From NCBI GenBank assembly GCA_017436845.1, contig JAFSCJ010000005.1, positions 62,001-126,000 on the forward strand: a DNA stretch of 64,000 nt, read 5' to 3'. Every line of letters begins with the position of its first letter. The first letter of the stretch is position 1. Below, in pieces: positions 1 to 64,000 of the stretch. The DNA is from Muribaculaceae bacterium. GTDB lineage: Bacteria > Bacteroidota > Bacteroidia > Bacteroidales > Muribaculaceae. The translations under genes were made by a program, and so were the position numbers. The notes below the pieces were generated by a model. That model ran no database searches and was not told the DNA's origin. It saw only the letters and a list, made by a program, of their open reading frames with translations.

Positions 1-190
1 TGCAATAGGATACCTATTTGACACTCTACCATTTGTGTTGATTGCATTCCTCGGTGTTGTTTCTACACGCGAGCTACTCATGATGCTTGCGTTCCAATAT
101 TGCGCAAAACTACTGATTGAAGCGGTATTTGGCACTCCTCTTGCCTATGCCTCTATCCATTATATCAAAAAACGTCTCAAAGATGCCTAA
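1..190 (+). CDS. Queuosine precursor transporter, YhhQ/VUT family (3' end only)
   Basis: Only the last 62 codons are in the window; the reading frame begins at base 2 and is open to the left edge. The visible part has a hydrophobic stretch, a conserved-looking LFDTLPFVLIAFLG segment, a second helix with a basic tail (HYIKKRLKDA) and a TAA stop. This resembles the C-terminus of the YhhQ family, inner-membrane carriers that import queuosine precursors (preQ0, preQ1 or queuine) for tRNA modification. The next gene, a radical SAM enzyme, starts inside the last codons, so the two are probably translated together. The family call rests on a short piece and on remembered family sequences. Confidence 0.72.
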   Translation, partial: AIGYLFDTLPFVLIAFLGVVSTRELLMMLAFQYCAKLLIEAVFGTPLAYASIHYIKKRLKDA

Positions 191-875
191 CATGGAGCGT
201 TACTCCCTCATAACCAATAAATTCCCTCGTGAATTTATTTTATTGCAAGGCACAGGTTGTCGCTGGCGTAAATGCACATTTTGCGACTACTACTCCGACG
301 TGAGCGACAACCCCTTTGAGACCAATCGCTATGTGTTGCAACAAGTAACCGGACAATATGGCATACTCGACATCATAAACTCCGGCTCAGCCATCGAACT
401 TGACCCCGACACCATCACCCTTATTAAAGAGGTTGTAAAAGAGAAACAAATACACACATTGTGGTTTGAGGCGCACTATATGTACCGCCACCACCTTGCC
501 TCGTTTGCCCGGCAGTTTGCCCCGGCAAAGGTAAAGTTCCGCTGTGGTATTGAGACTTTTGATATAGAGCTACGCAATCGTTGGAATAAAGGCATCTCCC
601 CAAATGTTACCCCCGAAGATATTGCACAACACTTCCAAGGCGTGTGCTTACTATGCTGCACCCAAGGGGAGACTAAGGATCATATCATAAATGATATAAC
701 AATTGCTCAACAATATTTTGAGTATATGAGCGTAAATCTGTTTTGCAACAATGGGACCTCACTAAAAAGAGACGAGGAACTCGCTCGATGGTTTGAGCAA
801 GAACTATACCCCACTCTCAAGGACAACCCCAAAATCGAGATCCTCCTCAACAACACCTCCCTCGGCGTCGGCTAA
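183..875 (+). CDS. Small radical SAM protein
   Basis: A 230-residue protein with a cysteine cluster of form CX4CX2C (GCRWRKCTFCDYY), which would hold the 4Fe-4S cluster that cleaves S-adenosylmethionine. Downstream features such as NSGSAIELD and the FRCGIETFD strand fit a radical SAM half-barrel. The frame is open back to a TTG at 117, but that lies inside the upstream transporter gene; ATG 183 (overlapping its stop) or ATG 192 is the likely start. Coupling to a YhhQ-type transporter suggests a role in queuosine-precursor salvage, possibly queuine lyase (QueL), which is a radical SAM enzyme. That function is inference. The last 22 codons recur as a remnant beyond the next gene. Confidence 0.7.
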   Translation: MPNMERYSLITNKFPREFILLQGTGCRWRKCTFCDYYSDVSDNPFETNRYVLQQVTGQYGILDIINSGSAIELDPDTITLIKEVVKEKQIHTLWFEAHYMYRHHLASFARQFAPAKVKFRCGIETFDIELRNRWNKGISPNVTPEDIAQHFQGVCLLCCTQGETKDHIINDITIAQQYFEYMSVNLFCNNGTSLKRDEELARWFEQELYPTLKDNPKIEILLNNTSLGVG

Positions 876-877
876 GC
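813..877 (+). repeat. Upstream copy of a 65-bp direct repeat (3' end of the radical SAM gene)
   Basis: Bases 813-877 match 2353-2417 with 6 mismatches. The last 38 bases (840-877 and 2380-2417) are identical and include the stop codon. The mismatches fall in the 5' part. The two copies bracket the DUF234 ATPase gene and its promoter. Confidence 0.9.
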
Positions 878-923
878 TTATAGAACATTTTATTACTACT
901 ATCCAATAAAAAACATGAATTTA

Positions 924-956
924 TTGCACAAATAATAATTTTATTTGTACTTTTGC
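924..956 (+). promoter_or_regulatory. Bacteroidetes-type promoter of the DUF234 ATPase gene
   Basis: A perfect -7 box TACTTTTGC (948-956, consensus TAnnTTTGC) has a TTG at 924-926, 21 bases upstream, matching the -33 element. Transcription would start near 962, at the beginning of a three-copy repeat. Confidence 0.65.
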
Positions 957-1001
957 ATTATCGTAACAATTATTACGGTAATAAGCATTACGATAAACTA
1001 T
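957..1001 (+). repeat. Three iterons at exact 15-bp spacing, candidate operator
   Basis: TTATCGTAA (958-966), TTACGGTAA (973-981) and TTACGATAA (988-996) lie exactly 15 bases apart, between the promoter and the start codon. The first and third are also reverse complements of each other, so the array reads both as direct and as inverted repeats. The position over the transcription start and leader suggests a binding site for a repressor, perhaps the ATPase itself. Confidence 0.6.
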
Positions 1002-1005
1002 AGGT

Positions 1006-2331
1006 ATGAGATTTTTTGATAGAGAAAAAGAGTTTGAAAAACTTAGAGAAATAGAGGAGTTCTCTCACGAAGTAGCTCAATTTACAATCATTACAGGAAG
1101 ACGTCGTATCGGTAAGACTGAAATGATTAAGAAGTTTTATGAAGACAAAACAATGCTATACTTTTTTGTTGCTCGTAAAGCTGAAGCCGACCTATGCGAT
1201 ATATTCATAGACGAAATTCGCACAAAACTCAACATACCAATGCTTGATAGCAAAGGTATGTCTTTTGCTACAGTATTCAAATTCATTATGGAATTATCGC
1301 AAACTCAGCATATTACCCTTTTCATTGATGAGTTTCAGGATTTCTATAGGGTAAATTCATCTATCTATTCCGATATGCAAAATATATGGGATAGCTTTAA
1401 GAATAAAGCTCACATCAACCTGATTGTTGCAGGTTCTGTAAACATCCTAATGAATAAGATATTCAAAGATAAGAAGCAACCACTTTTTGGCAGACAAACC
1501 AACAATATACATGTTAGACCTTTCAGTCCTTCAGTCCTTAAAGAAATTATGTCTGAATATTGCCCTGACTATAAGAAGTCAGATTTGTTGGCTCTTTATA
1601 CGCTGACAGGTGGAGTGGCCAAATATGTTGAGTTGTTTATTGACAGGAAAAAGTTTACCGCGAAGAAAATGCTGGATATGTTCTTTGAACGGGATTCCTA
1701 TTTTCTGCCGGAGGGTAAGAATATGCTTGTCGATGAGTTTGGCAAAGATTACAGCATCTATTTCTCTATACTGACACTTATTGCTCAAGGCAAAAACACA
1801 CGTTCAGAATTAGAGAGTGCTCTTAATATAAAAGAATTATCTGGTTACTTAAAAAATCTAAGCGAGGAGTATGCTTTGATAAGTAAGATGCAACCTATTT
1901 ATGAGAAGTCAAACAATAAGAATGTACATTATGCCATCAACGACCAATTCTTAAAATTTTGGTTCCGATTCATATACAAATATACACACATCATTGAAGC
2001 CGGAGGTAATGATAGATTGAGAGCTATAGCAGAGCGTGATTTTACAACAGTCAGCGGTAAGTCTCTTGAAAGCTACTTTAATGAAGTGCTGAGAGAATCG
2101 GGAGCATACACTCGCCTTGGATATTGGCATGACCGAAAAGGAGAAAACGAGATTGATATTGTTGCCGAGGACGAGTTGGAGAACAAAATTGAATTTATTG
2201 AAGTTAAACGACAAGAGAAAAATTTCGATAAGAATGTACTGAAGGGCAAATCTGAATTGTTTTTCAAAGCCGTAGGAACATTTAATGGGAACGAAATTAT
2301 TTATCGGGGGCTATCTATCGAAGACATGTAA
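1006..2331 (+). CDS. AAA+ ATPase with DUF234 / PD-(D/E)XK-like C-terminal domain
   Basis: 441 residues. The N-terminal half is an archaeal-type ATPase: Walker A is GRRRIGKTEM (about 31-40), Walker B is TLFIDEFQDF (about 104-113), and the sensor-like strand is NLIVAGSVNILM. The C-terminal part (about 300-441) carries GENEIDIVAEDE followed by IEFIEVKRQ, the D...ExK pattern of a PD-(D/E)XK nuclease fold. Members of this family are scattered, often multicopy accessory genes in Bacteroidetes and archaea; their role is not established. It has its own promoter and iterons and stands between two copies of the radical SAM gene's 3' end, so it looks like an acquired single-gene cassette. No integrase or toxin partner is visible beside it. 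Confidence 0.85.
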   Translation: MRFFDREKEFEKLREIEEFSHEVAQFTIITGRRRIGKTEMIKKFYEDKTMLYFFVARKAEADLCDIFIDEIRTKLNIPMLDSKGMSFATVFKFIMELSQTQHITLFIDEFQDFYRVNSSIYSDMQNIWDSFKNKAHINLIVAGSVNILMNKIFKDKKQPLFGRQTNNIHVRPFSPSVLKEIMSEYCPDYKKSDLLALYTLTGGVAKYVELFIDRKKFTAKKMLDMFFERDSYFLPEGKNMLVDEFGKDYSIYFSILTLIAQGKNTRSELESALNIKELSGYLKNLSEEYALISKMQPIYEKSNNKNVHYAINDQFLKFWFRFIYKYTHIIEAGGNDRLRAIAERDFTTVSGKSLESYFNEVLRESGAYTRLGYWHDRKGENEIDIVAEDELENKIEFIEVKRQEKNFDKNVLKGKSELFFKAVGTFNGNEIIYRGLSIEDM

Positions 2332-2343
2332 TTCGGCAAAAGG

Positions 2344-2415
2344 CGCTACCGAACTCTCAAAAATGATCCCAAAATCGAAATCCTCCTCAACAACACCTCC
2401 CTCGGCGTCGGCTAA
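2344..2415 (+). pseudogene. Remnant of the 3' end of a radical SAM gene
   Basis: In phase it reads RRYRTLKNDPKIEILLNNTS and then LGVG-stop, against ELYPTLKDNPKIEILLNNTS and LGVG-stop for the intact gene. It starts about 12 bases after the ATPase stop and has no start codon. Homology is near perfect over the last 38 bases and weaker before that, so it is a diverged allele or paralogue end and not a fresh tandem copy. Confidence 0.75.
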
Positions 2416-2444
2416 GCAAAGGTGAAAAAGAATGGAAAAAGAAA

Positions 2445-2463
2445 GAGAGATCTTTTATCTCTC
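2445..2463. terminator. Bidirectional hairpin terminator
   Basis: GAGAGAT (2445-2451) pairs with ATCTCTC (2457-2463). There is an A-rich flank on one side and a T-rich flank on the other. It sits between genes converging from both strands. Confidence 0.55.
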
Positions 2464-2468
2464 ATTTT

Positions 2469-2951
2469 TCATTTCTCATTTTTATTTAGGGTGCGTTGTT
2501 CAAAAGCAGCGATGGCTTCAATCCATTCTGTAGAGATGGGTGCTGATTGAGCTGTTTTCACATCAAAACCCGCCATGATAGTATGCCCTATACATTTGAC
2601 CTCTCCGGTCTTGGAATTTACGATGCGCTGTTCGAGTTTAAAACTACGTTCCGACACTGATGTTACTGCGGTCAACACCTCAAGTTGTTCATGGAAATAT
2701 GCAGGCGCAAAGAAATCACAATTAATGTTTACTATAACAACATTTATATGCTTCCAGTCGATGTGTTGAGGTAATACAGCCTTAAAATAACTCGATTTAC
2801 CAATATCCATAAACTCCATGTAAACGCTATTGTTAAGATGACCAAGCATATCAATATCGTTAAAACGCATCTGCACAGGTATGCTATGACGAAAAGCAAA
2901 TTGCGGAGCCGGGACTCGTGTATTAGTCGAAACAGGTATATCAGTTTTCAT
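2469..2951 (-). CDS. Acyl-CoA thioesterase, 4HBT hotdog family (YbgC/FadM-like)
   Basis: A hotdog-fold thioesterase of about 160 residues that hydrolyses acyl-CoA or acyl-ACP thioesters in the cytoplasm. The core motif VQMRFNDIDMLGHLNNSVYM contains the Asp and the His-Leu-Asn-Asn segment typical of YbgC-like enzymes; a TIMAGFD strand closes the domain. A frame extension to 2963 would use TTG, so the ATG at 2951 (MKTDIPVST) is preferred; it lies 14 bases after the DUF721 stop. It is the last gene of the argF'-recF-DUF721 operon. The substrate cannot be read from sequence. Confidence 0.85.
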   Translation of the reverse strand: MKTDIPVSTNTRVPAPQFAFRHSIPVQMRFNDIDMLGHLNNSVYMEFMDIGKSSYFKAVLPQHIDWKHINVVIVNINCDFFAPAYFHEQLEVLTAVTSVSERSFKLEQRIVNSKTGEVKCIGHTIMAGFDVKTAQSAPISTEWIEAIAAFEQRTLNKNEK

Positions 2952-2965
2952 CTTTAATCTCAATA

Positions 2966-3256
2966 TTAATGAATTACAATCTTATTAATAACATCAGAGC
3001 CGGCAGCTTTGTTCAGTTCTTCAATGAGATGTGAGCGCATGTATTGCAGTTCGTTTTTCAATGACGCCGATGAGATAAACACATGTAATGTTCCCGACTC
3101 AACGAAACGGCGCGTCGTGTAACGATTTATCCCGGGCCCGACAATCTCAGGCCACAAGTAGCTGATTTTTTGCTCATTCAGAGAGGAATTTATTTCGTTT
3201 TCTTTCAGCGCTTTCTCTATTATATTTCCTATGAGTTCGGGATAACGACGTTTCAT
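2966..3256 (-). CDS. DUF721 protein (DciA-like)
   Basis: A 96-residue basic protein with the DUF721 pattern: an N-terminal helix, YLWPEIVGPGINRYT, and a C-terminal SASLKNELQYMR segment. DUF721 proteins are related to DciA, which loads the replicative helicase in bacteria lacking DnaC or DnaI. The start codon overlaps the recF stop by four bases (ATGA), so it is translationally coupled to a DNA-repair gene; recF-DUF721 order is common in Bacteroidetes. The helicase-loading role here is inference from the family. Confidence 0.8.
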   Translation of the reverse strand: MKRRYPELIGNIIEKALKENEINSSLNEQKISYLWPEIVGPGINRYTTRRFVESGTLHVFISSASLKNELQYMRSHLIEELNKAAGSDVINKIVIH

Positions 3257-4365
3257 TCAATTGTTGATACTATTGGTTCAAAACAGCCATCGGCAACCTC
3301 CCACATGCGATAATCACCACCTGTGCGAGCCATAATTTCATCTAAATGAGTGCGGTTGGTATCAGTGATAAATATCTGACCAAATGAGGATTGTGTAACA
3401 ATCTCCATGATGCGTTCCACGCGTGAGGCATCAAGTTTGTCAAATATATCATCAAGCAACAGCAATGGTTTCATTCCTGCCGCCTGATGCAGAAAATCAT
3501 ATTGTGCCAATCGTAAAGCGATAGTATAGGTCTTACATTGTCCCTGCGAGCCCGTGCGACGCATGGGCATTCCAGACAGCTCCATTTCTATGTCATCGCG
3601 ATGGGGTCCTACGGTGGTATATTTCACTATTTCGTCATGACGGCGGGCCTCATCAAGCAATGTTTCCATGGTAACGCCTTCGCCATTCAACGAACTGCGA
3701 TAGCTCAAATGTACGGCTTCATTATCGCCGGCAATAGCCCGATAGTATTTGTCAAACATCACAGTGAGCTGTTCCACCCATTGACGACGCGCGTTGTTGA
3801 TATACTCGGCAGCCATGCTCATGGTTATCTCCACGGCGAGATACAACCCATGGTCAACTGCGCCATCACGCAACAACTTGTTGCGCTGTTCAAGGCAACG
3901 ATTATATCTTATCAACTCGTCAAGATAGCGGTGGTCGCTCTGCGATATCACCATATCCATAAAGCGACGGCGTTCCTCACTGCCTCCACGTATCAAGTCT
4001 ATATCTTGAGGCGAAACCATCACAAGTGGGAAACTCCCAATGTGAGCGCTAAGCTTCTGATATTCTTTCCCTTTGCGCTTTAGCGATTTGCGTTTATTCT
4101 TGGCAAACCCCAACGACAATTCCTCCTCGATGTCTCGCCGCAAGTAACGACCTTGCACAAGGCTATATTCCTCACCTCGTTTCAACAACAATGAGTCGTG
4201 AACGCCCGAAAAGCTCTTGCAAAAGCTCAAATAATATATAGCGTCAAGCAGATTGCTTTTCCCCATACCATTGTTCCCCAAGAAACAATTCACCTTAGGC
4301 GAGAACTCAAGTCGAGCTTCTGCAATGTTTTTAAAATTGTTTATTGACAGACTCTGCAACAGCAT
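3253..4365 (-). CDS. recF: DNA replication and repair protein RecF
   Basis: 370 residues, normal RecF length. RecF is an SMC-like ATPase that helps load RecA at gaps with RecO and RecR. The N-terminus reads LSINNFKNI, followed by Walker A GNNGMGKSNLLDAIYYLSFC (about 29-48). The middle holds VSPQDIDLIRGGSEERRRFM. The C-terminal signature is SQGQCKTYTIALRLAQ with Walker B LLLLDDIFDKLD. The ATG overlaps the argF' stop by one base (TAATG), and the stop overlaps DUF721, so four genes form one tightly packed operon. Confidence 0.97.
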   Translation of the reverse strand: MLLQSLSINNFKNIAEARLEFSPKVNCFLGNNGMGKSNLLDAIYYLSFCKSFSGVHDSLLLKRGEEYSLVQGRYLRRDIEEELSLGFAKNKRKSLKRKGKEYQKLSAHIGSFPLVMVSPQDIDLIRGGSEERRRFMDMVISQSDHRYLDELIRYNRCLEQRNKLLRDGAVDHGLYLAVEITMSMAAEYINNARRQWVEQLTVMFDKYYRAIAGDNEAVHLSYRSSLNGEGVTMETLLDEARRHDEIVKYTTVGPHRDDIEMELSGMPMRRTGSQGQCKTYTIALRLAQYDFLHQAAGMKPLLLLDDIFDKLDASRVERIMEIVTQSSFGQIFITDTNRTHLDEIMARTGGDYRMWEVADGCFEPIVSTIE

Positions 4366-5321
4366 TATTGTAATCCTTCAAGGATGCGTTTAAGAACAAC
4401 TTGTGCCGAAATTTCGCGATTGGCAGCTTCGGGTATAACGATTGAGCGTTCACTCTCAATCACATCATCGCTGACAATCATGTTACGACGCACAGGCAGA
4501 CAGTGCATAAAATAGGCATTATTGGTCAATGCCATTTTTTCGGCAGTAACTGTCCATGAGCGATCTTGACTCAACACCTTACCATAGTTAGGATCGGCAT
4601 ATGCACTCCAGTTCTTAGCATACACAAAATCAGCCCCTGCAAGCGCTTTATCTTGGTCATATTCAACTCGTGCATTACCCACAAATTGAGGGTCCAGTTC
4701 ATATCCCTTCGGATGAGTAATTACAAATTCATAACCTGTTGCATTTATCCATTCAGCAAATGAATTGGGTACAGCCTGTGGCAATGCCTTGGGATGAGGA
4801 GCCCATGTCATTACAATCTTAGGACGCTCAACTGTTTTAAACTCTTCGATAGTAATCAAGTCGGCAAATGATTGCAATGGATGGCGTGTAGCTGCTTCCA
4901 TTGAGAACACAGGACGACCTGAATATTTTATGAATTGGTTGATGATTTTTTCTTCGTAGTCATCCTGCTTTGACTCAAAACGTGCAAACGAGCGTACACC
5001 GATAACATCGCAATAACACCCCATCACAGGAATAGCTTCAAGAAGGTGTTCGGGTTTATCACCATCCATAATTACACCACGCTCAGTCTCCAATTTCCAC
5101 GCACCTTGATTTACGTCAAGAACGATAACGTTCATGCCAAGATTAAGAGCGGCCTTTTGTGTGCTCAAACGGGTGCGCAACGATGAATTGAAAAATATCA
5201 TTAGAAGTGTCTTGTTCTCGCCCAAATGTTTATAAGCAAAGTGATTGGCTTTAACTTCAAATGCTTCTTTAACGGCGTCTTGCAGATTGCCTATATCATT
5301 TACTGTTGTAAAATTTCTCAT
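4365..5321 (-). CDS. argF': N-succinylornithine carbamoyltransferase
   Basis: 318 residues. It transfers the carbamoyl group from carbamoyl phosphate to N-succinyl-L-ornithine in the succinylated arginine pathway of Bacteroidetes. The carbamoyl-phosphate motif appears as FFNSSLRTRLSTQ (about 43-55), and the C-terminal HCLPVRRNMIV is present. Residue 90 is proline (GDKPEHLL); work on the Bacteroides fragilis enzyme tied a proline at this position to succinyl- rather than acetylornithine preference. Similarity to that enzyme is very high by eye. First gene of the recF operon. Confidence 0.95.
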   Translation of the reverse strand: MRNFTTVNDIGNLQDAVKEAFEVKANHFAYKHLGENKTLLMIFFNSSLRTRLSTQKAALNLGMNVIVLDVNQGAWKLETERGVIMDGDKPEHLLEAIPVMGCYCDVIGVRSFARFESKQDDYEEKIINQFIKYSGRPVFSMEAATRHPLQSFADLITIEEFKTVERPKIVMTWAPHPKALPQAVPNSFAEWINATGYEFVITHPKGYELDPQFVGNARVEYDQDKALAGADFVYAKNWSAYADPNYGKVLSQDRSWTVTAEKMALTNNAYFMHCLPVRRNMIVSDDVIESERSIVIPEAANREISAQVVLKRILEGLQ

Positions 5322-5367
5322 GTCGTTTTAATTTTTCAAAATTTTCTTGCAAGTTACTCAATAAATT

Positions 5368-5376
5368 GCAAATATA
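5368..5376 (-). promoter_or_regulatory. -7 box of the argF'-recF operon
   Basis: On the minus strand the bases read TATATTTGC, a perfect TAnnTTTGC, 47 bases upstream of the argF' start. No good TTG is visible at the -33 position. Confidence 0.5.
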
Positions 5377-5378
5377 CA

Positions 5379-5408
5379 AAAGCCACTCTGATGTTCTCGA
5401 GTGGCTTT
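5379..5408 (-). terminator. Terminator after der
   Basis: AAAGCCACTC (5379-5388) pairs perfectly with GAGTGGCTTT (5399-5408), ten base pairs with a ten-base loop. It lies just after the der stop and just before the argF' promoter. Confidence 0.75.
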
Positions 5409-5414
5409 ATATAT

Positions 5415-6734
5415 TTATTTTTCACGCATGAAGACGTTGATGGGGGTGCCGGAAAATTCCCAACTTTCGCGTATCTTGTTTTCCAAGTAGCGACGATAAG
5501 GCTCTTTAACCCATTGAGGAAGGTTACAGAAGAATATAAATGTGGGGACTGTTGAGCCTTTTAGCATTGTGATGTATTTAATCTTAACATATTTGCCTTT
5601 GTTTGCTGGTGGCGGATATGCTTCGATGAATTCTTGCATTACAGTGTTTAGTTGAGATGTTGGCACTGTGCGTTTACGGTTTTCATAAACTTTCAATGCT
5701 GTTTCAAGCACTTTGAAGATGCGTTGTTTAGTGAGCGCCGATGTGAAGATGATGGGGAAGTCGGTAAATGGAGCAAATCGTTCGCGAATTGCTGCTTCAT
5801 AGCAACGGATTGCTTCGTTAGATTTATCTTCTACAAGGTCCCATTTATTTACACACACCACGAGCCCTTTCTTGTTCTTTTGGATGAGCGAGAAGATGTT
5901 GGTGTCTTGGCTTTCGATACCTCGTGTTGCATCGATCATTAAGATACACACATCAGAGGCTTCGATAGCACGAATACTACGAATTACTGAGTAATATTCA
6001 ATATCTTCGTTTACTTTGTTTTTCTTGCGGATACCGGCAGTGTCAACAAGATAGAAATCAAAGCCATATTTGTTATATCGGGTGTATATACTATCGCGAG
6101 TTGTTCCGGCAATGTCGGTAACAATGTGTCGCTCTTCTCCGATGAATGAGTTTACTAATGAAGATTTGCCGGCATTAGGACGCCCTACGATTGTAAAACG
6201 TGGGATATCTTCAAGTTGATCTTCTTCGTCATCGACCTTTTCTGGCATACGTTTTACAATTTCGTCGAGGAGGTCGCCGGTACCAAATCCGCTTACTGCA
6301 GAAATAGGATATGGATCGCCAAGCCCAAGGCTATAGAATTCAGCAATGTTGTATATCCATTCATTAGAGTCAACTTTGTTGGCGACAAGAAGAACGGGTT
6401 TAGTTGACTTGCGAAGGATTTCTGCAACATGGTCGTCAAGGTCAGTAACACCATTCATTGCATCCACAACAAATAGAATAACATCGCTTTGTTCAATGGC
6501 AAGAGCCACTTGCTTATTGATTTCTCCTTCAAATATATCTTCAGAGTTGACTACCCAACCACCGGTATCAACAATAGAGAATTCTTTTCCTGCCCAATCG
6601 ACTTTGCCATATTGGCGGTCGCGAGTAGTTCCTGCTGTTCCGTCAACGATGGCTGTACGGGTTTCTGTCAAACGATTGAAAAGGGTGGATTTTCCCACAT
6701 TGGGGCGTCCCACGATAGCAATAAGTTGTCCCAT
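5415..6734 (-). CDS. der: Ribosome assembly GTPase Der (EngA)
   Basis: About 439 residues with two tandem GTPase domains, the hallmark of Der, which acts in 50S subunit assembly. Domain 1 has [14 protein letters not shown] and NKVD; domain 2 has [17 protein letters not shown] and NKWD; a KH-like C-terminal domain follows. The frame extends upstream to a TTG at 6755, but that TTG lies inside a perfect -7 promoter box, so the ATG at 6734 ([14 protein letters not shown]) is the start. It is not next to era here, although both assembly GTPases are in the window. Confidence 0.97.
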
Positions 6735-6751
6735 ATTAGTTATTTTACTTT

Positions 6752-6760
6752 GCAAAGTTA
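6752..6760 (-). promoter_or_regulatory. -7 box of der
   Basis: The minus strand reads TAACTTTGC, a perfect TAnnTTTGC, 17 bases before the der ATG. It settles the choice of start for der. Confidence 0.6.
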
Positions 6761-6851
6761 CAAAATTAATACTTAATGTGCCATAACCATGGGTATAAAA
6801 TAAAAGTGGCGGGGAATCCCGCCACTTGCATTATCAAAAGATACTTGTTAA

Positions 6852-7601
6852 TTAGTCTTTGATTTTTGCGTTGATGAACTCGCGGTTTAGGCGAGCGATG
6901 TTGCTGAGTGAAATGTTCTTTGGACATTCAGCAGCACAAGCTCCGGTATTAGTACAATTACCGAAACCAAGTTCGTCCATTCTCTTAACCATTGCGCGAG
7001 CACGACGAGCGCGTTCAATTTGACCTTGTGGAAGAAGTGCAAATTGGCTAACTTTAGCAGAAACGAACAACATTGCCGAACCATTCTTACAAGCAGCTAC
7101 ACAAGCACCGCAACCGATACATGAAGCTGCGTCCATAGCCAAGTCAGCAGCTTCTTTAGAGATAGGAAGAGCGTTGGCATCTTGAGCACCACCACAGTTG
7201 AATGATACATAGCCACCGGCTTGTTGAATTTTATCAAAAGCGTTGCGGTCAACCATCAAGTCTTTGATAACAGGGAATGCAGCAGAGCGCCATGGCTCAA
7301 CAGTAATTGTTTCGCCATCTTTGAAACGACGCATGTAGAGCTGACATGTTGTTGCGCCTGTAGCAGGTCCGTGTGGGTGTCCATTGATGTATAGAGAACA
7401 CATACCGCAGATACCTTCGCGGCAGTCGTGGTCAAACACGATAGGTTCCTCGCCTTTCTCAACGAGTTGTTCGTTGAGGATGTCGAGAGTTTCAAGGAAC
7501 GAGGTGTCGGTGTCAGTAGCGACAGTATAAGTCTTGAATTGACCTTGCTCCTTTGGTCCAGCTTGACGCCAAACCTTTAAGTTTACAGTTATATTTGCCA
7601 T
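6852..7601 (-). CDS. frdB: Fumarate reductase / succinate dehydrogenase iron-sulfur subunit
   Basis: 249 residues. It carries electrons between the flavoprotein and the cytochrome b subunit at the inner membrane. The N-terminal ferredoxin domain holds the 2Fe-2S cysteines ([11 protein letters not shown], then TTCQLYM). The C-terminal domain holds [14 protein letters not shown] and [16 protein letters not shown] for the 4Fe-4S and 3Fe-4S clusters. Third gene of frdCAB, 18 bases after frdA. In anaerobic Bacteroidales this complex mainly reduces fumarate to succinate with quinol; direction cannot be proved from sequence. Confidence 0.95.
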
Positions 7602-7619
7602 TGGAGTTATTTCTAATTG

Positions 7620-9584
7620 TTATGACTTATAGTTACGAGTTTGAACCTTGATAGCTTCGTATTCGAGTGGTTCTTTGATGAGAGTAGGTTCAGCGTTGTC
7701 GTCGCCTTCATAGTTCCAGCATGCAACATAGAAGTAGTTGGCGTCATCACGCATAGCTTCACCTTCTTCAGTTTGGAATTCTTCGCGGAAGTGACCACCA
7801 CAGCTTTCGTTGCGGTTAAGTGCGTCATAAGCGATGAGTTCACCCATAGTGATAAAGTCTTTCAAACGGAATGCTTTGTCGAGTTCGACATTCATGCCGT
7901 TGCCAGCTTCACCAGGAACAAAGAGGTTAGATTCAAATTCTTTGCGAAGTGCTTTCAACTTGCCAAGGGCGTCTTCAAGACCTTCTTTTGTACGAGCCAT
8001 ACCAACAAGATCCCAAAGGATGTGTCCAAGTTCTTTGTGGATAGAGTCAACAGAGCGTTTACCCTTGATGTTAAGAAGAGCTTGTTCAGCTTCGATACAT
8101 TGTTTTTCAGCTTCGTCAAATTCCGGAGTGTTAGTTTGGAAGTGAGGAACAGTGATTTGGTCAGAAAGATAGTTTTGGATAGTGAAAGGAAGCACGAAGT
8201 AACCATCAGCAAGACCTTGCATAAGAGCAGATGCACCAAGACGGTTAGCACCGTGGTCAGAGAAGTTACATTCACCGATAGCAAATAGACCCTTGATTGA
8301 TGTTTGAAGCTCGTAGTCAACCCAGATACCACCCATTGTGTAGTGGATAGCAGGATAGATCATCATTGGTTCTTCATAAGGAGAAACGTCAGTGATTTCT
8401 TCATACATGTCGAAGAGGTTGCCATAACGTTGAGCAACTGCATCTTTACCAAGACGGTTGATAGCTTCGCTAAAGTCAAGGAATACGGCAAGACCAGTGT
8501 TGTTTACACCAAATCCTTTATCGCAACGTTCTTTAGCTGCGCGAGAAGCAACGTCACGAGGTACGAGGTTACCAAATGCTGGGTAACGACGTTCCAAGTA
8601 GTAGTCGCGATCTTCTTCAGGGATTTGAGATCCTTTGAGTGTTCCTTCTTGAAGTTTTTTAGCGTCTTCAAGTTTTTTAGGTACCCAGATGCGTCCGTCG
8701 TTACGGAGAGATTCTGACATAAGAGTCAATTTAGATTGTTTGTCTCCGTGAACAGGGATACATGTTGGGTGAATTTGTACATATGCAGGGTTAGCAAACC
8801 AAGCACCTTTACGGTAGCAAGCCATAGCAGCACTACAGTTACAAGCCATGGCATTGGTAGAAAGGAAGAATGCATTACCATAACCACCGGTAGCAATAAC
8901 TACAGCGTGAGCGGCAAAGCGTTCAAATTTACCTGTTACCAAGTTTTTAGCAATGATACCGCGAGCGCGACCATCGATCATTACAACATCGTGCATCTCG
9001 TAACGGTTGTAGCTCTTAACTTTGCCAAGTTCGATTTGGCGGTTAAGTGAAGAGTAAGCACCGAGAAGAAGTTGTTGACCTGTTTGTCCTTTAGCGTAGA
9101 AAGTACGTGATACTTGAGCGCCACCGAAAGAACGGTTAGCAAGCAAACCGCCATATTCGCGAGCGAAAGGAACACCTTGAGCAACGCATTGGTCGATGAT
9201 GTTGTTCGCTACTTCAGCAAGACGATAAACGTTAGCTTCGCGAGCACGATAGTCTCCACCTTTTACAGTATCATAGAATAGACGATAAACTGAGTCACCG
9301 TCATTTTGATAGTTCTTAGCAGCATTGATACCACCTTGTGCAGCAATAGAGTGTGCACGACGAGGTGAATCCTGAATATTAAAATTGAGCACATTGAAGC
9401 CCATTTCAGCGAGTGTAGAAGCTGCTGATGCTCCGGCAAGACCGGTTCCCACAACGATAATGTCAAGACGACGTTTGTTTGCGGGGTTTACAAGCTTTTG
9501 ATGAGCTTTATAGTTGGTCCATTTCTCTGCAACAGGACCTGCCGGTATTTTTGAATCGACTGTGATATTTTTATTTTCTGCCAT
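7620..9584 (-). CDS. frdA: Fumarate reductase / succinate dehydrogenase flavoprotein subunit
   Basis: 654 residues, usual for the Bacteroidetes/epsilon-type enzyme. The FAD-binding dinucleotide fold is [20 protein letters not shown] near residue 45. The flavin-linking His segment is [17 protein letters not shown]. The active-site region includes HPTCIP and the capping-domain Arg motif [27 protein letters not shown] and the C-terminal [17 protein letters not shown] close the flavin domain. It sits between frdC (5-base gap) and frdB. Confidence 0.96.
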
Positions 9585-9589
9585 ATCGA

Positions 9590-10582
9590 TTAGTTATTAG
9601 CGGGTTGTTCTTGATTTTCAACTGCAACAGTGTCGGTAGTTTCAACTGTTGTATCAGGGTTAGCAACTGCTTCTTCAGCAGGAACTACGACCGGAGCAAC
9701 CGGTTTGGTACATAAAGAATCAAGGCTTTGAGCTGTTTTTTGGAATTCAGCTTGAAGCGCTTGCATTTTTTGCATTGCTTCAGGATCAAATTGACCTTTT
9801 GCACTCATTTGTATTTCTTGTGCTTTTTCTTGGAAATGTTCAAGAACGATAGCTTTATATTGTCCTTTTAATTCTGTATTGTAAAGGTATTCACCTTGGT
9901 TTGCTTGATAGGTAAACCATCCTGCTTGAACAATGAATAGACCAATTACAATGGTAGTCCAAGCGCATGAAATCTTTTTAAGACGTGGCAACCAAGTATT
10001 GTTGTTCCATCCTGCTGATTGGAACATTGACCAAAAACCATGGTTCATGTGGAACCAAAGAGCAATGAACCCAATTATGTAAACAACAGGGGTCCACCAA
10101 CTTTGGAATGCAAATTGAATAAACAATGATCCTGCTGTTACAGGGATTGAAGCACCTTCGGCAGTTGTGTAGAAGTGGTTGCCGATGATTTCTTGCCATT
10201 GCATTTTATACCAAAATTGGATAAAGTGAACGACCATGAATGCTACAACAACAATACCGAGAACGAGCATGTTTTTAGATGACCATTCTACAGATTTGGG
10301 TGTAGAAGTTACTGCATAGCGGTTATTACCGCGTGCCTTACGGTTTTGAATGGTAAGGATAAATGCATACAAAATGTGTACAACGAACAAAAGAGCCAAA
10401 CCGGCACAAGCAACCAATGCATACCAATTTGCGCCAAGGAAAGCACAAACTGAATTATAGGCTGCAGGCCAAAGAATAGCCACAGAGTTCATCAGCACGT
10501 GAAACGTAACGAATAGGACAAGGCATGCTCCGGTAATAGACATAAGGAGCTTCCTACCTATAGATGAGCTTTTTAACCACAT
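9590..10582 (-). CDS. frdC: Fumarate reductase cytochrome b subunit with a long C-terminal extension
   Basis: 330 residues, against about 220-235 for the family. Residues 1-230 form a five-helix membrane anchor that holds two b hemes. Candidate heme ligands are His28, His69, His119 and His178, in helices resembling the Wolinella FrdC pattern. After the last helix (about 207-225) comes a 95-residue hydrophilic tail: a Gln/Glu/Ala-rich probable coiled coil (about 237-292) followed by a Pro/Val/Glu/Thr-rich end with one cysteine. Five helices with a cytoplasmic N-terminus would put this tail in the periplasm. I know of no function for it. First gene of frdCAB. Confidence 0.92.
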
Positions 10583-10645
10583 AAAAGTTAGAAAAATTTA
10601 GTTATTAATTGAGTTTATTATAAGTTACTATTGTTCTAATTAATT

Positions 10646-10677
10646 GCAAATTTAATGGAAATAAAGGTTGTTGCCAA
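10646..10677 (-). promoter_or_regulatory. Promoter of frdCAB
   Basis: The minus strand has TAAATTTGC (10646-10654), a perfect -7 box, with TTG (10675-10677) exactly 20 bases upstream. This is a full Bacteroidetes sigma-AB promoter. The leader is about 60 bases. Confidence 0.7.
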
Positions 10678-10717
10678 CATTTAAAGAAAAAATTCTATAA
10701 ACTTTGTCGTTTTTTTA

Positions 10718-10726
10718 TAATTTTGC
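10718..10726 (+). promoter_or_regulatory. -7 box of the secreted glucosaminidase gene
   Basis: TAATTTTGC matches TAnnTTTGC about 74 bases before the ATG at 10800. The -33 region has no clear TTG. Confidence 0.5.
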
Positions 10727-10799
10727 ACACTAAATTAAATTGCCTTAATAGGTGCTTATTCAGAAATTCATAATAAAAACATCTAATATCACAATTGGA

Positions 10800-13253
10800 A
10801 TGAGAAAAATTTATACGTTTGTTTTCTTAATGCATTTAGCTATAGCAACTGCATTTGCCGCGACACCCATTCTTGGGACTAATGTTGCCACTGCTGAGCG
10901 CATGTATCAATTTGTTAAATCCCAAAACAGTTCATTTGATAGGGAAATTGCAGAGCAATTCATCGCTGTATCCACTGTTTACGGACTCAGAGGAGATATC
11001 GCCTTGTGTCAATCTATTATTGAGACAGGATGGTTTAAATATACAGGTGGTACGGCTGTTACCGCTGATGACCACAATTATTGCGGACTTGGTGTTACAA
11101 CCCTTGGAGAAAAAGGTTGTCAATTCTCTACTGTCAAAGAAGGGGTAACAGCACAAATACAACATTTATATGCCTATGCGTGTACAAAATCTCTACCATC
11201 CGGAGAAACATTAATTGACCCTCGATTTAATTATGTATCGCGAGGTAGTGCTCCTAATTGGGAAGACCTTGGTAGTGGAAAATGGGCAACCGCAGCCGGA
11301 TATGGTGACAAAATCATTGCAATGTATAATGATATGATGGCATTTAAGGTTACTGGTGATGAAGGCTCAACAACTCCATCAAATCCCACAACAGCATCAT
11401 TGACAGCAAGCACAACATCGGTATCATTGACCGGAACATGTGGTGGCACTTCAACAACAGCCTCAGTAACAATTACAGGTACAAATCTTCCTTATGATAT
11501 TGTTTACAACTCAAGTTCATCGGCATTTAAAGTAACAACTTCAAATTGGAATGTACGCACAGGAGGCACATTAAATATCACCCTTGACACATCAAAAACA
11601 GCAGGAACATACACCGGATATATCGCTGTACAAAATGGCTCAGACACAACCATCAGGGTAGAAATAAATTGTACCGGAACGTTGTCAGAAGGCTCAACTA
11701 CACCATCAAACCCAACTACTGCGTCGTTAACGGCAAGCACAACATCAGTGTCTTTGACCGGAACATGTGGTGGGACCTCTTCGTCTGCATCAGTGAATAT
11801 TACCGGAACAAATCTTCCTTATGATATTGTTTACAACTCAAGTTCATCGGCATTTAAAGTAACAACTTCAAATTGGAATGTACGCACAGGAGGCACATTA
11901 AATATCACCCTTGACACATCAAAAACAGCGGGAACATACACCGGATATATCGCTGTACAAAGTGGTTCCAATACATCTATCAGAGTGGAAATAAATTGTA
12001 CCGGAGTTTTATCATCAGGCACTTCTACGCCTTCTACACCTTCGGCTGTGCCAAATCAGTTCACTACCGATTGGTGTTATTCGGCAGCTAACGGTTCATC
12101 TGTTTCGTGGATGAATCCGGCAAATGATTATACTCGCAACATGGCATTAAAAGATGGTAAATTATATGTTGTGCAACGTGATCCCGATAATTCAAAAGGT
12201 TATATGCGCATAGTTGATGCTTATACAGGTACATTAAAAGGGACTTTGCCATCAACAGGAGTTACTGATGATGCCTACCAATTTGCGTCTGTTGCAAATA
12301 TGGGTGGTACTATTGTAGCATGTAATCTTGCTTATGGCGCAACAAGCACATTAAAAGTATATAGCTGGAGTAGCGATACAGCAACGCCGTCATTGATACT
12401 TGAAACGACTAATCATGGAGCACGTGCCGGAGACTTGATGTGTGCGTCAGGAACAATCAATAATGGTAAATTATATTTTGCATCAAACACAGGTTATCCG
12501 GGACAAATCATCGTTTATACGATTGTAAACGGACAATCAACAGGCACTTCTGTAATTACACTAAAAGATTCATCGGGAAATGCTTATGATCTCGGTGGCG
12601 GATTTGCTGTTATTGAGGTTAAGGTGTTAAGTGATGGTACAATATGGGCAGTTGGTAAAAACGGAGTCCCTGCATTATTTAGCTCTAATGGAACATTAAT
12701 ACGCCAATTGTCAACATCGGCACTTGATGGTAATATATTAGGCTCAAGCTATGCGCCATTTGACTTTGGTAGCTATAAATTGGCGGCAGCAATAACATAT
12801 AAGACTTCAGCTCAACAAGGATATTTAAATCTTATTGATGTGACGAAAGGTGAAGCTTCGGCAACAAAGATAAATAGCTTCCCTGTTCTTGGAGCAAGTG
12901 GAGTAACTAATGGAACCTTTGTTTCAACTGCTATAGCTGAGGTAGAAAACAACAAAATTCACTTGTGGGCTTTAATCCCCAAACAAGGTGTTGCTAAATA
13001 CACAGCAACTGCTCCAGCCGGCATAGACGACATTATTGCCGATAATAGTAATGTTTCAATAAACAAATTCGGTAATGTCATTAAAGTGCAAGGTGGAGTA
13101 GCAAGTGAAATTATGCTTGTCTCAATGTCGGGTGCTGTTGCAGCTCGCGATTCAGGCAATGAACTTGTTGTTGACTCAATGCCTAAAGGTATATATGTAG
13201 CTGTTGCCATAATGAGCGATGGCTCTCGTGTGGCATCTAAGATTGCATTGTAA
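10800..13253 (+). CDS. Secreted glucosaminidase (GH73-like) with two Ig-like repeats, propeller-like domain and T9SS tail
   Basis: 817 residues from the ATG that begins a clear signal peptide (MRKIYTFVFL...AFA); an upstream GTG at 10752 is rejected. Residues about 30-190 form a glucosaminidase domain of the type that cuts the glycan strand of peptidoglycan, with the likely catalytic Glu75 in QSIIETGWF and NYCGLG, KEGV and WATAAGYGDKI motifs. Two near-identical 109-residue Ig-like repeats follow (about 189-406). Next is a propeller-like region with DGKLYVV and AYTGTLKG motifs. The last 75 residues resemble a T9SS type A sorting domain (SMSGAVAARD, PKGIYVAVA). It shares this design with the amidase at 55.7-59.8 kb. 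Surface location is inferred. Confidence 0.85.
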   Translation: MRKIYTFVFLMHLAIATAFAATPILGTNVATAERMYQFVKSQNSSFDREIAEQFIAVSTVYGLRGDIALCQSIIETGWFKYTGGTAVTADDHNYCGLGVTTLGEKGCQFSTVKEGVTAQIQHLYAYACTKSLPSGETLIDPRFNYVSRGSAPNWEDLGSGKWATAAGYGDKIIAMYNDMMAFKVTGDEGSTTPSNPTTASLTASTTSVSLTGTCGGTSTTASVTITGTNLPYDIVYNSSSSAFKVTTSNWNVRTGGTLNITLDTSKTAGTYTGYIAVQNGSDTTIRVEINCTGTLSEGSTTPSNPTTASLTASTTSVSLTGTCGGTSSSASVNITGTNLPYDIVYNSSSSAFKVTTSNWNVRTGGTLNITLDTSKTAGTYTGYIAVQSGSNTSIRVEINCTGVLSSGTSTPSTPSAVPNQFTTDWCYSAANGSSVSWMNPANDYTRNMALKDGKLYVVQRDPDNSKGYMRIVDAYTGTLKGTLPSTGVTDDAYQFASVANMGGTIVACNLAYGATSTLKVYSWSSDTATPSLILETTNHGARAGDLMCASGTINNGKLYFASNTGYPGQIIVYTIVNGQSTGTSVITLKDSSGNAYDLGGGFAVIEVKVLSDGTIWAVGKNGVPALFSSNGTLIRQLSTSALDGNILGSSYAPFDFGSYKLAAAITYKTSAQQGYLNLIDVTKGEASATKINSFPVLGASGVTNGTFVSTAIAEVENNKIHLWALIPKQGVAKYTATAPAGIDDIIADNSNVSINKFGNVIKVQGGVASEIMLVSMSGAVAARDSGNELVVDSMPKGIYVAVAIMSDGSRVASKIAL
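11364..12017 (+). repeat. Two tandem 327-bp coding repeats
   Basis: Copy A is 11364-11690 and copy B is 11691-12017. A central block (11481-11602 and 11808-11929) is identical over 122 bases, and after one mismatch identity continues for about 30 more, while both flanks show many differences. The pattern suggests recent gene conversion between the repeats. Confidence 0.85.
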
Positions 13254-13274
13254 TATCGAATTTTTAATAAAGAC

Positions 13275-13310
13275 AGCGACGCCCTCTCATGCAGATGAGA
13301 GGGCGTCGCT
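13275..13310. terminator. Bidirectional terminator between convergent genes
   Basis: AGCGACGCCCTCTCA (13275-13289) pairs perfectly with TGAGAGGGCGTCGCT (13296-13310) around a six-base loop. It lies between the glucosaminidase gene and the converging SGNH hydrolase gene. Confidence 0.85.
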
Positions 13311-13325
13311 ATTTAGAATTGTTGA

Positions 13326-14435
13326 TTATTTTATCAATGGACGAAGAACGGGAACGAGCTTTTGCGCATAGTATTTAAACCCTAAGTCGGTCAAGTGAAT
13401 ACCGTCAACTGTTCCATCATCTTCAACTCCGTCAAGATTTACGCAATCCACATAATATAAATTATTGGGATTTTCTATCATAAGTTTTTCGTAGTTGCGA
13501 CGGAATGCAGCATTTTTCCTCGGAAGATAATCGCGCATCTTTGCATCATAACGGGCATAAGGATAGATAGGACCTTCTACCATTACGATGGGAACATCGG
13601 GGCGGGCTGTGCGCAAGATGTTAATGAAATCATAGGTCAGTGTATCGCACATCATTTCGGTACAGTTAGGAATTGGATCGATTAAGAATAAATCGGCATC
13701 GGAAATTTGAGCCATTGCACGGGCCATGCAGAAGTCCATTTTGCCTTCACCGCTGATACCTATATTTACTACTTCACAATTTAGCTCGCGACTGATGATG
13801 TTTGTTGCCGCCATTCCGCTTCGTGAAGCACAGCCACCTTGAAGAATACTTGTTCCGTAGGCTACGATTTTCTTGTCGTGGCGTATGATATCTTTATTCC
13901 CAGGTGTGATTGTAGAGCCACTATCGATAGCTACCCACAAGTCTTCGACTCCGTCATAAAGAGGCATATAAATCATGTATTCTTTCATGCCGGGGTCGAG
14001 ATTTTCGACATATATTTTTTCGCACATCTTGGTCTCTTTGTCGGCATTAGGTCGATTAGTATTAACATGACGCCATACAGAGTCTCCTTCAAGGATATAA
14101 AGATCTGTCCCTTTTAGTCCGGTATCGGCCATGTGAAGCATGTGGGTATTCCACAATAATTTGTATTTAACCCCCACGCGCCGCGAGTCAGTAGCAAATC
14201 TCACTGCAATGCCAGCACTACATTGAGCGCGTTCCCAAAGTGTTGAACGCACACTATCTTCAAGATAAGCAGGGATGCGAGTGTATTTTCGCAAGGTGTT
14301 GTCCCACCCTTTGTTTATAATTCTCAACTCTTGAGCGTCAACATATTGTAATGGGGCGTTTTCGGCTTGAGCTGATGCTATTGCGCTTGTTGATAAAGCG
14401 GCAATGCCGATAAAAAGTTTCTTGATCGTTTTCAT
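13326..14435 (-). CDS. Exported SGNH/GDSL hydrolase
   Basis: About 369 residues from the ATG at 14435, which begins a signal peptide (MKTIKKLFIGIAAL...ASAQA); the longer frame to 14489 is unlikely. The N-terminal third is a beta-rich domain like that found before Bacteroidetes SGNH esterases. The catalytic domain has the block I serine in VAYGTSILQGG, block II GISGEGKMD, and block V Asp and His in VDGIHLTDLG. Such enzymes remove acetyl or other acyl groups, often from glycans, in the periplasm or on the surface. Substrate unknown. It stands alone between convergent and divergent neighbours. Confidence 0.85.
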   Translation of the reverse strand: MKTIKKLFIGIAALSTSAIASAQAENAPLQYVDAQELRIINKGWDNTLRKYTRIPAYLEDSVRSTLWERAQCSAGIAVRFATDSRRVGVKYKLLWNTHMLHMADTGLKGTDLYILEGDSVWRHVNTNRPNADKETKMCEKIYVENLDPGMKEYMIYMPLYDGVEDLWVAIDSGSTITPGNKDIIRHDKKIVAYGTSILQGGCASRSGMAATNIISRELNCEVVNIGISGEGKMDFCMARAMAQISDADLFLIDPIPNCTEMMCDTLTYDFINILRTARPDVPIVMVEGPIYPYARYDAKMRDYLPRKNAAFRRNYEKLMIENPNNLYYVDCVNLDGVEDDGTVDGIHLTDLGFKYYAQKLVPVLRPLIK

Positions 14436-14456
14436 GAGATAAAATTTAGATTTATA

Positions 14457-14464
14457 CAAAGATA
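14457..14464 (-). promoter_or_regulatory. -7 box of the SGNH hydrolase gene
   Basis: The minus strand reads TATCTTTG, matching TAnnTTTG, 21 bases before the start codon. A TTG lies 22 bases further upstream (14487-14489). Confidence 0.5.
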
Positions 14465-14571
14465 CGACAAACGAGCAAAACAACACCAAGCTTGCATGGA
14501 TGTTTTACAGCGAGTGCAGTATATTTTCGAGGTTTTCCTCAAAAATACAAAATAAATCTTCTCAAAATTGT

Positions 14572-14579
14572 TATATTTG
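14572..14579 (+). promoter_or_regulatory. -7 box of the DUF308 gene
   Basis: TATATTTG matches TAnnTTTG, 22 bases before the ATG at 14602. No -33 TTG is obvious. Confidence 0.4.
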
Positions 14580-14601
14580 TAAATACTTAAAATTTAAAGC
14601 T

Positions 14602-15159
14602 ATGAATCTAAGGAGTAATATCGTTGTCAATCTGCTGATTTTAGCAGTGGGCATATTGTTGATTGTGTTTTGTAATGGTAATGTGTTGTCAACATTGATT
14701 ATTATTATCGGGATTGCATTTATTATCCCATGTCTTGCAAACATCATTATGATTTTAACTCGCAAGGAGAAAGATAAAGAGGGTAATAACATCAATAGGA
14801 GCAAAGCCTCGTTTGCCTCTGGGCTGATTGCCAGCCTTGGTGGGATAGGTCTTGGCGCTTGGATGGTGATTAGTCCCGAATCGTTAATGGGGATTATGGT
14901 GTATCTTTTTGCTGCAATGCTTGTGATAGCGGGGTTGTACAATATAATAATGCTGGCTTTTGGTCATCGTCCTATGAAATTCCCGTTGTGGATGTATATA
15001 CTCCCCTCACTCATGACAATTGCCGGCATCATAATATTATGTACCGACATTAAGTCAATCGAATCAACCGTTGTATTGATTACAGGGATTGCGATGGTAG
15101 CCTTTGCAATTAATCGTTTCCTTGAGTTGGGAAAAATCGGCGACGAACATACTCGCTAA
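14602..15159 (+). CDS. DUF308 / HdeD-like membrane protein
   Basis: 185 residues with about six hydrophobic helices in paired form (residues about 7-24, 27-45, 66-87, 91-110, 121-138 and 147-165) and a short charged loop RKEKDKEGNNINRSK. This fits the DUF308/HdeD family of small inner-membrane proteins; in Escherichia coli HdeD is linked to acid stress, but no role is established for this form. A longer frame starting at 14500 is discarded because ATG 14602 follows a -7 box and starts cleanly before the first helix. Its 3' end overlaps the opposing kinase-like gene by 50 bases. Confidence 0.75.
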   Translation: MNLRSNIVVNLLILAVGILLIVFCNGNVLSTLIIIIGIAFIIPCLANIIMILTRKEKDKEGNNINRSKASFASGLIASLGGIGLGAWMVISPESLMGIMVYLFAAMLVIAGLYNIIMLAFGHRPMKFPLWMYILPSLMTIAGIIILCTDIKSIESTVVLITGIAMVAFAINRFLELGKIGDEHTR

Positions 15160-15757
15160 TCAGTGCTACAATATCTTTCATCGGAAGCTTTGATGAGTCA
15201 ATTGACATATCATAGCTTGCCGAATCGCCCCAAGTCTTATCGGTATAGAAATTGTAATAGTGAGCGCGTAGTTTGTTGGTCTTTTCGGCTCGAGCACGCG
15301 CTTCATCTTTAGTCTTGCAGTCGCCACGGCGCATAATGCGTTCGATGCGAGCATCCATCGATGCATGAACAAATATCTTCAAACAGCGAGGGTGTTCACG
15401 CAAAACATAGTCGGCACTCCGACCAACAATTACACATGAATTCTTTTCTGCAATGGAGCGAATAACATCACTTTGAGCCTTGTAAATGTTATCGGAACTT
15501 ATGGAGGAAGATCCGGTGTATAACGCCATTGGATTATATCCCGGGCTAAATGCAATCATACCATTGAGGAATGAGGGAAATCGTTCATCAGATTTCTCTA
15601 TGAGCTCCTCGCTTATCCCGGCTTGTTTTGCCGCTTCACACAGCAATTCTTTGTCGTAATAAGTTATTCCTAATTCTTCGGCAAGCATCTTCCCGAGTTC
15701 ACGACCACCGCTACCAAATTGGCGTCCTATAGTGATTACATAATTGTTATTCTTCAT
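15110..15757 (-). CDS. Cytidylate-kinase-like protein
   Basis: 215 residues. The N-terminus YVITIGRQFGSGGRELGKML is the P-loop variant of the cytidylate kinase-like family (Pfam Cytidylate_kin2). VIVGRSADYVLRE and RIERIMRRGDCKTKDEARAR follow, the latter resembling the lid and base-binding part of NMP kinases. The true substrate of this family is uncertain, although it is usually annotated as CMP kinase-like. It follows cdd by 12 bases, so the two cytidine-related genes are probably co-transcribed. The last 50 bases overlap the converging DUF308 gene. Confidence 0.85.
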   Translation of the reverse strand: MKNNNYVITIGRQFGSGGRELGKMLAEELGITYYDKELLCEAAKQAGISEELIEKSDERFPSFLNGMIAFSPGYNPMALYTGSSSISSDNIYKAQSDVIRSIAEKNSCVIVGRSADYVLREHPRCLKIFVHASMDARIERIMRRGDCKTKDEARARAEKTNKLRAHYYNFYTDKTWGDSASYDMSIDSSKLPMKDIVALISEYVRRRFFPTQGND

Positions 15758-15769
15758 GGCTATTATGTA

Positions 15770-16243
15770 TTAAAATTCAGAAAAAGCGAGAGGCAATAAT
15801 GATTTAATTGATTTTAGAACGTAAATTTCATCACGCCCCACTAATATTACTTTTATATCGTTTTTAGCAAGTATCTCATATTCCAACAATGCTTGTCGGC
15901 AACTGCCACATGGAGAAATGGGCTTAGCTACCTCTTCTCCCGATGTGTCGCGAGCGGCTATTGCTATGGTTTTAAATTGGGCACCGGGAAATTGTGCGTG
16001 AGCATAGTAGCATGCCGTGCGCTCTGCACACGTTCCTGACGGGTATGCTACATTTTCCTGATTAGCACCGGTTACTATTTCCCCATTGTCAAGCAAAATT
16101 GCAGCACCGACACTGAATTTACTATATGGAGCATAGGCCCTAAATGTTGCTTTGCGAGCTTCATCAATTAGAGTCTTGTCGTCATTTTCTAAATCCTCAT
16201 ATTTATAAACGCCAATAACCGTTACGATTTCCATCTTTGCCAT
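15770..16243 (-). CDS. cdd: Cytidine deaminase
   Basis: About 157 residues. It converts cytidine and deoxycytidine to the uridine forms, releasing ammonia. The zinc site is visible as TCAERTACYYA (Cys ligand plus catalytic Glu) and PCGSCRQAL (two Cys ligands). YAPYSKFSVGAAILLDNGEI is the conserved substrate-binding segment. Starts at 16243 (MAKMEIV) or 16234 are both possible; an upstream ATG at 16258 is less likely. It has a well-formed promoter and leads the short operon with the kinase-like gene. Confidence 0.95.
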   Translation of the reverse strand: MAKMEIVTVIGVYKYEDLENDDKTLIDEARKATFRAYAPYSKFSVGAAILLDNGEIVTGANQENVAYPSGTCAERTACYYAHAQFPGAQFKTIAIAARDTSGEEVAKPISPCGSCRQALLEYEILAKNDIKVILVGRDEIYVLKSIKSLLPLAFSEF

Positions 16244-16271
16244 ATTCCAACAATACATTATATATTATAAC

Positions 16272-16302
16272 GCAAATATAACCAATCCTATCGAAAACTC
16301 AA
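16272..16302 (-). promoter_or_regulatory. Promoter of cdd
   Basis: The minus strand has TATATTTGC (16272-16280) with TTG (16300-16302) 19 bases upstream, a complete Bacteroidetes promoter. Confidence 0.65.
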
Positions 16303-16408
16303 TACACAAAATTTTTATTTAAGGGACAAAAGGAGCTAAATGTTTGCTCACAAACTTCTATTAGCGAAAAATAATCATTAAAAATTTTCATAAGTGAGGA
16401 ATAACTAT

Positions 16409-16417
16409 TAATTTTGC
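16409..16417 (+). promoter_or_regulatory. -7 box of the TPR gene
   Basis: TAATTTTGC, a perfect TAnnTTTGC, lies 49 bases before the start codon. No -33 TTG at proper spacing is seen. Confidence 0.5.
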
Positions 16418-16465
16418 AGTTCGGAAATTAACTATATTATTGATAATTAGAAACACTAACATAAC

Positions 16466-17149
16466 ATGGCAAACGAAAAACAAAACGAAACTCGTACATC
16501 AATCGACGAGCTTAATGACACTCTCACTAATGTAGTAGAGGAAAAAGTTCAAAACAACAAAAAATCAATTGTAACAGCGATTTTAGCTGTTGTAGTTATT
16601 ACTGTAGCAGTTATTTTCTTCCTTGATATGCGTCAAGAAAGTGCAAATGCAGCAAACGATGCTATCGGTCAAGCCGATATCTCTCTCGCTCAAGGTAATG
16701 ACTCAATTGCATTGGTTCAATATATGCAAGTTGCCGATAATGAAGGTTATGATGCCGGCAACCGTGCAGCTCTTCAAGCAGCAATCCTTCTTTACAAGAA
16801 AGGTGATTATCAAAAAGCTCTTGACTATCTTGCAAAATATTCACAAAAAGAAGCTCTTGTGGGAGCAGCAAGCTTCTCTCTTGAAGGAGACTGCTATGTA
16901 AATCTCGAAAAATACCCTGAAGCAGTAAAAAGCTTTGAGAAAGCAATCGATGCTTCTGATAATAATGCGTTCTATACTCCTCTATTCATGATTAAACAAG
17001 CAAATGTTTATCGTGCTCTTAAGGAATATAACAAAGAAGTTGCTTTGTTTGAACAAATCAAAGCAGAATATCCTGAGTATGCTGCTGCATATAACCTTGA
17101 TATCGAAAAATATATCGAACGTGCAAAAGCAATGGCTAACGCCGAATAA
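16466..17149 (+). CDS. Membrane-anchored TPR protein (YfgM-like)
   Basis: 227 residues: a charged cytoplasmic N-terminus (1-32), one membrane helix (about 35-53), then tetratricopeptide repeats to the end. Repeat features include GDYQKALDYLAKYS, CYVNLEKYPEAVKSFEKAID and ALKEYNKEVALFEQI. The layout is that of YfgM-type proteins, which assist secreted proteins at the translocon in E. coli, but sequence alone does not prove this role. It is a single-gene unit between its own promoter and a hairpin terminator. Confidence 0.75.
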   Translation: MANEKQNETRTSIDELNDTLTNVVEEKVQNNKKSIVTAILAVVVITVAVIFFLDMRQESANAANDAIGQADISLAQGNDSIALVQYMQVADNEGYDAGNRAALQAAILLYKKGDYQKALDYLAKYSQKEALVGAASFSLEGDCYVNLEKYPEAVKSFEKAIDASDNNAFYTPLFMIKQANVYRALKEYNKEVALFEQIKAEYPEYAAAYNLDIEKYIERAKAMANAE

Positions 17150-17175
17150 GCAAAAACGACTATTCTACAATAATG

Positions 17176-17203
17176 AGCGAGAGTCCGATTAAGGTCTCTC
17201 GCT
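17176..17203 (+). terminator. Terminator after the TPR gene
   Basis: AGCGAGAG (17176-17183) pairs with CTCTCGCT (17196-17203), and an inner CC/GG pair follows a mismatch; TTTC follows the stem. It lies upstream of the MATE gene start. Confidence 0.6.
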
Positions 17204-17226
17204 TTCTATATACTAATTTGACAATA

Positions 17227-18585
17227 ATGTATAGCGCAAAAGAAAAATTAAACGAATTGGAATCTCGTTCAATCGGACGATTATTATGGGAATATAGCTC
17301 ACCAGCCGTTGTCGCAATGGTAGTAATGTCGCTCTACAATGTTATCGACCGCATTTTTATCGGGCGAGGAGTAGGAGCCGATGCTATTGCCGGATTGGCT
17401 ATTACATTTCCGGTAATGAATTTATCGGCAGCAATAGGAGTACTTATTGGAGCCGGAGCAAGTGCACGAGTGTCCATCATGCTCGGAGCACGAGATTATC
17501 GTGGAGCCGAACTTGTACTTGGAAATTCCTTAGTGCTATTAATTGTAAATGCTGTAATTTATTTGTCGATATTCGGTATATTTATAGACGAAATTTTATT
17601 AGCATTCGGGGCAAGTTCAACTTCATTGCCCTACGCAAGAGATTTCATGCTATATATCCTACCCGGGATGTTGGTAATGAACTTAACCTTTAGCTTTAAT
17701 AGCATAATGCGCTCATCAGGCTATCCCATAAAGGCAATGGTATCTATGTTTATCGGAGCCGGAGCCAATTTAGTACTTGCTCCATTATTCATCTTTGTTT
17801 TTGACATGGGAATTAAAGGAGCCGCAATAGCAACAGATATAGCTATGACAATATCAATGGTATTTGTCATGGTCCACTTCTTCTCCAAGAAAAGTGTATT
17901 GCATTTTGTGTCCGGCATTTATCGCTTACGATGGAAAATCATTTGGGGAATTATAGCAGTAGGTGCAGCCCCATGCTTTGTCAATGCCGCCGGAAGTGCA
18001 ATAAATGGGATTATCAATACTACCCTATATAAGTATGGCGGAGATGTATCGGTTGCAGCAGTAGGAATTTTCATAACCTATACTTCATTATTAACAACGA
18101 TTGTGGTAGGAATTTGTCAAGGTATGCAACCTATAATAGGTTATAATTACGGAGCAAAACGTATGGACAGACTAAGTAAAGCCTTTTGGCTATCGGTAAT
18201 TGCCGGCTCAGCAGCTACGACAACCGGATGGATAATAGGACAATTCTTCCCCGAATATATTGCTAAAATGTTTACCGATGATATTGATTTGATAAATGCA
18301 ACAGCTAAAGGATTATCAATTGCAATGACGACATTTTGGTTTGTAGGATTTCAAATCGTCGCTACTACTCTATTCCAATCAATCGGAAAAGCAGGGAAAT
18401 CTATCTTCCTTAGCTTGGTGCGACAAGTAATATTCCTTATCCCATTTTTATTGGTTTTCCCCGAATTTTATGGACTGAATGGAGTGTGGGCATCCTTTCC
18501 GGTATCAGATGTGTGCGCAACCATAGTTGCCGGCCTGATGGTGTGGTGGCAACTACGACAACTCAAGAAAAATGCGATATTATAA
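17227..18585 (+). CDS. MATE family multidrug exporter
   Basis: About 452 residues with twelve hydrophobic helices and the internal two-fold repeat of MATE exporters, which expel cationic drugs against a sodium or proton gradient. Characteristic segments are SSPAVVAMVVMSLYNVIDRI near the N-terminus, AIGVLIGAGASARVSIMLGA, and QGMQPIIGYNYGAKRMDRL in the second half. Start ATG 17227 (MYSAKEKL) is chosen because the longer frame to 17173 runs through the terminator hairpin of the preceding gene. The substrate cannot be told. Confidence 0.9.
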   Translation: MYSAKEKLNELESRSIGRLLWEYSSPAVVAMVVMSLYNVIDRIFIGRGVGADAIAGLAITFPVMNLSAAIGVLIGAGASARVSIMLGARDYRGAELVLGNSLVLLIVNAVIYLSIFGIFIDEILLAFGASSTSLPYARDFMLYILPGMLVMNLTFSFNSIMRSSGYPIKAMVSMFIGAGANLVLAPLFIFVFDMGIKGAAIATDIAMTISMVFVMVHFFSKKSVLHFVSGIYRLRWKIIWGIIAVGAAPCFVNAAGSAINGIINTTLYKYGGDVSVAAVGIFITYTSLLTTIVVGICQGMQPIIGYNYGAKRMDRLSKAFWLSVIAGSAATTTGWIIGQFFPEYIAKMFTDDIDLINATAKGLSIAMTTFWFVGFQIVATTLFQSIGKAGKSIFLSLVRQVIFLIPFLLVFPEFYGLNGVWASFPVSDVCATIVAGLMVWWQLRQLKKNAIL

Positions 18586-18628
18586 CAACAAAAATGGCAG
18601 GTCTCAGTGGAGCCTGCCATTTTTGTTG
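18586..18628. terminator. Bidirectional terminator between MATE and the phosphodiester glycosidase gene
   Basis: CAACAAAAATGGCAGG (18586-18601) pairs perfectly with CCTGCCATTTTTGTTG (18613-18628). It has a T run on one side and a complementary A run on the other, so it can serve both convergent genes. Confidence 0.9.
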
Positions 18629-18646
18629 TATTTGAACTTGTCTTGA

Positions 18647-21097
18647 TTATTTAATAATCATTTTAGTTGTATAAACATCAGTTTCTCCGGTAACGTGTAA
18701 TATGTACATTCCGGCTGTCATTCCTGATGTTTCAATAGTCTTGTTATCAGTTAATTTGATACTATTTACAAGTGAGCCACCAAGAGTATAGATATCAACA
18801 TTAACAACTCCGTCTGCTTCAATTGATACCGGCGTTCCTGAAACTACAGGGTTGGGATATACACCGATAGAATTATTACTTATTACATCTTCAATACCCG
18901 AAGGATCTCCATATATTTGCTCCAATTTTGAAATTGTAATATCATACTGAGCATTTGTTGTTGAAGATCCCATACTAAATATTATACCATTTAAGATTAT
19001 CGGATAATTTGTATAATCATCAGCCCAATTGTTTGGAATATCAATAGTAAAGGTATTATTCTCGTTCTTAGCCAGTTGTGATGTCGTCAGATATACGGTT
19101 CCACTATTTTTATTATTAGTCCTGAAAGACAATTGAATTTTCTTAACTATAGCATCACCAGGATTGATATCCATCTTTATCGCCTTTGGCAAACCATATG
19201 TTTTTAATGTATTACTATATAACGATAACGATGGAGACCTTGAAGATTTTCCGGTATAACTAATTTTAATTCCTTCACCATCTTCAACAATAGTTTGGTT
19301 TTCTCCTCCCGATTGCGAAATTGTCCATGCCGATGCATCAAATGCAGGGAACATCGATTTGGTTTCTTTTTCAGGAATTTCCACATTAATTGTAACATTT
19401 CCATTAAAATTATCTGATGTACCTGTTAGCGTTGCCACGCCATTTTTTATACCTCTGACCTTACCATCAGAAACAGAACATATAGTCTCATCGTCAATCG
19501 CCCAAGTTACACTTGCAGCATCAGCGTCATAAACAAAGTTGCCAACAGTGCCATTCATTAATATCGGATAGTCATCTTTGTCATCAACCACATAGCTGTC
19601 ATATACCAATGAGAGAGGAGACATGATGGTGTTTACGAGTTGTTTTGTTGTTATGCCGTTATATTCAGCATAAATATATCCGCTTGCAACCTCACCGGTG
19701 GCAATGAATTCGTTATTTTCATTAAATGAGCCTATTTCGGGATCACATGAAAGTTTAACCCCTTCAAGGTCTTTGTTTTTAATCAAATCATATTGGTTGT
19801 AGGCATAGATTGCTGGGCGAAAACGAGCGGTAATGGGAACATTGTAAGCACGAGGCTCAAATGCGATTTTAGCAATATTATCATCGACCGGTGCACTTGA
19901 GTACACCAATAATGCATCGCCGACAGCTCTTTCACTACCACCGGAAACATGGTTAGTAATGTTTCCATGCACAACCATTGTTGTTGAACCACCACCATCA
20001 AGATTTAATCCATGCCAAGCACCAAGCATTTTAAGAATACGTCCTTCATCATCAAGAGTAACACCAGCCGAGCCTTCCCAACGACCATCAACGGCTACCG
20101 AATATACAGTTTTACCATCTTTTGAAATGCCCATAAATGTGCGTGGATGAATATCGGGGTTTCCTGATATCACAACCTCACCGTCTCTGAGGATAAAATG
20201 ACTGCTACCACCAAGTCCCTCTTTTATATTATCGATTGACGGGACCGTAGGAACTGTAGTTGCAATATTAATTGTACATTCTTCACCAACTGTCAAACCT
20301 TTTAGGAATGTCTCATTCACTCCTGTCCCATAAAGTACGGCTTTGCCTTCCGGGATATCAGACGCTCCGGTATTATCAAAAATGCTTTCTACGGTACAAT
20401 TGATAGTCATATTAGGAGTAATCGTAAAATCACCTTCTTTGGGAACCAAAACAACTTTTGTTCCACCGGTAGCAGAATTTGTTTTTGTTCCATATTCACG
20501 AGTAAACATCATCATGCGTTCCCCAGCATCATCAAGACTCTCAAGCTCTAAGAGGTGAGTATTGAGAGTGTGTATGCGGTTAGAACCTGTTGCAGTTGAA
20601 ATACTCGCATTAAAATATACATTTTCAAAATAGGATACTCTGTCTTGTGTCAAAATAAACAAAGGCCATCCAACCGGATTTTGAAGTATTTCGCCATTAC
20701 ATATTAACCCCATGCGAGACATCCCCACAGCAGTTTGATCGGTTTCTGATGTGTGGAAGAATGACCCATTGTGAGCAGCAATCATGTCATGTCCGGGACT
20801 ATCATTGCGTTTATACATGTTTGTTGTTAATTCAGTTGCCACTGATTTTTGACCTCCATTACATGCTTCAAGTTGCACATACTGGTTGTTTAAATCAACT
20901 TCAAGCACGTGTATGGTAAGAGGTCTATTGGGGAGATGATAAAAAGCGTAGCTTGTTCCCGGGCCAATAGTGTGTTTGGGAATAATTGTATCAATAGCAT
21001 GGTCAACTCCATTGATGTTTACGGTATTAACCGAAAAAACTGCTGATGTACAAAAGATTGATGCGACAACAGCTAAGAAGCGGGTTAGTTTTCTCAT
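18647..21097 (-). CDS. Secreted phosphodiester glycosidase (NAGPA family) with T9SS sorting domain
   Basis: 816 residues with an N-terminal signal peptide. Residues about 95-430 match the NAGPA family, which removes a terminal N-acetylglucosamine from a phosphodiester. Signs are AAHNGSFFH, HPRTFMGISKDGKTVYSVAV, the family hallmark LNLDGGGSTTMVV, and RAVGDALLVYS. Ig-like segments with a bacterial Ig-like (Big) look follow at about 430-600, then a jelly-roll-like beta region. The last 75 residues are a T9SS type A sorting domain (VYPNPVVSGTPVSIE, GGSLVNSI, TAGMYILHVTG). The protein should be sent to the cell surface or outside. Substrate (wall teichoic, capsule or host glycan) is unknown. Transcribed alone. 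Confidence 0.87.
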   Translation of the reverse strand: MRKLTRFLAVVASIFCTSAVFSVNTVNINGVDHAIDTIIPKHTIGPGTSYAFYHLPNRPLTIHVLEVDLNNQYVQLEACNGGQKSVATELTTNMYKRNDSPGHDMIAAHNGSFFHTSETDQTAVGMSRMGLICNGEILQNPVGWPLFILTQDRVSYFENVYFNASISTATGSNRIHTLNTHLLELESLDDAGERMMMFTREYGTKTNSATGGTKVVLVPKEGDFTITPNMTINCTVESIFDNTGASDIPEGKAVLYGTGVNETFLKGLTVGEECTINIATTVPTVPSIDNIKEGLGGSSHFILRDGEVVISGNPDIHPRTFMGISKDGKTVYSVAVDGRWEGSAGVTLDDEGRILKMLGAWHGLNLDGGGSTTMVVHGNITNHVSGGSERAVGDALLVYSSAPVDDNIAKIAFEPRAYNVPITARFRPAIYAYNQYDLIKNKDLEGVKLSCDPEIGSFNENNEFIATGEVASGYIYAEYNGITTKQLVNTIMSPLSLVYDSYVVDDKDDYPILMNGTVGNFVYDADAASVTWAIDDETICSVSDGKVRGIKNGVATLTGTSDNFNGNVTINVEIPEKETKSMFPAFDASAWTISQSGGENQTIVEDGEGIKISYTGKSSRSPSLSLYSNTLKTYGLPKAIKMDINPGDAIVKKIQLSFRTNNKNSGTVYLTTSQLAKNENNTFTIDIPNNWADDYTNYPIILNGIIFSMGSSTTNAQYDITISKLEQIYGDPSGIEDVISNNSIGVYPNPVVSGTPVSIEADGVVNVDIYTLGGSLVNSIKLTDNKTIETSGMTAGMYILHVTGETDVYTTKMIIK

Positions 21098-21312
21098 ATT
21101 AATGTTGTATTTAGTGTTTTACTGATATATTTTGTAAAAATACAATTTTCTATATGACTTTACAATTCTTATAGAATATTTACACTTTTATTTTATACTA
21201 TTTAACACGATAATCTCTGAGGGATTAAATTCATGAATACATCAAGTCTAAAATAAATAAAAATTAAGCGACTAAAAGTGTCCACAAAGTATCACCTATC
21301 AAGAATAATTTA

Positions 21313-21321
21313 TAACTTTGC
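21313..21321 (+). promoter_or_regulatory. -7 box of pyrG-yidC
   Basis: TAACTTTGC, a perfect TAnnTTTGC, lies 22 bases before the pyrG ATG. The rest of the 246-base spacer 21098-21343 is AT-rich and shows no other signal. Confidence 0.6.
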
Positions 21322-21343
21322 ACTTTCGTAATTTTTTAGTAAA

Positions 21344-22954
21344 ATGGAGCCAAAGTATGTTTTTGTAACCGGAGGAGTAGTTTCTTCATTAGGAAAGGGA
21401 ATTATCTCGTCTTCTCTTGCGTGTTTGCTTAAAGCACGAGGCTTTAGAGTAACTATCCAAAAATTCGACCCTTATATAAATGTCAATTCAGGGACGTTAA
21501 ATCCTTATGAATATGGAGAAAGTTATGTTACGATTGATGGGCATGAGGGAGATCTTGATCTTGGACATTATGAACGTTTTACGAATATACAAACAACCAA
21601 AGCAAATAATATTACGTCGGGACGTATTTTTCAAAATGTGATAAATAAAGAACGACGTGGAGAATATTCAGGCAAAACCGTACAGGTAATTCCTCATGTT
21701 ACGGATGAGATAAAAAGTAACATCAGGCGTCTTGGAAAAACAGGCAAATTTGATTTTATTATAACTGAAATAGGGGGGACTGTAGGGGATATTGAATCTC
21801 TTCCATTCCTTGAGAGTGTTCGTCAATTACGTTGGGAACTCGGAAATGATAGTGTTTGCATACATTTGACTTATTTACCATATGTTGCTGCCGCTAAAGA
21901 ATTGAAAACAAAACCAACTCAGCACTCCGTTAAAAAGTTGCAAGAATTGGGAATACAGCCTGATGTTTTAGTATTGCGTGCTGAACATAATATTAATAAA
22001 GAAGTGCGTCGAAAAATAGCTATGTTATGTAATGTTACACCAGAAGCAGTTGTTCAGTCAATTGATGTTCCCTCTATTTATGAGATTCCCATCAAGATGC
22101 ATGAGCAACATTTTGATGACATTATATTAAGGCAGACAGGTGTTGATTGTAAAGGTGAGCCCGACATGAGATTATGGATACAATTCCTTCAGAAGCTGAA
22201 TAATGCAGAGAAGAAAGTGTGCATAGGGCTTGTTGGAAAATATGTAGAATTACCTGATGCCTATAAGTCAATTAATGAAGCTCTTATTCAGGCGTCGGCA
22301 TATAATGACCGCAAATTGGAAATAGTATTCATTCAATCGGAAAGGCTACATGATGGCAATATTGCAGATACTCTGTCATCTTTAGATGGAGTGTTAATTG
22401 CACCAGGCTCCGGACAACGCGGAGTGGAAGGCAAAATTGTAGCTTTAAAGTGGTGTCGTGAAAACAATATACCCACATTTGGCATCAGTCTCGGAATGCA
22501 GTGCATGGTAGTTGAGTTTGCACGCAATGTAGCAGGTATTGGTGAGGCATGTAGCACAGAAATGAATCCATCAACACCATATAACATTATCGACCCAATG
22601 GTTGATGTAAAAACAGCATCAAGCATTGAACCAACACGTTTGGGCGCCTATGATTGTATATTAAATAAGGGCTCAAGAATAGCACAAGCATATAACTCAA
22701 CTGAAGTGAGCGAACGCCATCACAATCACTATGAGATTAATAATGCTTATCGCAGTTGTCTTGAAAATAGTGGATTGGTTTGTTCTGGAGTAAATCCCGT
22801 TACAAACCTTATCGAAGCTGTAGAGATTCCTGATATGCGTTGGTATATAGGAGTTCAGTTTCATCCTGAATATTCAAGTACTGTATTAAATCCACACCCT
22901 TTGTTTGTGGACTTTTTAAGAGCGGCAGTAAAATATAATGAAGAAAAAGAATAA
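21344..22954 (+). CDS. pyrG: CTP synthase with a degenerate glutaminase active site
   Basis: 536 residues, full length and collinear with PyrG, which makes CTP from UTP, ATP and ammonia drawn from glutamine. The synthetase domain (1-270) is largely intact: SSLGKGI P-loop, DGHEGDLDLGHYERF and TEIGGTVGDIE. The class I glutaminase domain (about 290-536) keeps His507 and Glu509 in FHPE, but the nucleophile motif GICLGMQ reads GISLGMQ, with Ser382 (codon AGT at 22487-22489) for the catalytic cysteine. PGFG is PGSG (354-357), and the RHRHRYE motif is RHHNHYE (458-464). In the synthetase domain INxDPGT is INVNSGT and gate residue His57 is Tyr. The frame is unbroken. Probably ammonia-dependent. Followed by yidC after 29 bases. 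Confidence 0.96.
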   Translation: MEPKYVFVTGGVVSSLGKGIISSSLACLLKARGFRVTIQKFDPYINVNSGTLNPYEYGESYVTIDGHEGDLDLGHYERFTNIQTTKANNITSGRIFQNVINKERRGEYSGKTVQVIPHVTDEIKSNIRRLGKTGKFDFIITEIGGTVGDIESLPFLESVRQLRWELGNDSVCIHLTYLPYVAAAKELKTKPTQHSVKKLQELGIQPDVLVLRAEHNINKEVRRKIAMLCNVTPEAVVQSIDVPSIYEIPIKMHEQHFDDIILRQTGVDCKGEPDMRLWIQFLQKLNNAEKKVCIGLVGKYVELPDAYKSINEALIQASAYNDRKLEIVFIQSERLHDGNIADTLSSLDGVLIAPGSGQRGVEGKIVALKWCRENNIPTFGISLGMQCMVVEFARNVAGIGEACSTEMNPSTPYNIIDPMVDVKTASSIEPTRLGAYDCILNKGSRIAQAYNSTEVSERHHNHYEINNAYRSCLENSGLVCSGVNPVTNLIEAVEIPDMRWYIGVQFHPEYSSTVLNPHPLFVDFLRAAVKYNEEKE

Positions 22955-22983
22955 GAATAAATAATTAAATTACTTACAGAATA

Positions 22984-25089
22984 ATGGATAAAAATACACT
23001 TCTTGGGATGTTGTTGATGGGTGGAGTAATTCTCGGCTTTATGTGGCTCAATCAGCCATCAGCTGAGGAAGTTGAACGTCGCCGTCAAGAGCAGATTCAG
23101 GCCGAGTTACTTGCAGCCCAACAGCAGGCAGTTGAACAACAAGTTGCATTAATTGCCGATACACTTTCTCCTACCGAGAAAGCATTAATCGCTCCTACAA
23201 TCAAACAATATGGAGTTGCTGACTCAATGGGTGGATATGTAATTTCTAATGCAAATGTCAATTTACGATTAAAAGATGAAGACGTTAGTGGTACGATTAA
23301 CGTAGATGATACTATCATTAATGTATCAGATGTTTTGTCAAATAAGATGGGGCAGCTAATGCCTAAAGTAGCATCTAAAGCTGTTGCTGCTTTGAAATCA
23401 ACAATCAGTAATTTCTCTAAATATCAGGAGTTTGCTAAATATCTGACAGGCGATTCAGCTACAATTAAGTTGGAAAATGAGTTGCTATCTCTTGATCTTT
23501 CAACAAAAGGAGGCTTTATATCTCGTGCAGAGTTGAAAAAGTATTTGTCTTATGATAGTACAAATGTTGTTTTGTTTGAAAATGAAACAAATGATTTCAA
23601 CTTGACATTGACTACAATTAACCAACGTCTTGAAACACGTAATTTCTATTTTACTCCTATACAAGAAAGTGATACTACAGTCTTGATGTCGCTTGATTTA
23701 GGAAAAGGTGCTAAATTTGGTATTCGATATACATTGCTTCCTGATAGCTACATTGTGAAAATGGATGTTGTTCAGGAAAATATGCAATCAATTATCCCTA
23801 TGAGTACTTCTTCAATGGATTTGCACTGGTATCAAAAGATGATTCGTCATGAAAAAGGTCGCACATTTGAAGAAAGAAATAGTGCAGTGTGCTATAAATA
23901 TGCTGGAGATGAAGTGGATGAGTTGTCGGCTCAAGGAGAAGATGTGGAAGAGATTAATGACCGCATTAAATGGATTGGGTTTAAAAATCAATTCTTTTCA
24001 TCGGTAATAATTGCAAAAGATAATTTTACCGGAGCAAAGCTGCAATCTAAAGATCTCAAAGAATCAACGCAGAAAGCGTATTTGAAAGATATGACAGCCG
24101 ATGCGTCAATGGAATATTCATCAACAGCTTCTATTGTGGCATCATTTGATTTATTCTTGGGGCCAAACTTATATCCTTTGCTTTCAGACTATGAAGAGCA
24201 AATATCTTCAGGAGAGGATTTGGAATTAACTAAGTTGATTCCTCTTGGATGGTCATTGTTCCGATGGATTAATACATTGATTATTATTCCTGTATTTACA
24301 TTCCTCGGTGGATTTATTGAAAATTATGGAGTTATAATCTTGCTACTTACATTGTTTATCAAGATAATTCTATTCCCATTCACTTATAAGAGCTATATGT
24401 CGCAAGCTAAGATGCGTGTCCTTGCCCCTGAAATTAAAGAAATCAACGATAAATATCCAGGCAAAGAAAATGCAATGGTGCGTCAACAAAAGACAATGGA
24501 ATTATATAGCAAGGCTGGTGCAAGTCCATTCTCAGGTTGTTTGCCAATGTTGTTGCAAATGCCTATTCTTATTGCGATGTTCACGTTCTTCCCGTCATGT
24601 ATAGAGTTGCGTGGAGAGTCGTTCCTCTGGGCTAAGGACTTGTCGGCACCTGATGCAATTTTCTCATGGGATGTGCAAATACCATTTATTTCAAGTACAT
24701 TTGGCAACCATGTGAGCCTATTCTGCTTGTTGATGACCGTAACAAACATAATCTATACTCGCATCAATATGCAAAACCAAGCTCAAACATCATCAATGCC
24801 TGGAATGAAGATGATGATGTACTTGATGCCGGTAATGTTCTTATTCTTCTTTAATGACTACGCTTCAGGTTTGAGCTACTATTATTTCCTTTCATTGCTC
24901 ATCACAATCATTCAAACTTACTCATTCCGCTTTATCGTGGATGAAGAAAAAGTGAGAGCACAAATGAAAGAAAACGCTAAAAAGCCTCGCAAAAAAAGCG
25001 GTTTTATGGCTCGACTTGAAGAAGCTCAACGACAACAACAAGCCATGTTGCGTGAACAAGAAAAGCGTAAAAAAGGAGGCAAACGCTAA
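22984..25089 (+). CDS. yidC: Membrane protein insertase YidC
   Basis: 701 residues. It inserts and folds inner-membrane proteins. An N-terminal signal-anchor helix (about 5-22) is followed by a Glu/Gln-rich coiled segment, the periplasmic beta domain (about 160-405), and a C-terminal insertase core with five helices. The core contains YKSYMSQAKMRVLAPEI and GCLPMLLQMPILIAMF, and the tail is very basic (KRKKGGKR), as expected for ribosome contact. Residues about 80-157 form an extra stretch that I do not recognise in YidC and that makes the protein longer than the usual 600-630 in Bacteroidetes. Second gene after pyrG. Confidence 0.95.
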   Translation: MDKNTLLGMLLMGGVILGFMWLNQPSAEEVERRRQEQIQAELLAAQQQAVEQQVALIADTLSPTEKALIAPTIKQYGVADSMGGYVISNANVNLRLKDEDVSGTINVDDTIINVSDVLSNKMGQLMPKVASKAVAALKSTISNFSKYQEFAKYLTGDSATIKLENELLSLDLSTKGGFISRAELKKYLSYDSTNVVLFENETNDFNLTLTTINQRLETRNFYFTPIQESDTTVLMSLDLGKGAKFGIRYTLLPDSYIVKMDVVQENMQSIIPMSTSSMDLHWYQKMIRHEKGRTFEERNSAVCYKYAGDEVDELSAQGEDVEEINDRIKWIGFKNQFFSSVIIAKDNFTGAKLQSKDLKESTQKAYLKDMTADASMEYSSTASIVASFDLFLGPNLYPLLSDYEEQISSGEDLELTKLIPLGWSLFRWINTLIIIPVFTFLGGFIENYGVIILLLTLFIKIILFPFTYKSYMSQAKMRVLAPEIKEINDKYPGKENAMVRQQKTMELYSKAGASPFSGCLPMLLQMPILIAMFTFFPSCIELRGESFLWAKDLSAPDAIFSWDVQIPFISSTFGNHVSLFCLLMTVTNIIYTRINMQNQAQTSSMPGMKMMMYLMPVMFLFFFNDYASGLSYYYFLSLLITIIQTYSFRFIVDEEKVRAQMKENAKKPRKKSGFMARLEEAQRQQQAMLREQEKRKKGGKR

Positions 25090-25110
25090 TTATTAACCCT
25101 ATATATCGGC

Positions 25111-25140
25111 AAAGCGCTATGCAAAAATGCATAGCGCTTT
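25111..25140 (+). terminator. Terminator after yidC
   Basis: AAAGCGCTATGCA (25111-25123) pairs perfectly with TGCATAGCGCTTT (25128-25140) around AAAA, followed by TTG. It ends the pyrG-yidC operon. Confidence 0.88.
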
Positions 25141-25202
25141 TTGTCATAAGGATATCATTAACAATAAATAACCACCAAAAAGCAGTTTATATTAAGTGAT
25201 AA

Positions 25203-25233
25203 TTGTCTATTTTTATCCGTTTTTGTAACTTTG
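25203..25233 (+). promoter_or_regulatory. Promoter of the glutaminyl-cyclase-like gene
   Basis: TTG (25203-25205), 20 bases, then TAACTTTG (25226-25233): a full Bacteroidetes promoter. It overlaps the longest possible frame, so translation must begin downstream at 25246 or 25255. Confidence 0.7.
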
Positions 25234-25245
25234 AAGTGTAGAAAA

Positions 25246-26241
25246 ATGGTAAAAATGAAAATTTATATAGTTGCACTTTTATTGTTAGGACTGATTACAA
25301 GCTCATGCAATGCCGGTTCAAAAAACAATCACACAGATAACGCATCAGCACAACAACCTATTAAAACAATAGATTTTAATGCCGATAGCGCATATACTTT
25401 TGTAAAAAAACAGGTTGATTTTGGTCCTCGTGTGCCGGGAACAGAGGGGCATCAACAATGTGCCGAATGGCTTGTAGATAAATTAAGTCTTTATGGTGCC
25501 GATACTATTATTGAACAAAAAACAATTGTAACTGCTTTTAATGGAGATAAACTGCCTATAAATAATATTTTTGCACAGTTTAATAAAACAGCAACAAAAA
25601 GAATCCTATTACTTGCCCACTGGGATACTCGCCCATGGGCTGATGCCGAAACAGATAAATCCAAACACAACACTCCCATACCGGGAGCTAACGATGGTGG
25701 TAGCGGAGTGGGAGTGCTTCTTGAAATAGCTCGTTGCTTAGGGCAAAAGCAGCCATCAATAGGAGTTGATTTCTTATTTACCGATGCCGAAGACTATGGA
25801 GCATCCGGAGGTGATGATAAATCATGGTGTCTCGGCACTCAATATTGGGTAAAGAACATGCCTTATGAGGTGGAGCAACTGCCGGTTTATGGCATATTAC
25901 TTGACATCGTTGGAGGTATGGATGCCAAATTTCATCGTGAATATTTTTCAGAAAGACTTGCTTCACGCATCAATGACAAAGTATGGGCAATGGCTAATGC
26001 GTCAGGATATGGCTCTCGCTTTATAAATCGCACAGAGGGTGCAGTTACAGATGACCATTATCACATTAACATGTCGGGAATTCCATGTATAAACATCATT
26101 GAATGCGCCAATCCTATGACAAGCTCATTCCCACCAACATGGCATACATTGAAAGATGACATGAACTCTATTGATCGGAACTCATTGAAGGCCGTAGGAC
26201 AGACAGTTTTAAATACGATATATAACGAACAGGCTCAATAG
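25246..26241 (+). CDS. M28-family lipoprotein, probable glutaminyl cyclase
   Basis: About 331 residues. A lipoprotein signal ends at LITSSC, so the mature protein is lipid-anchored in the envelope. The zinc-peptidase-like fold has LLLAHWDTRPWAD, IPGANDGGSGVGVLLE, FTDAEDYGASGGDD and DDHYHINMSGIP, followed by TWHTLKDDMNSID. This matches the bacterial type II glutaminyl cyclase group of Bacteroidetes, which converts N-terminal glutamine of exported proteins to pyroglutamate; many proteins exported through Sec in this phylum have Gln just after signal cleavage. An aminopeptidase is the alternative. It leads an operon with sufE and a peptide transporter. Confidence 0.82.
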   Translation: MVKMKIYIVALLLLGLITSSCNAGSKNNHTDNASAQQPIKTIDFNADSAYTFVKKQVDFGPRVPGTEGHQQCAEWLVDKLSLYGADTIIEQKTIVTAFNGDKLPINNIFAQFNKTATKRILLLAHWDTRPWADAETDKSKHNTPIPGANDGGSGVGVLLEIARCLGQKQPSIGVDFLFTDAEDYGASGGDDKSWCLGTQYWVKNMPYEVEQLPVYGILLDIVGGMDAKFHREYFSERLASRINDKVWAMANASGYGSRFINRTEGAVTDDHYHINMSGIPCINIIECANPMTSSFPPTWHTLKDDMNSIDRNSLKAVGQTVLNTIYNEQAQ

Positions 26242-26259
26242 CCTTTAACTTGAATAGAA

Positions 26260-26691
26260 ATGACAATTGATCAATTACAAGACGAAATCGTTGATGAATT
26301 TTCAGATATTGAAGATTGGATGGATCGTTATGCCTATATTATAGATTTAGGTAACGCTCTTCCCGCAATAGATGAAAAATATAAAACGCCGGCTCACATC
26401 ATTGAAGGATGCCAAAGCCGAGTGTGGTTAAATGCAGAGATGATTGGCGATAAGGTTGTATATACAGCCGATAGCGATGCTATAATCGTAAAAGGTATTA
26501 TCTCGCTATTGATAAAAGTCTTGTCGGAACACACCCCCGATGAAATCCTTAATGCGAAGTTATATTTCATTGATAGGATTGGGCTATCGGAACATTTGTC
26601 TCCCACACGCAGTAATGGACTCGTGGCAATGGTAAAGCAAATAAGGATGTATGCTCTTGCATTCAGGGCAAAACAACAGGCAGAAAATTAA
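26260..26691 (+). CDS. sufE: SufE family sulfur-acceptor protein
   Basis: 143 residues. SufE takes sulfur from cysteine desulfurase SufS for iron-sulfur cluster assembly. The active-site cysteine is in IIEGCQSRVWLNAE (Cys51), and DEFSDIEDWMDRYAYIIDLG and GLVAMVKQIR are typical flanks. It is 18 bases after the glutaminyl-cyclase-like gene and 28 bases before the transporter start. The rest of the suf operon is not in the window. Confidence 0.92.
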   Translation: MTIDQLQDEIVDEFSDIEDWMDRYAYIIDLGNALPAIDEKYKTPAHIIEGCQSRVWLNAEMIGDKVVYTADSDAIIVKGIISLLIKVLSEHTPDEILNAKLYFIDRIGLSEHLSPTRSNGLVAMVKQIRMYALAFRAKQQAEN

Positions 26692-26719
26692 TATTAATAC
26701 CTTAAATAAATTTACAATT

Positions 26720-28213
26720 ATGTTTAAAAACCATCCCAAAGGACTTATTCCTACAGCTCTTGCCAATATGGGCGAGCGTTTTGGATTTTATGTAATGATG
26801 GCGATTTTGACTCTATTTTTGATGTCAAAATTCAATCTTAGCGGTAAAGAAGCCGGAGCATATTACTCAATCTTCTATTGCTCAATTTATATTTTGGCTC
26901 TTGTTGGCGGTCTTATTGCTGATAAGACCAAAAACTATAAAGGCACAATCATTGCCGGACTTCTTGTAATGTCATTAGGATATGCTTTATTGGCCATTCC
27001 TGCATTGATTACAACTGAAATCATTGCTCTTGGCGCATTGTTAGTAATCGCATTTGGTAATGGCTTGTTCAAAGGAAACTTGCAAGCTGTTGTAGGACAA
27101 TTATATGATAACCCTAAGTATAGCGCCCGTCGTGATGCCGGTTTCCAAATTTTCTATATGTTCATCAATATCGGAGGTTGTGTTGCTCCATTTATCGCAA
27201 CATGGGTGCGTAACACATTTGTGAAAATGCAAGGATTTGCCTACAATGCCGATCTTCCCGGTCTTTGCCACAAATATCTTGATGGACAACTTGCCGATAC
27301 TACAAAATTCCAAGAATTGGCAACAACAGTATCTAATGGAGTTGCACCTGCCGACTTAATGGCATTTGCAAACAGCTACCTTGACGCATTCAACACAGGT
27401 TTCCACTACGCATTCTCTGTTGCTATTGTTGCAATGTTAATCTCTCTTGTAATCTTTTTGTTGAACAAAAAATCATTACCTAATCCGGCAAATAAAGATA
27501 CCAAAGCAGTTGAAGTATCTAAAGACGAAATTCGTCAAGATGCTAAAGAGATCAAGCAACGTATCCTCGCATTGTTTGCTGTATTTGGTATCGTTATCTT
27601 CTTCTGGTTCTCATTCCACCAAAATGGCTTGACATTAACAATGTTTGCTAAAGACTATACCTTGTTGAAGATTGGCAACATGGAAATCAGTGCTGAGATA
27701 TTCCAATCAGTAAATCCATTTATCGTAGTATTTTTAACTCCAGTTGTAATGTGGATTTTCGGGGCATTGGCAAAACGAGGTAAAGAACCTTCAACACCTA
27801 AGAAAATCGGTATCGGTATGGGTATCGCTGCTCTTGCTTATGTTGTAATGACTATCGCATCATTGTCATTGCCAAACTATAGCGTAATCGAAAATTCTCC
27901 ACTTGCTGACGCAGCGCGTGTAACACCTTGGATTTTGTTCTCAGTTTATTTCATCTTGACAGTAGCGGAACTGTTTATTTCTCCACTCGGACTTTCATTT
28001 GTGTCAAAAGTTGCTCCTGCTCACCTTCAAGGTTTGATGCAAGGATGTTGGTTGGGCGCAACAGCAGTAGGTAATGCCGCATTGGTACTTGGCGCTGTGA
28101 TGTATGAAACAATCTCTTTGGCTGCAACATGGAGCGTCTTTGCAATCGTTTGCTTCATCTCTATGGCATTGATGCTTTGCATGGTGAAATGGCTTGAAAG
28201 AGTCGCAAAATAA
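26720..28213 (+). CDS. POT family proton-coupled peptide transporter
   Basis: About 497 residues with 12-14 helices of the major facilitator fold. It imports di- and tripeptides with protons. The first-helix motif, normally ExxERFxYY, reads NMGERFGFY (residues 16-24), so the first Glu is Asn. The helix 4 motif reads NGLFKGNLQAVVGQLYDNP, keeping the key Lys but with Gly where Pro is usual. Start ATG 26720 (MFKNHPKG) is chosen over a start inside sufE. Last gene of the operon; a strong terminator follows. Confidence 0.88.
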   Translation: MFKNHPKGLIPTALANMGERFGFYVMMAILTLFLMSKFNLSGKEAGAYYSIFYCSIYILALVGGLIADKTKNYKGTIIAGLLVMSLGYALLAIPALITTEIIALGALLVIAFGNGLFKGNLQAVVGQLYDNPKYSARRDAGFQIFYMFINIGGCVAPFIATWVRNTFVKMQGFAYNADLPGLCHKYLDGQLADTTKFQELATTVSNGVAPADLMAFANSYLDAFNTGFHYAFSVAIVAMLISLVIFLLNKKSLPNPANKDTKAVEVSKDEIRQDAKEIKQRILALFAVFGIVIFFWFSFHQNGLTLTMFAKDYTLLKIGNMEISAEIFQSVNPFIVVFLTPVVMWIFGALAKRGKEPSTPKKIGIGMGIAALAYVVMTIASLSLPNYSVIENSPLADAARVTPWILFSVYFILTVAELFISPLGLSFVSKVAPAHLQGLMQGCWLGATAVGNAALVLGAVMYETISLAATWSVFAIVCFISMALMLCMVKWLERVAK

Positions 28214-28235
28214 AAACCACATAAATAGCTTAACA

Positions 28236-28269
28236 CAAGCGAGGTCGTGTCAAAACACGACCTCGCTTG
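28236..28269. terminator. Bidirectional terminator
   Basis: CAAGCGAGGTCGTGT (28236-28250) pairs perfectly with ACACGACCTCGCTTG (28255-28269) around CAAA. It separates the converging POT and C69 genes. Confidence 0.88.
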
Positions 28270-28289
28270 CATTTATCATTATGAGGAGT

Positions 28290-29936
28290 TTATTTTTTGT
28301 TGATGGCGGGTTCGGTGACGCGGAGACGGTCGCCGGCATCTTTAATGATTGAACGATAATAACGTTCATCATATCCGGGGAATGAAGGATAGGCAGGAAC
28401 TCCATCGGGAGTATATTCAAATTTGCCATCTTTCTCACGTTTAACATTTCCATCAAGATATTTCACTAGCAGATAATCGCCTAACGCTTTAAAATCTTTG
28501 GTTGATTTTTCAGCCCAATGATTAGTTAGTTCAACAAACATCTTGCGTGCATCAGCTTCATTCATTGACTGAGCTTTAGTTTCAGCATCGGCAACAGCTT
28601 CAGCAATATTGTCTTCCAATCCGTTTTGTACGCGACGTATATCAGGAATCATTTGAGAATAACGATTGTAGGCTTGGTTTGCCACATAGTTATGAGCCCA
28701 GAAAGCAGCATCCCATGAAATGTGGTACATATCGCCATTGCCATGAGCATAACAATGAGGAGGCTCTGTCACGCAGCAATAAACCGGAACATAAACACAT
28801 GTGTTTGCATCGTCAACACCAAACCATAGTACACCTTTCATTGATGCAGGGACATTATCGCGCAATTGAGCAACAAAAGAGAAGCCTGTTTGTTGTGTTG
28901 CAATAGCGCGTTCATGAGAGTACTCAACTCCATCAACTTTGTAGGTCAACGGACGCCAACGATAAGGCACATCATAGGCACCGGCACCTATATCTTTTGT
29001 CATATCCATGGGGGTATCTTCAAAATGGTCACGCATCATCCATTGCATTTCACGCACAGAGACTTTCTTGTCGGGCTTAACCCACAATGGCATAGGCTCA
29101 CCTGCACCCTTCAGCACCCAGTCCAATGAAGATTCCATTGAGTTGTTAAAGCGATTAAAATAGGCCCATACACGACCATCACAACCACGCAATGCGCTAA
29201 AATCAGTTATTGCATAAGCCAATGAGAAGCTGAAATCTTCATCTTTACCTGCAAAATATCCTTGCTTACGAGCAAAATCAATCACATCAGGAGAATATAA
29301 GCAGTTCTTTTTATCGTTTAGAGGAAATTGGTGGATACGAGCATGGTTAGCATGACCGGAGATACAATCATCGGGAACTCGACGAGCCACCCACACTGCA
29401 CCTTTTTCTTTGCCGCCTTTACCTATAAGTTCCATGATCCACGCTTCTTTACCATCGGCAATAGAAAAGGATTCTCCTGAACTTGCATATCCATAATTGG
29501 CAACAAGACCTGTCATCACATCGATTGCTTCGCGAGCCGTTTTAGCTCGTTGCAAAGTTATATATATCAATGATCCATAATCAATGATACCTGTTGTATC
29601 AACAAGTTCGGGACGTCCGCCCCATGTACTCTCGGCAATAGCAAGTCCATGTTCATTCATGTTACCTATTGTCGCATAGGTGTGTGCCACTTCAGGAATT
29701 TCACCAAGATATTTACCTGTATCCCATTCTACTACTTTACGCATAGCACCCTCGGGATAATCTGCTGCAGGTTGATTATACAACTCACCATAAAGATTGT
29801 GGCTATCAGCGGCATAAGTAATCATGACACTACCATCGACCGTCGCACCTGAGCCGGCAATCAAACTCGTACATGCATCAGCTATTGCTATCCCTCCATA
29901 AAGAGCCAATGCAGCAATAAAAAATCTTTTAATCAT
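28290..29936 (-). CDS. C69 family dipeptidase
   Basis: 548 residues. A signal peptide ends at IADA, and the mature protein begins with the nucleophile Cys22 (ACTSLIAG), as in Ntn-fold hydrolases that cut dipeptides and short peptides in the envelope. Further motifs are AAD near residue 42, GLAIAESTWGGR, GYASSGESFSIADGKEAWIM and the N-terminal-domain TYATIGNMNEHG. A C-terminal extension after about 450 carries a helical part, as in Bacteroidetes members. It follows the helicase gene by four bases, so it is in that operon although the jobs look unrelated. Confidence 0.9.
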   Translation of the reverse strand: MIKRFFIAALALYGGIAIADACTSLIAGSGATVDGSVMITYAADSHNLYGELYNQPAADYPEGAMRKVVEWDTGKYLGEIPEVAHTYATIGNMNEHGLAIAESTWGGRPELVDTTGIIDYGSLIYITLQRAKTAREAIDVMTGLVANYGYASSGESFSIADGKEAWIMELIGKGGKEKGAVWVARRVPDDCISGHANHARIHQFPLNDKKNCLYSPDVIDFARKQGYFAGKDEDFSFSLAYAITDFSALRGCDGRVWAYFNRFNNSMESSLDWVLKGAGEPMPLWVKPDKKVSVREMQWMMRDHFEDTPMDMTKDIGAGAYDVPYRWRPLTYKVDGVEYSHERAIATQQTGFSFVAQLRDNVPASMKGVLWFGVDDANTCVYVPVYCCVTEPPHCYAHGNGDMYHISWDAAFWAHNYVANQAYNRYSQMIPDIRRVQNGLEDNIAEAVADAETKAQSMNEADARKMFVELTNHWAEKSTKDFKALGDYLLVKYLDGNVKREKDGKFEYTPDGVPAYPSFPGYDERYYRSIIKDAGDRLRVTEPAINKK

Positions 29937-29940
29937 CTTC

Positions 29941-32900
29941 TTATATATTAATTGTTACTATTTCACCTGATTTCAGATACCAAATATAACCTTTTATATT
30001 TTCATATCCCATTTTCACAAGCAATTTCATGTAGTTTCTCACTTGTACTGCATATTGGTCATGATTAGGTTCTCCAAATTTATAATCGATAACCTCTATA
30101 GCTCCGTCGGCAGTCCACACCACCCTATCAGGGCGATAACATTCGCCTGAAGGTAGCACTATTGTACGTTCATTTACAACTTTCTTATAGCCAGAGAACC
30201 ATCTCTCCACACGAGCATCATCTAAGGCATCTTGCAAAAATGTCTCTATCTCTTTTTGATCTTCATCGGAAATATTATAACGATAGGCATGACGAGCCAC
30301 AACAATGGGCAAATCACCTATCTTACGCACATCGCCCAAGATGTCATGAAGAATTACCCCTCGATCTCGTGGTTTATCTAAATCTTGTAAATCCTCTACC
30401 TTGCTTAAATTCCACATTTCGGTGCGGTCGGCGGTATAATAAGGAACGGCCCCGATTGTTTCTTCACTACCCTCCTTTTTAGCATCTGCTTGTGGAGCTC
30501 TTGTTGTAGGAGTTCCGATTGTCAATACACAATCTTCAAAGTTAGTATTTAAAGGTACATATACATCATCAGCCTTTATTGACTCCTCCCCTAAAGCCTT
30601 TGCACAATTACAACAATACTCCGGTGTTGCCATCTCTATTGCTAAACCTATGAAATCACCTATGTTATTGAGTGTGCTTGAGCTACTTTCTTTTACTTTA
30701 TAATTTACTATCAATTCATCTACTGCACGAGTAAATGCAACATAAGTAGCATTCAACTGATCGACAAATTCAGCTCCTCGATTTTGCTCATACTGTTCAT
30801 AAAAATCAGTACCTTCAAGAGCCGTTTTACTGCTTTTTAATGGAAGGATTGGAGGAATGATGTCTTCGTCAAAATCTTTATAAACACCTGTTGTGTCATA
30901 CCACTTTATCTCCTTCCCTTCAACCATGTCCCATGAAGCAAAAGGAATGTGGACACATCGGAATTCCAACCCCTTTGACTTGTGAACGGTCATTACTTTT
31001 ATCGCATCCATTGAATCAGGAAACGTGAGACAAGTTTTATATCCTACCGCATCCCACCATTTCAAGAACGAATGAATATCTCCTGCTCCTTGAGCGCAAT
31101 AGTCCACAACAATATCTTGAAATGCAGTAATATAAATATTTTCATCTGTTAGAGCTTTCTTCGGGACATAGCGAGTGATTATACGCTCCACAATAGACGG
31201 CAAACTGATACACTCCATGCTCATCACTTCATCGGCAAGACTTTCAATTGTTGCCGTTGATCTAAGTGCTGCAACTAATGCCTGCGACGGAGAATTATCG
31301 GTATTAATAAAGTATTCATAGCGATTAACCATGCGACTGATTTCACGCTTTGTCAAATGATAGTCATCTGACGCCTTGTCAGGGGTATCGATAAATCGCA
31401 ATACGCTCACTATCAATCTGACTGCATTGGAATTTCCAACTACCAATGCCTCATTTGAAAGGATATTAAGAGGGGGGAAATCGGGATGAGCATTAACATA
31501 TTCAAGCAAAAAGTCTATCACTCGACGCCCTTCCACTCCTTTACGCACAAGTATTGCAATGTCTGAAGATTTATATCCCGACTGTAATTGGCGTTTTATT
31601 TCTTGTGCCATCAGTTGCAATGAATTATTTTCAAACTCTTTCTTATCTCCTTGCAATGCAGTAAATTTCACATACCCACGATGATTCTTTCGCTTTGGAG
31701 CGACCTGCTGAGTAACATTACCATATAGATGTTTCAGTCCGGCGCTATCAGCAATCGCGCTAAAAATAGTATTATTAAATTTCACTACATCGGCCGAACT
31801 GCGCCAATTAGTATTACCTGATATATTGTTACCTTTCTCCTGATAATTACGAGAAAATTGTTGAGCCACTTGCTCCCTCAACAACGATGGGTCAGAATTT
31901 CTAAAACGATATATACATTGCTTCTCATCTCCAATAATAAGATTATCTTTATCGTGAGATAAACTTTCAGATACAAGAGGCGACAGATTTTGCCACTGCA
32001 TACGTGATGTGTCTTGAAATTCGTCTATTAGAAAGTGTTTCAAATTAACACCCACCCTCTCATATATAAATGGCAACTCCTCTTCACTGATAATTCGTTG
32101 TAATATATCGTTAGTATCTGATAGTAATATAAGATTGTTGTCATTACGATACTCATCTATCTTTTTTACAATATTCCCAAGGAGACCGAGAATATAAATA
32201 TTTTTGCGTGTCAGCTTATATAGATTTATTAGCGGTACTCCATCAACTATTGCATTTATAGCATCTAGATAGGCTGCATCAATATCACTGGGAATAGCAT
32301 CTTCAGTAGAGAACTTCTTTAGATATCGTTTTGAACGGTTTTCACACGCGTCAATAACTGATTTTGTTAATCCGGTGGGAGTTCCCTCTGCCCATTTTAT
32401 AATTGAAGTTCGCACATAGTTATTCCAGCATTTGTCCGGGGTGAGACCAACTCCATCACATAGCATATTTATTGCTTTAGCCGACTTCTCTTTAATCGCG
32501 CGTTGTATTTGGCCTACTTTTGCTGCCAATTGCTGCTCAAACTTGATTATCTTTGACTCATCATCAAGATACTTGAGCATCTCTTCAGATTTCAGTTTAA
32601 ATTCCTCATCACACATCTTGTTAACGAAGGAAACAATCCCTTCATAAAAACTTGATGAGCGATTAAACATATTAAATCCGCCCCCCTCTTCAATAAGGCT
32701 AAGCATATACTTCTTTAGCCAATCTGTGATTCGGCGTTGAATCGAGGCATCATTACCATTAGTAGAGTCGGCACGATTTATTGATGCTAACATTTCATTG
32801 ATACCGGTCTCTACTGCATATTCGTCATTCAATTCTACCTCATAGTTACCTGTCAATTCAGCTTCACGCGCGAACACGCGCAACACATTTTGGAAGAACG

Positions 32901-33276
32901 AGTCAATAGTGCTTATATTAAAGAAATTGAAATCAAATAAAAGCTCTTGCAATGCTTTTTCTGCCGTTTTTTTTAGTTCCTCATGGGTACAGTCAAATTC
33001 ACCGATGAGCCTTTCGGTGTATGGACTTTTATTGCAATCTTTTATCGACTCAACCTCGGCAAGGACTGCAAGTTCCTGCACAATGCGACGTTTCATCTCG
33101 GCGGTTGCCTTATTGGTAAACGTAATCGCAAGAATTGACCGATGACAATCTCTACCGGTTTTATTCAACCGATACACGCCATTCTCATCCTTCTCGCCTA
33201 AAAGCAGCTTTATATACTCATAGGTCAATGTGAATGTTTTACCAGAGCCAGCCGATGCTTTATAAACCGTCAGCAT
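29941..33276 (-). CDS. UvrD-family helicase-nuclease, AddA/RecB-like
   Basis: 1111 residues. Walker A is ASAGSGKTFTLTYEY (about 8-22), motif Ia ITFTNKATAEMKRR, Walker B FLIDEFQDTSRMQW, motif III LIIGDEKQCIYRFR, and motifs V and VI VMTVHKSKGLEF and TYVAFTRAVDEL. The C-terminus carries a PD-(D/E)XK nuclease pattern (RPDRVV, then EVIDYKFGEP and VQVRNY). This is the architecture of AddA, which unwinds and trims double-strand breaks for recombination. The usual AddB partner is not beside it. A SUI1 gene lies 10 bases upstream and a C69 dipeptidase 4 bases downstream. Confidence 0.92.
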   Translation of the reverse strand: MLTVYKASAGSGKTFTLTYEYIKLLLGEKDENGVYRLNKTGRDCHRSILAITFTNKATAEMKRRIVQELAVLAEVESIKDCNKSPYTERLIGEFDCTHEELKKTAEKALQELLFDFNFFNISTIDSFFQNVLRVFAREAELTGNYEVELNDEYAVETGINEMLASINRADSTNGNDASIQRRITDWLKKYMLSLIEEGGGFNMFNRSSSFYEGIVSFVNKMCDEEFKLKSEEMLKYLDDESKIIKFEQQLAAKVGQIQRAIKEKSAKAINMLCDGVGLTPDKCWNNYVRTSIIKWAEGTPTGLTKSVIDACENRSKRYLKKFSTEDAIPSDIDAAYLDAINAIVDGVPLINLYKLTRKNIYILGLLGNIVKKIDEYRNDNNLILLSDTNDILQRIISEEELPFIYERVGVNLKHFLIDEFQDTSRMQWQNLSPLVSESLSHDKDNLIIGDEKQCIYRFRNSDPSLLREQVAQQFSRNYQEKGNNISGNTNWRSSADVVKFNNTIFSAIADSAGLKHLYGNVTQQVAPKRKNHRGYVKFTALQGDKKEFENNSLQLMAQEIKRQLQSGYKSSDIAILVRKGVEGRRVIDFLLEYVNAHPDFPPLNILSNEALVVGNSNAVRLIVSVLRFIDTPDKASDDYHLTKREISRMVNRYEYFINTDNSPSQALVAALRSTATIESLADEVMSMECISLPSIVERIITRYVPKKALTDENIYITAFQDIVVDYCAQGAGDIHSFLKWWDAVGYKTCLTFPDSMDAIKVMTVHKSKGLEFRCVHIPFASWDMVEGKEIKWYDTTGVYKDFDEDIIPPILPLKSSKTALEGTDFYEQYEQNRGAEFVDQLNATYVAFTRAVDELIVNYKVKESSSSTLNNIGDFIGLAIEMATPEYCCNCAKALGEESIKADDVYVPLNTNFEDCVLTIGTPTTRAPQADAKKEGSEETIGAVPYYTADRTEMWNLSKVEDLQDLDKPRDRGVILHDILGDVRKIGDLPIVVARHAYRYNISDEDQKEIETFLQDALDDARVERWFSGYKKVVNERTIVLPSGECYRPDRVVWTADGAIEVIDYKFGEPNHDQYAVQVRNYMKLLVKMGYENIKGYIWYLKSGEIVTINI

Positions 33277-33286
33277 ATTGTATCTT

Positions 33287-33628
33287 TTATATTATTCGTG
33301 CTTTATATCCTGCCTTAACAAGGAAATCAAGAACATCTTTGCGACGATCCCCTTGTATCAAAATCTCTCCACCTCTTGAAGAGCCTCCGGTCCCAAGACG
33401 CGTTTTCATTTTACTCGCTATTTCCGATACTGCGTCATCTTCAAGCACAAATCCGGTTACAATCGTTGCCATCTTACCGGCACGACCTTTTTTCTCCAAA
33501 ATTATATCCAACCGGGGTTGTTTTGGTTCACACGCGGTCTCTTCTTCGACAATCTCGTCACCTTCAGGCAAATCTGGATTGGAATTTAAAAATGCTTGCA
33601 AACTTGATTGCCAGTCTCCTTTATTCAT
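33287..33628 (-). CDS. SUI1/YciH-like translation initiation factor
   Basis: About 113 residues from ATG 33628 (MNKGDWQSSLQ); the longer frame to 33709 runs back into era and is rejected. The C-terminal half is the SUI1 fold: LDIILEKKGRAGKMATIVTG, then SKMKTRLGTGGSSRGGEILI with the glycine-rich turn, and QGDRRKDVLDFL. Bacterial YciH can influence start-site selection, but its physiological role is not clear. The first 45 residues are acidic and disordered-looking. It precedes the AddA-like helicase in the same direction. Confidence 0.9.
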   Translation of the reverse strand: MNKGDWQSSLQAFLNSNPDLPEGDEIVEEETACEPKQPRLDIILEKKGRAGKMATIVTGFVLEDDAVSEIASKMKTRLGTGGSSRGGEILIQGDRRKDVLDFLVKAGYKARII

Positions 33629-33652
33629 GGTTTTGATGTAATTAATAATAGC

Positions 33653-33679
33653 GTTACAGCCCTCAATGAGGGCTGTAAC
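33653..33679 (-). terminator. Hairpin after era, upstream of the SUI1 gene
   Basis: GTTACAGCCCT (33653-33663) pairs with AGGGCTGTAAC (33669-33679). It begins 11 bases after the era stop. No run of T follows on the minus strand, so it may be a weak terminator or a leader structure for the SUI1 gene. Confidence 0.55.
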
Positions 33680-33689
33680 AAAGATATAA

Positions 33690-34583
33690 CTAATCAGCGA
33701 TGTATCCAAATGAGCGGAGCTTATTTTCTCGATTTCGCCAATTAGGTTCTACTTTTACAAACATCTCAAGAAAAACTCGTTTACCGAAGAATGTCTCTAT
33801 ATCCTTGCGAGCATCAACGCCTATGCGTTTCAACATTGTTCCCCCGCGACCTATGATTATGCCTTTCTGACTATCTCGCTCCACATATATGACCGCCATT
33901 ATGTGTATTGAATTATCGGTCTCATCAAATTTCTCAACTATGACTTCTGTTGAGTATGGCACCTCCTTGTCATAATTCAAAAGTATCTTTTCTCTAATAA
34001 TCTCAGTAACAAAAAATCTTGCAGGTTTATCAGTCAACGCATCTTTCCCAAAATATGGCGGAGAGTCAGGAAGCAATTCCACAATGCGCGACATCAGATT
34101 ATTTACATTGAAATGTTCTTTTGCCGATGTAGGATAAATCTCGGCATTGGGCAACAGTTCTTTCCATCGCATAACGATTTGTTCAAGGTCAGATTGTCCT
34201 TTCAACAAATCAATCTTATTTATCACCAACAAGATGGGAACTTTCTCTTTTGCCACCTTTTTTAAGAATGTTTCATTCTTTGTTGGGTCTTCTATAACAT
34301 CGGTTACATAAAGCAATATATCAGCGTCAACAAGAGCTCCTTCAGAATATCCCAACATACTCTCTTGTAGTTTGTATTTTGGAGACAACACCCCAGGAGT
34401 ATCAGAGAACACGATTTGATATTCCGGAGCATTTACTATCCCCATTATACGATGACGTGTTGTTTGTGCTTTAGCTGTTATGATACTCACTCTCTCCCCC
34501 ACTAAATCATTCATGAGTGTTGATTTTCCTACATTGGGATTTCCAACAATATTCACAAACCCTGCTTTATGATTTTCTATCAT
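33690..34583 (-). CDS. era: Ribosome assembly GTPase Era
   Basis: About 297 residues from ATG 34583 (MIENHKAGFVNI). Era matures the 30S subunit and binds the 16S rRNA 3' end. GTPase motifs are GNPNVGKST, the switch segment TTRHRIMGI, DTPGV and NKIDLL. The C-terminal KH domain has IYVERDSQKGIIIGRGGTML. Length and motifs are standard. It follows fabH by 85 bases in a yceD-rpmF-fabH-era order known from Bacteroidetes. Confidence 0.96.
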   Translation of the reverse strand: MIENHKAGFVNIVGNPNVGKSTLMNDLVGERVSIITAKAQTTRHRIMGIVNAPEYQIVFSDTPGVLSPKYKLQESMLGYSEGALVDADILLYVTDVIEDPTKNETFLKKVAKEKVPILLVINKIDLLKGQSDLEQIVMRWKELLPNAEIYPTSAKEHFNVNNLMSRIVELLPDSPPYFGKDALTDKPARFFVTEIIREKILLNYDKEVPYSTEVIVEKFDETDNSIHIMAVIYVERDSQKGIIIGRGGTMLKRIGVDARKDIETFFGKRVFLEMFVKVEPNWRNRENKLRSFGYIAD

Positions 34584-34668
34584 GCCTATAGTTATTATAA
34601 AACAAAATAGCACCCGCAATAAACAGATGCTACTTATTGTTATACATTGTTATATCAATTTTGAACGT

Positions 34669-35652
34669 TTAAAGATCCCAAATTACATACATTGCACCCC
34701 ATGTAAATCCTGCGCCAAACGCTGTCAATATCATGCGATCGCCTTTTTTAATTTTATCCTTGTACTCATCAATACATAATGGTATTGATGCGGCACTGGT
34801 ATTTCCATAATGCTCTATATTAACAAGGACTTTAGAGGGATCTATTCCAGAACGGCCTGCAACAGCTTCGATAATGCGAAGATTTGCTTGATGAGGTATA
34901 AACCAATCTACATCGTCCATTGTTAACCCATTGCGTTTAGCAACGTCAAGCGATGATTCAAGCATGTTTGTTACCGCATGTTTATACACATTACGACCAT
35001 CTTGGAAAATATAATGCTCTGCAGCATCAACACTTTCATGTGATGCCGGTTTTACCGAACCTCCTGCCTTCATCAACAAGTGTTCAAGACCTTGTCCATT
35101 GACATGGAATACACCATCTATAATCCCCACATTTTCTGTGGTTGGTTCCAGAAGCATTGCTGCCGCCGCATCACCAAACAATGGGCAAGTTGTACGGTCG
35201 GCATAATTTACCATTGATGACATTTTTTCCGCCGCAACCACTACAACTTTTTTATACATCCCTGAACGAATATAAGATGTGCCATCCTGCAATGCGACAA
35301 GGAATCCTGCACATGCAGCTTGGATATCATAAGAATAAGCCGATTTCAAGCCACAACCATGTGTTATTATAGATCCTGTAGATGGGAAACGATAGTCAGG
35401 GTTTGATGTTGCACAGATGAGCAAATCAACGTCTTCCGGGTTCGTTCCGGTTGATTCAAGCAATTTGTTCACAGCTTGTACACCAAGATAAGACGAACCT
35501 ACGCCTTCTTTTTTTAAGATGCGACGCTCCTTTATTCCTACACGCGAGGTTATCCACTCATCGTTTGTATCAACCATTTTTGACAACATTTCATTGTCAA
35601 GAATGTCCGATGGGACGTAGGACGCTACTCCTGCTATTCTTGCATTAAGCAT
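34669..35652 (-). CDS. fabH: 3-oxoacyl-ACP synthase III
   Basis: About 327 residues from ATG 35652 (MLNARIAGVASY). FabH starts fatty-acid chains by joining acetyl-CoA or branched acyl-CoA to malonyl-ACP. The catalytic Cys is in DIQAACAGFLVAL, the His in WFIPHQANLRI and the Asn in EHYGNTSAASIPL. TNDEWITSRVGIKERR is the N-terminal signature. The rpmF-fabH neighbourhood is widely conserved; usually plsX lies between, and it is absent here. Confidence 0.96.
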   Translation of the reverse strand: MLNARIAGVASYVPSDILDNEMLSKMVDTNDEWITSRVGIKERRILKKEGVGSSYLGVQAVNKLLESTGTNPEDVDLLICATSNPDYRFPSTGSIITHGCGLKSAYSYDIQAACAGFLVALQDGTSYIRSGMYKKVVVVAAEKMSSMVNYADRTTCPLFGDAAAAMLLEPTTENVGIIDGVFHVNGQGLEHLLMKAGGSVKPASHESVDAAEHYIFQDGRNVYKHAVTNMLESSLDVAKRNGLTMDDVDWFIPHQANLRIIEAVAGRSGIDPSKVLVNIEHYGNTSAASIPLCIDEYKDKIKKGDRMILTAFGAGFTWGAMYVIWDL

Positions 35653-35731
35653 ATTTTTCTCGATTTTATACAATGAAAAATATCTCCTAAAGTTTTTTCA
35701 GGAGATTATTTTATGTGCTATTAAGCTTTTA

Positions 35732-35917
35732 TTAAACTGCAGCGTTCTTTTCAATAGCTACTTTACCACGGTAGTAACCACATTCGCCACAAACTGTGTG
35801 ATAAACGTGCCAAGCACCGCAATTAGGACAAATTGCCAATGTTGGAGTAACAGCTTTATCATGAGTTCTACGTTTAGCTGTTCTGGTCTTTGATTGTTTT
35901 CGTTTAGGATGTGCCAT
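35732..35917 (-). CDS. rpmF: Ribosomal protein bL32
   Basis: 61 residues: basic N-terminus MAHPKRKQSKTRTAKRRTHD, then a zinc ribbon CPNCGAWHVYHTVCGECGYY with two CxxC pairs (the zinc-binding form). The gene lies 21 bases after yceD. Confidence 0.97.
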   Translation of the reverse strand: MAHPKRKQSKTRTAKRRTHDKAVTPTLAICPNCGAWHVYHTVCGECGYYRGKVAIEKNAAV

Positions 35918-35938
35918 TTTACTTTAATATTATTTATT

Positions 35939-36517
35939 TTAGTTATTATCTTTCAATTTTTTCAATTCACTCCATCGTGGATCGATTGACTCATTTCCAA
36001 CATTATCAGCATCTTCAATTTCTTCAATCAAATCATCGTCAATCTCCGCATCTTCATTTGCCTCTATTGCACGATGTTTTTTAAGCATGGCACTCATTGC
36101 TTTATTGCATTGTCCTTGCGGATGCACATGCTTAATGGGAATTGCGAGTGATACTGTATCATAAATCATGTAAGCGACATTCAAATAATTATCGCTTTCA
36201 GGGATTATGAGCAACTCGTCTGAATCATCACTATAATCTTCTCCATATTCGACAATTATATGATAATTGCTTTCTATGGGGAATTGCAAATCATCAAGAC
36301 ATCTATCACACAATAAAACGATCTCTCCTGAGATAACAAATGTCATGTCATAGACATCGTTTTTGTGGTTTACTGACAGCTTCACGTTTAAATCAGCATC
36401 ATGAATATCCGAGCTTTCCATGTTTTTGAAAAACTGCTTGTCCAAATGATATTCAAATTCATGAATACCCAAGGTCATGCTCTTCAACGGTAGCTTAAAT
36501 TCTGTAAACTTTCCCAC
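35939..36517 (-). CDS. YceD / DUF177 family protein
   Basis: 192 residues with a GTG start (GTG GGA AAG) that fits the family N-terminus MGKFTEFKLPLKS; the promoter just upstream leaves only a short leader, supporting it. The core has EIVLLCDRCLDDL with paired cysteines and an acidic C-terminal part that ends in IDPRWSELKKLKD. YceD lies before rpmF in most bacteria and is linked to 23S rRNA accumulation in plants and E. coli. First gene of the rpmF-fabH-era operon. Confidence 0.9.
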   Translation of the reverse strand: MGKFTEFKLPLKSMTLGIHEFEYHLDKQFFKNMESSDIHDADLNVKLSVNHKNDVYDMTFVISGEIVLLCDRCLDDLQFPIESNYHIIVEYGEDYSDDSDELLIIPESDNYLNVAYMIYDTVSLAIPIKHVHPQGQCNKAMSAMLKKHRAIEANEDAEIDDDLIEEIEDADNVGNESIDPRWSELKKLKDNN

Positions 36518-36539
36518 GATATGTCAGTTGAAAAACTCC

Positions 36540-36571
36540 GCAAAGTTAGGCATAATCTTCAAGATTATCAA
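36540..36571 (-). promoter_or_regulatory. Promoter of the yceD-rpmF-fabH operon
   Basis: The minus strand reads TAACTTTGC (36540-36548) with TTG (36569-36571) 20 bases upstream, a complete Bacteroidetes promoter. The leader to the GTG start is about 22 bases. Confidence 0.7.
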
Positions 36572-36631
36572 CTTTTATACTAATTATTTCTTTTTATCTT
36601 CGTTTTTCTATGTTATAAAACATGTTTCAAT

Positions 36632-37972
36632 CTACTTTTTTGAAGTAATTTTTACTATCCATTTTGCAATGTCATCTAAGACCTTAGGCGAAAATGTTTG
36701 ACTTATCGCTCCATAATTTAGACTTGTCCCGTAAGACTGAGCCTCCTGAAACATGTGGTTAACCTTAGGATATATTTTTATCTCTGCGCTGGGATAAATA
36801 GATTTCAACGCTCCTAAATTTTGTTGTGCATTTACCTGCACATCCCATTCACCATTCAATGCTAATACAGGACAATTCATTTGCTTAATATATTCTTCCG
36901 GATTAAGGCGAATAAAGGTGCTGTACCATGATGATGTCATTCGCTTGATTTGATTAGTTATTTCTGTTTCTGATAAATCACCTTGCTTGGACATCAATTC
37001 TTTCAATCTCAATGATAACCTGTCTTTATCTTCTATTGAATCTATCGCATCAAACACAGCAACTACATTTTGTTCCAACTCTTCAGATAACGGACGCCCT
37101 GCTGCTTCTGCTATCATCTTATTTTGCATCACCATCAATTCCTTTCCCTTAACCACAGCGCCACCGAGGGAAACAACAAAGGCAACATCGTCAGGTCGTT
37201 GGGCTGCGCATATAAATGCTATTGTTCCGCCTTCGCTATGCCCTATTACGCCTATGCGAGTGCTATCTATGACTGATTGTTTTTTCAAAAATTCTATTGC
37301 TGCGATAGCATCTGTAGCATAGTCCAACGTTGTGTCATCAGAGTTCCCTTTTGTGGAGCCTCCTACTCCTCGGTCATCATATCGCAACACAGCAAAGCCG
37401 GCACGCGTGAGATAGTCAGCTATAACAGCAAAAGGCTTGTGCCCCAATATCTCCTCATCTCTGTTTTGCGCGCCACTACCAGTAACCAAAACAACTGCCG
37501 GATAATGATTTCCCCACATTGGGGTTGTCAAAGTCCCGGCAAGAGTAATGCCATCATGACCAAATGTTACTTCACGACTATTATACACAAATGGAGGCTT
37601 TGGCTCTTGCGGTCGATATAATTTGCTTGCTTCTTCGGTCGTGCGGGTAAGCAGTAATGGAACAGTCATTCCTTGCGTAAAAATGCCTCTTATTGAATTT
37701 TTATCTGTTTCAAAAACGCCCTTGAACGATGCTTGTAGCAATGGCATTTTTATCACCACACTATCGCCTTTAAGTTCAATACTTTCACATGGAATATCTT
37801 TTGCCCCTTGCATAGGAGAGTCAAGTGTTGTCAACAAGTTCCCATCTTTTTCCTCCACATGAAAAACAATAGGCAATGACATAACCTCTCCTTTCCAGTA
37901 ACCAATTATACCACTGGCAAATGAAAATAATGACACTACACCTACTATAGACAACAAAAGGGCTCTCTTCAT
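36632..37972 (-). CDS. Exported alpha/beta hydrolase (S33-type)
   Basis: 446 residues from ATG 37972 (MKRALLLSIVG), two codons inside the longest frame, giving a clean signal peptide. Residues about 25-125 form a beta-rich N-terminal domain common in Bacteroidetes members. The hydrolase domain (about 135-446) has VLVTGSGAQNRDE, RYDDRGVGGS, the nucleophile serine in GVIGHSEGGTIAF, Asp in ALNGEWDVQV and His in KVNHMFQ. Likely a periplasmic esterase or peptidase; substrate unknown. It follows the small membrane protein gene in the same direction. Confidence 0.88.
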   Translation of the reverse strand: MKRALLLSIVGVVSLFSFASGIIGYWKGEVMSLPIVFHVEEKDGNLLTTLDSPMQGAKDIPCESIELKGDSVVIKMPLLQASFKGVFETDKNSIRGIFTQGMTVPLLLTRTTEEASKLYRPQEPKPPFVYNSREVTFGHDGITLAGTLTTPMWGNHYPAVVLVTGSGAQNRDEEILGHKPFAVIADYLTRAGFAVLRYDDRGVGGSTKGNSDDTTLDYATDAIAAIEFLKKQSVIDSTRIGVIGHSEGGTIAFICAAQRPDDVAFVVSLGGAVVKGKELMVMQNKMIAEAAGRPLSEELEQNVVAVFDAIDSIEDKDRLSLRLKELMSKQGDLSETEITNQIKRMTSSWYSTFIRLNPEEYIKQMNCPVLALNGEWDVQVNAQQNLGALKSIYPSAEIKIYPKVNHMFQEAQSYGTSLNYGAISQTFSPKVLDDIAKWIVKITSKK

Positions 37973-37979
37973 AAACATT

Positions 37980-38552
37980 TTATTTATTAAGTTTAAAAAA
38001 TTCTTTTGACGCCCAATTTACTGCAAAATAACTTACTGCCATGGGATAAGCAACTATAACCATTGAGACAACTGCGACCACCGATTGCGCTGAAACACTT
38101 CTGAGCATATAACACACAACCAAAGTTACATAAAATAATATATGGCTTAGTTTTACAGAAAGATTTACCCATGTCCCAACAACAAATACTATTTGCCCCA
38201 AAACATAAAAACTTATTGATAACAACACATATTGCGGAGATAATTCCCAAAGCCACAATACGACTCCTATTATAAATGATATTGCAGTAAGCACAAGACC
38301 ACTCTTGGAAACAAGTCCGAGCATCAAGTTCTTTTTCATCAGCAACCCAATTGCATAAACTACCATAAAACCACACAATGCCGTCATACTATACATTGCA
38401 TATCGTTCTGCAGTTATCGGCTGAAATGACGTATATATCACAAAACTTACTGCCATAAAGACAATTGGCACAAAGCTAAACACAATCATAGCGTTGCGCA
38501 TAACCCTAATTGTGCTTATCTTTTCAATATATTTATTGCATTCCTCACCCAT
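37980..38552 (-). CDS. Hypothetical membrane protein
   Basis: About 190 residues with six predicted helices (residues about 20-40, 50-70, 80-100, 105-125, 130-150 and 155-175) and short loops; no catalytic motif seen. I do not recognise the family. The frame extends to a TTG at 38567 inside xseB; ATG 38552 (MGEECNKYIEK), five bases after the xseB stop, is preferred. It is cotranscribed with xseA and xseB. Confidence 0.7.
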   Translation of the reverse strand: MGEECNKYIEKISTIRVMRNAMIVFSFVPIVFMAVSFVIYTSFQPITAERYAMYSMTALCGFMVVYAIGLLMKKNLMLGLVSKSGLVLTAISFIIGVVLWLWELSPQYVLLSISFYVLGQIVFVVGTWVNLSVKLSHILFYVTLVVCYMLRSVSAQSVVAVVSMVIVAYPMAVSYFAVNWASKEFFKLNK

Positions 38553-38556
38553 AACA

Positions 38557-38778
38557 TTATTTTTCAAGATCAGCTAAGATTGAACGCAATTCTTCGTCAG
38601 TAGCAGTCAATCGTGAACGGCAGTCCTTCAATAATTCAGTAGCACGACGAGTGTATGCCGCCAATTGGTCTATATCACAATCTTCACTTTGCATCATTCG
38701 CAATATTGACTCAAGTTCTGCTACAGCTTGAGTATATGTCATCTCCTTTACAGGAGTAAAAACAGGTTGGTTTGCCAT
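38557..38778 (-). CDS. xseB: Exodeoxyribonuclease VII small subunit
   Basis: 73 residues, the normal size. The helical signature is TYTQAVAELESILRMMQSED followed by IDQLAAYTRRATELLKDCRS. It binds the XseA large subunit to form exonuclease VII, which degrades single-stranded DNA. It starts five bases after xseA. Confidence 0.94.
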   Translation of the reverse strand: MANQPVFTPVKEMTYTQAVAELESILRMMQSEDCDIDQLAAYTRRATELLKDCRSRLTATDEELRSILADLEK

Positions 38779-38783
38779 TTTAT

Positions 38784-40085
38784 TTAATTGTTTGTTGTTG
38801 ATTTTATCATACCATCGGCAAGTGTCGTTTCCAATACGGCCCCGTGTGAAATTTGCGATACCGATGTAACCACTTGTCCATTAATTCGTGTTATAGAATA
38901 TCCTCTGCGCAATGTTGCGTGAGGAGATATCGCATCGAGCAATTCCGCGATAGTATTCAATCGAATATTTTTACGCTCAATCGCCATTTTAGTTGCCGAT
39001 ACCATCACATCTTTGACATGATTTAGTCGCGCAAGTTCAGGGGAAATGCGTCGAGATCCTACCGATGCCAATACGAGTAGCTGTGATTGCACCTTGGCTT
39101 TATTACTTTGAATCACAGCACCTGCGACTGACGGGATTAACCCCTCTATATAGGATAGTTGTTCTTTACATCCTGCCAAGCGGTCGGCTACAGTTTGCAA
39201 CATTTCTGCACCTATGCGTCTCAATCTCTCTAAGGCTTTAACTCCACACGCAATGAGCCATTCGGCTGCCGCCGTTGGTGTTTTAACACTCTTTTTTGCC
39301 ACATAATCCAATATTGTAACATCTCTATCATGCCCTATTCCCACTATCACAGGCAATGGAAATTGAGCAACATGAGTAGCAAGGTCATAATTTTCAAATG
39401 CAACAAGGTCGGACGTTGCTCCTCCACCTCGAATTATTACTACACAATCCCACGCATCTGATTGCATCGCAATTTGTTCAAGTGCGGCAATTATCGTCTC
39501 AGGTGCACGTTCTCCCTGCATCACAGCCGGGAAAAGTTCTACTTTAAATTTTAATCTTGCTTGATTCTTATATAGCTGATCTCTAAAATCTCCATATCCG
39601 GCAGCACCGGGGGCAGAAACGACAGCTATACGTTGTGGCAATGTCGTCCATTCGAGTGAGCGATTCATTTCGAGTATTCCCTCATGCTTTAATCTCTCAA
39701 GCATTTCACGACGGCGACGCAACAAGTCACCCATCGTGTATTCAGGATTGACAGCACTGACAACAAGCGAAATACCATACACCGGATGCATCGTCGCCGA
39801 TACTTGCACCATTACTTTTATTCCGGTTGCAAAACGTTGCCCCGTTGCTGCATAAAATTGGGACTCTATGCGTGGATATAGATTAGCCCATATCATAGCT
39901 CGAGCCTTTGCTAATGTTGTGCCTTTTTCCGGATCTTTTTGCAATAGCTCCATATAGCAATGACCGCCTCTTACAACCACATCACTCAATTCTGCTGTTA
40001 CCCACACATTTTGTGTAGATGACACCATAATGAGCGAAGATATGCGCTTATTCAGCTCTAACAATGTCAATGCTTCGTTTGCCAT
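38784..40085 (-). CDS. xseA: Exodeoxyribonuclease VII large subunit
   Basis: 433 residues. An N-terminal OB fold (VWVTAELSDVVVRGGHCYME) is followed by the catalytic domain with VVSAPGAAGYGDF, VVIIRGGGATSDLVAFENYD and IGIGHDRDVTILDYVAKKSV, then TPTAAAEWL, and a coiled C-terminal region. All the expected metal- and DNA-binding motifs are present. It follows the DUF3256 gene by two bases. Confidence 0.96.
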   Translation of the reverse strand: MANEALTLLELNKRISSLIMVSSTQNVWVTAELSDVVVRGGHCYMELLQKDPEKGTTLAKARAMIWANLYPRIESQFYAATGQRFATGIKVMVQVSATMHPVYGISLVVSAVNPEYTMGDLLRRRREMLERLKHEGILEMNRSLEWTTLPQRIAVVSAPGAAGYGDFRDQLYKNQARLKFKVELFPAVMQGERAPETIIAALEQIAMQSDAWDCVVIIRGGGATSDLVAFENYDLATHVAQFPLPVIVGIGHDRDVTILDYVAKKSVKTPTAAAEWLIACGVKALERLRRIGAEMLQTVADRLAGCKEQLSYIEGLIPSVAGAVIQSNKAKVQSQLLVLASVGSRRISPELARLNHVKDVMVSATKMAIERKNIRLNTIAELLDAISPHATLRRGYSITRINGQVVTSVSQISHGAVLETTLADGMIKSTTNN

Positions 40086-40087
40086 GA

Positions 40088-40720
40088 TTACTTAATTAAT
40101 TTAAATTGCTTGCCTGTCCAACTATATTTTAATTGTTGTTTGAAATAAGATGCCACTGATTCATAAACATCTTCTGAAAGCATTGATTTTATATTATTTT
40201 TTAGCATCAGTTCTTCATTCACCGCATCATATTCATAGCCGACAAGCATAAATGGCACTAATGCCTCTATTTCCTTAATATTTTTCTTCCCTGCAGATGT
40301 CAACCAATCTTTCAACTCTGGCTCAACAAAATATCTCTCCTCAGTCGGCACCCATTCTGTTGTATAGAAAGAAATTTTACTATCTACCTCCGGAGCAAGA
40401 ACCGTCTCAATCAGAGCTATTATCTCTTTCCCATTTTTCAAATTAAGAATAGCAATCTGACAAGTTGATGATGCACTCATTGCAAACTGCAAGATATTGG
40501 TTTTTATGGCTGTAACACGCGAATTCCCTGATAGTTTATTCCTCGAGGGAGTGGCAGAGCCACTATTAAAATAGTCTATCATATCAAGACGAGTGTTTTT
40601 GTTGAGCAATGGGAACACCGATTCAGGCGCAGAAACAAAAGCCTGCTCTGCTGTCAATGCATTAACTCGGAAGGAGAAAACACTTGCTATCAATATTATA
40701 ATCAATATAACCTGTCTCAT
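40088..40720 (-). CDS. DUF3256 family exported protein
   Basis: 210 residues from ATG 40720, which begins a signal peptide (MRQVILIIILIASVFSFRVN). The longer frame to 40852 lies within the helicase gene and is rejected. Features are AEQAFVSAPESVFPLLNKNT near the N-terminus, then beta strands and a helical end. It fits DUF3256, a family known mainly from Bacteroidales with no assigned role. It starts four bases after the helicase stop. Confidence 0.78.
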   Translation of the reverse strand: MRQVILIIILIASVFSFRVNALTAEQAFVSAPESVFPLLNKNTRLDMIDYFNSGSATPSRNKLSGNSRVTAIKTNILQFAMSASSTCQIAILNLKNGKEIIALIETVLAPEVDSKISFYTTEWVPTEERYFVEPELKDWLTSAGKKNIKEIEALVPFMLVGYEYDAVNEELMLKNNIKSMLSEDVYESVASYFKQQLKYSWTGKQFKLIK

Positions 40721-40724
40721 AATT

Positions 40725-42506
40725 TTATCGTCTATTTCGGTCTCTACGGCGTGAACCTCGTCTATCTCCTCTGCCTTTTTTGTTACGTTTATCAAAGTCA
40801 CGATCATCATTTGATACAGCTTCTCGATTGCGACGGGCAGCCACTCTAGCATAGTCCTTATCAGGGGAAGCCACCTCAGAATACAATCGCTTGCCCATAA
40901 ATTCTGCTCCTTTAAGCGAGCCGACTACACGTGCTGTATCCCCTTTTTTAACGTCAAAAAGTGAATAATTAGGCAACAAATCAATTCGGCCAACCTCAAC
41001 TCGTGCTCCTTGCACATTGTGATTTAGCAACTCAATGAGATTGCCCGCATAGAATCCGTCGGCCTTTCCAACATTGATATAGATGCGCGCCATACCTTTC
41101 TCAGCTGTGCGACGATCTTTCTCCTTATTGGTGCGTGGCTTATTATCAACCTCCTTAGTTTTCTTCTCTTTACGCTCCTCTACAACATCAATATTAGGAG
41201 CATCTTTGTAGTAATCTAATAAACGGTTGAACTCCAAAGATAACACTCGCTTGAGCAAATCCTCTCCACTAAGCCATTCAAGCTTGCGACTCACACCATG
41301 GAAATATTTGCCTATTTCTTCCTCATTAACATCTACGCGTTCCAATCGGTCAGCGAGATTATATAATTGTTTTTCAATAATGTGCTGTGGCGAAGGCACC
41401 TCTTTACGCTCGAAAGTCTTGCCTATTTTCTTTTCTATCTCACGCATGCGGCCCTTCTCACGAGAGTGAATTATCGCAATTGACACACCTGTTTTACCTG
41501 CTCTACCTGTACGACCTGAGCGGTGAGTATATACAGCTGTATCATCAGGCAAACCATAGTTTATAACATGTGTCAGGTTATCCACATCAAGACCGCGAGC
41601 GGCAACATCGGTAGCAACAAGAATCGACAAGACTTTGTCTCTGAATTTCTTCATCACCATGTCGCGCTGTTGCTGAGACAAGTCACCATGCAACGAATCG
41701 GCATTATAACCATCGGCAATAAGATTATCGGCAATCTCCTGAGTATCACGGCGTGTACGGCAAAACACGATGCCAAATATATTAGGATTATTATCGGCAA
41801 TGCGCTTCAATGCGAGATACTTATCACTGGCCTTAACCATGTAATAAACATGTTTCACATTTGCCGCTCCCTCATTGCGTGTTCCCACGACAAACTCCAC
41901 AGGATTGTGCATATATTTCTTTGCTATCTTTGCTATCTCCTGGGGCATGGTTGCCGAAAACATCAACATTTTGCGTTGTTCAGGCAAGTGAGCCAATATT
42001 TCATCTATTGATTCAAGAAATCCCATGTTGAGCATCTCATCGGCCTCATCAAGAATTACTGTGTGGACATTGTCAAGATGCACTACGCCTCGATTTATCA
42101 AATCTATCAATCGTCCGGGAGTGGCAACAATTATGTGTACACCCTTGCGCAAACTGCGTATCTGACTCTCTATACTTGAGCCGCCATACACAGGAAGCAC
42201 TTTCAAATCGGGCATATATTTTGAAAAATCAGCCAAATCGCCACCTATCTGTAGACACAATTCTCGCGTTGGCGACAATATTAATGCTTGAGGAACGACA
42301 TTAGCAGTGTCAGTGCGTTGCAATACCGGCAACCCGAAAGCAGCAGTTTTTCCTGTACCCGTCTGAGCAAGAGCAACAACATCCCCATCTTCATTTAGCA
42401 AGTGGGGAATAACTTTCTCTTGCACCGGCATGGGAGCCTCAAACCCAAGTTCGGTTATCGCCATCAATAAGTCGTCTCTGACACCTAATTCTTCAAAACT
42501 TTTCAT
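40725..42506 (-). CDS. DEAD-box RNA helicase with DbpA-type RNA-binding domain
   Basis: About 593 residues from ATG 42506 (MKSFEELGV); the upstream TTG is not used. The Q motif is FEAPMPVQEKVIP, motif I AQTGTGKTAA, motif II VILDEADEMLNMG, motif III MFSATMP, and motif VI YTHRSGRTGRAG. Residues about 465-545 form a DbpA/CsdA RNA-binding domain (RIYINVGKADGFYAGNLIEL), followed by a basic Arg-rich tail. Members act in ribosome assembly and cold growth. DUF3256 and xseA follow closely. Confidence 0.95.
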   Translation of the reverse strand: MKSFEELGVRDDLLMAITELGFEAPMPVQEKVIPHLLNEDGDVVALAQTGTGKTAAFGLPVLQRTDTANVVPQALILSPTRELCLQIGGDLADFSKYMPDLKVLPVYGGSSIESQIRSLRKGVHIIVATPGRLIDLINRGVVHLDNVHTVILDEADEMLNMGFLESIDEILAHLPEQRKMLMFSATMPQEIAKIAKKYMHNPVEFVVGTRNEGAANVKHVYYMVKASDKYLALKRIADNNPNIFGIVFCRTRRDTQEIADNLIADGYNADSLHGDLSQQQRDMVMKKFRDKVLSILVATDVAARGLDVDNLTHVINYGLPDDTAVYTHRSGRTGRAGKTGVSIAIIHSREKGRMREIEKKIGKTFERKEVPSPQHIIEKQLYNLADRLERVDVNEEEIGKYFHGVSRKLEWLSGEDLLKRVLSLEFNRLLDYYKDAPNIDVVEERKEKKTKEVDNKPRTNKEKDRRTAEKGMARIYINVGKADGFYAGNLIELLNHNVQGARVEVGRIDLLPNYSLFDVKKGDTARVVGSLKGAEFMGKRLYSEVASPDKDYARVAARRNREAVSNDDRDFDKRNKKGRGDRRGSRRRDRNRR

Positions 42507-42593
42507 ATATGCAGATTTATCCAATTATAATACAAAGATACAACACACCATCGAAAGATAATGCGTCAATCTCAGTTTTTATAACAATTTGAG

Positions 42594-43790
42594 TTATTGA
42601 TTTAATGGGATATCGATGCGAAAGGTGGTTCCCACTCCAGGTTCCGATGCACGCACATAGATTTTACCTGAGTGATATTGTTCAATAATGCGTTTAGCAA
42701 GTGTCAAGCCAAGCCCCCACCCACGTTTTTTAGTTGTATATCCAGGGTTGAATATAGTCTTGAAATTTTTACGCGATATTCCCTTGCCCGTATCGGCAAC
42801 CTCGACAAATGCCATACCTCGTTCCTCTCCTGTAGTTATGTTTATAGCGCCTGTACCTTCCATAGCATCTACGGCGTTTTTAATGAGGTTTTCCATAACC
42901 CACTCAAATAGTGGCGCGGAAAGTTTTACCGATAATTCCCTGTTACACATGTTTCGTGTCAACGAGATGCGTGACGAGATGCGTGACGACATATATGACG
43001 ATGAACGTTCAACGACTTTATTCAATTCATCTTGCTCCATTTGGGGCTTTGAGCCTATTTTAGAGAAACGCGAAGCAATAGTACTCAATCGCTGCACATC
43101 TTTATTCATCTCTCCTACTGTTTCGGCATCAACGCCCAAACTTTCAAGGAGTTCCATCCATGCCATCAATGACGAGATGGGAGTACCAAGTTGATGAGCC
43201 GTCTCTTTTGACAATCCCACCCACACCTTGTTTTGCTCTGCCTTTTTTGTTGACAATACTGCAAAATAAACTATCGCAATAAAAGCGAGCATCACAAGTA
43301 TTTGGATATAAGGGTAATAGCTCAATCGTTTGAGCAATTTTGAATCCTCATAATAAAGATACTGCTTAAAATCATCAGTAATGGGCATCTCTATCACATT
43401 TGAGGTCTTGCGCAAGTCAGCAAGACGTTCTTTTAGGAATGCTTCATTTACCGGAGACAATGGGAACCGGTTAATCGAATCAACAGGTTCTGGGAGATTA
43501 AAATTTCTGTGATCAATGATATTTCCATCTTCATCAGTCAACAGTACCGGGATTGTGCGATTGCGCTCAATAATACTAAAAGGGAAATCGGCACTGCCTC
43601 CACCATCGCCAAGTGCAGAATTTATCATCTCCTTTGTTGCATCGGCCCATATCTGCATGCGATCACGTTCCTGTTCCGAAAGGTCCTTTACAAGGTTATT
43701 TGACACATACAGAAAAATAAAAACAACAGCAATAGAGATTACCAAAAAGATAACCTTTCCATACCGCCGTTTATCGTAAATATTTGCCAT
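42594..43790 (-). CDS. Membrane sensor histidine kinase, orphan
   Basis: 398 residues. Two membrane helices (about 13-32 and 158-178) enclose a sensor domain of about 125 residues. The phospho-acceptor His is in LSKETAHQLGTPISSLMAW (about 200). The kinase domain has the N box ENLIKNAVDAMEG, G1 DTGKGIS, F box FNPGYTTKKRG and G2 GLGLTLAKRI. No response regulator gene is adjacent; PorX is 17 kb away and I have no basis for pairing them. Its input signal is unknown. Confidence 0.92.
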   Translation of the reverse strand: MANIYDKRRYGKVIFLVISIAVVFIFLYVSNNLVKDLSEQERDRMQIWADATKEMINSALGDGGGSADFPFSIIERNRTIPVLLTDEDGNIIDHRNFNLPEPVDSINRFPLSPVNEAFLKERLADLRKTSNVIEMPITDDFKQYLYYEDSKLLKRLSYYPYIQILVMLAFIAIVYFAVLSTKKAEQNKVWVGLSKETAHQLGTPISSLMAWMELLESLGVDAETVGEMNKDVQRLSTIASRFSKIGSKPQMEQDELNKVVERSSSYMSSRISSRISLTRNMCNRELSVKLSAPLFEWVMENLIKNAVDAMEGTGAINITTGEERGMAFVEVADTGKGISRKNFKTIFNPGYTTKKRGWGLGLTLAKRIIEQYHSGKIYVRASEPGVGTTFRIDIPLNQ

Positions 43791-43821
43791 ACCTATTTAA
43801 CGCAAAATCCACAATTATATT

Positions 43822-44646
43822 TTATCTATAGTCACTGAGAATGTAGCGAGCAACGGCATTTGATGTATTAGTACCTATTACCTCATGGGCTATTGCTTTT
43901 ACTTCAGGCAAGGCATTGCCTACAGCTACTGCGACATCGGCAACCTGCATCATGGGTATATCATTCAGGTTATCCCCAAAAACGACAACCTTATCGGCTC
44001 CTATCTCCTTCGCCAACGACTGCACAGCCTCAGCCTTTGAAACATTTGGAGCAAACACCTCAAGAATACCGGTATCCTCGCCAAAGATATCCACATAGCT
44101 CGAAACCGAACAATTTACACACTGGCGCAACTCATCAGCAAGACCAAATATGCGATCACGCTCTCCCATTGCGAAAAATAGCGCTGTCAATCGGCTATTT
44201 TCATGGGCATGACTAAGGTGGAAACGTTTATACAGTAAGCTTTCCCGTTCTTGGACAAACGCGATTTCTTGCTCCGACATCTCGCCTTGATGATACACAT
44301 CGAGAATCCCATCTGCGCCAATGGTATATTGGTATAAATTTACCCCATATTTTACACTCAACAATTCAATCTGCTCGGCTATCGTTTGCTCTATATAGCG
44401 AGGGCGTAGATAGGTTTTAGACCGTCGGTCCCACAACGAAGCTCCCGTCATCACTATTGCCGGCAAAGAAGTATATGTATCTTCCAGTAATGGCTCAACC
44501 GTGGCAGGAGTGCGTGCTGTAGCAACTGTTATCAATGCACCTTGCTTTGACAACCCCGTTATCAGCTGAGCCGACTCACTACTCACTCGACTATCCGGAG
44601 CAAGCAAAGTCCCATCCATATCAGTTACATACAACGTCTTTCCCAT
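43822..44646 (-). CDS. HAD-superfamily Cof-type phosphatase
   Basis: 274 residues. HAD motifs: DMDGTLLAPDS (nucleophile and acid Asp, about 9-19), VTVATARTPATVEPL (motif II region), and VVFGDNLNDIPMMQVADVAV (motif IV). A C2-type cap lies between about 85 and 190. Cof-type enzymes dephosphorylate sugar phosphates, nucleotides or vitamin precursors, and the substrate cannot be deduced here. It is 31 bases upstream of the histidine kinase gene. Confidence 0.9.
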   Translation of the reverse strand: MGKTLYVTDMDGTLLAPDSRVSSESAQLITGLSKQGALITVATARTPATVEPLLEDTYTSLPAIVMTGASLWDRRSKTYLRPRYIEQTIAEQIELLSVKYGVNLYQYTIGADGILDVYHQGEMSEQEIAFVQERESLLYKRFHLSHAHENSRLTALFFAMGERDRIFGLADELRQCVNCSVSSYVDIFGEDTGILEVFAPNVSKAEAVQSLAKEIGADKVVVFGDNLNDIPMMQVADVAVAVGNALPEVKAIAHEVIGTNTSNAVARYILSDYR

Positions 44647-44701
44647 CTCACCACAAAGATAGTTATTATATCTTTAGCATTTAACACTCCCCTAAAAAAA
44701 G

Positions 44702-44735
44702 ACGATACCCATGCTCATTCAAGCACGGGTACCGT
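44702..44735 (-). terminator. Terminator of the Sus-like operon
   Basis: On the minus strand ACGGTACCCGTGCT (44735-44722) pairs with AGCATGGGTATCGT (44715-44702) with two G-U wobbles, followed by CTTTTTTT. A classic intrinsic terminator after the last gene. Confidence 0.88.
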
Positions 44736-44761
44736 TTTATAAGTCACAAATCGCTATTCGA

Positions 44762-46192
44762 TTATTTTTTAGTGAAAGTGCAAGAATATGGAAGCTTGCT
44801 AAGGTCAAGTGTTACTTCCCAATTTCCTTCGCCAGGAGTTGGGATATTAGCACCACCTGCCGACAAGTTGTTAACATCACCACCAAGGTTGATGTCCCAA
44901 CCATCATTAGCACGGAACTTCAACTCGCCTGAGCCTTTCAATGCTACAGTACCTTTCCAAACAAGGAAATCTTCGCTAGTTAGGTCAGTATCAGCGTCCC
45001 AGCCACCAGGAGTAGCATCACCAATAACACCTATAGATACAACTTGAGTAGTACTATATGTTAGTGCACCAATATCTACGCTACACCAGTAAAGACCTTT
45101 TTCTGGAACAGTTAAGTTTCCAGCACCGCCATCTGTTGACAACATGCCTGCTTCACCACTATCTCCATAATTTGTATGATTCCAGTCTGGTGCATTTGTA
45201 AACTTAAATCCACCAGGAGCAAGAACTGCATAACCCATGTAATTTACATAGTCGTTTGTATAAAGCATTTGTGAAGCAGTTTGATTCCATCCATTAGCAT
45301 CACCAGGAGTATAAAGATTTTCTACTGCAGATGTAAATGCGAAACTCAATGTTTCAACATTTACTGTCAATAGCATCAAACCGTCTTGAACCAAAATTCC
45401 AGCTTGTGGTTCAACTCCTTCTACATTTGTTACCAAATCTCCTTCAGTAGATTCAACGAAATCATCAGCTGGAGCAAATACTGTACGTTCTTTTTCTGTA
45501 TTTCCATCAACGTATGATTTAGCAAGAACTCTCCATTCCCAACCATTCATAACTTCGTCAACAGAAACATCAAGTTTCAATACAAATACTGGATTGTCAT
45601 AAACATCTCCTGAATGGCCAAATTGTTCAACAACTTCTCCATTAACTTCAAGATAGTATGCTTCATCAATAAAGATTTCAGCTGGATAAGGAGTTACTGA
45701 AAGAGAACTTTGTCCAATATAATAATCTGGTCCGCCAAGACGAACTGAAGATGTTCCATTCACCGCATATGCTGCAAAACGCAAATAAGTAGTTTGAGCT
45801 TTAGGATTTTTACCCATCTCAGCAAGGTGAGCAGCTTGCCACTCAATAGGATCAACATAAACAACATTATCTGTTACAACTGTTGCCACCTCTTGAGAAG
45901 TTGAATAATCTTCGCTTTTTGAAATTTGCATTACAAATTCCAATTCTGCATTAGCAGGCAAATTTACTGCTTCAACAACTTGAAGTACTGCTATCTTTTC
46001 ACTAGCAGTAGCAGTAGCTAAAAGGTCCGTAGCACCTTCTGTAACTGCAATACCAGGAGCTACAGATACTCCTTCTACAGTCATCAATGGCTCTTGTGGG
46101 TTGCTTTGAGGAAGCGCATTAGTATCGTCATCTTCACAAGCGGTAAAACCGAAAGCAAGAGCCGCCATTAACATTATGCTAAATTTCTTCAT
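44762..46192 (-). CDS. SusF/SusE-like outer-membrane lipoprotein
   Basis: 476 residues. A lipoprotein signal ends at FGFTAC. Two N-terminal Ig-like domains (about 30-150 and 155-290) precede two C-terminal carbohydrate-binding-like domains, one starting near NLYTPGDANGWNQ and one near VSIGVIGDATPGGW. Trp-rich motifs and the C-terminal LPYSCTFTKK are typical of SusE/SusF glycan-binding proteins. It would sit on the outer surface and hold glycan for the SusC/SusD pair. Last gene of the operon. Confidence 0.85.
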   Translation of the reverse strand: MKKFSIMLMAALAFGFTACEDDDTNALPQSNPQEPLMTVEGVSVAPGIAVTEGATDLLATATASEKIAVLQVVEAVNLPANAELEFVMQISKSEDYSTSQEVATVVTDNVVYVDPIEWQAAHLAEMGKNPKAQTTYLRFAAYAVNGTSSVRLGGPDYYIGQSSLSVTPYPAEIFIDEAYYLEVNGEVVEQFGHSGDVYDNPVFVLKLDVSVDEVMNGWEWRVLAKSYVDGNTEKERTVFAPADDFVESTEGDLVTNVEGVEPQAGILVQDGLMLLTVNVETLSFAFTSAVENLYTPGDANGWNQTASQMLYTNDYVNYMGYAVLAPGGFKFTNAPDWNHTNYGDSGEAGMLSTDGGAGNLTVPEKGLYWCSVDIGALTYSTTQVVSIGVIGDATPGGWDADTDLTSEDFLVWKGTVALKGSGELKFRANDGWDINLGGDVNNLSAGGANIPTPGEGNWEVTLDLSKLPYSCTFTKK

Positions 46193-46266
46193 ATTGTTTT
46201 CATGTTTTTAAGTAGCTTACAGTTGATAAGCGTATTTCTTGTCAACTGCAAGTTATTGATTTATCT

Positions 46267-47505
46267 TTATTTCTTTGTGAAAGTTACTTTACCATTAGGT
46301 ACATCGACCGAAATCGCAAGTTTGCCTTCTTCTGTCCAATCTGGAATATTCCAGCTACCTTTACCAGCCATAGCTGCACCTGTATATACGCCATCTGTAA
46401 GAGCTATATCAACAGGATTATCTTCAGCTTGTGAACCAAAAGAGTCCGCATCCCAGCCTGTTAGAGCAGTATAGAAACGGAACATCGCTTCACCTGCTTT
46501 TATGGTAAACGTTCCTGTATACACGCCATTATCCTCAAGGTCAAACAATTTAAACGCCTCATAGTGTGACGCATTGTCAGCACTAGGACCAGTCCATCCC
46601 GAAGGAGCTCCCACTAAGAAAATAAATGCTTTGTTACTTGTATCAATACCTCCGGCTTCAATTGTAACTGTGTTGTTGTTGCAGTTTACAGTAATCTTCA
46701 TTGAACCGCCTTCCCAATCAGCAACTCTGATTGAACCTTTACCTGAGACAAGAGATCCTACATATTGTCCGTCAGTTAGAGTAATATCTACAGGATTATC
46801 TTCTACTTGCAGACCAAGTGATGCCCCACCATCCCATCCTGTCAATTCAGTATAGAAACGGAACATAAGTTCACCGGCAGGCATGTCAAAAATTCCTGTA
46901 TAAATTTTGCTACCAATTGCGGTTGCACTTTCAAACAATCTCCAGTTTTCCAATGATCCTGCGTTACCAGCATCTGGACCTGTCCATCCACCAACATTAC
47001 CAATCAAGTAAATATAACCGGGCGATTGAATAGCACAATATTCTTTCACGCTTTCAAGTGTGATAACGTTTGACAAGATATCACTACCTTCTATACCATT
47101 GATATAAGCATGAATACGAACATAGAGTTTGCGAGCTGGCTCATCGGTATAATCATCTTCATTTTCAATACCACGAAGTTTACAAATACCTTCAGCCAAA
47201 TCCTTAGATTTTACTTGAGCAGCACAAGTTTTATATTCAGTTGTACATTCAAAGAATTCTTCAAAGCTTTCATTCAATGAGATTTGAACCTTGTATAAAG
47301 CTGTAGCAGCATATCCATAGTCAGGTTGAGACCAAGACAAATCAATAGTTCCGTCCTCTGTTAATTCATAATAATGAGAAGCGAGAGCCGGAGTATTAAG
47401 ATCAAATTTTGTTGGGTTATGATATTGCGGATCTTTATCTTCTTCACAGCTGACAAATGCCAATGAAGCGACTAAACACGCAAAAAGAACTGATAATTTT
47501 TTCAT
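46267..47505 (-). CDS. SusE-like outer-membrane lipoprotein
   Basis: 412 residues. The lipoprotein signal ends at LAFVSC. An N-terminal SusE Ig-like domain (about 30-155) is followed by two tandem binding-like domains that are clearly copies of one another: IYLIGNVGGWTGPDAGN and FIFLVGAPSGWTGPSADN, each followed by MFRFYTxLTGWD and VDI(T/A)LTDG. The ligand is probably a glycan; starch is the model for this family, but nothing here fixes the sugar. It starts 33 bases after the susD-like gene. Confidence 0.87.
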   Translation of the reverse strand: MKKLSVLFACLVASLAFVSCEEDKDPQYHNPTKFDLNTPALASHYYELTEDGTIDLSWSQPDYGYAATALYKVQISLNESFEEFFECTTEYKTCAAQVKSKDLAEGICKLRGIENEDDYTDEPARKLYVRIHAYINGIEGSDILSNVITLESVKEYCAIQSPGYIYLIGNVGGWTGPDAGNAGSLENWRLFESATAIGSKIYTGIFDMPAGELMFRFYTELTGWDGGASLGLQVEDNPVDITLTDGQYVGSLVSGKGSIRVADWEGGSMKITVNCNNNTVTIEAGGIDTSNKAFIFLVGAPSGWTGPSADNASHYEAFKLFDLEDNGVYTGTFTIKAGEAMFRFYTALTGWDADSFGSQAEDNPVDIALTDGVYTGAAMAGKGSWNIPDWTEEGKLAISVDVPNGKVTFTKK

Positions 47506-47538
47506 TTTTTACTCTTGTTAGAAATTAAACATTGAGTT

Positions 47539-49212
47539 TTATTTGCTGTAACCCGGATTTTGTTGATATTGTTGGAAACTGATTACAGTCGATGGTATTG
47601 GGAACAAATTCATGTGTTTTGGAGTCTCTGCCCCACCATTACCTACATTGTTTTTCCAGTTCCAATTATATTTACCTCCGGCATATTTATCATGGCGTAC
47701 AAGATCGGTACGACGACAATTTTCACCATAAAGTTCACGAGCTCGTTCATCAAGTAGGTTATCAGCCGACAAATCAGCTATGCTCCAAGGAGCGACCTTA
47801 GCACGTTCACGCACATAATTTACATATTGAAGAGCATCTGAGGAATTTCCAGCGCCACCCAAAACATAAGCTTCAGCAGCTGATAGATAGATCTCTGCAA
47901 GACGAATTACACACCAATCGGCATCAGCAAATGCATTTGATGCAGGAGGACAATTTGCTTCATCAATTACACCATTGTCATCATAAGCATAGTTTGTATA
48001 CTTAACAGGCACGTATCCTTCCGAGAAATCAGTAATTGATGCATTTGTAATCTTCGCTCCATCTTTAGATGTCATCCAAAGTGCAGCACGATCATCAGGA
48101 GATACTCCATTGGCATCCCATCCAAATTTTTCAGAGAATTGTTGACGAGCATTCATACAGGTCCATGATGCATTAAGACCTGTTGTTGCATTTGTCATGT
48201 TCAATCCGGGTGTTGAAGTTGAAGAACCTGCAGCGATGTAAAATGTTGTACCGCCATAGTTTTGTAGATTGTCACCATCTTGAGGAATACCCCAAATAAT
48301 CTCATTTACACGAGAGCCTTGAGACATGTATTCGTCATTGTTGGCTCCAAATACTGCACGATAAGAGTTAGCAAGACCTGAATTTTGGAAACCTGCACCC
48401 TTGTGGTGATTAATGATTTTTTGACAGATGTTCCAGCATTTATCGTATGCGGGTGTTCCTGTAAACACCTCTGCATTAAGATAGAACTTAGCAAGAAGAG
48501 CATCGCAGGCTTCTTTACCTACATAACCATAAGAAGGTTCTACATAAGTATCTCCCCATTCTGCTGATACATTTTCAAGTTCAGAGACAACTTTGTTATA
48601 AAGTTCTGTACGTGTCAATTGAGCTGGAGCAACACCGGCAGCCATTGTTTCGTCAGAGTAACCGGCATTTCCAAACATGTCGATTGCATAAAAATAAGCC
48701 AAGCCACGCACTACTTTCACTTGACGTTTATATTCTTCTGCAAGAGGTAGAAGATCTTCTGTTAGATAGAATTTACCTCCTTCTACTGTGCGAAGGAATT
48801 CATTACAAAGAGCAATTTCGGTATAAAGACGAGAGTATGTGGTGTACATCACGCCATTATCAGCGGCAAATTGCATAGTAGCAAGCTCATATTGACCTGC
48901 GTCACCAAATTGTTTCCAAGCAAATTCATCGGTAGTTAATTCGTTACATACGAATACGGCACGAGTGAATGAGTTAGCTCCTGCGTCACCACCTGAAATG
49001 ATTGAGTTACCAGGACCTCCATATCCTGAAGTAGCAAGACCTTGATAACATTCCGCAAGCACACGATCCATATATCCTTTGGGATCTTGAGCAAATGTTT
49101 CGGGGACGATGTCATTAGGATCGATTACCGGATTATCAAGGTCATCGACACAAGATGTCAAAGCTAAAGCAGACACCCCTAATGCGATAAATAATTTATT
49201 TATTGATTTCAT
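47539..49212 (-). CDS. SusD/RagB-type glycan-binding lipoprotein
   Basis: 557 residues. The lipoprotein signal ends at ALTSC. The SusD fold is shown by the N-terminal TPR-like helices (VVRGLAYFYAIDMFGNAGYS), ALLAKFYLNAEVFTG and the C-terminal RLAEIYLSAAEAYV ... RARELYGENCRRTDLVRHDK. It caps the SusC channel on the cell surface and hands over glycan. It follows the susC-like gene by 20 bases. Confidence 0.96.
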   Translation of the reverse strand: MKSINKLFIALGVSALALTSCVDDLDNPVIDPNDIVPETFAQDPKGYMDRVLAECYQGLATSGYGGPGNSIISGGDAGANSFTRAVFVCNELTTDEFAWKQFGDAGQYELATMQFAADNGVMYTTYSRLYTEIALCNEFLRTVEGGKFYLTEDLLPLAEEYKRQVKVVRGLAYFYAIDMFGNAGYSDETMAAGVAPAQLTRTELYNKVVSELENVSAEWGDTYVEPSYGYVGKEACDALLAKFYLNAEVFTGTPAYDKCWNICQKIINHHKGAGFQNSGLANSYRAVFGANNDEYMSQGSRVNEIIWGIPQDGDNLQNYGGTTFYIAAGSSTSTPGLNMTNATTGLNASWTCMNARQQFSEKFGWDANGVSPDDRAALWMTSKDGAKITNASITDFSEGYVPVKYTNYAYDDNGVIDEANCPPASNAFADADWCVIRLAEIYLSAAEAYVLGGAGNSSDALQYVNYVRERAKVAPWSIADLSADNLLDERARELYGENCRRTDLVRHDKYAGGKYNWNWKNNVGNGGAETPKHMNLFPIPSTVISFQQYQQNPGYSK

Positions 49213-49232
49213 ATATCTACTAATTTACAAGA

Positions 49233-52200
49233 TTAGAATGTTGCAACTAAACCAAGAGTAAATGTTACAGGACGTGGATAAACATTATTATCTACACCTG
49301 AGAATACTTCAGGATCAAGTCCGCTATATTTTGTGATAACAAACGGATTTTGCACAGCACCAAACAAACGAAGACGAAGTGCATTGTTTAACAATTCAGT
49401 CCAAGTATAACCAAGAGTGATGTTATCACAACGCAAGAAACTCGCATTTTCGAGGAAGTAATCACTACGCGCAAGATTTGAGTTTGCACTTGCATCATTG
49501 AAATAGTAATCTGCTTTAACTAAATTGTTCAAACCATAACGATCAACATTGGTTATATTTGATTTACCAGCAAGAACAGAGTTAAACACATAGTTTCCAA
49601 TGTTAGCACGAAGCGAGATCCCTAGATCCCAGTTCTTGTAATTGAATGTGTTGCTCCAAGACATTGTTACTTTAGGATCGCGAGAATGTTTAACTACAAG
49701 GTCGTTATCATTGATTTCGCCATCACCATTTTGGTCAACATATTGGTTAGGAATTGGATTTCCGTCCTTGTCATATACTTGTTCCAACAAGTAGAATGAA
49801 TAAGCAGGATGTCCCACTTTGTGGACTTGAAGAGCACCGGCATTTTCTGAAATTGGGTTACCGGCTGCTTGCAAATAATAAGATGCATTTTCAGCTGTAG
49901 AACCTGTCAATTCAGTCAATTCATTTTTATTCCATGCAACGTTAAAGCTTGTGTTCCATGTAAAGTCTTTTGTAACAATAGGCTTAGCAGTAATTGTTGC
50001 TTCAAGACCATAGTTACGAAGCTCACCAATATTGCGGTCCATGAAGTTAGTTGTTGTCATACCGGCAGGAACAGGAACATAGGCAAGCAAATCTTTTGTA
50101 TCACGAAGATACCAGTCTAAACTTGCTGTAATACGGTTGTTGAGTAATCCCATATCAACACCGACGTTCCATGTTGTTGTTTCTTCCCATTTCAGATCAG
50201 GATTATATGCTTTTGGATAAAGAGGATTAATCCAATCATATTGTTTTCCATCAGGAGACGGGTAGTTTACAATACCGTTTGATGCTGATTGAGCATATAC
50301 AGGAATATATGGATAAAGACCACCTACTGCTTGTTGACCTGTTACACCCCATCCAAGACGAAGTTTCAAATCATTCATAAAACTCTTAGCTCCATCCATA
50401 AATGGCATGTTGAGCACCTTCCAACCAAGAGCAAGTGCGGGGAACAATGCCCAACGATTGTCTTTAGAGAAACGAGATGTTCCATCATCACGGAGAGTGA
50501 ATGTCAACAGGTAAGTGTCATCAAATGAGTAGTTGATACGTCCATAGAATGAAATCAAATTCAATTGACCTTTCCAATAATATGTTGGAGCATCATTATA
50601 AGAATGGCCTACATTAAGGATTGATTCATTGTCAACACCGAGATTGTATTGTCCGTTTTGATAGATTGTTGCCCAATCGTTTATGAAACCAGGAGTTGAG
50701 AATGTAGTCAATGAATGACCTTGATAATCATCACGTTGCCATGAATAACCTACGATAGCATCAACATTTGATTTAAAATCTTTAAATTCTTTCTTGTAAT
50801 TTGCATAGAATTCAAGAAGTGTATTACGCTCAAGTTGATAATGGTCATAAACTGTTCCGGCTCCATTGTAATAGTTTCCTCTCCATGATTGAGGCGAATT
50901 TTGAGCCATTGTTGATTTTGTTTCATTCTTAGAAACATCATAACCAAGGTTCAAGTTTAGGTGAACATCTGGGAAGAAGTGAAGAGCATAATCAAGTTGA
51001 AGATTACCATTTGAACGCAAAACTTCAGCTGTATTATTTATTTCATCAAGCATAGCCACAGGGTTGTTTGGAGAGTTATCCATTGGCTTGCCTGAATTAT
51101 CGGTAATTGTAGTATAACCATTATACATTGTCATTCCTTCACTTGACATTCCATATTGAGTGTAGACAGGAAGAGTTGGGTTATAACTCAATGCAGTACC
51201 CACAGCTCCTTGATCAGCCATGCGGTTTTTGATATATGCTCCCTTAATGTTTGCATTAACAGAAAGCATGCCATTAAAGAACTTAGGAGTTAAGTTCAAC
51301 CCTACTGTTGTACGATCCATGCGAGATGTGCGAAGAATACCATTACTATTGGTATAAGATGCCGACACACGATAAGGCAACCAATCCAATGAACCGCCAA
51401 CGCTCAAATTATAGTCATGAGAAACAGTTGTGCGAAGAATTTCATCTTGCCAATCAGTGTTTGCGTCTCCAAGTTGAGCAATAGCTGATTCAGTTCCAAG
51501 TGTTTCAGTAACAACTTTACGGAATTCATCGGCACTAAGCACGTCCCAAGTTCGAGCAGCGGTATTCACATGCATATTTGCAGAGAAATTAACTTGAGGT
51601 TTGCCTGATTTACCTTTCTTAGTTGTGATGATAATAACACCATTAGATGCACGGCTACCATAGATCGCTGTAGCAGAAGCATCTTTCAATACTGTCATTG
51701 ATTCAATATTATCAGGAGAAATCATTGTTAACGGATTAACACCGCCATAGCTTCTGTCGCTCATTGGCACACCATCAAGCACGATCAATGGGTCATTGCT
51801 TGCACTAAGAGAAGCACCACCACGAATACGTATTGAAGCGCCACCTGTTGGGTTACCACCATCTGTTGTTACAACAACACCAGGAGCAGCACCCACAAGA
51901 AGATCTTGTGCTGAAGTAGCAAGACCTGCTTCAATTTCGTCTGGCTTCACCATAGTTACAGAACCGGTTGCGTCTGATTTCTTAACGACACCATAACCGA
52001 TAGCCACAACTTCTTGAAGCACTACCGAATTTTCTTTAAGTTCAACATTGATTGTTGTGCGACCATCCACAGAGATTGTCTGTGTGTCGAAACCCACATA
52101 AGACACAACGATTGTGCCATTTGCATCAACATCAAGACGATAATTACCGTCAATGTCAGTTGCAACACCTGCGCTTGTTCCTTGTGCAAGTACACTTGCG

Positions 52201-52340
52201 CCGATGAGTGGCTCACCGGTAGGATCTGTTACAGTACCTGAGACTGTAATCTTCTGCGCTAAAGCAGGGAAAGAAAGGCAAAGCACCATTACAAGGCTAA
52301 GCCATGCTTTCCGATTCATTTGAAAACAAATGTTCTTCAT
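49233..52340 (-). CDS. SusC/RagA-type TonB-linked outer-membrane transporter
   Basis: 1035 residues. A signal peptide ends at ALAQ. Residues about 32-115 are a carboxypeptidase-regulatory-like domain (GTVTDPTGEPLIGASVLAQG). A TonB box-like segment and a plug domain follow (EVVAIGYGVVKKSDATGSV; GGASLSASNDPLIVLDGVP; SATAIYGSRASNGVIIITTK), then a 22-strand barrel ending in Phe (TLGLVATF). It imports oligomers with TonB energy. First gene of the four-gene uptake operon. Confidence 0.96.
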   Translation of the reverse strand: MKNICFQMNRKAWLSLVMVLCLSFPALAQKITVSGTVTDPTGEPLIGASVLAQGTSAGVATDIDGNYRLDVDANGTIVVSYVGFDTQTISVDGRTTINVELKENSVVLQEVVAIGYGVVKKSDATGSVTMVKPDEIEAGLATSAQDLLVGAAPGVVVTTDGGNPTGGASIRIRGGASLSASNDPLIVLDGVPMSDRSYGGVNPLTMISPDNIESMTVLKDASATAIYGSRASNGVIIITTKKGKSGKPQVNFSANMHVNTAARTWDVLSADEFRKVVTETLGTESAIAQLGDANTDWQDEILRTTVSHDYNLSVGGSLDWLPYRVSASYTNSNGILRTSRMDRTTVGLNLTPKFFNGMLSVNANIKGAYIKNRMADQGAVGTALSYNPTLPVYTQYGMSSEGMTMYNGYTTITDNSGKPMDNSPNNPVAMLDEINNTAEVLRSNGNLQLDYALHFFPDVHLNLNLGYDVSKNETKSTMAQNSPQSWRGNYYNGAGTVYDHYQLERNTLLEFYANYKKEFKDFKSNVDAIVGYSWQRDDYQGHSLTTFSTPGFINDWATIYQNGQYNLGVDNESILNVGHSYNDAPTYYWKGQLNLISFYGRINYSFDDTYLLTFTLRDDGTSRFSKDNRWALFPALALGWKVLNMPFMDGAKSFMNDLKLRLGWGVTGQQAVGGLYPYIPVYAQSASNGIVNYPSPDGKQYDWINPLYPKAYNPDLKWEETTTWNVGVDMGLLNNRITASLDWYLRDTKDLLAYVPVPAGMTTTNFMDRNIGELRNYGLEATITAKPIVTKDFTWNTSFNVAWNKNELTELTGSTAENASYYLQAAGNPISENAGALQVHKVGHPAYSFYLLEQVYDKDGNPIPNQYVDQNGDGEINDNDLVVKHSRDPKVTMSWSNTFNYKNWDLGISLRANIGNYVFNSVLAGKSNITNVDRYGLNNLVKADYYFNDASANSNLARSDYFLENASFLRCDNITLGYTWTELLNNALRLRLFGAVQNPFVITKYSGLDPEVFSGVDNNVYPRPVTFTLGLVATF

Positions 52341-52709
52341 GCAAAAATTGTTTAGTTTTACTTTGGTTTTACATTAAATTTATATTATCTCTATTTTCTC
52401 GATTTAAGATTACAGCAAATTTCATAACTGAGTATGGTATGAGCATTATATATAACAAGGCACACATTTACAACGATTTTGTCGCTGCAAATGTTCATTC
52501 TTGCATTTCATGGTCAATTTTGTAATGTAAATCAACAAAATCATGCATTACAATCTCTTCGAAAATATGCTATAATTAATACGCAAAATAAGTGATTATT
52601 TTTGAATTTATTGACTTTTTGCAAGTAAAATAAGTGCTGATTCATGATTTTAACAATTGCAAATTAAATTCACATCAAAAATTTAACATTTTGCGATACT
52701 AAAAAAGAA
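52341..52709. other. AT-rich spacer upstream of the susC-like gene
   Basis: About 370 bases without a gene. The only promoter-like sign on the minus strand is GAAATTTGC at 52415-52423, one mismatch from TAnnTTTGC, with no matching -33 TTG. No regulator gene (hybrid two-component system or sigma/anti-sigma pair) is present beside the operon. Confidence 0.4.
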
Positions 52710-52737
52710 AAACGCTAACCCGAGTGGATTAGCGTTT
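52710..52737 (-). terminator. Terminator after tRNA-Gln
   Basis: AAACGCTAA (52710-52718) pairs with TTAGCGTTT (52729-52737). The minus strand continues TTTTTCTTTTTT. It begins six bases after the tRNA. Confidence 0.85.
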
Positions 52738-52742
52738 ATCTG

Positions 52743-52813
52743 TTGTCTTACCAGGATTCGAACCTAGACAGGCAGAACCAAAAACTGCAGTGCTACCATT
52801 ACACCATAAGACA
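52743..52813 (-). tRNA. tRNA-Gln (anticodon TTG)
   Basis: The minus strand starts TGTCTTATGGTG and ends GGTAAGACA plus discriminator A. The acceptor stem TGTCTTA/TAAGACA is perfect. The D arm has GTAATGGTAGCA, the anticodon loop is TTTTGGT (anticodon TTG), and the T arm is CTAGGTTCGAATCCTGG. The 3' CCA is not encoded. The size is 71 bases including the discriminator. Confidence 0.93.
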
Positions 52814-52901
52814 ATCCTCATTACTCAAGTCATTTCTGACCTAAAGCGTTGCAAAGTTACGCAGTTTATTTTTACTGTGCAAATATTTTTCGAGAAAAAT
52901 T

Positions 52902-54194
52902 TTATTTTACCAATAGTAAGAAATAATTCTTCTTCCCTTTTTGAACGAGTATATATTTGTCATTCAGTAGCATACCTGCATCAGCCGACGCATTAACATC
53001 AGCAATTTTTTCTTTATTGATTGACAAGCCTCCTTGTTGTGCAAGTTTGCGCAATTCTCCTTTTGAAGGGAACACAGCTGCTTTTTCTGTCAGTAAATCC
53101 ACAAGTTTCACTCCGGCTTCGACATCAGCCTTAGCAACTTCAAACTGAGGAACACCCTCAAACACCGCAAGCAAAGTATCTTCATCTATCCTGCGAAGTG
53201 TTTCTGATGCCTTGTTACTAAAAAGAATTTGAGAAGCCTCAACAGCAGCATCATAATCTGCCTCAGAGTGCACCATGATTGTAATTTCCTTGGCAAGACG
53301 TTTTTGCAATGGGCGCAAGCCGGGATCCTTAGCTTGCTCAGCAACAAGTTCTTCAATCTCTTCACGACTAAGAGCAGTAAAAATTTTGATATATTTTTCT
53401 GCGTCGGCATCAGACACATTCAACCAGAATTGGTAGAACTTGTAAGGAGTTGTATAGCGAGGATCAAGCCACACGTTCCCACTCTCTGTCTTACCAAATT
53501 TACCTCCATCAGCTTTAGTAATCAATGGACAAGTAAGAGCATAAGCCTCTCCACCCTCGGTGCGACGAATTAATTCTGTTCCTGTGGTAATGTTACCCCA
53601 TTGGTCAGAGCCTCCAAGTTGCAAGCGACAATTCTTTTCCTTGTATAGAGTCAAGAAGTCATATCCTTGCACAAGTTGGTAAGAGAATTCAGTAAATGAC
53701 ATACCTTGTTGAGACTCACCCGAAAGACGTTTCTTCACAGAGTCTTTTGCCATCATATAGTTAACAGTAATGTGCTTGCCAACATCGCGTATGAAATCCA
53801 AGAATGAGAAATTCTTCATCCAGTCATAGTTGTTAACCAATTCAGCCGCATTAGGCGCATCGCTGTCAAAGTCGAGGAATTTGCTCAATTGCTTTTTGAT
53901 AGCTTCTTGATTATGGCGAAGTGTTTCTTCATCAAGGAGTTTGCGTTCTTGGCTTTTCATCGATGGGTCACCTATCATACCTGTAGCACCACCAACAAGC
54001 GCAATGGGTTTGTGCCCTGCGCGTTGGAAATGTTTGAGCATCATCACTCCCACCAAGTGTCCTATGTGTAGAGAATCGGCTGTAGGGTCTATACCTAAAT
54101 AAGCCGTTGTCATTTCTTTTTGGAGTTGTTCTTCTGTGCCAGGCATCACTGTGTGTATCATGCCACGCCATGTAAGTTCTTCTATAAAGTTCAT
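52902..54194 (-). CDS. tyrS: Tyrosyl-tRNA synthetase
   Basis: 430 residues. Class I synthetase motifs are present: [17 protein letters not shown] (HIGH, about 32-48) and [13 protein letters not shown] in the KMSKS position. The tyrosine site is in [12 protein letters not shown], and [14 protein letters not shown] is diagnostic. The C-terminal S4-like domain contains [14 protein letters not shown]. It attaches tyrosine to tRNA-Tyr. It follows the aminotransferase gene by 27 bases in the same direction. Confidence 0.97.
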
Positions 54195-54221
54195 CTCTTC
54201 AGATTTTAATTAAAGTCCTTG

Positions 54222-55418
54222 TTATGAAAGTTTAGCGAGGGCATCAGCGATGCGTTTCATTGCTTCGCGGATATTGTCATCACTTGTAGCATATGACAAA
54301 CGGATGTATCCCGGGAGGCAGAATGCTTCGCCATCTACAGTTGCCACATGTCCCTCTTCAAGAAGATACATTGCAAGGTCAGCGGCATTGTTTATCACCT
54401 TGTCGCCACATTTCTTTCCGAAATAGCTTGACACCTCAGGGAATAAATAGAATGCTCCTTGTGGCTCATTAACTTTAATTCCGGGAATTTCACGTGCAAG
54501 AGAAACGACAAGATCACGACGACGTTGGAACGCTACACGCATCTCTTCAACACATGCCTGCGAACCTGTATAAGCCGCTTCAGCCGCTTTTTGAGCCACA
54601 GATGATGCGCCCGATGTATATTGACTTTGCAACTTGTTAGTAGCTTTTGCCACCCACAAAGGCGCTGCAATAAAACCTATACGCCATCCGGTCATAGCAT
54701 AAGCCTTTGACACTCCATTTACAATAATTGTGCGGTCGGCAATTTCCGGGAACGACGCAAGAGATGTAAACGAGCCTGTAAAATTGATATGCTCATAAAT
54801 TTCATCTGAAAGTACAAGAATATCAGGGTATTTTGCCAATACATTGACAAGACTTTGCAACTCTTCCTTAGTGTAAACGCTACCTGTAGGGTTTGATGGA
54901 GAGCAAATTAACACCATACGAGTTTTGGGAGTGATTGCATCTTCAAGTTGTTGTGGGGTAACCTTGAAATCTTGCTCGATAGATGCAGGAACAAGTACAT
55001 TTTTCCCCTCAGCAAGTTTCACCATTTCCACATAGCTCACCCATGCCGGAGTGGGTATAATCACTTCATCACCGGGGTTAATAACACTCAAGATAACATT
55101 ACACAACGATTGTTTAGCTCCACCCGACACAACTATTTGTTCGGGAGCATAATCAAGACCGTTTTCATTTTTAAGTTTGTCGGCAATAGCTTTGCGAAGA
55201 GACAAATAACCGGGAACAGCCGTATAGAATGTGTAATTTTCATCAATAGCCTTCTTAGCGGCTTCCTTAATGTGGTCGGGAGTATTGAAATCAGGTTCGC
55301 CCACCGACAAATTAATTACATCAATTCCTTGAGCTTTAAGCTCATTACTTTTTTGAGACATCGCAAGTGTTTGCGATGGAGATAGAGACTGTACGCGGTC
55401 AGAAATGTGAGTTGCCAT
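54222..55418 (-). CDS. Aspartate aminotransferase-type PLP enzyme (class I)
   Basis: 398 residues of the aspartate aminotransferase subgroup I-beta. The substrate-binding N-terminus has VINLSVGEPDFNTPDHI. GGAKQSLCN binds the PLP phosphate, SPSNPTGSVYTKEEL holds the Asn, VLSDEIYEH the Asp, and VNGVSKAYAMTGWRIGF the Schiff-base lysine. The Arg for the substrate carboxylate is in IRLSYA. It interconverts aspartate and oxaloacetate, though related prephenate- or tyrosine-active enzymes look similar. Confidence 0.9.
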   Translation of the reverse strand: MATHISDRVQSLSPSQTLAMSQKSNELKAQGIDVINLSVGEPDFNTPDHIKEAAKKAIDENYTFYTAVPGYLSLRKAIADKLKNENGLDYAPEQIVVSGGAKQSLCNVILSVINPGDEVIIPTPAWVSYVEMVKLAEGKNVLVPASIEQDFKVTPQQLEDAITPKTRMVLICSPSNPTGSVYTKEELQSLVNVLAKYPDILVLSDEIYEHINFTGSFTSLASFPEIADRTIIVNGVSKAYAMTGWRIGFIAAPLWVAKATNKLQSQYTSGASSVAQKAAEAAYTGSQACVEEMRVAFQRRRDLVVSLAREIPGIKVNEPQGAFYLFPEVSSYFGKKCGDKVINNAADLAMYLLEEGHVATVDGEAFCLPGYIRLSYATSDDNIREAMKRIADALAKLS

Positions 55419-55580
55419 TTTTATTTAATATTATATTTTGTCAGACTATAATTTGGTCAAATTAATTATTTTACAAAGATAATGCAAGCCGACAGCAAAA
55501 CCAAATTTAAACCCACCTAAATAAGAGAGAAGAAAGGAGAGAAAAAAGGAGAGAGAAAAGGAAAAATAAAAAAGGAAATT

Positions 55581-55624
55581 GCCTGAAAGGCTAAAATTTA
55601 TTAGCCCCGTGATGTTTCACGGGG
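55581..55624 (+). repeat. Bipartite palindromic repeat, copy 1
   Basis: GCCTGAAAGGCTAAA (55581-55595) is followed by a stem-loop, CCCCGTGA (55605-55612) with TCACGGGG (55617-55624), introduced by TTAG. The same order occurs inverted at 60893-60944, so the pair brackets the amidase and TolB-like genes. Confidence 0.65.
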
Positions 55625-55677
55625 TAAAAGCGATAATATCTGTTGCGTGGGAAACACGCTACTCTACAAAAGAAATA

Positions 55678-55705
55678 CTCCCCACACTCTTGCGAGCAGG
55701 GGAGC
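55678..55705 (-). terminator. Terminator of the amidase gene
   Basis: CTCCCC (55678-55683) pairs with GGGGAG (55699-55704), with a second inner CTC/GAG pairing. On the minus strand TATTTCTTTT follows. Confidence 0.7.
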
Positions 55706-55729
55706 ATTTTTAGGGATATATTGCTTTAA

Positions 55730-58700
55730 TTAGCGGATAGCAATTTTCTTAGTGTGAGTTACGCCATTAGCGTCAACAACTACAACTACGTAGATACCGT
55801 TGAGACCTTCAACGTTTACTTCGCTTGCATTGTTAACCATGCGCACCATTGCACCGCTCATTGAGTAAACACCCACAGCTTGTGCTTCTACACCGTCAAC
55901 AAACAATGTACCACCTACTGTATAGATAGAAGCCTTAACTTCTTCTGTATTAGCAATTGCATCTTCAACGCCAACAGTTGATTCTTTCTTACCATCATAG
56001 TAGTAGTAAGCAACACCTTGACCATTTACTGCTACCCATAGGTCAAGAGACATTCCATCGTTGCGATCTGTTGCTACGCATACAGTTGATACACGTTGAG
56101 CATTACCTGTCTCGCCAAGCCCTGATGCAGGACGTGTTTCAATTGCTGTTTCACTGCCAATTCCTGCCGACACATCAAGCAATGCCAATTGACCTCCTGT
56201 AAGAGCAGTTGTGCTTGTATATGTTGTAGCTGCAGCAAGTTTACGGTCTCCGAATGTGAAGAATTTCAATGCTGTACCAAATTTATTTACTACTGAAGCC
56301 ATTGACTTAGATAGTGTAGCTGTGGTTCCCGAAACTGTGAACAGTGTAGGAACAGCATCTTTAGCATCAATCCAAAGTGTACCATCAGAGTTCAAAATAA
56401 CTTCAGCTGATCCACGACCATCACCTGCAACCCATGCTGTAGTACCATCTGCTTTCATTAGGCTGATAGTGTTCAATGTAGAATTTACAGCGCCATTAGA
56501 AATAGTGTAGTAGTATGCTTCAGTTGTGCCATCGTTAGTGAACCACAAACGACCATTTGTCAAGTTTCCGCTGATTGACATTGAGCCACCCATAATCTTA
56601 CCTGTTACTTGTTCAAGAAGAACTTTTGGTGCAGATGTATCGCTATCCCATTGATAGATGCGTAGTGTTTGAGTAGCTGTTACACAAGCACAACCGATAA
56701 TCTTACCATCAACAGCCAAGATGTCTGACAATTGGATAGTAGCGCTACCAATGCCTGTCATGTCAAGAGTACCTTCTTGTGCTCCTGTATAAGCATCTAC
56801 GATTGTAACAACAGGAGTTGCCCATGCTTTGTTTTGAAGGACGTAAAGTTTACCATCTTGATAAGCTGCTGCACGAACAACATTGGTTGTCAAGTCAATG
56901 TATGATGGTTGAGTTCCGTTAGTTGAGAAGTTCCAACCTTCTGTAAGAACGATGTTTTGATCATCAAATGTGTAGTTAGGTTTACAACTACCTTTGAGGG
57001 TAACTTTCACTGTAGAAGCGTTAGCTGAAGTAAGCGTCAATGTCGCTGTGTGATCACCCTTAGCTGTTGGAGCATAAGTAACAGTAATCTTACCGTTAGC
57101 GTTACCACCTGATTGAGCTACTTTTGAAGTTGAGATACTGAATAAGTCAGCATTTGTACCTGAAAGGGCAGCTGTAATATCACCTTCAAGATAAGCACCT
57201 GTCACAGTTATATCAGCAGTTGTAGAGTTTCCTTCTGTTGTAGTCATTTCAAGAGCCGCAGTGCTTACAGAGATAGAAGGAATGTTTTCATAAGTGTAAG
57301 TAGGAGCAGTTCCATGTTTGTAATAAGCGATACCTTGGTTGTGTACCAATACCCACATTTCAACTCCTGATGTACCGTTAACATTCACACAAATACTTGT
57401 AGAGTAAGAAGTGTTACGAGTCTTAGAGCTGAGACCTGCAGAAGGATAGTTACCTGAACCTGTAAGACCTTCAACGGCCCAACCTTCACTACCATCAATC
57501 AATACTGCACGACCACCAAGAAGAGTTTGAGCATTAACCTCAGCAGGTGTGAAAGTACCATCACCATCAGTATCAGTTACTCTGTTATAGGCTGTTGTAA
57601 ATGCATATTGAGTACCTTTGAATGTAAATGGCACAAAGTCGTTACCGCAACCATCAGAAGCTTGACGTATATTAGTTGCAGTAAGAGGAATTGATTGAAT
57701 CAATTCACCGTTAGCATTGATTTGAGAAGCGACATAATGTTGTCCCAATACCCAGAAATTATTTCCATCAGGCACTGCACGTGGAGAAGAACCTGCAATA
57801 AATGCATCAACATCAGCAACAACAGGAGTAGTAGAAGCTACACCATTTGTAACAGCGTATGTAACAAGAGAGTTACAGTTACCATTTGCAGTATTACCAT
57901 CAGCATCAGTATAATCGCGAGTTTGTTGAGCGAAATAACAAATCTTACCTGAAGTCAATGTTCCTTGGAAATTAACTGTATCACCAATACGATCCATTCC
58001 ACCAAGATTAGTAGTTTCAAGAAGCACACGTGGAGTAGCTTCGTCATTATCCCAAATATAAACCTTGAGAGTCTTCATTGTATCATTAGATGCCAATGCA
58101 ATGTTTGTACCGATGAGTTTACCATCAACGTAAGCAACGTCAACAAGAGCCAATGCACCACCTGTTACACCTGTCATATCAAGGTCATAAAGATGTTCAC
58201 ATGTTTGAGCTTTGATGACTTTTACCTTGTTATTTGTAACATCAACTACATAAAGTTTACCATCGCCAAATGCCATGTTACGATAGCTTGTCCAGTTAGC
58301 CATCCAACCTGCTTTTTTGTTAGAAGTTTCAGAGTAGTTCCAACCTTCAGTGAATGTCAATGGAGGATTAACAGCAGTACCGGATACTACCATTGTAGTT
58401 TTGTGAGTTCCACTTGTGAATGTAAGAGTAGTGTTGTGAGAGCCTACTGATTTAGGTTGATAAGTAACTGTGATAGTACCGCCTGATGTACCAAGAGATG
58501 TGTGAGAAATCTTGAAATCGGTAGTATTGCTACTTGCGATAGAGATATTTGCAGTCAAGTCAGTACCTGAAACTGTAAGAGTTTTGTTTGAAGTTCCATC
58601 AACGTATGTTTGACCAAAGCCCATTGATGTAGGGTTCAAAGAGATACCACTATTTGTTCCTTGTACAAAATCGATATCTTTTTGAGTAGCCTTATTATTT

Positions 58701-59758
58701 GAAACAGTTACAGTGTGAGTTTGTGTTTTGTAACCATCTTTTGCTACTGTAAGAGTATAAGTACCGGCAGGCACGAAGAAAGCAAACACACCATTACCTT
58801 TAGCTCCTGTAGAAACTGTATAGTTAATACCATTTCCGCTCAAAGTAACATTAGCATTATTTACCGCAAGATACAAGTCACGACCACGAGCTGTATAATT
58901 AGAATAACCACAACCTTGTGATTTATCACGCACGTCACCTACAACACAACCGGGAAGACTACCAGATCCACCGGGAGCGGTCAAGTTACCAACAGCGATT
59001 TGCCATGCAAGGAATTTGTTGTAAAGTGAAGATTTGAAACGCAATGATTCAGGACGGTAGTCGTGGAACCATGTTTCAACCAAGTACCCTGGTTGAGTAT
59101 TAGTACGAAGCACACCATAGTGCCATCCCATCAAGTCATAGTCGGCCATTGAACGAGGAGTTCCATAGGTAAACTCAGTCAAACAACCATTATTATAGTT
59201 GTTTATAGAATTTTCACGAGCCATACGTTCAGAACCGGCAATCGAGTTCGTAGCGTTAGAACCTTTATAAAGAGCTACGTGGTAGTTTGCACTTGCATTG
59301 GCACCGTTAGAGTGCATTGATATAAAGTAACCACCATATGAGCTTGAAGCAGTAGCGATAGATGTTAGATTCAAGTCCCAGGCAGAAGTATTTTCACGAC
59401 GAGACATTTTCACGGTACCACCATTTTGGATCAACCATTGTTCCATGTGAAGAGCGCGGTCGAGGTTACCTTCTGACTCATAGAAATATTCTCCTCCAAG
59501 CAAAGGCATAGGAGTAGGACGGTCGTCAGAGTCAAAACCACCATGACCGGCATTTACATACCATTTACCACTCTTATTATAATTAGAACTTATTAATGTG
59601 TTACCCGTTTTAAAGTTTGCAGGAGTTGAAAGTTTATAAGGACCACCAGTTGCAGCAGAACCGGTATAGTTAGACGCTACATCATAAGCATATGTTACTG
59701 CATTTGCATCGATTGTGAGGCTCGAAATCAAAAGAGCCGATAATAATATCTTTTTCAT
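55730..59758 (-). CDS. Giant secreted N-acetylmuramoyl-L-alanine amidase with propellers and T9SS tail
   Basis: 1342 residues. A signal peptide ends at about residue 20. The Amidase_3 domain (about 60-255) shows its zinc and catalytic residues: His72 in NAGHGGFD, Glu96 in ESEGNLD, His149 in SMHSNG and Glu228 in LVETWFHDY. It cuts the bond between muramic acid and the peptide stem. Then come a PEGA-like domain (about 290-365), an Ig-like domain (about 372-465), a first propeller-like region (about 468-845), a second Ig-like domain (about 850-945), a second propeller-like region (about 950-1255) and a T9SS type A-like tail (about 1265-1342, VYSMSGAMVRMV, LNGIYVVVVVD). It follows the TolB-like gene by three bases. 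The same design is used by the glucosaminidase at 10.8 kb. Confidence 0.88.
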   Translation of the reverse strand: MKKILLSALLISSLTIDANAVTYAYDVASNYTGSAATGGPYKLSTPANFKTGNTLISSNYNKSGKWYVNAGHGGFDSDDRPTPMPLLGGEYFYESEGNLDRALHMEQWLIQNGGTVKMSRRENTSAWDLNLTSIATASSSYGGYFISMHSNGANASANYHVALYKGSNATNSIAGSERMARENSINNYNNGCLTEFTYGTPRSMADYDLMGWHYGVLRTNTQPGYLVETWFHDYRPESLRFKSSLYNKFLAWQIAVGNLTAPGGSGSLPGCVVGDVRDKSQGCGYSNYTARGRDLYLAVNNANVTLSGNGINYTVSTGAKGNGVFAFFVPAGTYTLTVAKDGYKTQTHTVTVSNNKATQKDIDFVQGTNSGISLNPTSMGFGQTYVDGTSNKTLTVSGTDLTANISIASSNTTDFKISHTSLGTSGGTITVTYQPKSVGSHNTTLTFTSGTHKTTMVVSGTAVNPPLTFTEGWNYSETSNKKAGWMANWTSYRNMAFGDGKLYVVDVTNNKVKVIKAQTCEHLYDLDMTGVTGGALALVDVAYVDGKLIGTNIALASNDTMKTLKVYIWDNDEATPRVLLETTNLGGMDRIGDTVNFQGTLTSGKICYFAQQTRDYTDADGNTANGNCNSLVTYAVTNGVASTTPVVADVDAFIAGSSPRAVPDGNNFWVLGQHYVASQINANGELIQSIPLTATNIRQASDGCGNDFVPFTFKGTQYAFTTAYNRVTDTDGDGTFTPAEVNAQTLLGGRAVLIDGSEGWAVEGLTGSGNYPSAGLSSKTRNTSYSTSICVNVNGTSGVEMWVLVHNQGIAYYKHGTAPTYTYENIPSISVSTAALEMTTTEGNSTTADITVTGAYLEGDITAALSGTNADLFSISTSKVAQSGGNANGKITVTYAPTAKGDHTATLTLTSANASTVKVTLKGSCKPNYTFDDQNIVLTEGWNFSTNGTQPSYIDLTTNVVRAAAYQDGKLYVLQNKAWATPVVTIVDAYTGAQEGTLDMTGIGSATIQLSDILAVDGKIIGCACVTATQTLRIYQWDSDTSAPKVLLEQVTGKIMGGSMSISGNLTNGRLWFTNDGTTEAYYYTISNGAVNSTLNTISLMKADGTTAWVAGDGRGSAEVILNSDGTLWIDAKDAVPTLFTVSGTTATLSKSMASVVNKFGTALKFFTFGDRKLAAATTYTSTTALTGGQLALLDVSAGIGSETAIETRPASGLGETGNAQRVSTVCVATDRNDGMSLDLWVAVNGQGVAYYYYDGKKESTVGVEDAIANTEEVKASIYTVGGTLFVDGVEAQAVGVYSMSGAMVRMVNNASEVNVEGLNGIYVVVVVDANGVTHTKKIAIR

Positions 59759-59761
59759 GGC

Positions 59762-60688
59762 TTATTTTTCTTTAATTGTCATGACATAAACTTTACCTTC
59801 ACGTTCAGTGTGGAAAGCGATTTGGCTACCATCGGCAGAAACTGAAGGAAACATCTTAATCTCATCAGATGGAGCAGTGAGTTGTTGCATTTGTGTTCCA
59901 TCGGCACGCACGATAACGATATCACTCTTAGTATTGTAATAACCATCATGAGCATCGTTCATACCCACAACGTGAGTATTACCACGCCATTGTGGAGCGC
60001 GCATACTACCAAGTTTCACAACATTTCCGCCATTAAGGTCGCAAGTATATGCAACATCGGCACAGCAGAATAAAATTTTAGTACGGTCAGGAGAAAGAGA
60101 TGTCCAGATATATTGTGGATCCCAATCTCCATATTGTCCGGCAAGCGGGTCAAGAACAGTGCGATTACCATTCTTATAAACGACTATTTTAAGGTCTTCT
60201 TCCGTAACGTGAGTAAGTTGACGACGCACCGGTGTCAATGGATTTGTAACAACTGTACCAACGATTGCGCCTTTAGTGGCGTAAGCAGCTTCGCCGTTGT
60301 TCAAAGAAATTTGGTTAACGTGTTCAATGTCTTTAGCAATAACTGTAAGAGCCTTAGTCTCTACATTCATGGCATAAAGAGTTTGAGTAAAGTTTTCTTG
60401 ATTCATCGAGCGTGTCAAGATTGTCTTACCATCGGCACTGATTACAGGATAGTAACCTGCACCTTGCATGTCGGTCAACTTGGTATAAGATTGTTTCTCG
60501 ATGTCAACGAGACCAAGTCCGTTGTAATCTTCAGAAGTTACCAACAAAGTTTTGCCATCGGGCATGAAACGAGGGTGATAAACCTTGGTTATCCCTGTCT
60601 TCACTTGTTGAAGATCAACGACTTCAAACTGCTGAGCTTGAGCTACTGTGGCTCCGGCTACAGCTAAACAAAGAAGTAGTTTTTTCAT
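59762..60688 (-). CDS. TolB-like propeller protein, exported
   Basis: 308 residues. A signal peptide (MKKLLLCLAVAGATVAQA) is followed by PD40/TolB-type propeller blades: HPRFMPDGKTLLVTSED, YPVISADGKTILTRS, TSLSPDRTKILFCC, APQWRGNTHVV and FPSVSADGSQIAFHTERE. No sorting domain, so it is probably periplasmic. It lies just upstream of the giant amidase gene (three-base gap), so the two are almost certainly made together. It could assist or restrain the amidase; nothing in the sequence decides. Confidence 0.82.
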   Translation of the reverse strand: MKKLLLCLAVAGATVAQAQQFEVVDLQQVKTGITKVYHPRFMPDGKTLLVTSEDYNGLGLVDIEKQSYTKLTDMQGAGYYPVISADGKTILTRSMNQENFTQTLYAMNVETKALTVIAKDIEHVNQISLNNGEAAYATKGAIVGTVVTNPLTPVRRQLTHVTEEDLKIVVYKNGNRTVLDPLAGQYGDWDPQYIWTSLSPDRTKILFCCADVAYTCDLNGGNVVKLGSMRAPQWRGNTHVVGMNDAHDGYYNTKSDIVIVRADGTQMQQLTAPSDEIKMFPSVSADGSQIAFHTEREGKVYVMTIKEK

Positions 60689-60976
60689 GTTTAATTTTTT
60701 AGTTTAAGTTAATATATATGTATTTGTTAGTTCCTCTCCGTTTTCGCATGGTTAAGGAATTTACAAAAGTATTAATTTTCATCAAAGTCGACAGCGTTTT
60801 TATCAATATTTTTATATTATTTAACAGAGCGCAGAAAAAAGAAGCGGGAAGTAAAGAAATAACAATTATCCGAAGGGGTAAATATCAAGCAACCGGTGGT
60901 GGTGCTTCGCTTACCACCGGCTATCCCAATTTAGCCTTTCAGGCTCTCACACATGATCCTCTTTCATTTTTCCTCT
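60689..60976. other. Spacer between porX and the TolB-like gene
   Basis: 288 bases without a supported gene. On the minus strand TACTTTTG (60764-60771) matches TAnnTTTG and may be the -7 box of the TolB-like/amidase operon, but no -33 TTG fits. The left part is AT-rich leader; the right part holds repeat copy 2 and a purine-rich (minus-strand) tract that runs to the porX stop. Confidence 0.5.
60893..60944 (-). repeat. Bipartite palindromic repeat, copy 2 (inverted)
   Basis: On the minus strand GCCTGAAAGGCTAAA (60944-60930) is followed by ATAG and a stem-loop CCGGTGGT (60920-60913) with ACCACCGG (60900-60893). The 15-base head is identical to copy 1, while the stem-loop has a different sequence in the same place. 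A purine-rich tract precedes the head in both copies. Confidence 0.65.
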
Positions 60977-62530
60977 TTAATTTCTCTTGGGGCTAAGTGT
61001 AATAAGAGGTATTATCATCTCTTCCATAGAGATACCACCATGCTGAAACGTATCGGTATAATACTGCACATAGTGATTGTAATTGTTAGGATAGGCAAAA
61101 AAATCTCGTCCTGAGGCGAAAATATATGTCGATGACACATTGAGCGATGGCAAGCCATATCTTTCTGGTTGCTTAATCTCATATACCTGTTTGGGATTAT
61201 AGCTCAGGTTTTTACCTACCTTATAGCGCAAATTAGTGTTTGTGTTCTTATCCCCTATTACTTTTATGGGATTATCAACGCGTATAGTTCCGTGATCGGT
61301 AGTCAAGACAATCTTATACCCGGTGTCGGCTATCTTGCGAAACAACTCAAATGCCGATGAATGACGGAACCAGGACTCTGTCAAAGAGCGATAAGCGGCA
61401 TTTGACGCTGCAAGTTCACGTATCATCTTAGACTCAGTGCGAGCATGCGAAAGCATATCGATGAAATTCAGCACCACAACATTGAGGTCGTTTGTTTCAA
61501 GATTAGAAAACTCTCTAATGAGTTTATCTCCCGATGCCGAGTCATTAATTTTGTTATAAGAGAAACGACAGCGACGGCGATAACGGTCAAATTGCGTTGC
61601 TATCAATGGCGACTCGTTCAGATTCTTACCTTCATCCTCATCCTCATCAACCCATAGATCGGGGAACATCTTCGCAATCTTGTCGGGCATCAAGCCGGAA
61701 AATATCGCATTGCGAGCATATTGTGTAGCCGTGGGCAATATAGAGCAATATAAATCCTCCTCAAACGTAAACATTTCGCTTAATAGTGGTTTTATGGTGC
61801 GCCATTGGTCAAGGCGAAAGTTATCTATAAGTATAAAAAATAGTTTTTCTCCCTTATCCAAAATGGGGAAAACATGATTTTTAAACACTTGCGGACTCAT
61901 CAAAGGATGGTCCTCTCCGGTAACCCATTTCTCATAATTCTTTTTTATGAATTTTGAGAATGTTGCATTCGCCTCTTGCTTCTGCATTGATAGGAGGTCA
62001 TCCATATTTGTATCCGTCGCCGCAAGTTCCAATTCCCAAAACACGAGTTTGCGATATAGCTCATACCAATCCTCAATCGTGTAAGAGTCATTTATGAGCG
62101 ATGTAATTCTGCCAAACTCTTGCCGATAATCACTTGTTGCCTGTTCTGATACAAGTTTTTCGGAATGAAGATTTTTCTTTATAGATAGTAAAATTTGATT
62201 AGGATTTACCGGCTTGATAAGATAGTCGGCAATTTTGTTTCCCACCGCCTGATCCATGATATTCTCCTCCTCGCTCTTGGTAATCATTATCACCGGAATG
62301 TGAGGTTTAACATGCTTAATGCGAGATAGCGTTTCAAGCCCTGTCAAGCCCGGCATGTTTTCGTCAAGAATAATCAAGTCAAAGTGTTGATTTTCCACCA
62401 ATTCTAATGCGTCACGACCATTATTGACCGTAACAACTCCATATCCCTTATTCTTTAAAAACAGGATGTGAGGCTTTAGTAAATCTATTTCATCATCGGC
62501 CCATAATATGGTGTGAGTGTTTACAGTCAT
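60977..62530 (-). CDS. porX: PorX: T9SS response regulator with PglZ domain
   Basis: 517 residues, the length of Porphyromonas PorX. The receiver domain (1-125) has ILWADDEIDLLKP, the phospho-acceptor Asp56 in LIILDENMPGLTG, Thr in VIMITKSEEE, and Lys in YLIKPVNP. The rest is a PglZ/alkaline-phosphatase-like domain with metal-site motifs FFILIDNFRLDQW, ILPTATQYARNAIFSG, VVLNFIDMLSHAR and VLTTDHGTIRV. PorX controls and supports type IX secretion with sensor PorY. It follows porW by 14 bases. Its presence fits the sorting domains on three exported proteins in this window. Confidence 0.94.
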   Translation of the reverse strand: MTVNTHTILWADDEIDLLKPHILFLKNKGYGVVTVNNGRDALELVENQHFDLIILDENMPGLTGLETLSRIKHVKPHIPVIMITKSEEENIMDQAVGNKIADYLIKPVNPNQILLSIKKNLHSEKLVSEQATSDYRQEFGRITSLINDSYTIEDWYELYRKLVFWELELAATDTNMDDLLSMQKQEANATFSKFIKKNYEKWVTGEDHPLMSPQVFKNHVFPILDKGEKLFFILIDNFRLDQWRTIKPLLSEMFTFEEDLYCSILPTATQYARNAIFSGLMPDKIAKMFPDLWVDEDEDEGKNLNESPLIATQFDRYRRRCRFSYNKINDSASGDKLIREFSNLETNDLNVVVLNFIDMLSHARTESKMIRELAASNAAYRSLTESWFRHSSAFELFRKIADTGYKIVLTTDHGTIRVDNPIKVIGDKNTNTNLRYKVGKNLSYNPKQVYEIKQPERYGLPSLNVSSTYIFASGRDFFAYPNNYNHYVQYYTDTFQHGGISMEEMIIPLITLSPKRN

Positions 62531-62544
62531 GACGTTATTTAATT

Positions 62545-64000
62545 TTATGGTGTATCTAATAGCGGATCATCCCCCTCTGAGCCTGATGGATATTCAGGGA
62601 GAGGAGTTTTTGCCTTATCCGGAGCTTTTGTCGGAGCTACAGGTTTTGCAGGTGTGGCAGTTTTTGTTTCTTTTGGTGTTTCAACAACTTTTTCCTCTTT
62701 AACAGCAGGAGCCGGCAACTTCGGTGCAATAATCTCTTCCGGGATTTGTTCCTGTTTTATCTCTTCAGCCGGAGCAGGAATCGCTTGAGTTTCAATAATC
62801 ACAGGAGCCGGAGCAGGTTGTGTCACATTGGAAATATCCTCTACCGGGATTTCACCAAACACGGCACCATCCTCTGCAGCCTCAACAGCTTGCGCTCCCA
62901 CATATTGGAAATATTCCTCAAATGAGCGACCTTGCTTAATGAGAGTATCAAAATTCTTGGCGCTGATAATAATGGGGCGCACCTGTGGAGGCAATTGCAA
63001 ATGAGTGCTTGCCTTCATCACCTTACGATAATGGCTCAACTCTTCCATGTTCTCAAAGCCTTTTATTATCAACAGCCCAAGCTGTCCGAAGTTCATTTGT
63101 TCAAGTTCAAAATCCTTAACAACAAATGATGCGAAGTTGTGTCGCGCGATATCAAACAGCAACTGATTGGCAGAAACCGTATCAGTCGGATAGGTCAATA
63201 TCAACAATTGAGGGATATCCGTACTAAGATCAAACTCAATAGGACCGGCATCAGCACCGGGAACAGAATCATTTGTCAATCTTATGTCCCACAACATTCC
63301 ACGCATATTGGTTGCTCCGCTTTCGAGTTTACGCCCTTGCGCCATCTGCTTCAAATAGGATGTTGCCAATGGTGTGATATCTGTTTCGGGGTATCGTTCA
63401 AGCAACTCTTTGAGAGTAGCATTGAATTTTTCAGGCTCTTTCTCTGTAACATAGGCCAACGCATGCAGGAACATAAACTTGGGCATGATTTCACTCAATG
63501 GGAAATCGCGCATCATCTCCTCATAAGCGGCATGCACTTTTACATTATCATTATTGAGATATGCATCATAAGCATCGGCATACATCTGCTCTTGACGCAC
63601 GTTCATCATCTTGATATTCTCAAAATAGTTAGGATCTTTCATCGCCATTCCTTGCGGAGATTCGGGGAACTGACCTATAATCATGTTGCGATAACGCTCT
63701 GCAAGAGTTGTATCACCTTTGCGCATATACATCAGATACATATTATAGTATACATCAAGGCGATAGATATTATCGGGATAAGTAACAAGGAGTCGTTCAA
63801 ACTCAGATGCCGCCGCGCCATAATCTTCCAGTTTATCCTTCAGAATTACACCCATATTAAACAACCCTTCCTGAATTACTTCATGAGCGATGTTTTTTTC
63901 CTCATCGGTTTTCGGGATTTGTTTTAAATAATACTCCGGATAATGAGGATCCTCGGCACGTTTTTCGCGTTCTTTCTCCTCTTTCAATTCCTTTTCTGAT
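62545..64000 (-). CDS. porW: PorW/SprE-like T9SS lipoprotein (N-terminus beyond the window)
   Basis: The frame runs off the right edge; about 484 C-terminal residues are visible. TPR-like helical repeats occupy the first half (GVILKDKLEDYGAAASEFER, then LLVTYP; NIYRLDVYYNMYLMYMRKGD). A beta-rich domain follows (LLILTYPTDTVSANQLLFDI; FGQLGLLIIKGFENMEEL), and the end is a Pro/Ala/Glu/Lys-rich linker closing with DPLLDTP. This is the pattern of PorW/SprE, a lipoprotein needed for type IX secretion. The lipobox is not in the window. Its gene is just upstream of porX, so the two are cotranscribed. Confidence 0.82.
   Translation of the reverse strand, partial: SEKELKEEKEREKRAEDPHYPEYYLKQIPKTDEEKNIAHEVIQEGLFNMGVILKDKLEDYGAAASEFERLLVTYPDNIYRLDVYYNMYLMYMRKGDTTLAERYRNMIIGQFPESPQGMAMKDPNYFENIKMMNVRQEQMYADAYDAYLNNDNVKVHAAYEEMMRDFPLSEIMPKFMFLHALAYVTEKEPEKFNATLKELLERYPETDITPLATSYLKQMAQGRKLESGATNMRGMLWDIRLTNDSVPGADAGPIEFDLSTDIPQLLILTYPTDTVSANQLLFDIARHNFASFVVKDFELEQMNFGQLGLLIIKGFENMEELSHYRKVMKASTHLQLPPQVRPIIISAKNFDTLIKQGRSFEEYFQYVGAQAVEAAEDGAVFGEIPVEDISNVTQPAPAPVIIETQAIPAPAEEIKQEQIPEEIIAPKLPAPAVKEEKVVETPKETKTATPAKPVAPTKAPDKAKTPLPEYPSGSEGDDPLLDTP

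Follow-up and report, generated by a model that had tools for sequence, protein, structure and literature searches.

The locus analysed here raises the question of why a Muribaculaceae bacterium would export enzymes that cut cell walls, and what they would do to its own wall on the way. The window, by which we mean the whole stretch of 64,000 nucleotides under study, encodes a putative glucosaminidase and a putative amidase, both of which end in T9SS-like tails. A sequence-only reading of this DNA had treated the two as products of one T9SS export design.

Results

Two predicted wall hydrolases of different catalytic families

The glucosaminidase is encoded on the forward strand and has the following features.

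10800..13253 (+), T9SS-tailed glucosaminidase, 817 aa, with signal peptide MRKIYTFVFLMHLAIATAFA (PF01832, 43.1 bits; intact ORF)
10953..11336 (+), glucosaminidase catalytic domain, residues 52-179 (PF01832; Glu of IIETGW)
11391..12014 (+), two Ig-like repeats (sequence repeat; beta-sandwich in structure model)
12057..13010 (+), DUF4623-like propeller with LKDGKLYVVQRD (homology, model and structural match)
13065..13244 (+), T9SS type A-like tail (genome profiles)

The reading frame starts with the ATG at 10800, and an in-frame GTG lies at 10752. The product is a predicted PF01832 glucosaminidase by its domain score (43.1 bits against a cut-off of 30.2) and by the catalytic Glu, which lies in a QSIIETGW motif and is invariant in an alignment of 11 orthologues. 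The Ig-like repeats are a near-identical pair, both beta-sandwiches in the structure model, and their number differs between orthologues; a shorter relative of 207 aa (L063) consists of the catalytic domain alone. In the model, based on 11 sequences, pLDDT was only 28-50 over residues 80-166 of the catalytic domain, and the beta-rich part alone was used. Genes of succinate dehydrogenase/fumarate reductase usually adjoin the glucosaminidase gene in orthologue neighbourhoods.

The amidase is encoded on the opposite strand.

55730..59758 (-), T9SS-tailed amidase, 1342 aa (PF01520, 37.9 bits; zinc site; intact ORF)
58988..59557 (-), Amidase_3 catalytic domain, residues 68-257 (PF01520, zinc site)
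58673..58864 (-), CarboxypepD_reg-like domain (common to most other paired amidases scanned)
57269..58351 (-), first propeller (FGDGKLYVVDV), approximate limits (sequence; homology to the glucosaminidase propeller)
55964..56956 (-), second propeller (QDGKLYVLQN), approximate limits (homology to the glucosaminidase propeller)
55736..55894 (-), T9SS type A tail (25.0 bits, over the cut-off in the genome scan; 28.0-35.5 bits by genome profiles)

With a PF01520 score above the cut-off of 27 bits, and with the zinc ligands H, E and H and the catalytic E all in place, this protein is predicted to be an Amidase_3 zinc amidase. Its Ig-like domains gave weaker matches of the choice-of-anchor/ASH type, and the propeller motif occurs in two copies (DGKLYVV and DGKLYVL), compared with one DGKLYVV in the glucosaminidase. 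An N-terminal Sec signal peptide was read directly from the sequence of both proteins rather than with a dedicated predictor. These findings bear out the earlier description of two wall hydrolases from different catalytic families, PF01832 and Amidase_3, each with a signal peptide, Ig-like domains and DUF4623-type propellers that carry DGKLYVV-type motifs.

A common pool of propeller modules and T9SS tails

The best structural match of the propeller module was 4FTD, the DUF4623 protein BACEGG_03550 of Bacteroides eggerthii (Foldseek E = 1.8e-15; phmmer E = 0.0013). The likeness lies in the fold of the C-terminal propeller module, but here the DUF4623-like fold occurs as a module within T9SS-tailed enzymes. 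The same propeller was found in three other proteins of the genome, namely an amidase on contig C21, a protein on C11 and a Cthe_2159-type protein on C23. The C11 protein (G000 C11:26101-29400; L066:4102-7401; 1099 residues) combines a TolB-like N-terminus, a region that by eye resembles a papain-like peptidase, an Ig-like region, the DUF4623-like propeller and a YNLQG tail.

Curated tail profiles gave borderline results. In a single-protein scan with TIGR04183 the amidase tail scored 19.2 bits (cut-off 23) and the glucosaminidase was not listed, and in a whole-genome curated scan the amidase tail reached 25.0 bits, over the cut-off, and the glucosaminidase tail 18.9 bits, not over it. For this reason we turned to a profile made from 19 of the genome's other tails, with which the amidase scored 35.5 bits and the glucosaminidase 31.2 bits. 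The seed of this profile contained relatives of the tested amidase; a stricter profile, from which all related amidases were left out, gave 28.0 and 19.5 bits, respectively, whereas none of 3,820 shuffled tails exceeded 10.2 bits. The 19-tail profile was passed by 9 of 10 full-length glucosaminidase orthologues, and in orthologue L061 a YNLQG tail replaces the type A tail. The T9SS-like tails of the earlier description are thus backed by the held-out genome profile and are borderline with curated ones.

YNLQG-type tails (YYNLQGVKV..GIYIVKRGNKVTKEYVK) were observed on many otherwise T9SS-cargo-like proteins of G000 and its relatives, and are missed by type A profiles. Scored with the genome profile they reached 8-9 bits, the same level as the shuffles; they were not accepted as T9SS signals and were kept as a separate class.

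The T9SS machinery was represented by SprA in the genome (2758 bits) and PorX in the window (842.8 bits), and SprA was present in all 59 Muribaculaceae genomes searched. Relatives of this source lineage come from ruminant hindgut and faeces. Judged by their tails and the context of the genome, the glucosaminidase and the window amidase are predicted T9SS cargo.

About 45 proteins of the genome bear a tail, and neither tail nor propeller is confined to wall hydrolases. The two window proteins draw on this common T9SS module pool, and the idea of a pair with one design is not supported. Whether their common architecture is ordinary T9SS cargo modularity that implies no joint function is, in our judgment, evenly balanced. 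The number of tailed proteins and the propellers of the C11 protein and the Cthe_2159-type protein speak for it; modularity accounts for the common modules, but leaves the TolB pairing and the salvage context described below unexplained. It is also compatible with the explanation that we favour.

A TolB-like propeller gene directly upstream of the amidase

The most unusual part of the locus had been missed by the sequence-only reading. A gene for a TolB-like protein lies directly upstream of the amidase gene, on the same strand and across a gap of 3 bp, and the T9SS regulator gene porX is its upstream neighbour.

59762..60688 (-), TolB-like (PD40) propeller partner, 308 aa, with Sec signal peptide and without T9SS tail (PD40, 50.8 bits; AlphaFold pLDDT 93.8)
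60977..62530 (-), porX, T9SS response regulator (NF052313, 842.8 bits)

The AlphaFold model of the partner is a confident propeller, which matches TolB and many WD40 proteins in general fold only. The structural match to TolB of the Tol-Pal system, a periplasmic PD40 propeller, had a TM score of 0.52 by query length. Identity with that TolB was rejected: TIGR02800 gave 46.3 bits against a cut-off of 343.15, and the protein is 308 aa long and lacks the N-terminal TolB domain. Unlike tolB, the partner gene pairs with an amidase gene and not with tol-pal genes. Every partner that we read carries a Sec signal but lacks a tail, and neither an OmpA domain nor a lipobox was present in these copies.

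The segment directly upstream of the TolB-like/amidase pair (60977-63987, minus strand) contains porX and an ORF like the C-terminal part of PorW/SprE. We do not regard proximity to porX as a conserved feature of the pair, as it was seen in the source genome only; most of the compared loci carry little upstream sequence.

The amidase-propeller pair is ancient in the phylum

The expectation of further members in the genome was borne out: its 2.25 Mb encode nine T9SS- (type A) or YNLQG-tailed amidases of this kind. In seven of the nine, the window's included, a TolB-like gene lies directly upstream at a distance of 2-31 bp, and the tailed amidases on C22 and C6 have no partner gene. Because C22-like and C6-like copies sit among paired amidases in the tree, the phylogeny suggests that they lost their partner.

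Two profiles, built from the seven partners and the seven catalytic domains, were searched against the same 59 family genomes. This yielded 86 pairs; both genes occur in 21 of the 59 genomes, the amidase alone in one and the partner alone in none, and the other 37 have the T9SS and neither the amidase nor the partner. Of 104 TolB-like matches 86 were paired, and the rest lay mostly at contig ends or beside weak or sub-threshold amidase matches. Outside Muribaculaceae, the pair was found in four genomes of the order, and a search of the phylum gave matches in 51 of 395 genomes, all except G000 and G411 outside the source's class. The amidase lies directly downstream of the TolB-like gene in 19/19 inspected loci from other classes, and a PF18962 tail above the curated cut-off was present in 8 of 9 distant paired amidases scanned; one distant pair (L248) has an amidase without a tail. 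SprA was present in all 23 non-family genomes tested. Across 105 amidases the zinc ligands do not vary, and only two truncated proteins lack the catalytic Glu. The amidase-propeller pair is ancient in the phylum, and no description of it turned up in the literature that we searched for links between the T9SS and peptidoglycan hydrolases, amidases or MurNAc, or between PD40 proteins and amidases; that literature included few subscription papers, so this absence is weak evidence.

Periplasmic enzymes for turnover of the cell's own wall would be another use for such a set, with the partner as an activator in a role like that of EnvC or NlpD. Amidase_3 enzymes commonly serve division, recycling genes lie near the pair in some genomes, and the distant L248 pair is tail-less. 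We consider this use improbable, however, in view of the number of pairs, which reaches seven or more per genome, of the tails, which most relatives keep, and of separate tail-less Amidase_3 proteins in the source genome (C14, 358 aa; C2, 479 aa), which are likely the housekeeping copies.

Among 65 complete paired amidases, 41 had a type A tail, 15 a YNLQG tail, 3 a dockerin-like end and 6 another or truncated end, where type A was assigned by the genome profile and the other classes partly by eye. The TolB-paired amidases of L146, L184 and L198 end in a dockerin-like repeat and not in a T9SS tail. The partner thus tracks the amidase catalytic domain over differing tails (type A, YNLQG and dockerin-like), which argues against a second conceivable role, in which it would not inhibit the enzyme but serve as a cargo-specific adaptor of the T9SS or as a surface anchor. 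This role is suggested by analogy with PorE/PorP-like partners of type B cargo: a propeller domain is present in the T9SS component PorE, and T9SS cargo with type B tails is known to have partner genes next to it (PMC9143113). Among the genomes tested, the pair also occurs only in those that bear SprA. In contrast to PorE/PorP-like proteins, the partner is a free propeller tied to one enzyme type. Nor does a gene of this kind accompany some 40 further tailed proteins of the genome, and the partner sequences that we read, which contain neither an OmpA domain nor a lipobox, also count against an adaptor. We regard this role as unlikely, although it is the main rival to the one that we prefer.

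The trees of partners and enzymes correlate (Mantel r = 0.86; permutations at most 0.14). Because partners in any stable operon are inherited together, we do not take this agreement as proof of binding. The gene pairing is one-to-one (86/104), as in enzyme-inhibitor pairs, but a partner does not accompany every enzyme copy, since two tailed amidases of the genome have none. Likewise, no TolB-like partner was found for the glucosaminidase in its orthologue neighbourhoods. A partner is therefore not always needed.

Peptidoglycan-salvage genes beside some of the pairs

On contig C12 of the source genome, the genes downstream of two pairs encode a Golvesin_C protein that weakly matches Amidase_3, a glycosyltransferase, a DUF4922 protein, SpoIID, an AmpG-like permease, the exo-muramidase NamZ (263 bits), a NagX-like protein, a kinase-like protein and MurQ, whose 312 bits exceed the equivalog cut-off of 302. 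In another class (L232-L235), MurQ (371 bits), an acetyltransferase, a NagB-like protein, an NlpC/P60 protein, an L-Ala-Glu-type epimerase and an AmpG-like permease are encoded beside the pair, and a GH3 (NagZ-like) enzyme at L234:12451-13821 has a T9SS tail (43.8 bits, over the curated cut-off). A third lineage (L245) has NamZ, AmpG-like, NagB, GH3 and kinase-like proteins and no MurQ. Genes for MurQ and a muropeptide permease are linked to the pair at C12, L232, L233 and L235. Salvage markers were present in 8 of the 20 contexts examined, five of those eight from one family, and absent from 12; none lies beside the glucosaminidase or the amidase of the window. The salvage neighbours point to breakdown and use of peptidoglycan.

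The sequence-only reading had left it open whether the enzymes digest wall fragments or attack other bacteria. Exogenous peptidoglycan is the best reading of their substrate, and nothing points to killing: attack is unsupported because the recurring neighbours are genes of peptidoglycan catabolism. The corresponding proposal would be that the hydrolases are exported weapons that lyse mainly Gram-positive neighbours, with the TolB-like protein as the immunity protein. Such one-to-one adjacency is seen in toxin-immunity pairs, the partner is periplasmic by sequence, and a T9SS-linked class of antibacterial toxins is present in the phylum (PMC7073777). We find this proposal very doubtful, as the partner lies upstream and is conserved like the enzyme whereas immunity genes change fast, the enzyme copies are inherited vertically in a salvage context, and polymorphic toxin architecture was not seen.

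Several other tailed enzymes and utilisation genes were observed in these surroundings. In three distant genomes (L218, L228 and L230), a T9SS-tailed Amidase_2 enzyme with Big_5 domains is encoded immediately upstream of the TolB-like/amidase pair, and T9SS-tailed NAGPA enzymes lie upstream of the pair in two Bacteroidales genomes. The window encodes an enzyme of the latter type, and the source genome has a second tailed copy on contig C7.

18647..21097 (-), T9SS-tailed NAGPA phosphodiester glycosidase (PF09992, 102.6 bits; PF18962, 36.2 bits; TIGR04183, 47.4 bits)

NAGPA-type enzymes cut GlcNAc-1-phosphate diesters, and the linkage between teichoic acid and MurNAc is of that chemical type. 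Because of this match, the tailed NAGPA enzyme could be a candidate for stripping Gram-positive walls. At L207 (G032:C4:9000-19000), a T9SS-tailed amidase without a TolB-like partner was seen by eye to adjoin or follow SusC- and SusD-like genes in the style of a utilisation locus. The window has a SusC/SusD pair at 47539-52340 (minus strand), which is unlinked to the hydrolases.

Discussion

Taken together, we think it rather probable that T9SS-exported hydrolases of this bacterium digest foreign peptidoglycan for nutrition and that the TolB-like partner has a periplasmic role, perhaps that of holding the amidase in check. The glucosaminidase and the amidases would enter the periplasm by the Sec pathway and then cross the outer membrane through the T9SS, to act at the cell surface or in the medium on the peptidoglycan of other bacteria or on debris. 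With export tails on the hydrolases, foreign peptidoglycan is most simply the substrate. The glucosaminidase would cut the glycan chain and the amidases the bond between MurNAc and peptide, and the released sugars and peptides might be taken up and catabolised by way of NamZ, an AmpG-like permease and MurQ.

T9SS cargo folds in the periplasm ahead of export. The earlier claim that the cell's own peptidoglycan is out of reach of the enzymes is, on this account, only partly tenable: they would enter the periplasm first and meet the cell's own wall there. Most of the amidases appear to be made from a two-gene operon that begins with the gene for a soluble TolB-like propeller lacking an export tail. 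This protein may stay in the periplasm, bind the amidase and hold it inactive or correctly folded until the T9SS takes over. We propose restraint of the amidase because the cell's own wall would be cut by an amidase active in the periplasm. A guard or an escort is in keeping with a secreted propeller that has no tail, is co-expressed with the enzyme and comes first in the operon. Of all these steps, the role of the partner is the most conjectural. With some hesitation we prefer a guard to a T9SS adaptor or anchor. The stronger proposal, that TolB-like propellers are a new family of periplasmic guards, each of which binds and silences its own amidase during transit through the periplasm, is a tentative one that we hold to be possible and short of probable.

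Use of foreign peptidoglycan has precedent in another Bacteroidales bacterium that bears a T9SS, and the earlier claim that no such system is described must be narrowed accordingly. Tannerella forsythia has a salvage system for foreign peptidoglycan (MurT/MurK/MurQ, AmpG) that includes AmpG, which is required, MurQ and a MurNAc kinase, and its cell extract had amidase, muramidase and lytic transglycosylase activities, of which the amidase was suggested to be periplasmic (PMC7670621). AmpG-like and MurQ genes beside two pairs in the source genome extend the likeness. In contrast, the available sections of that report do not identify polymer-opening extracellular enzymes and describe no TolB-like partner or T9SS-tailed hydrolase (PMC7670621), and we found no description of T9SS-exported hydrolases that serve peptidoglycan salvage in the literature searched. 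That part of the claim stands. The hydrolases resemble T9SS type A cargo such as the gingipains (TIGR04183/PF18962) in their Sec signal and C-terminal tail and in the presence of SprA. They differ in being peptidoglycan hydrolases with a dedicated gene partner of periplasmic type, of which we found no described example in the literature searched.

The window most likely contains two members of a larger, nutritional set of T9SS-tailed wall hydrolases, together with one amidase-propeller pair. If this is true, concrete enzymes could be named for the first step of peptidoglycan scavenging in Bacteroidota, and the T9SS would be a route of wall digestion in gut bacteria, where the release of muropeptides bears on host sensing of peptidoglycan. 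It would also pose the question of how folded wall-cutting enzymes pass the cell's own periplasm without harm, to which the conserved partner offers a direct handle. If the partner proves to be a guard, it would be the first inhibitor system reserved for hydrolases that the T9SS exports, and one that is ancient in the phylum.
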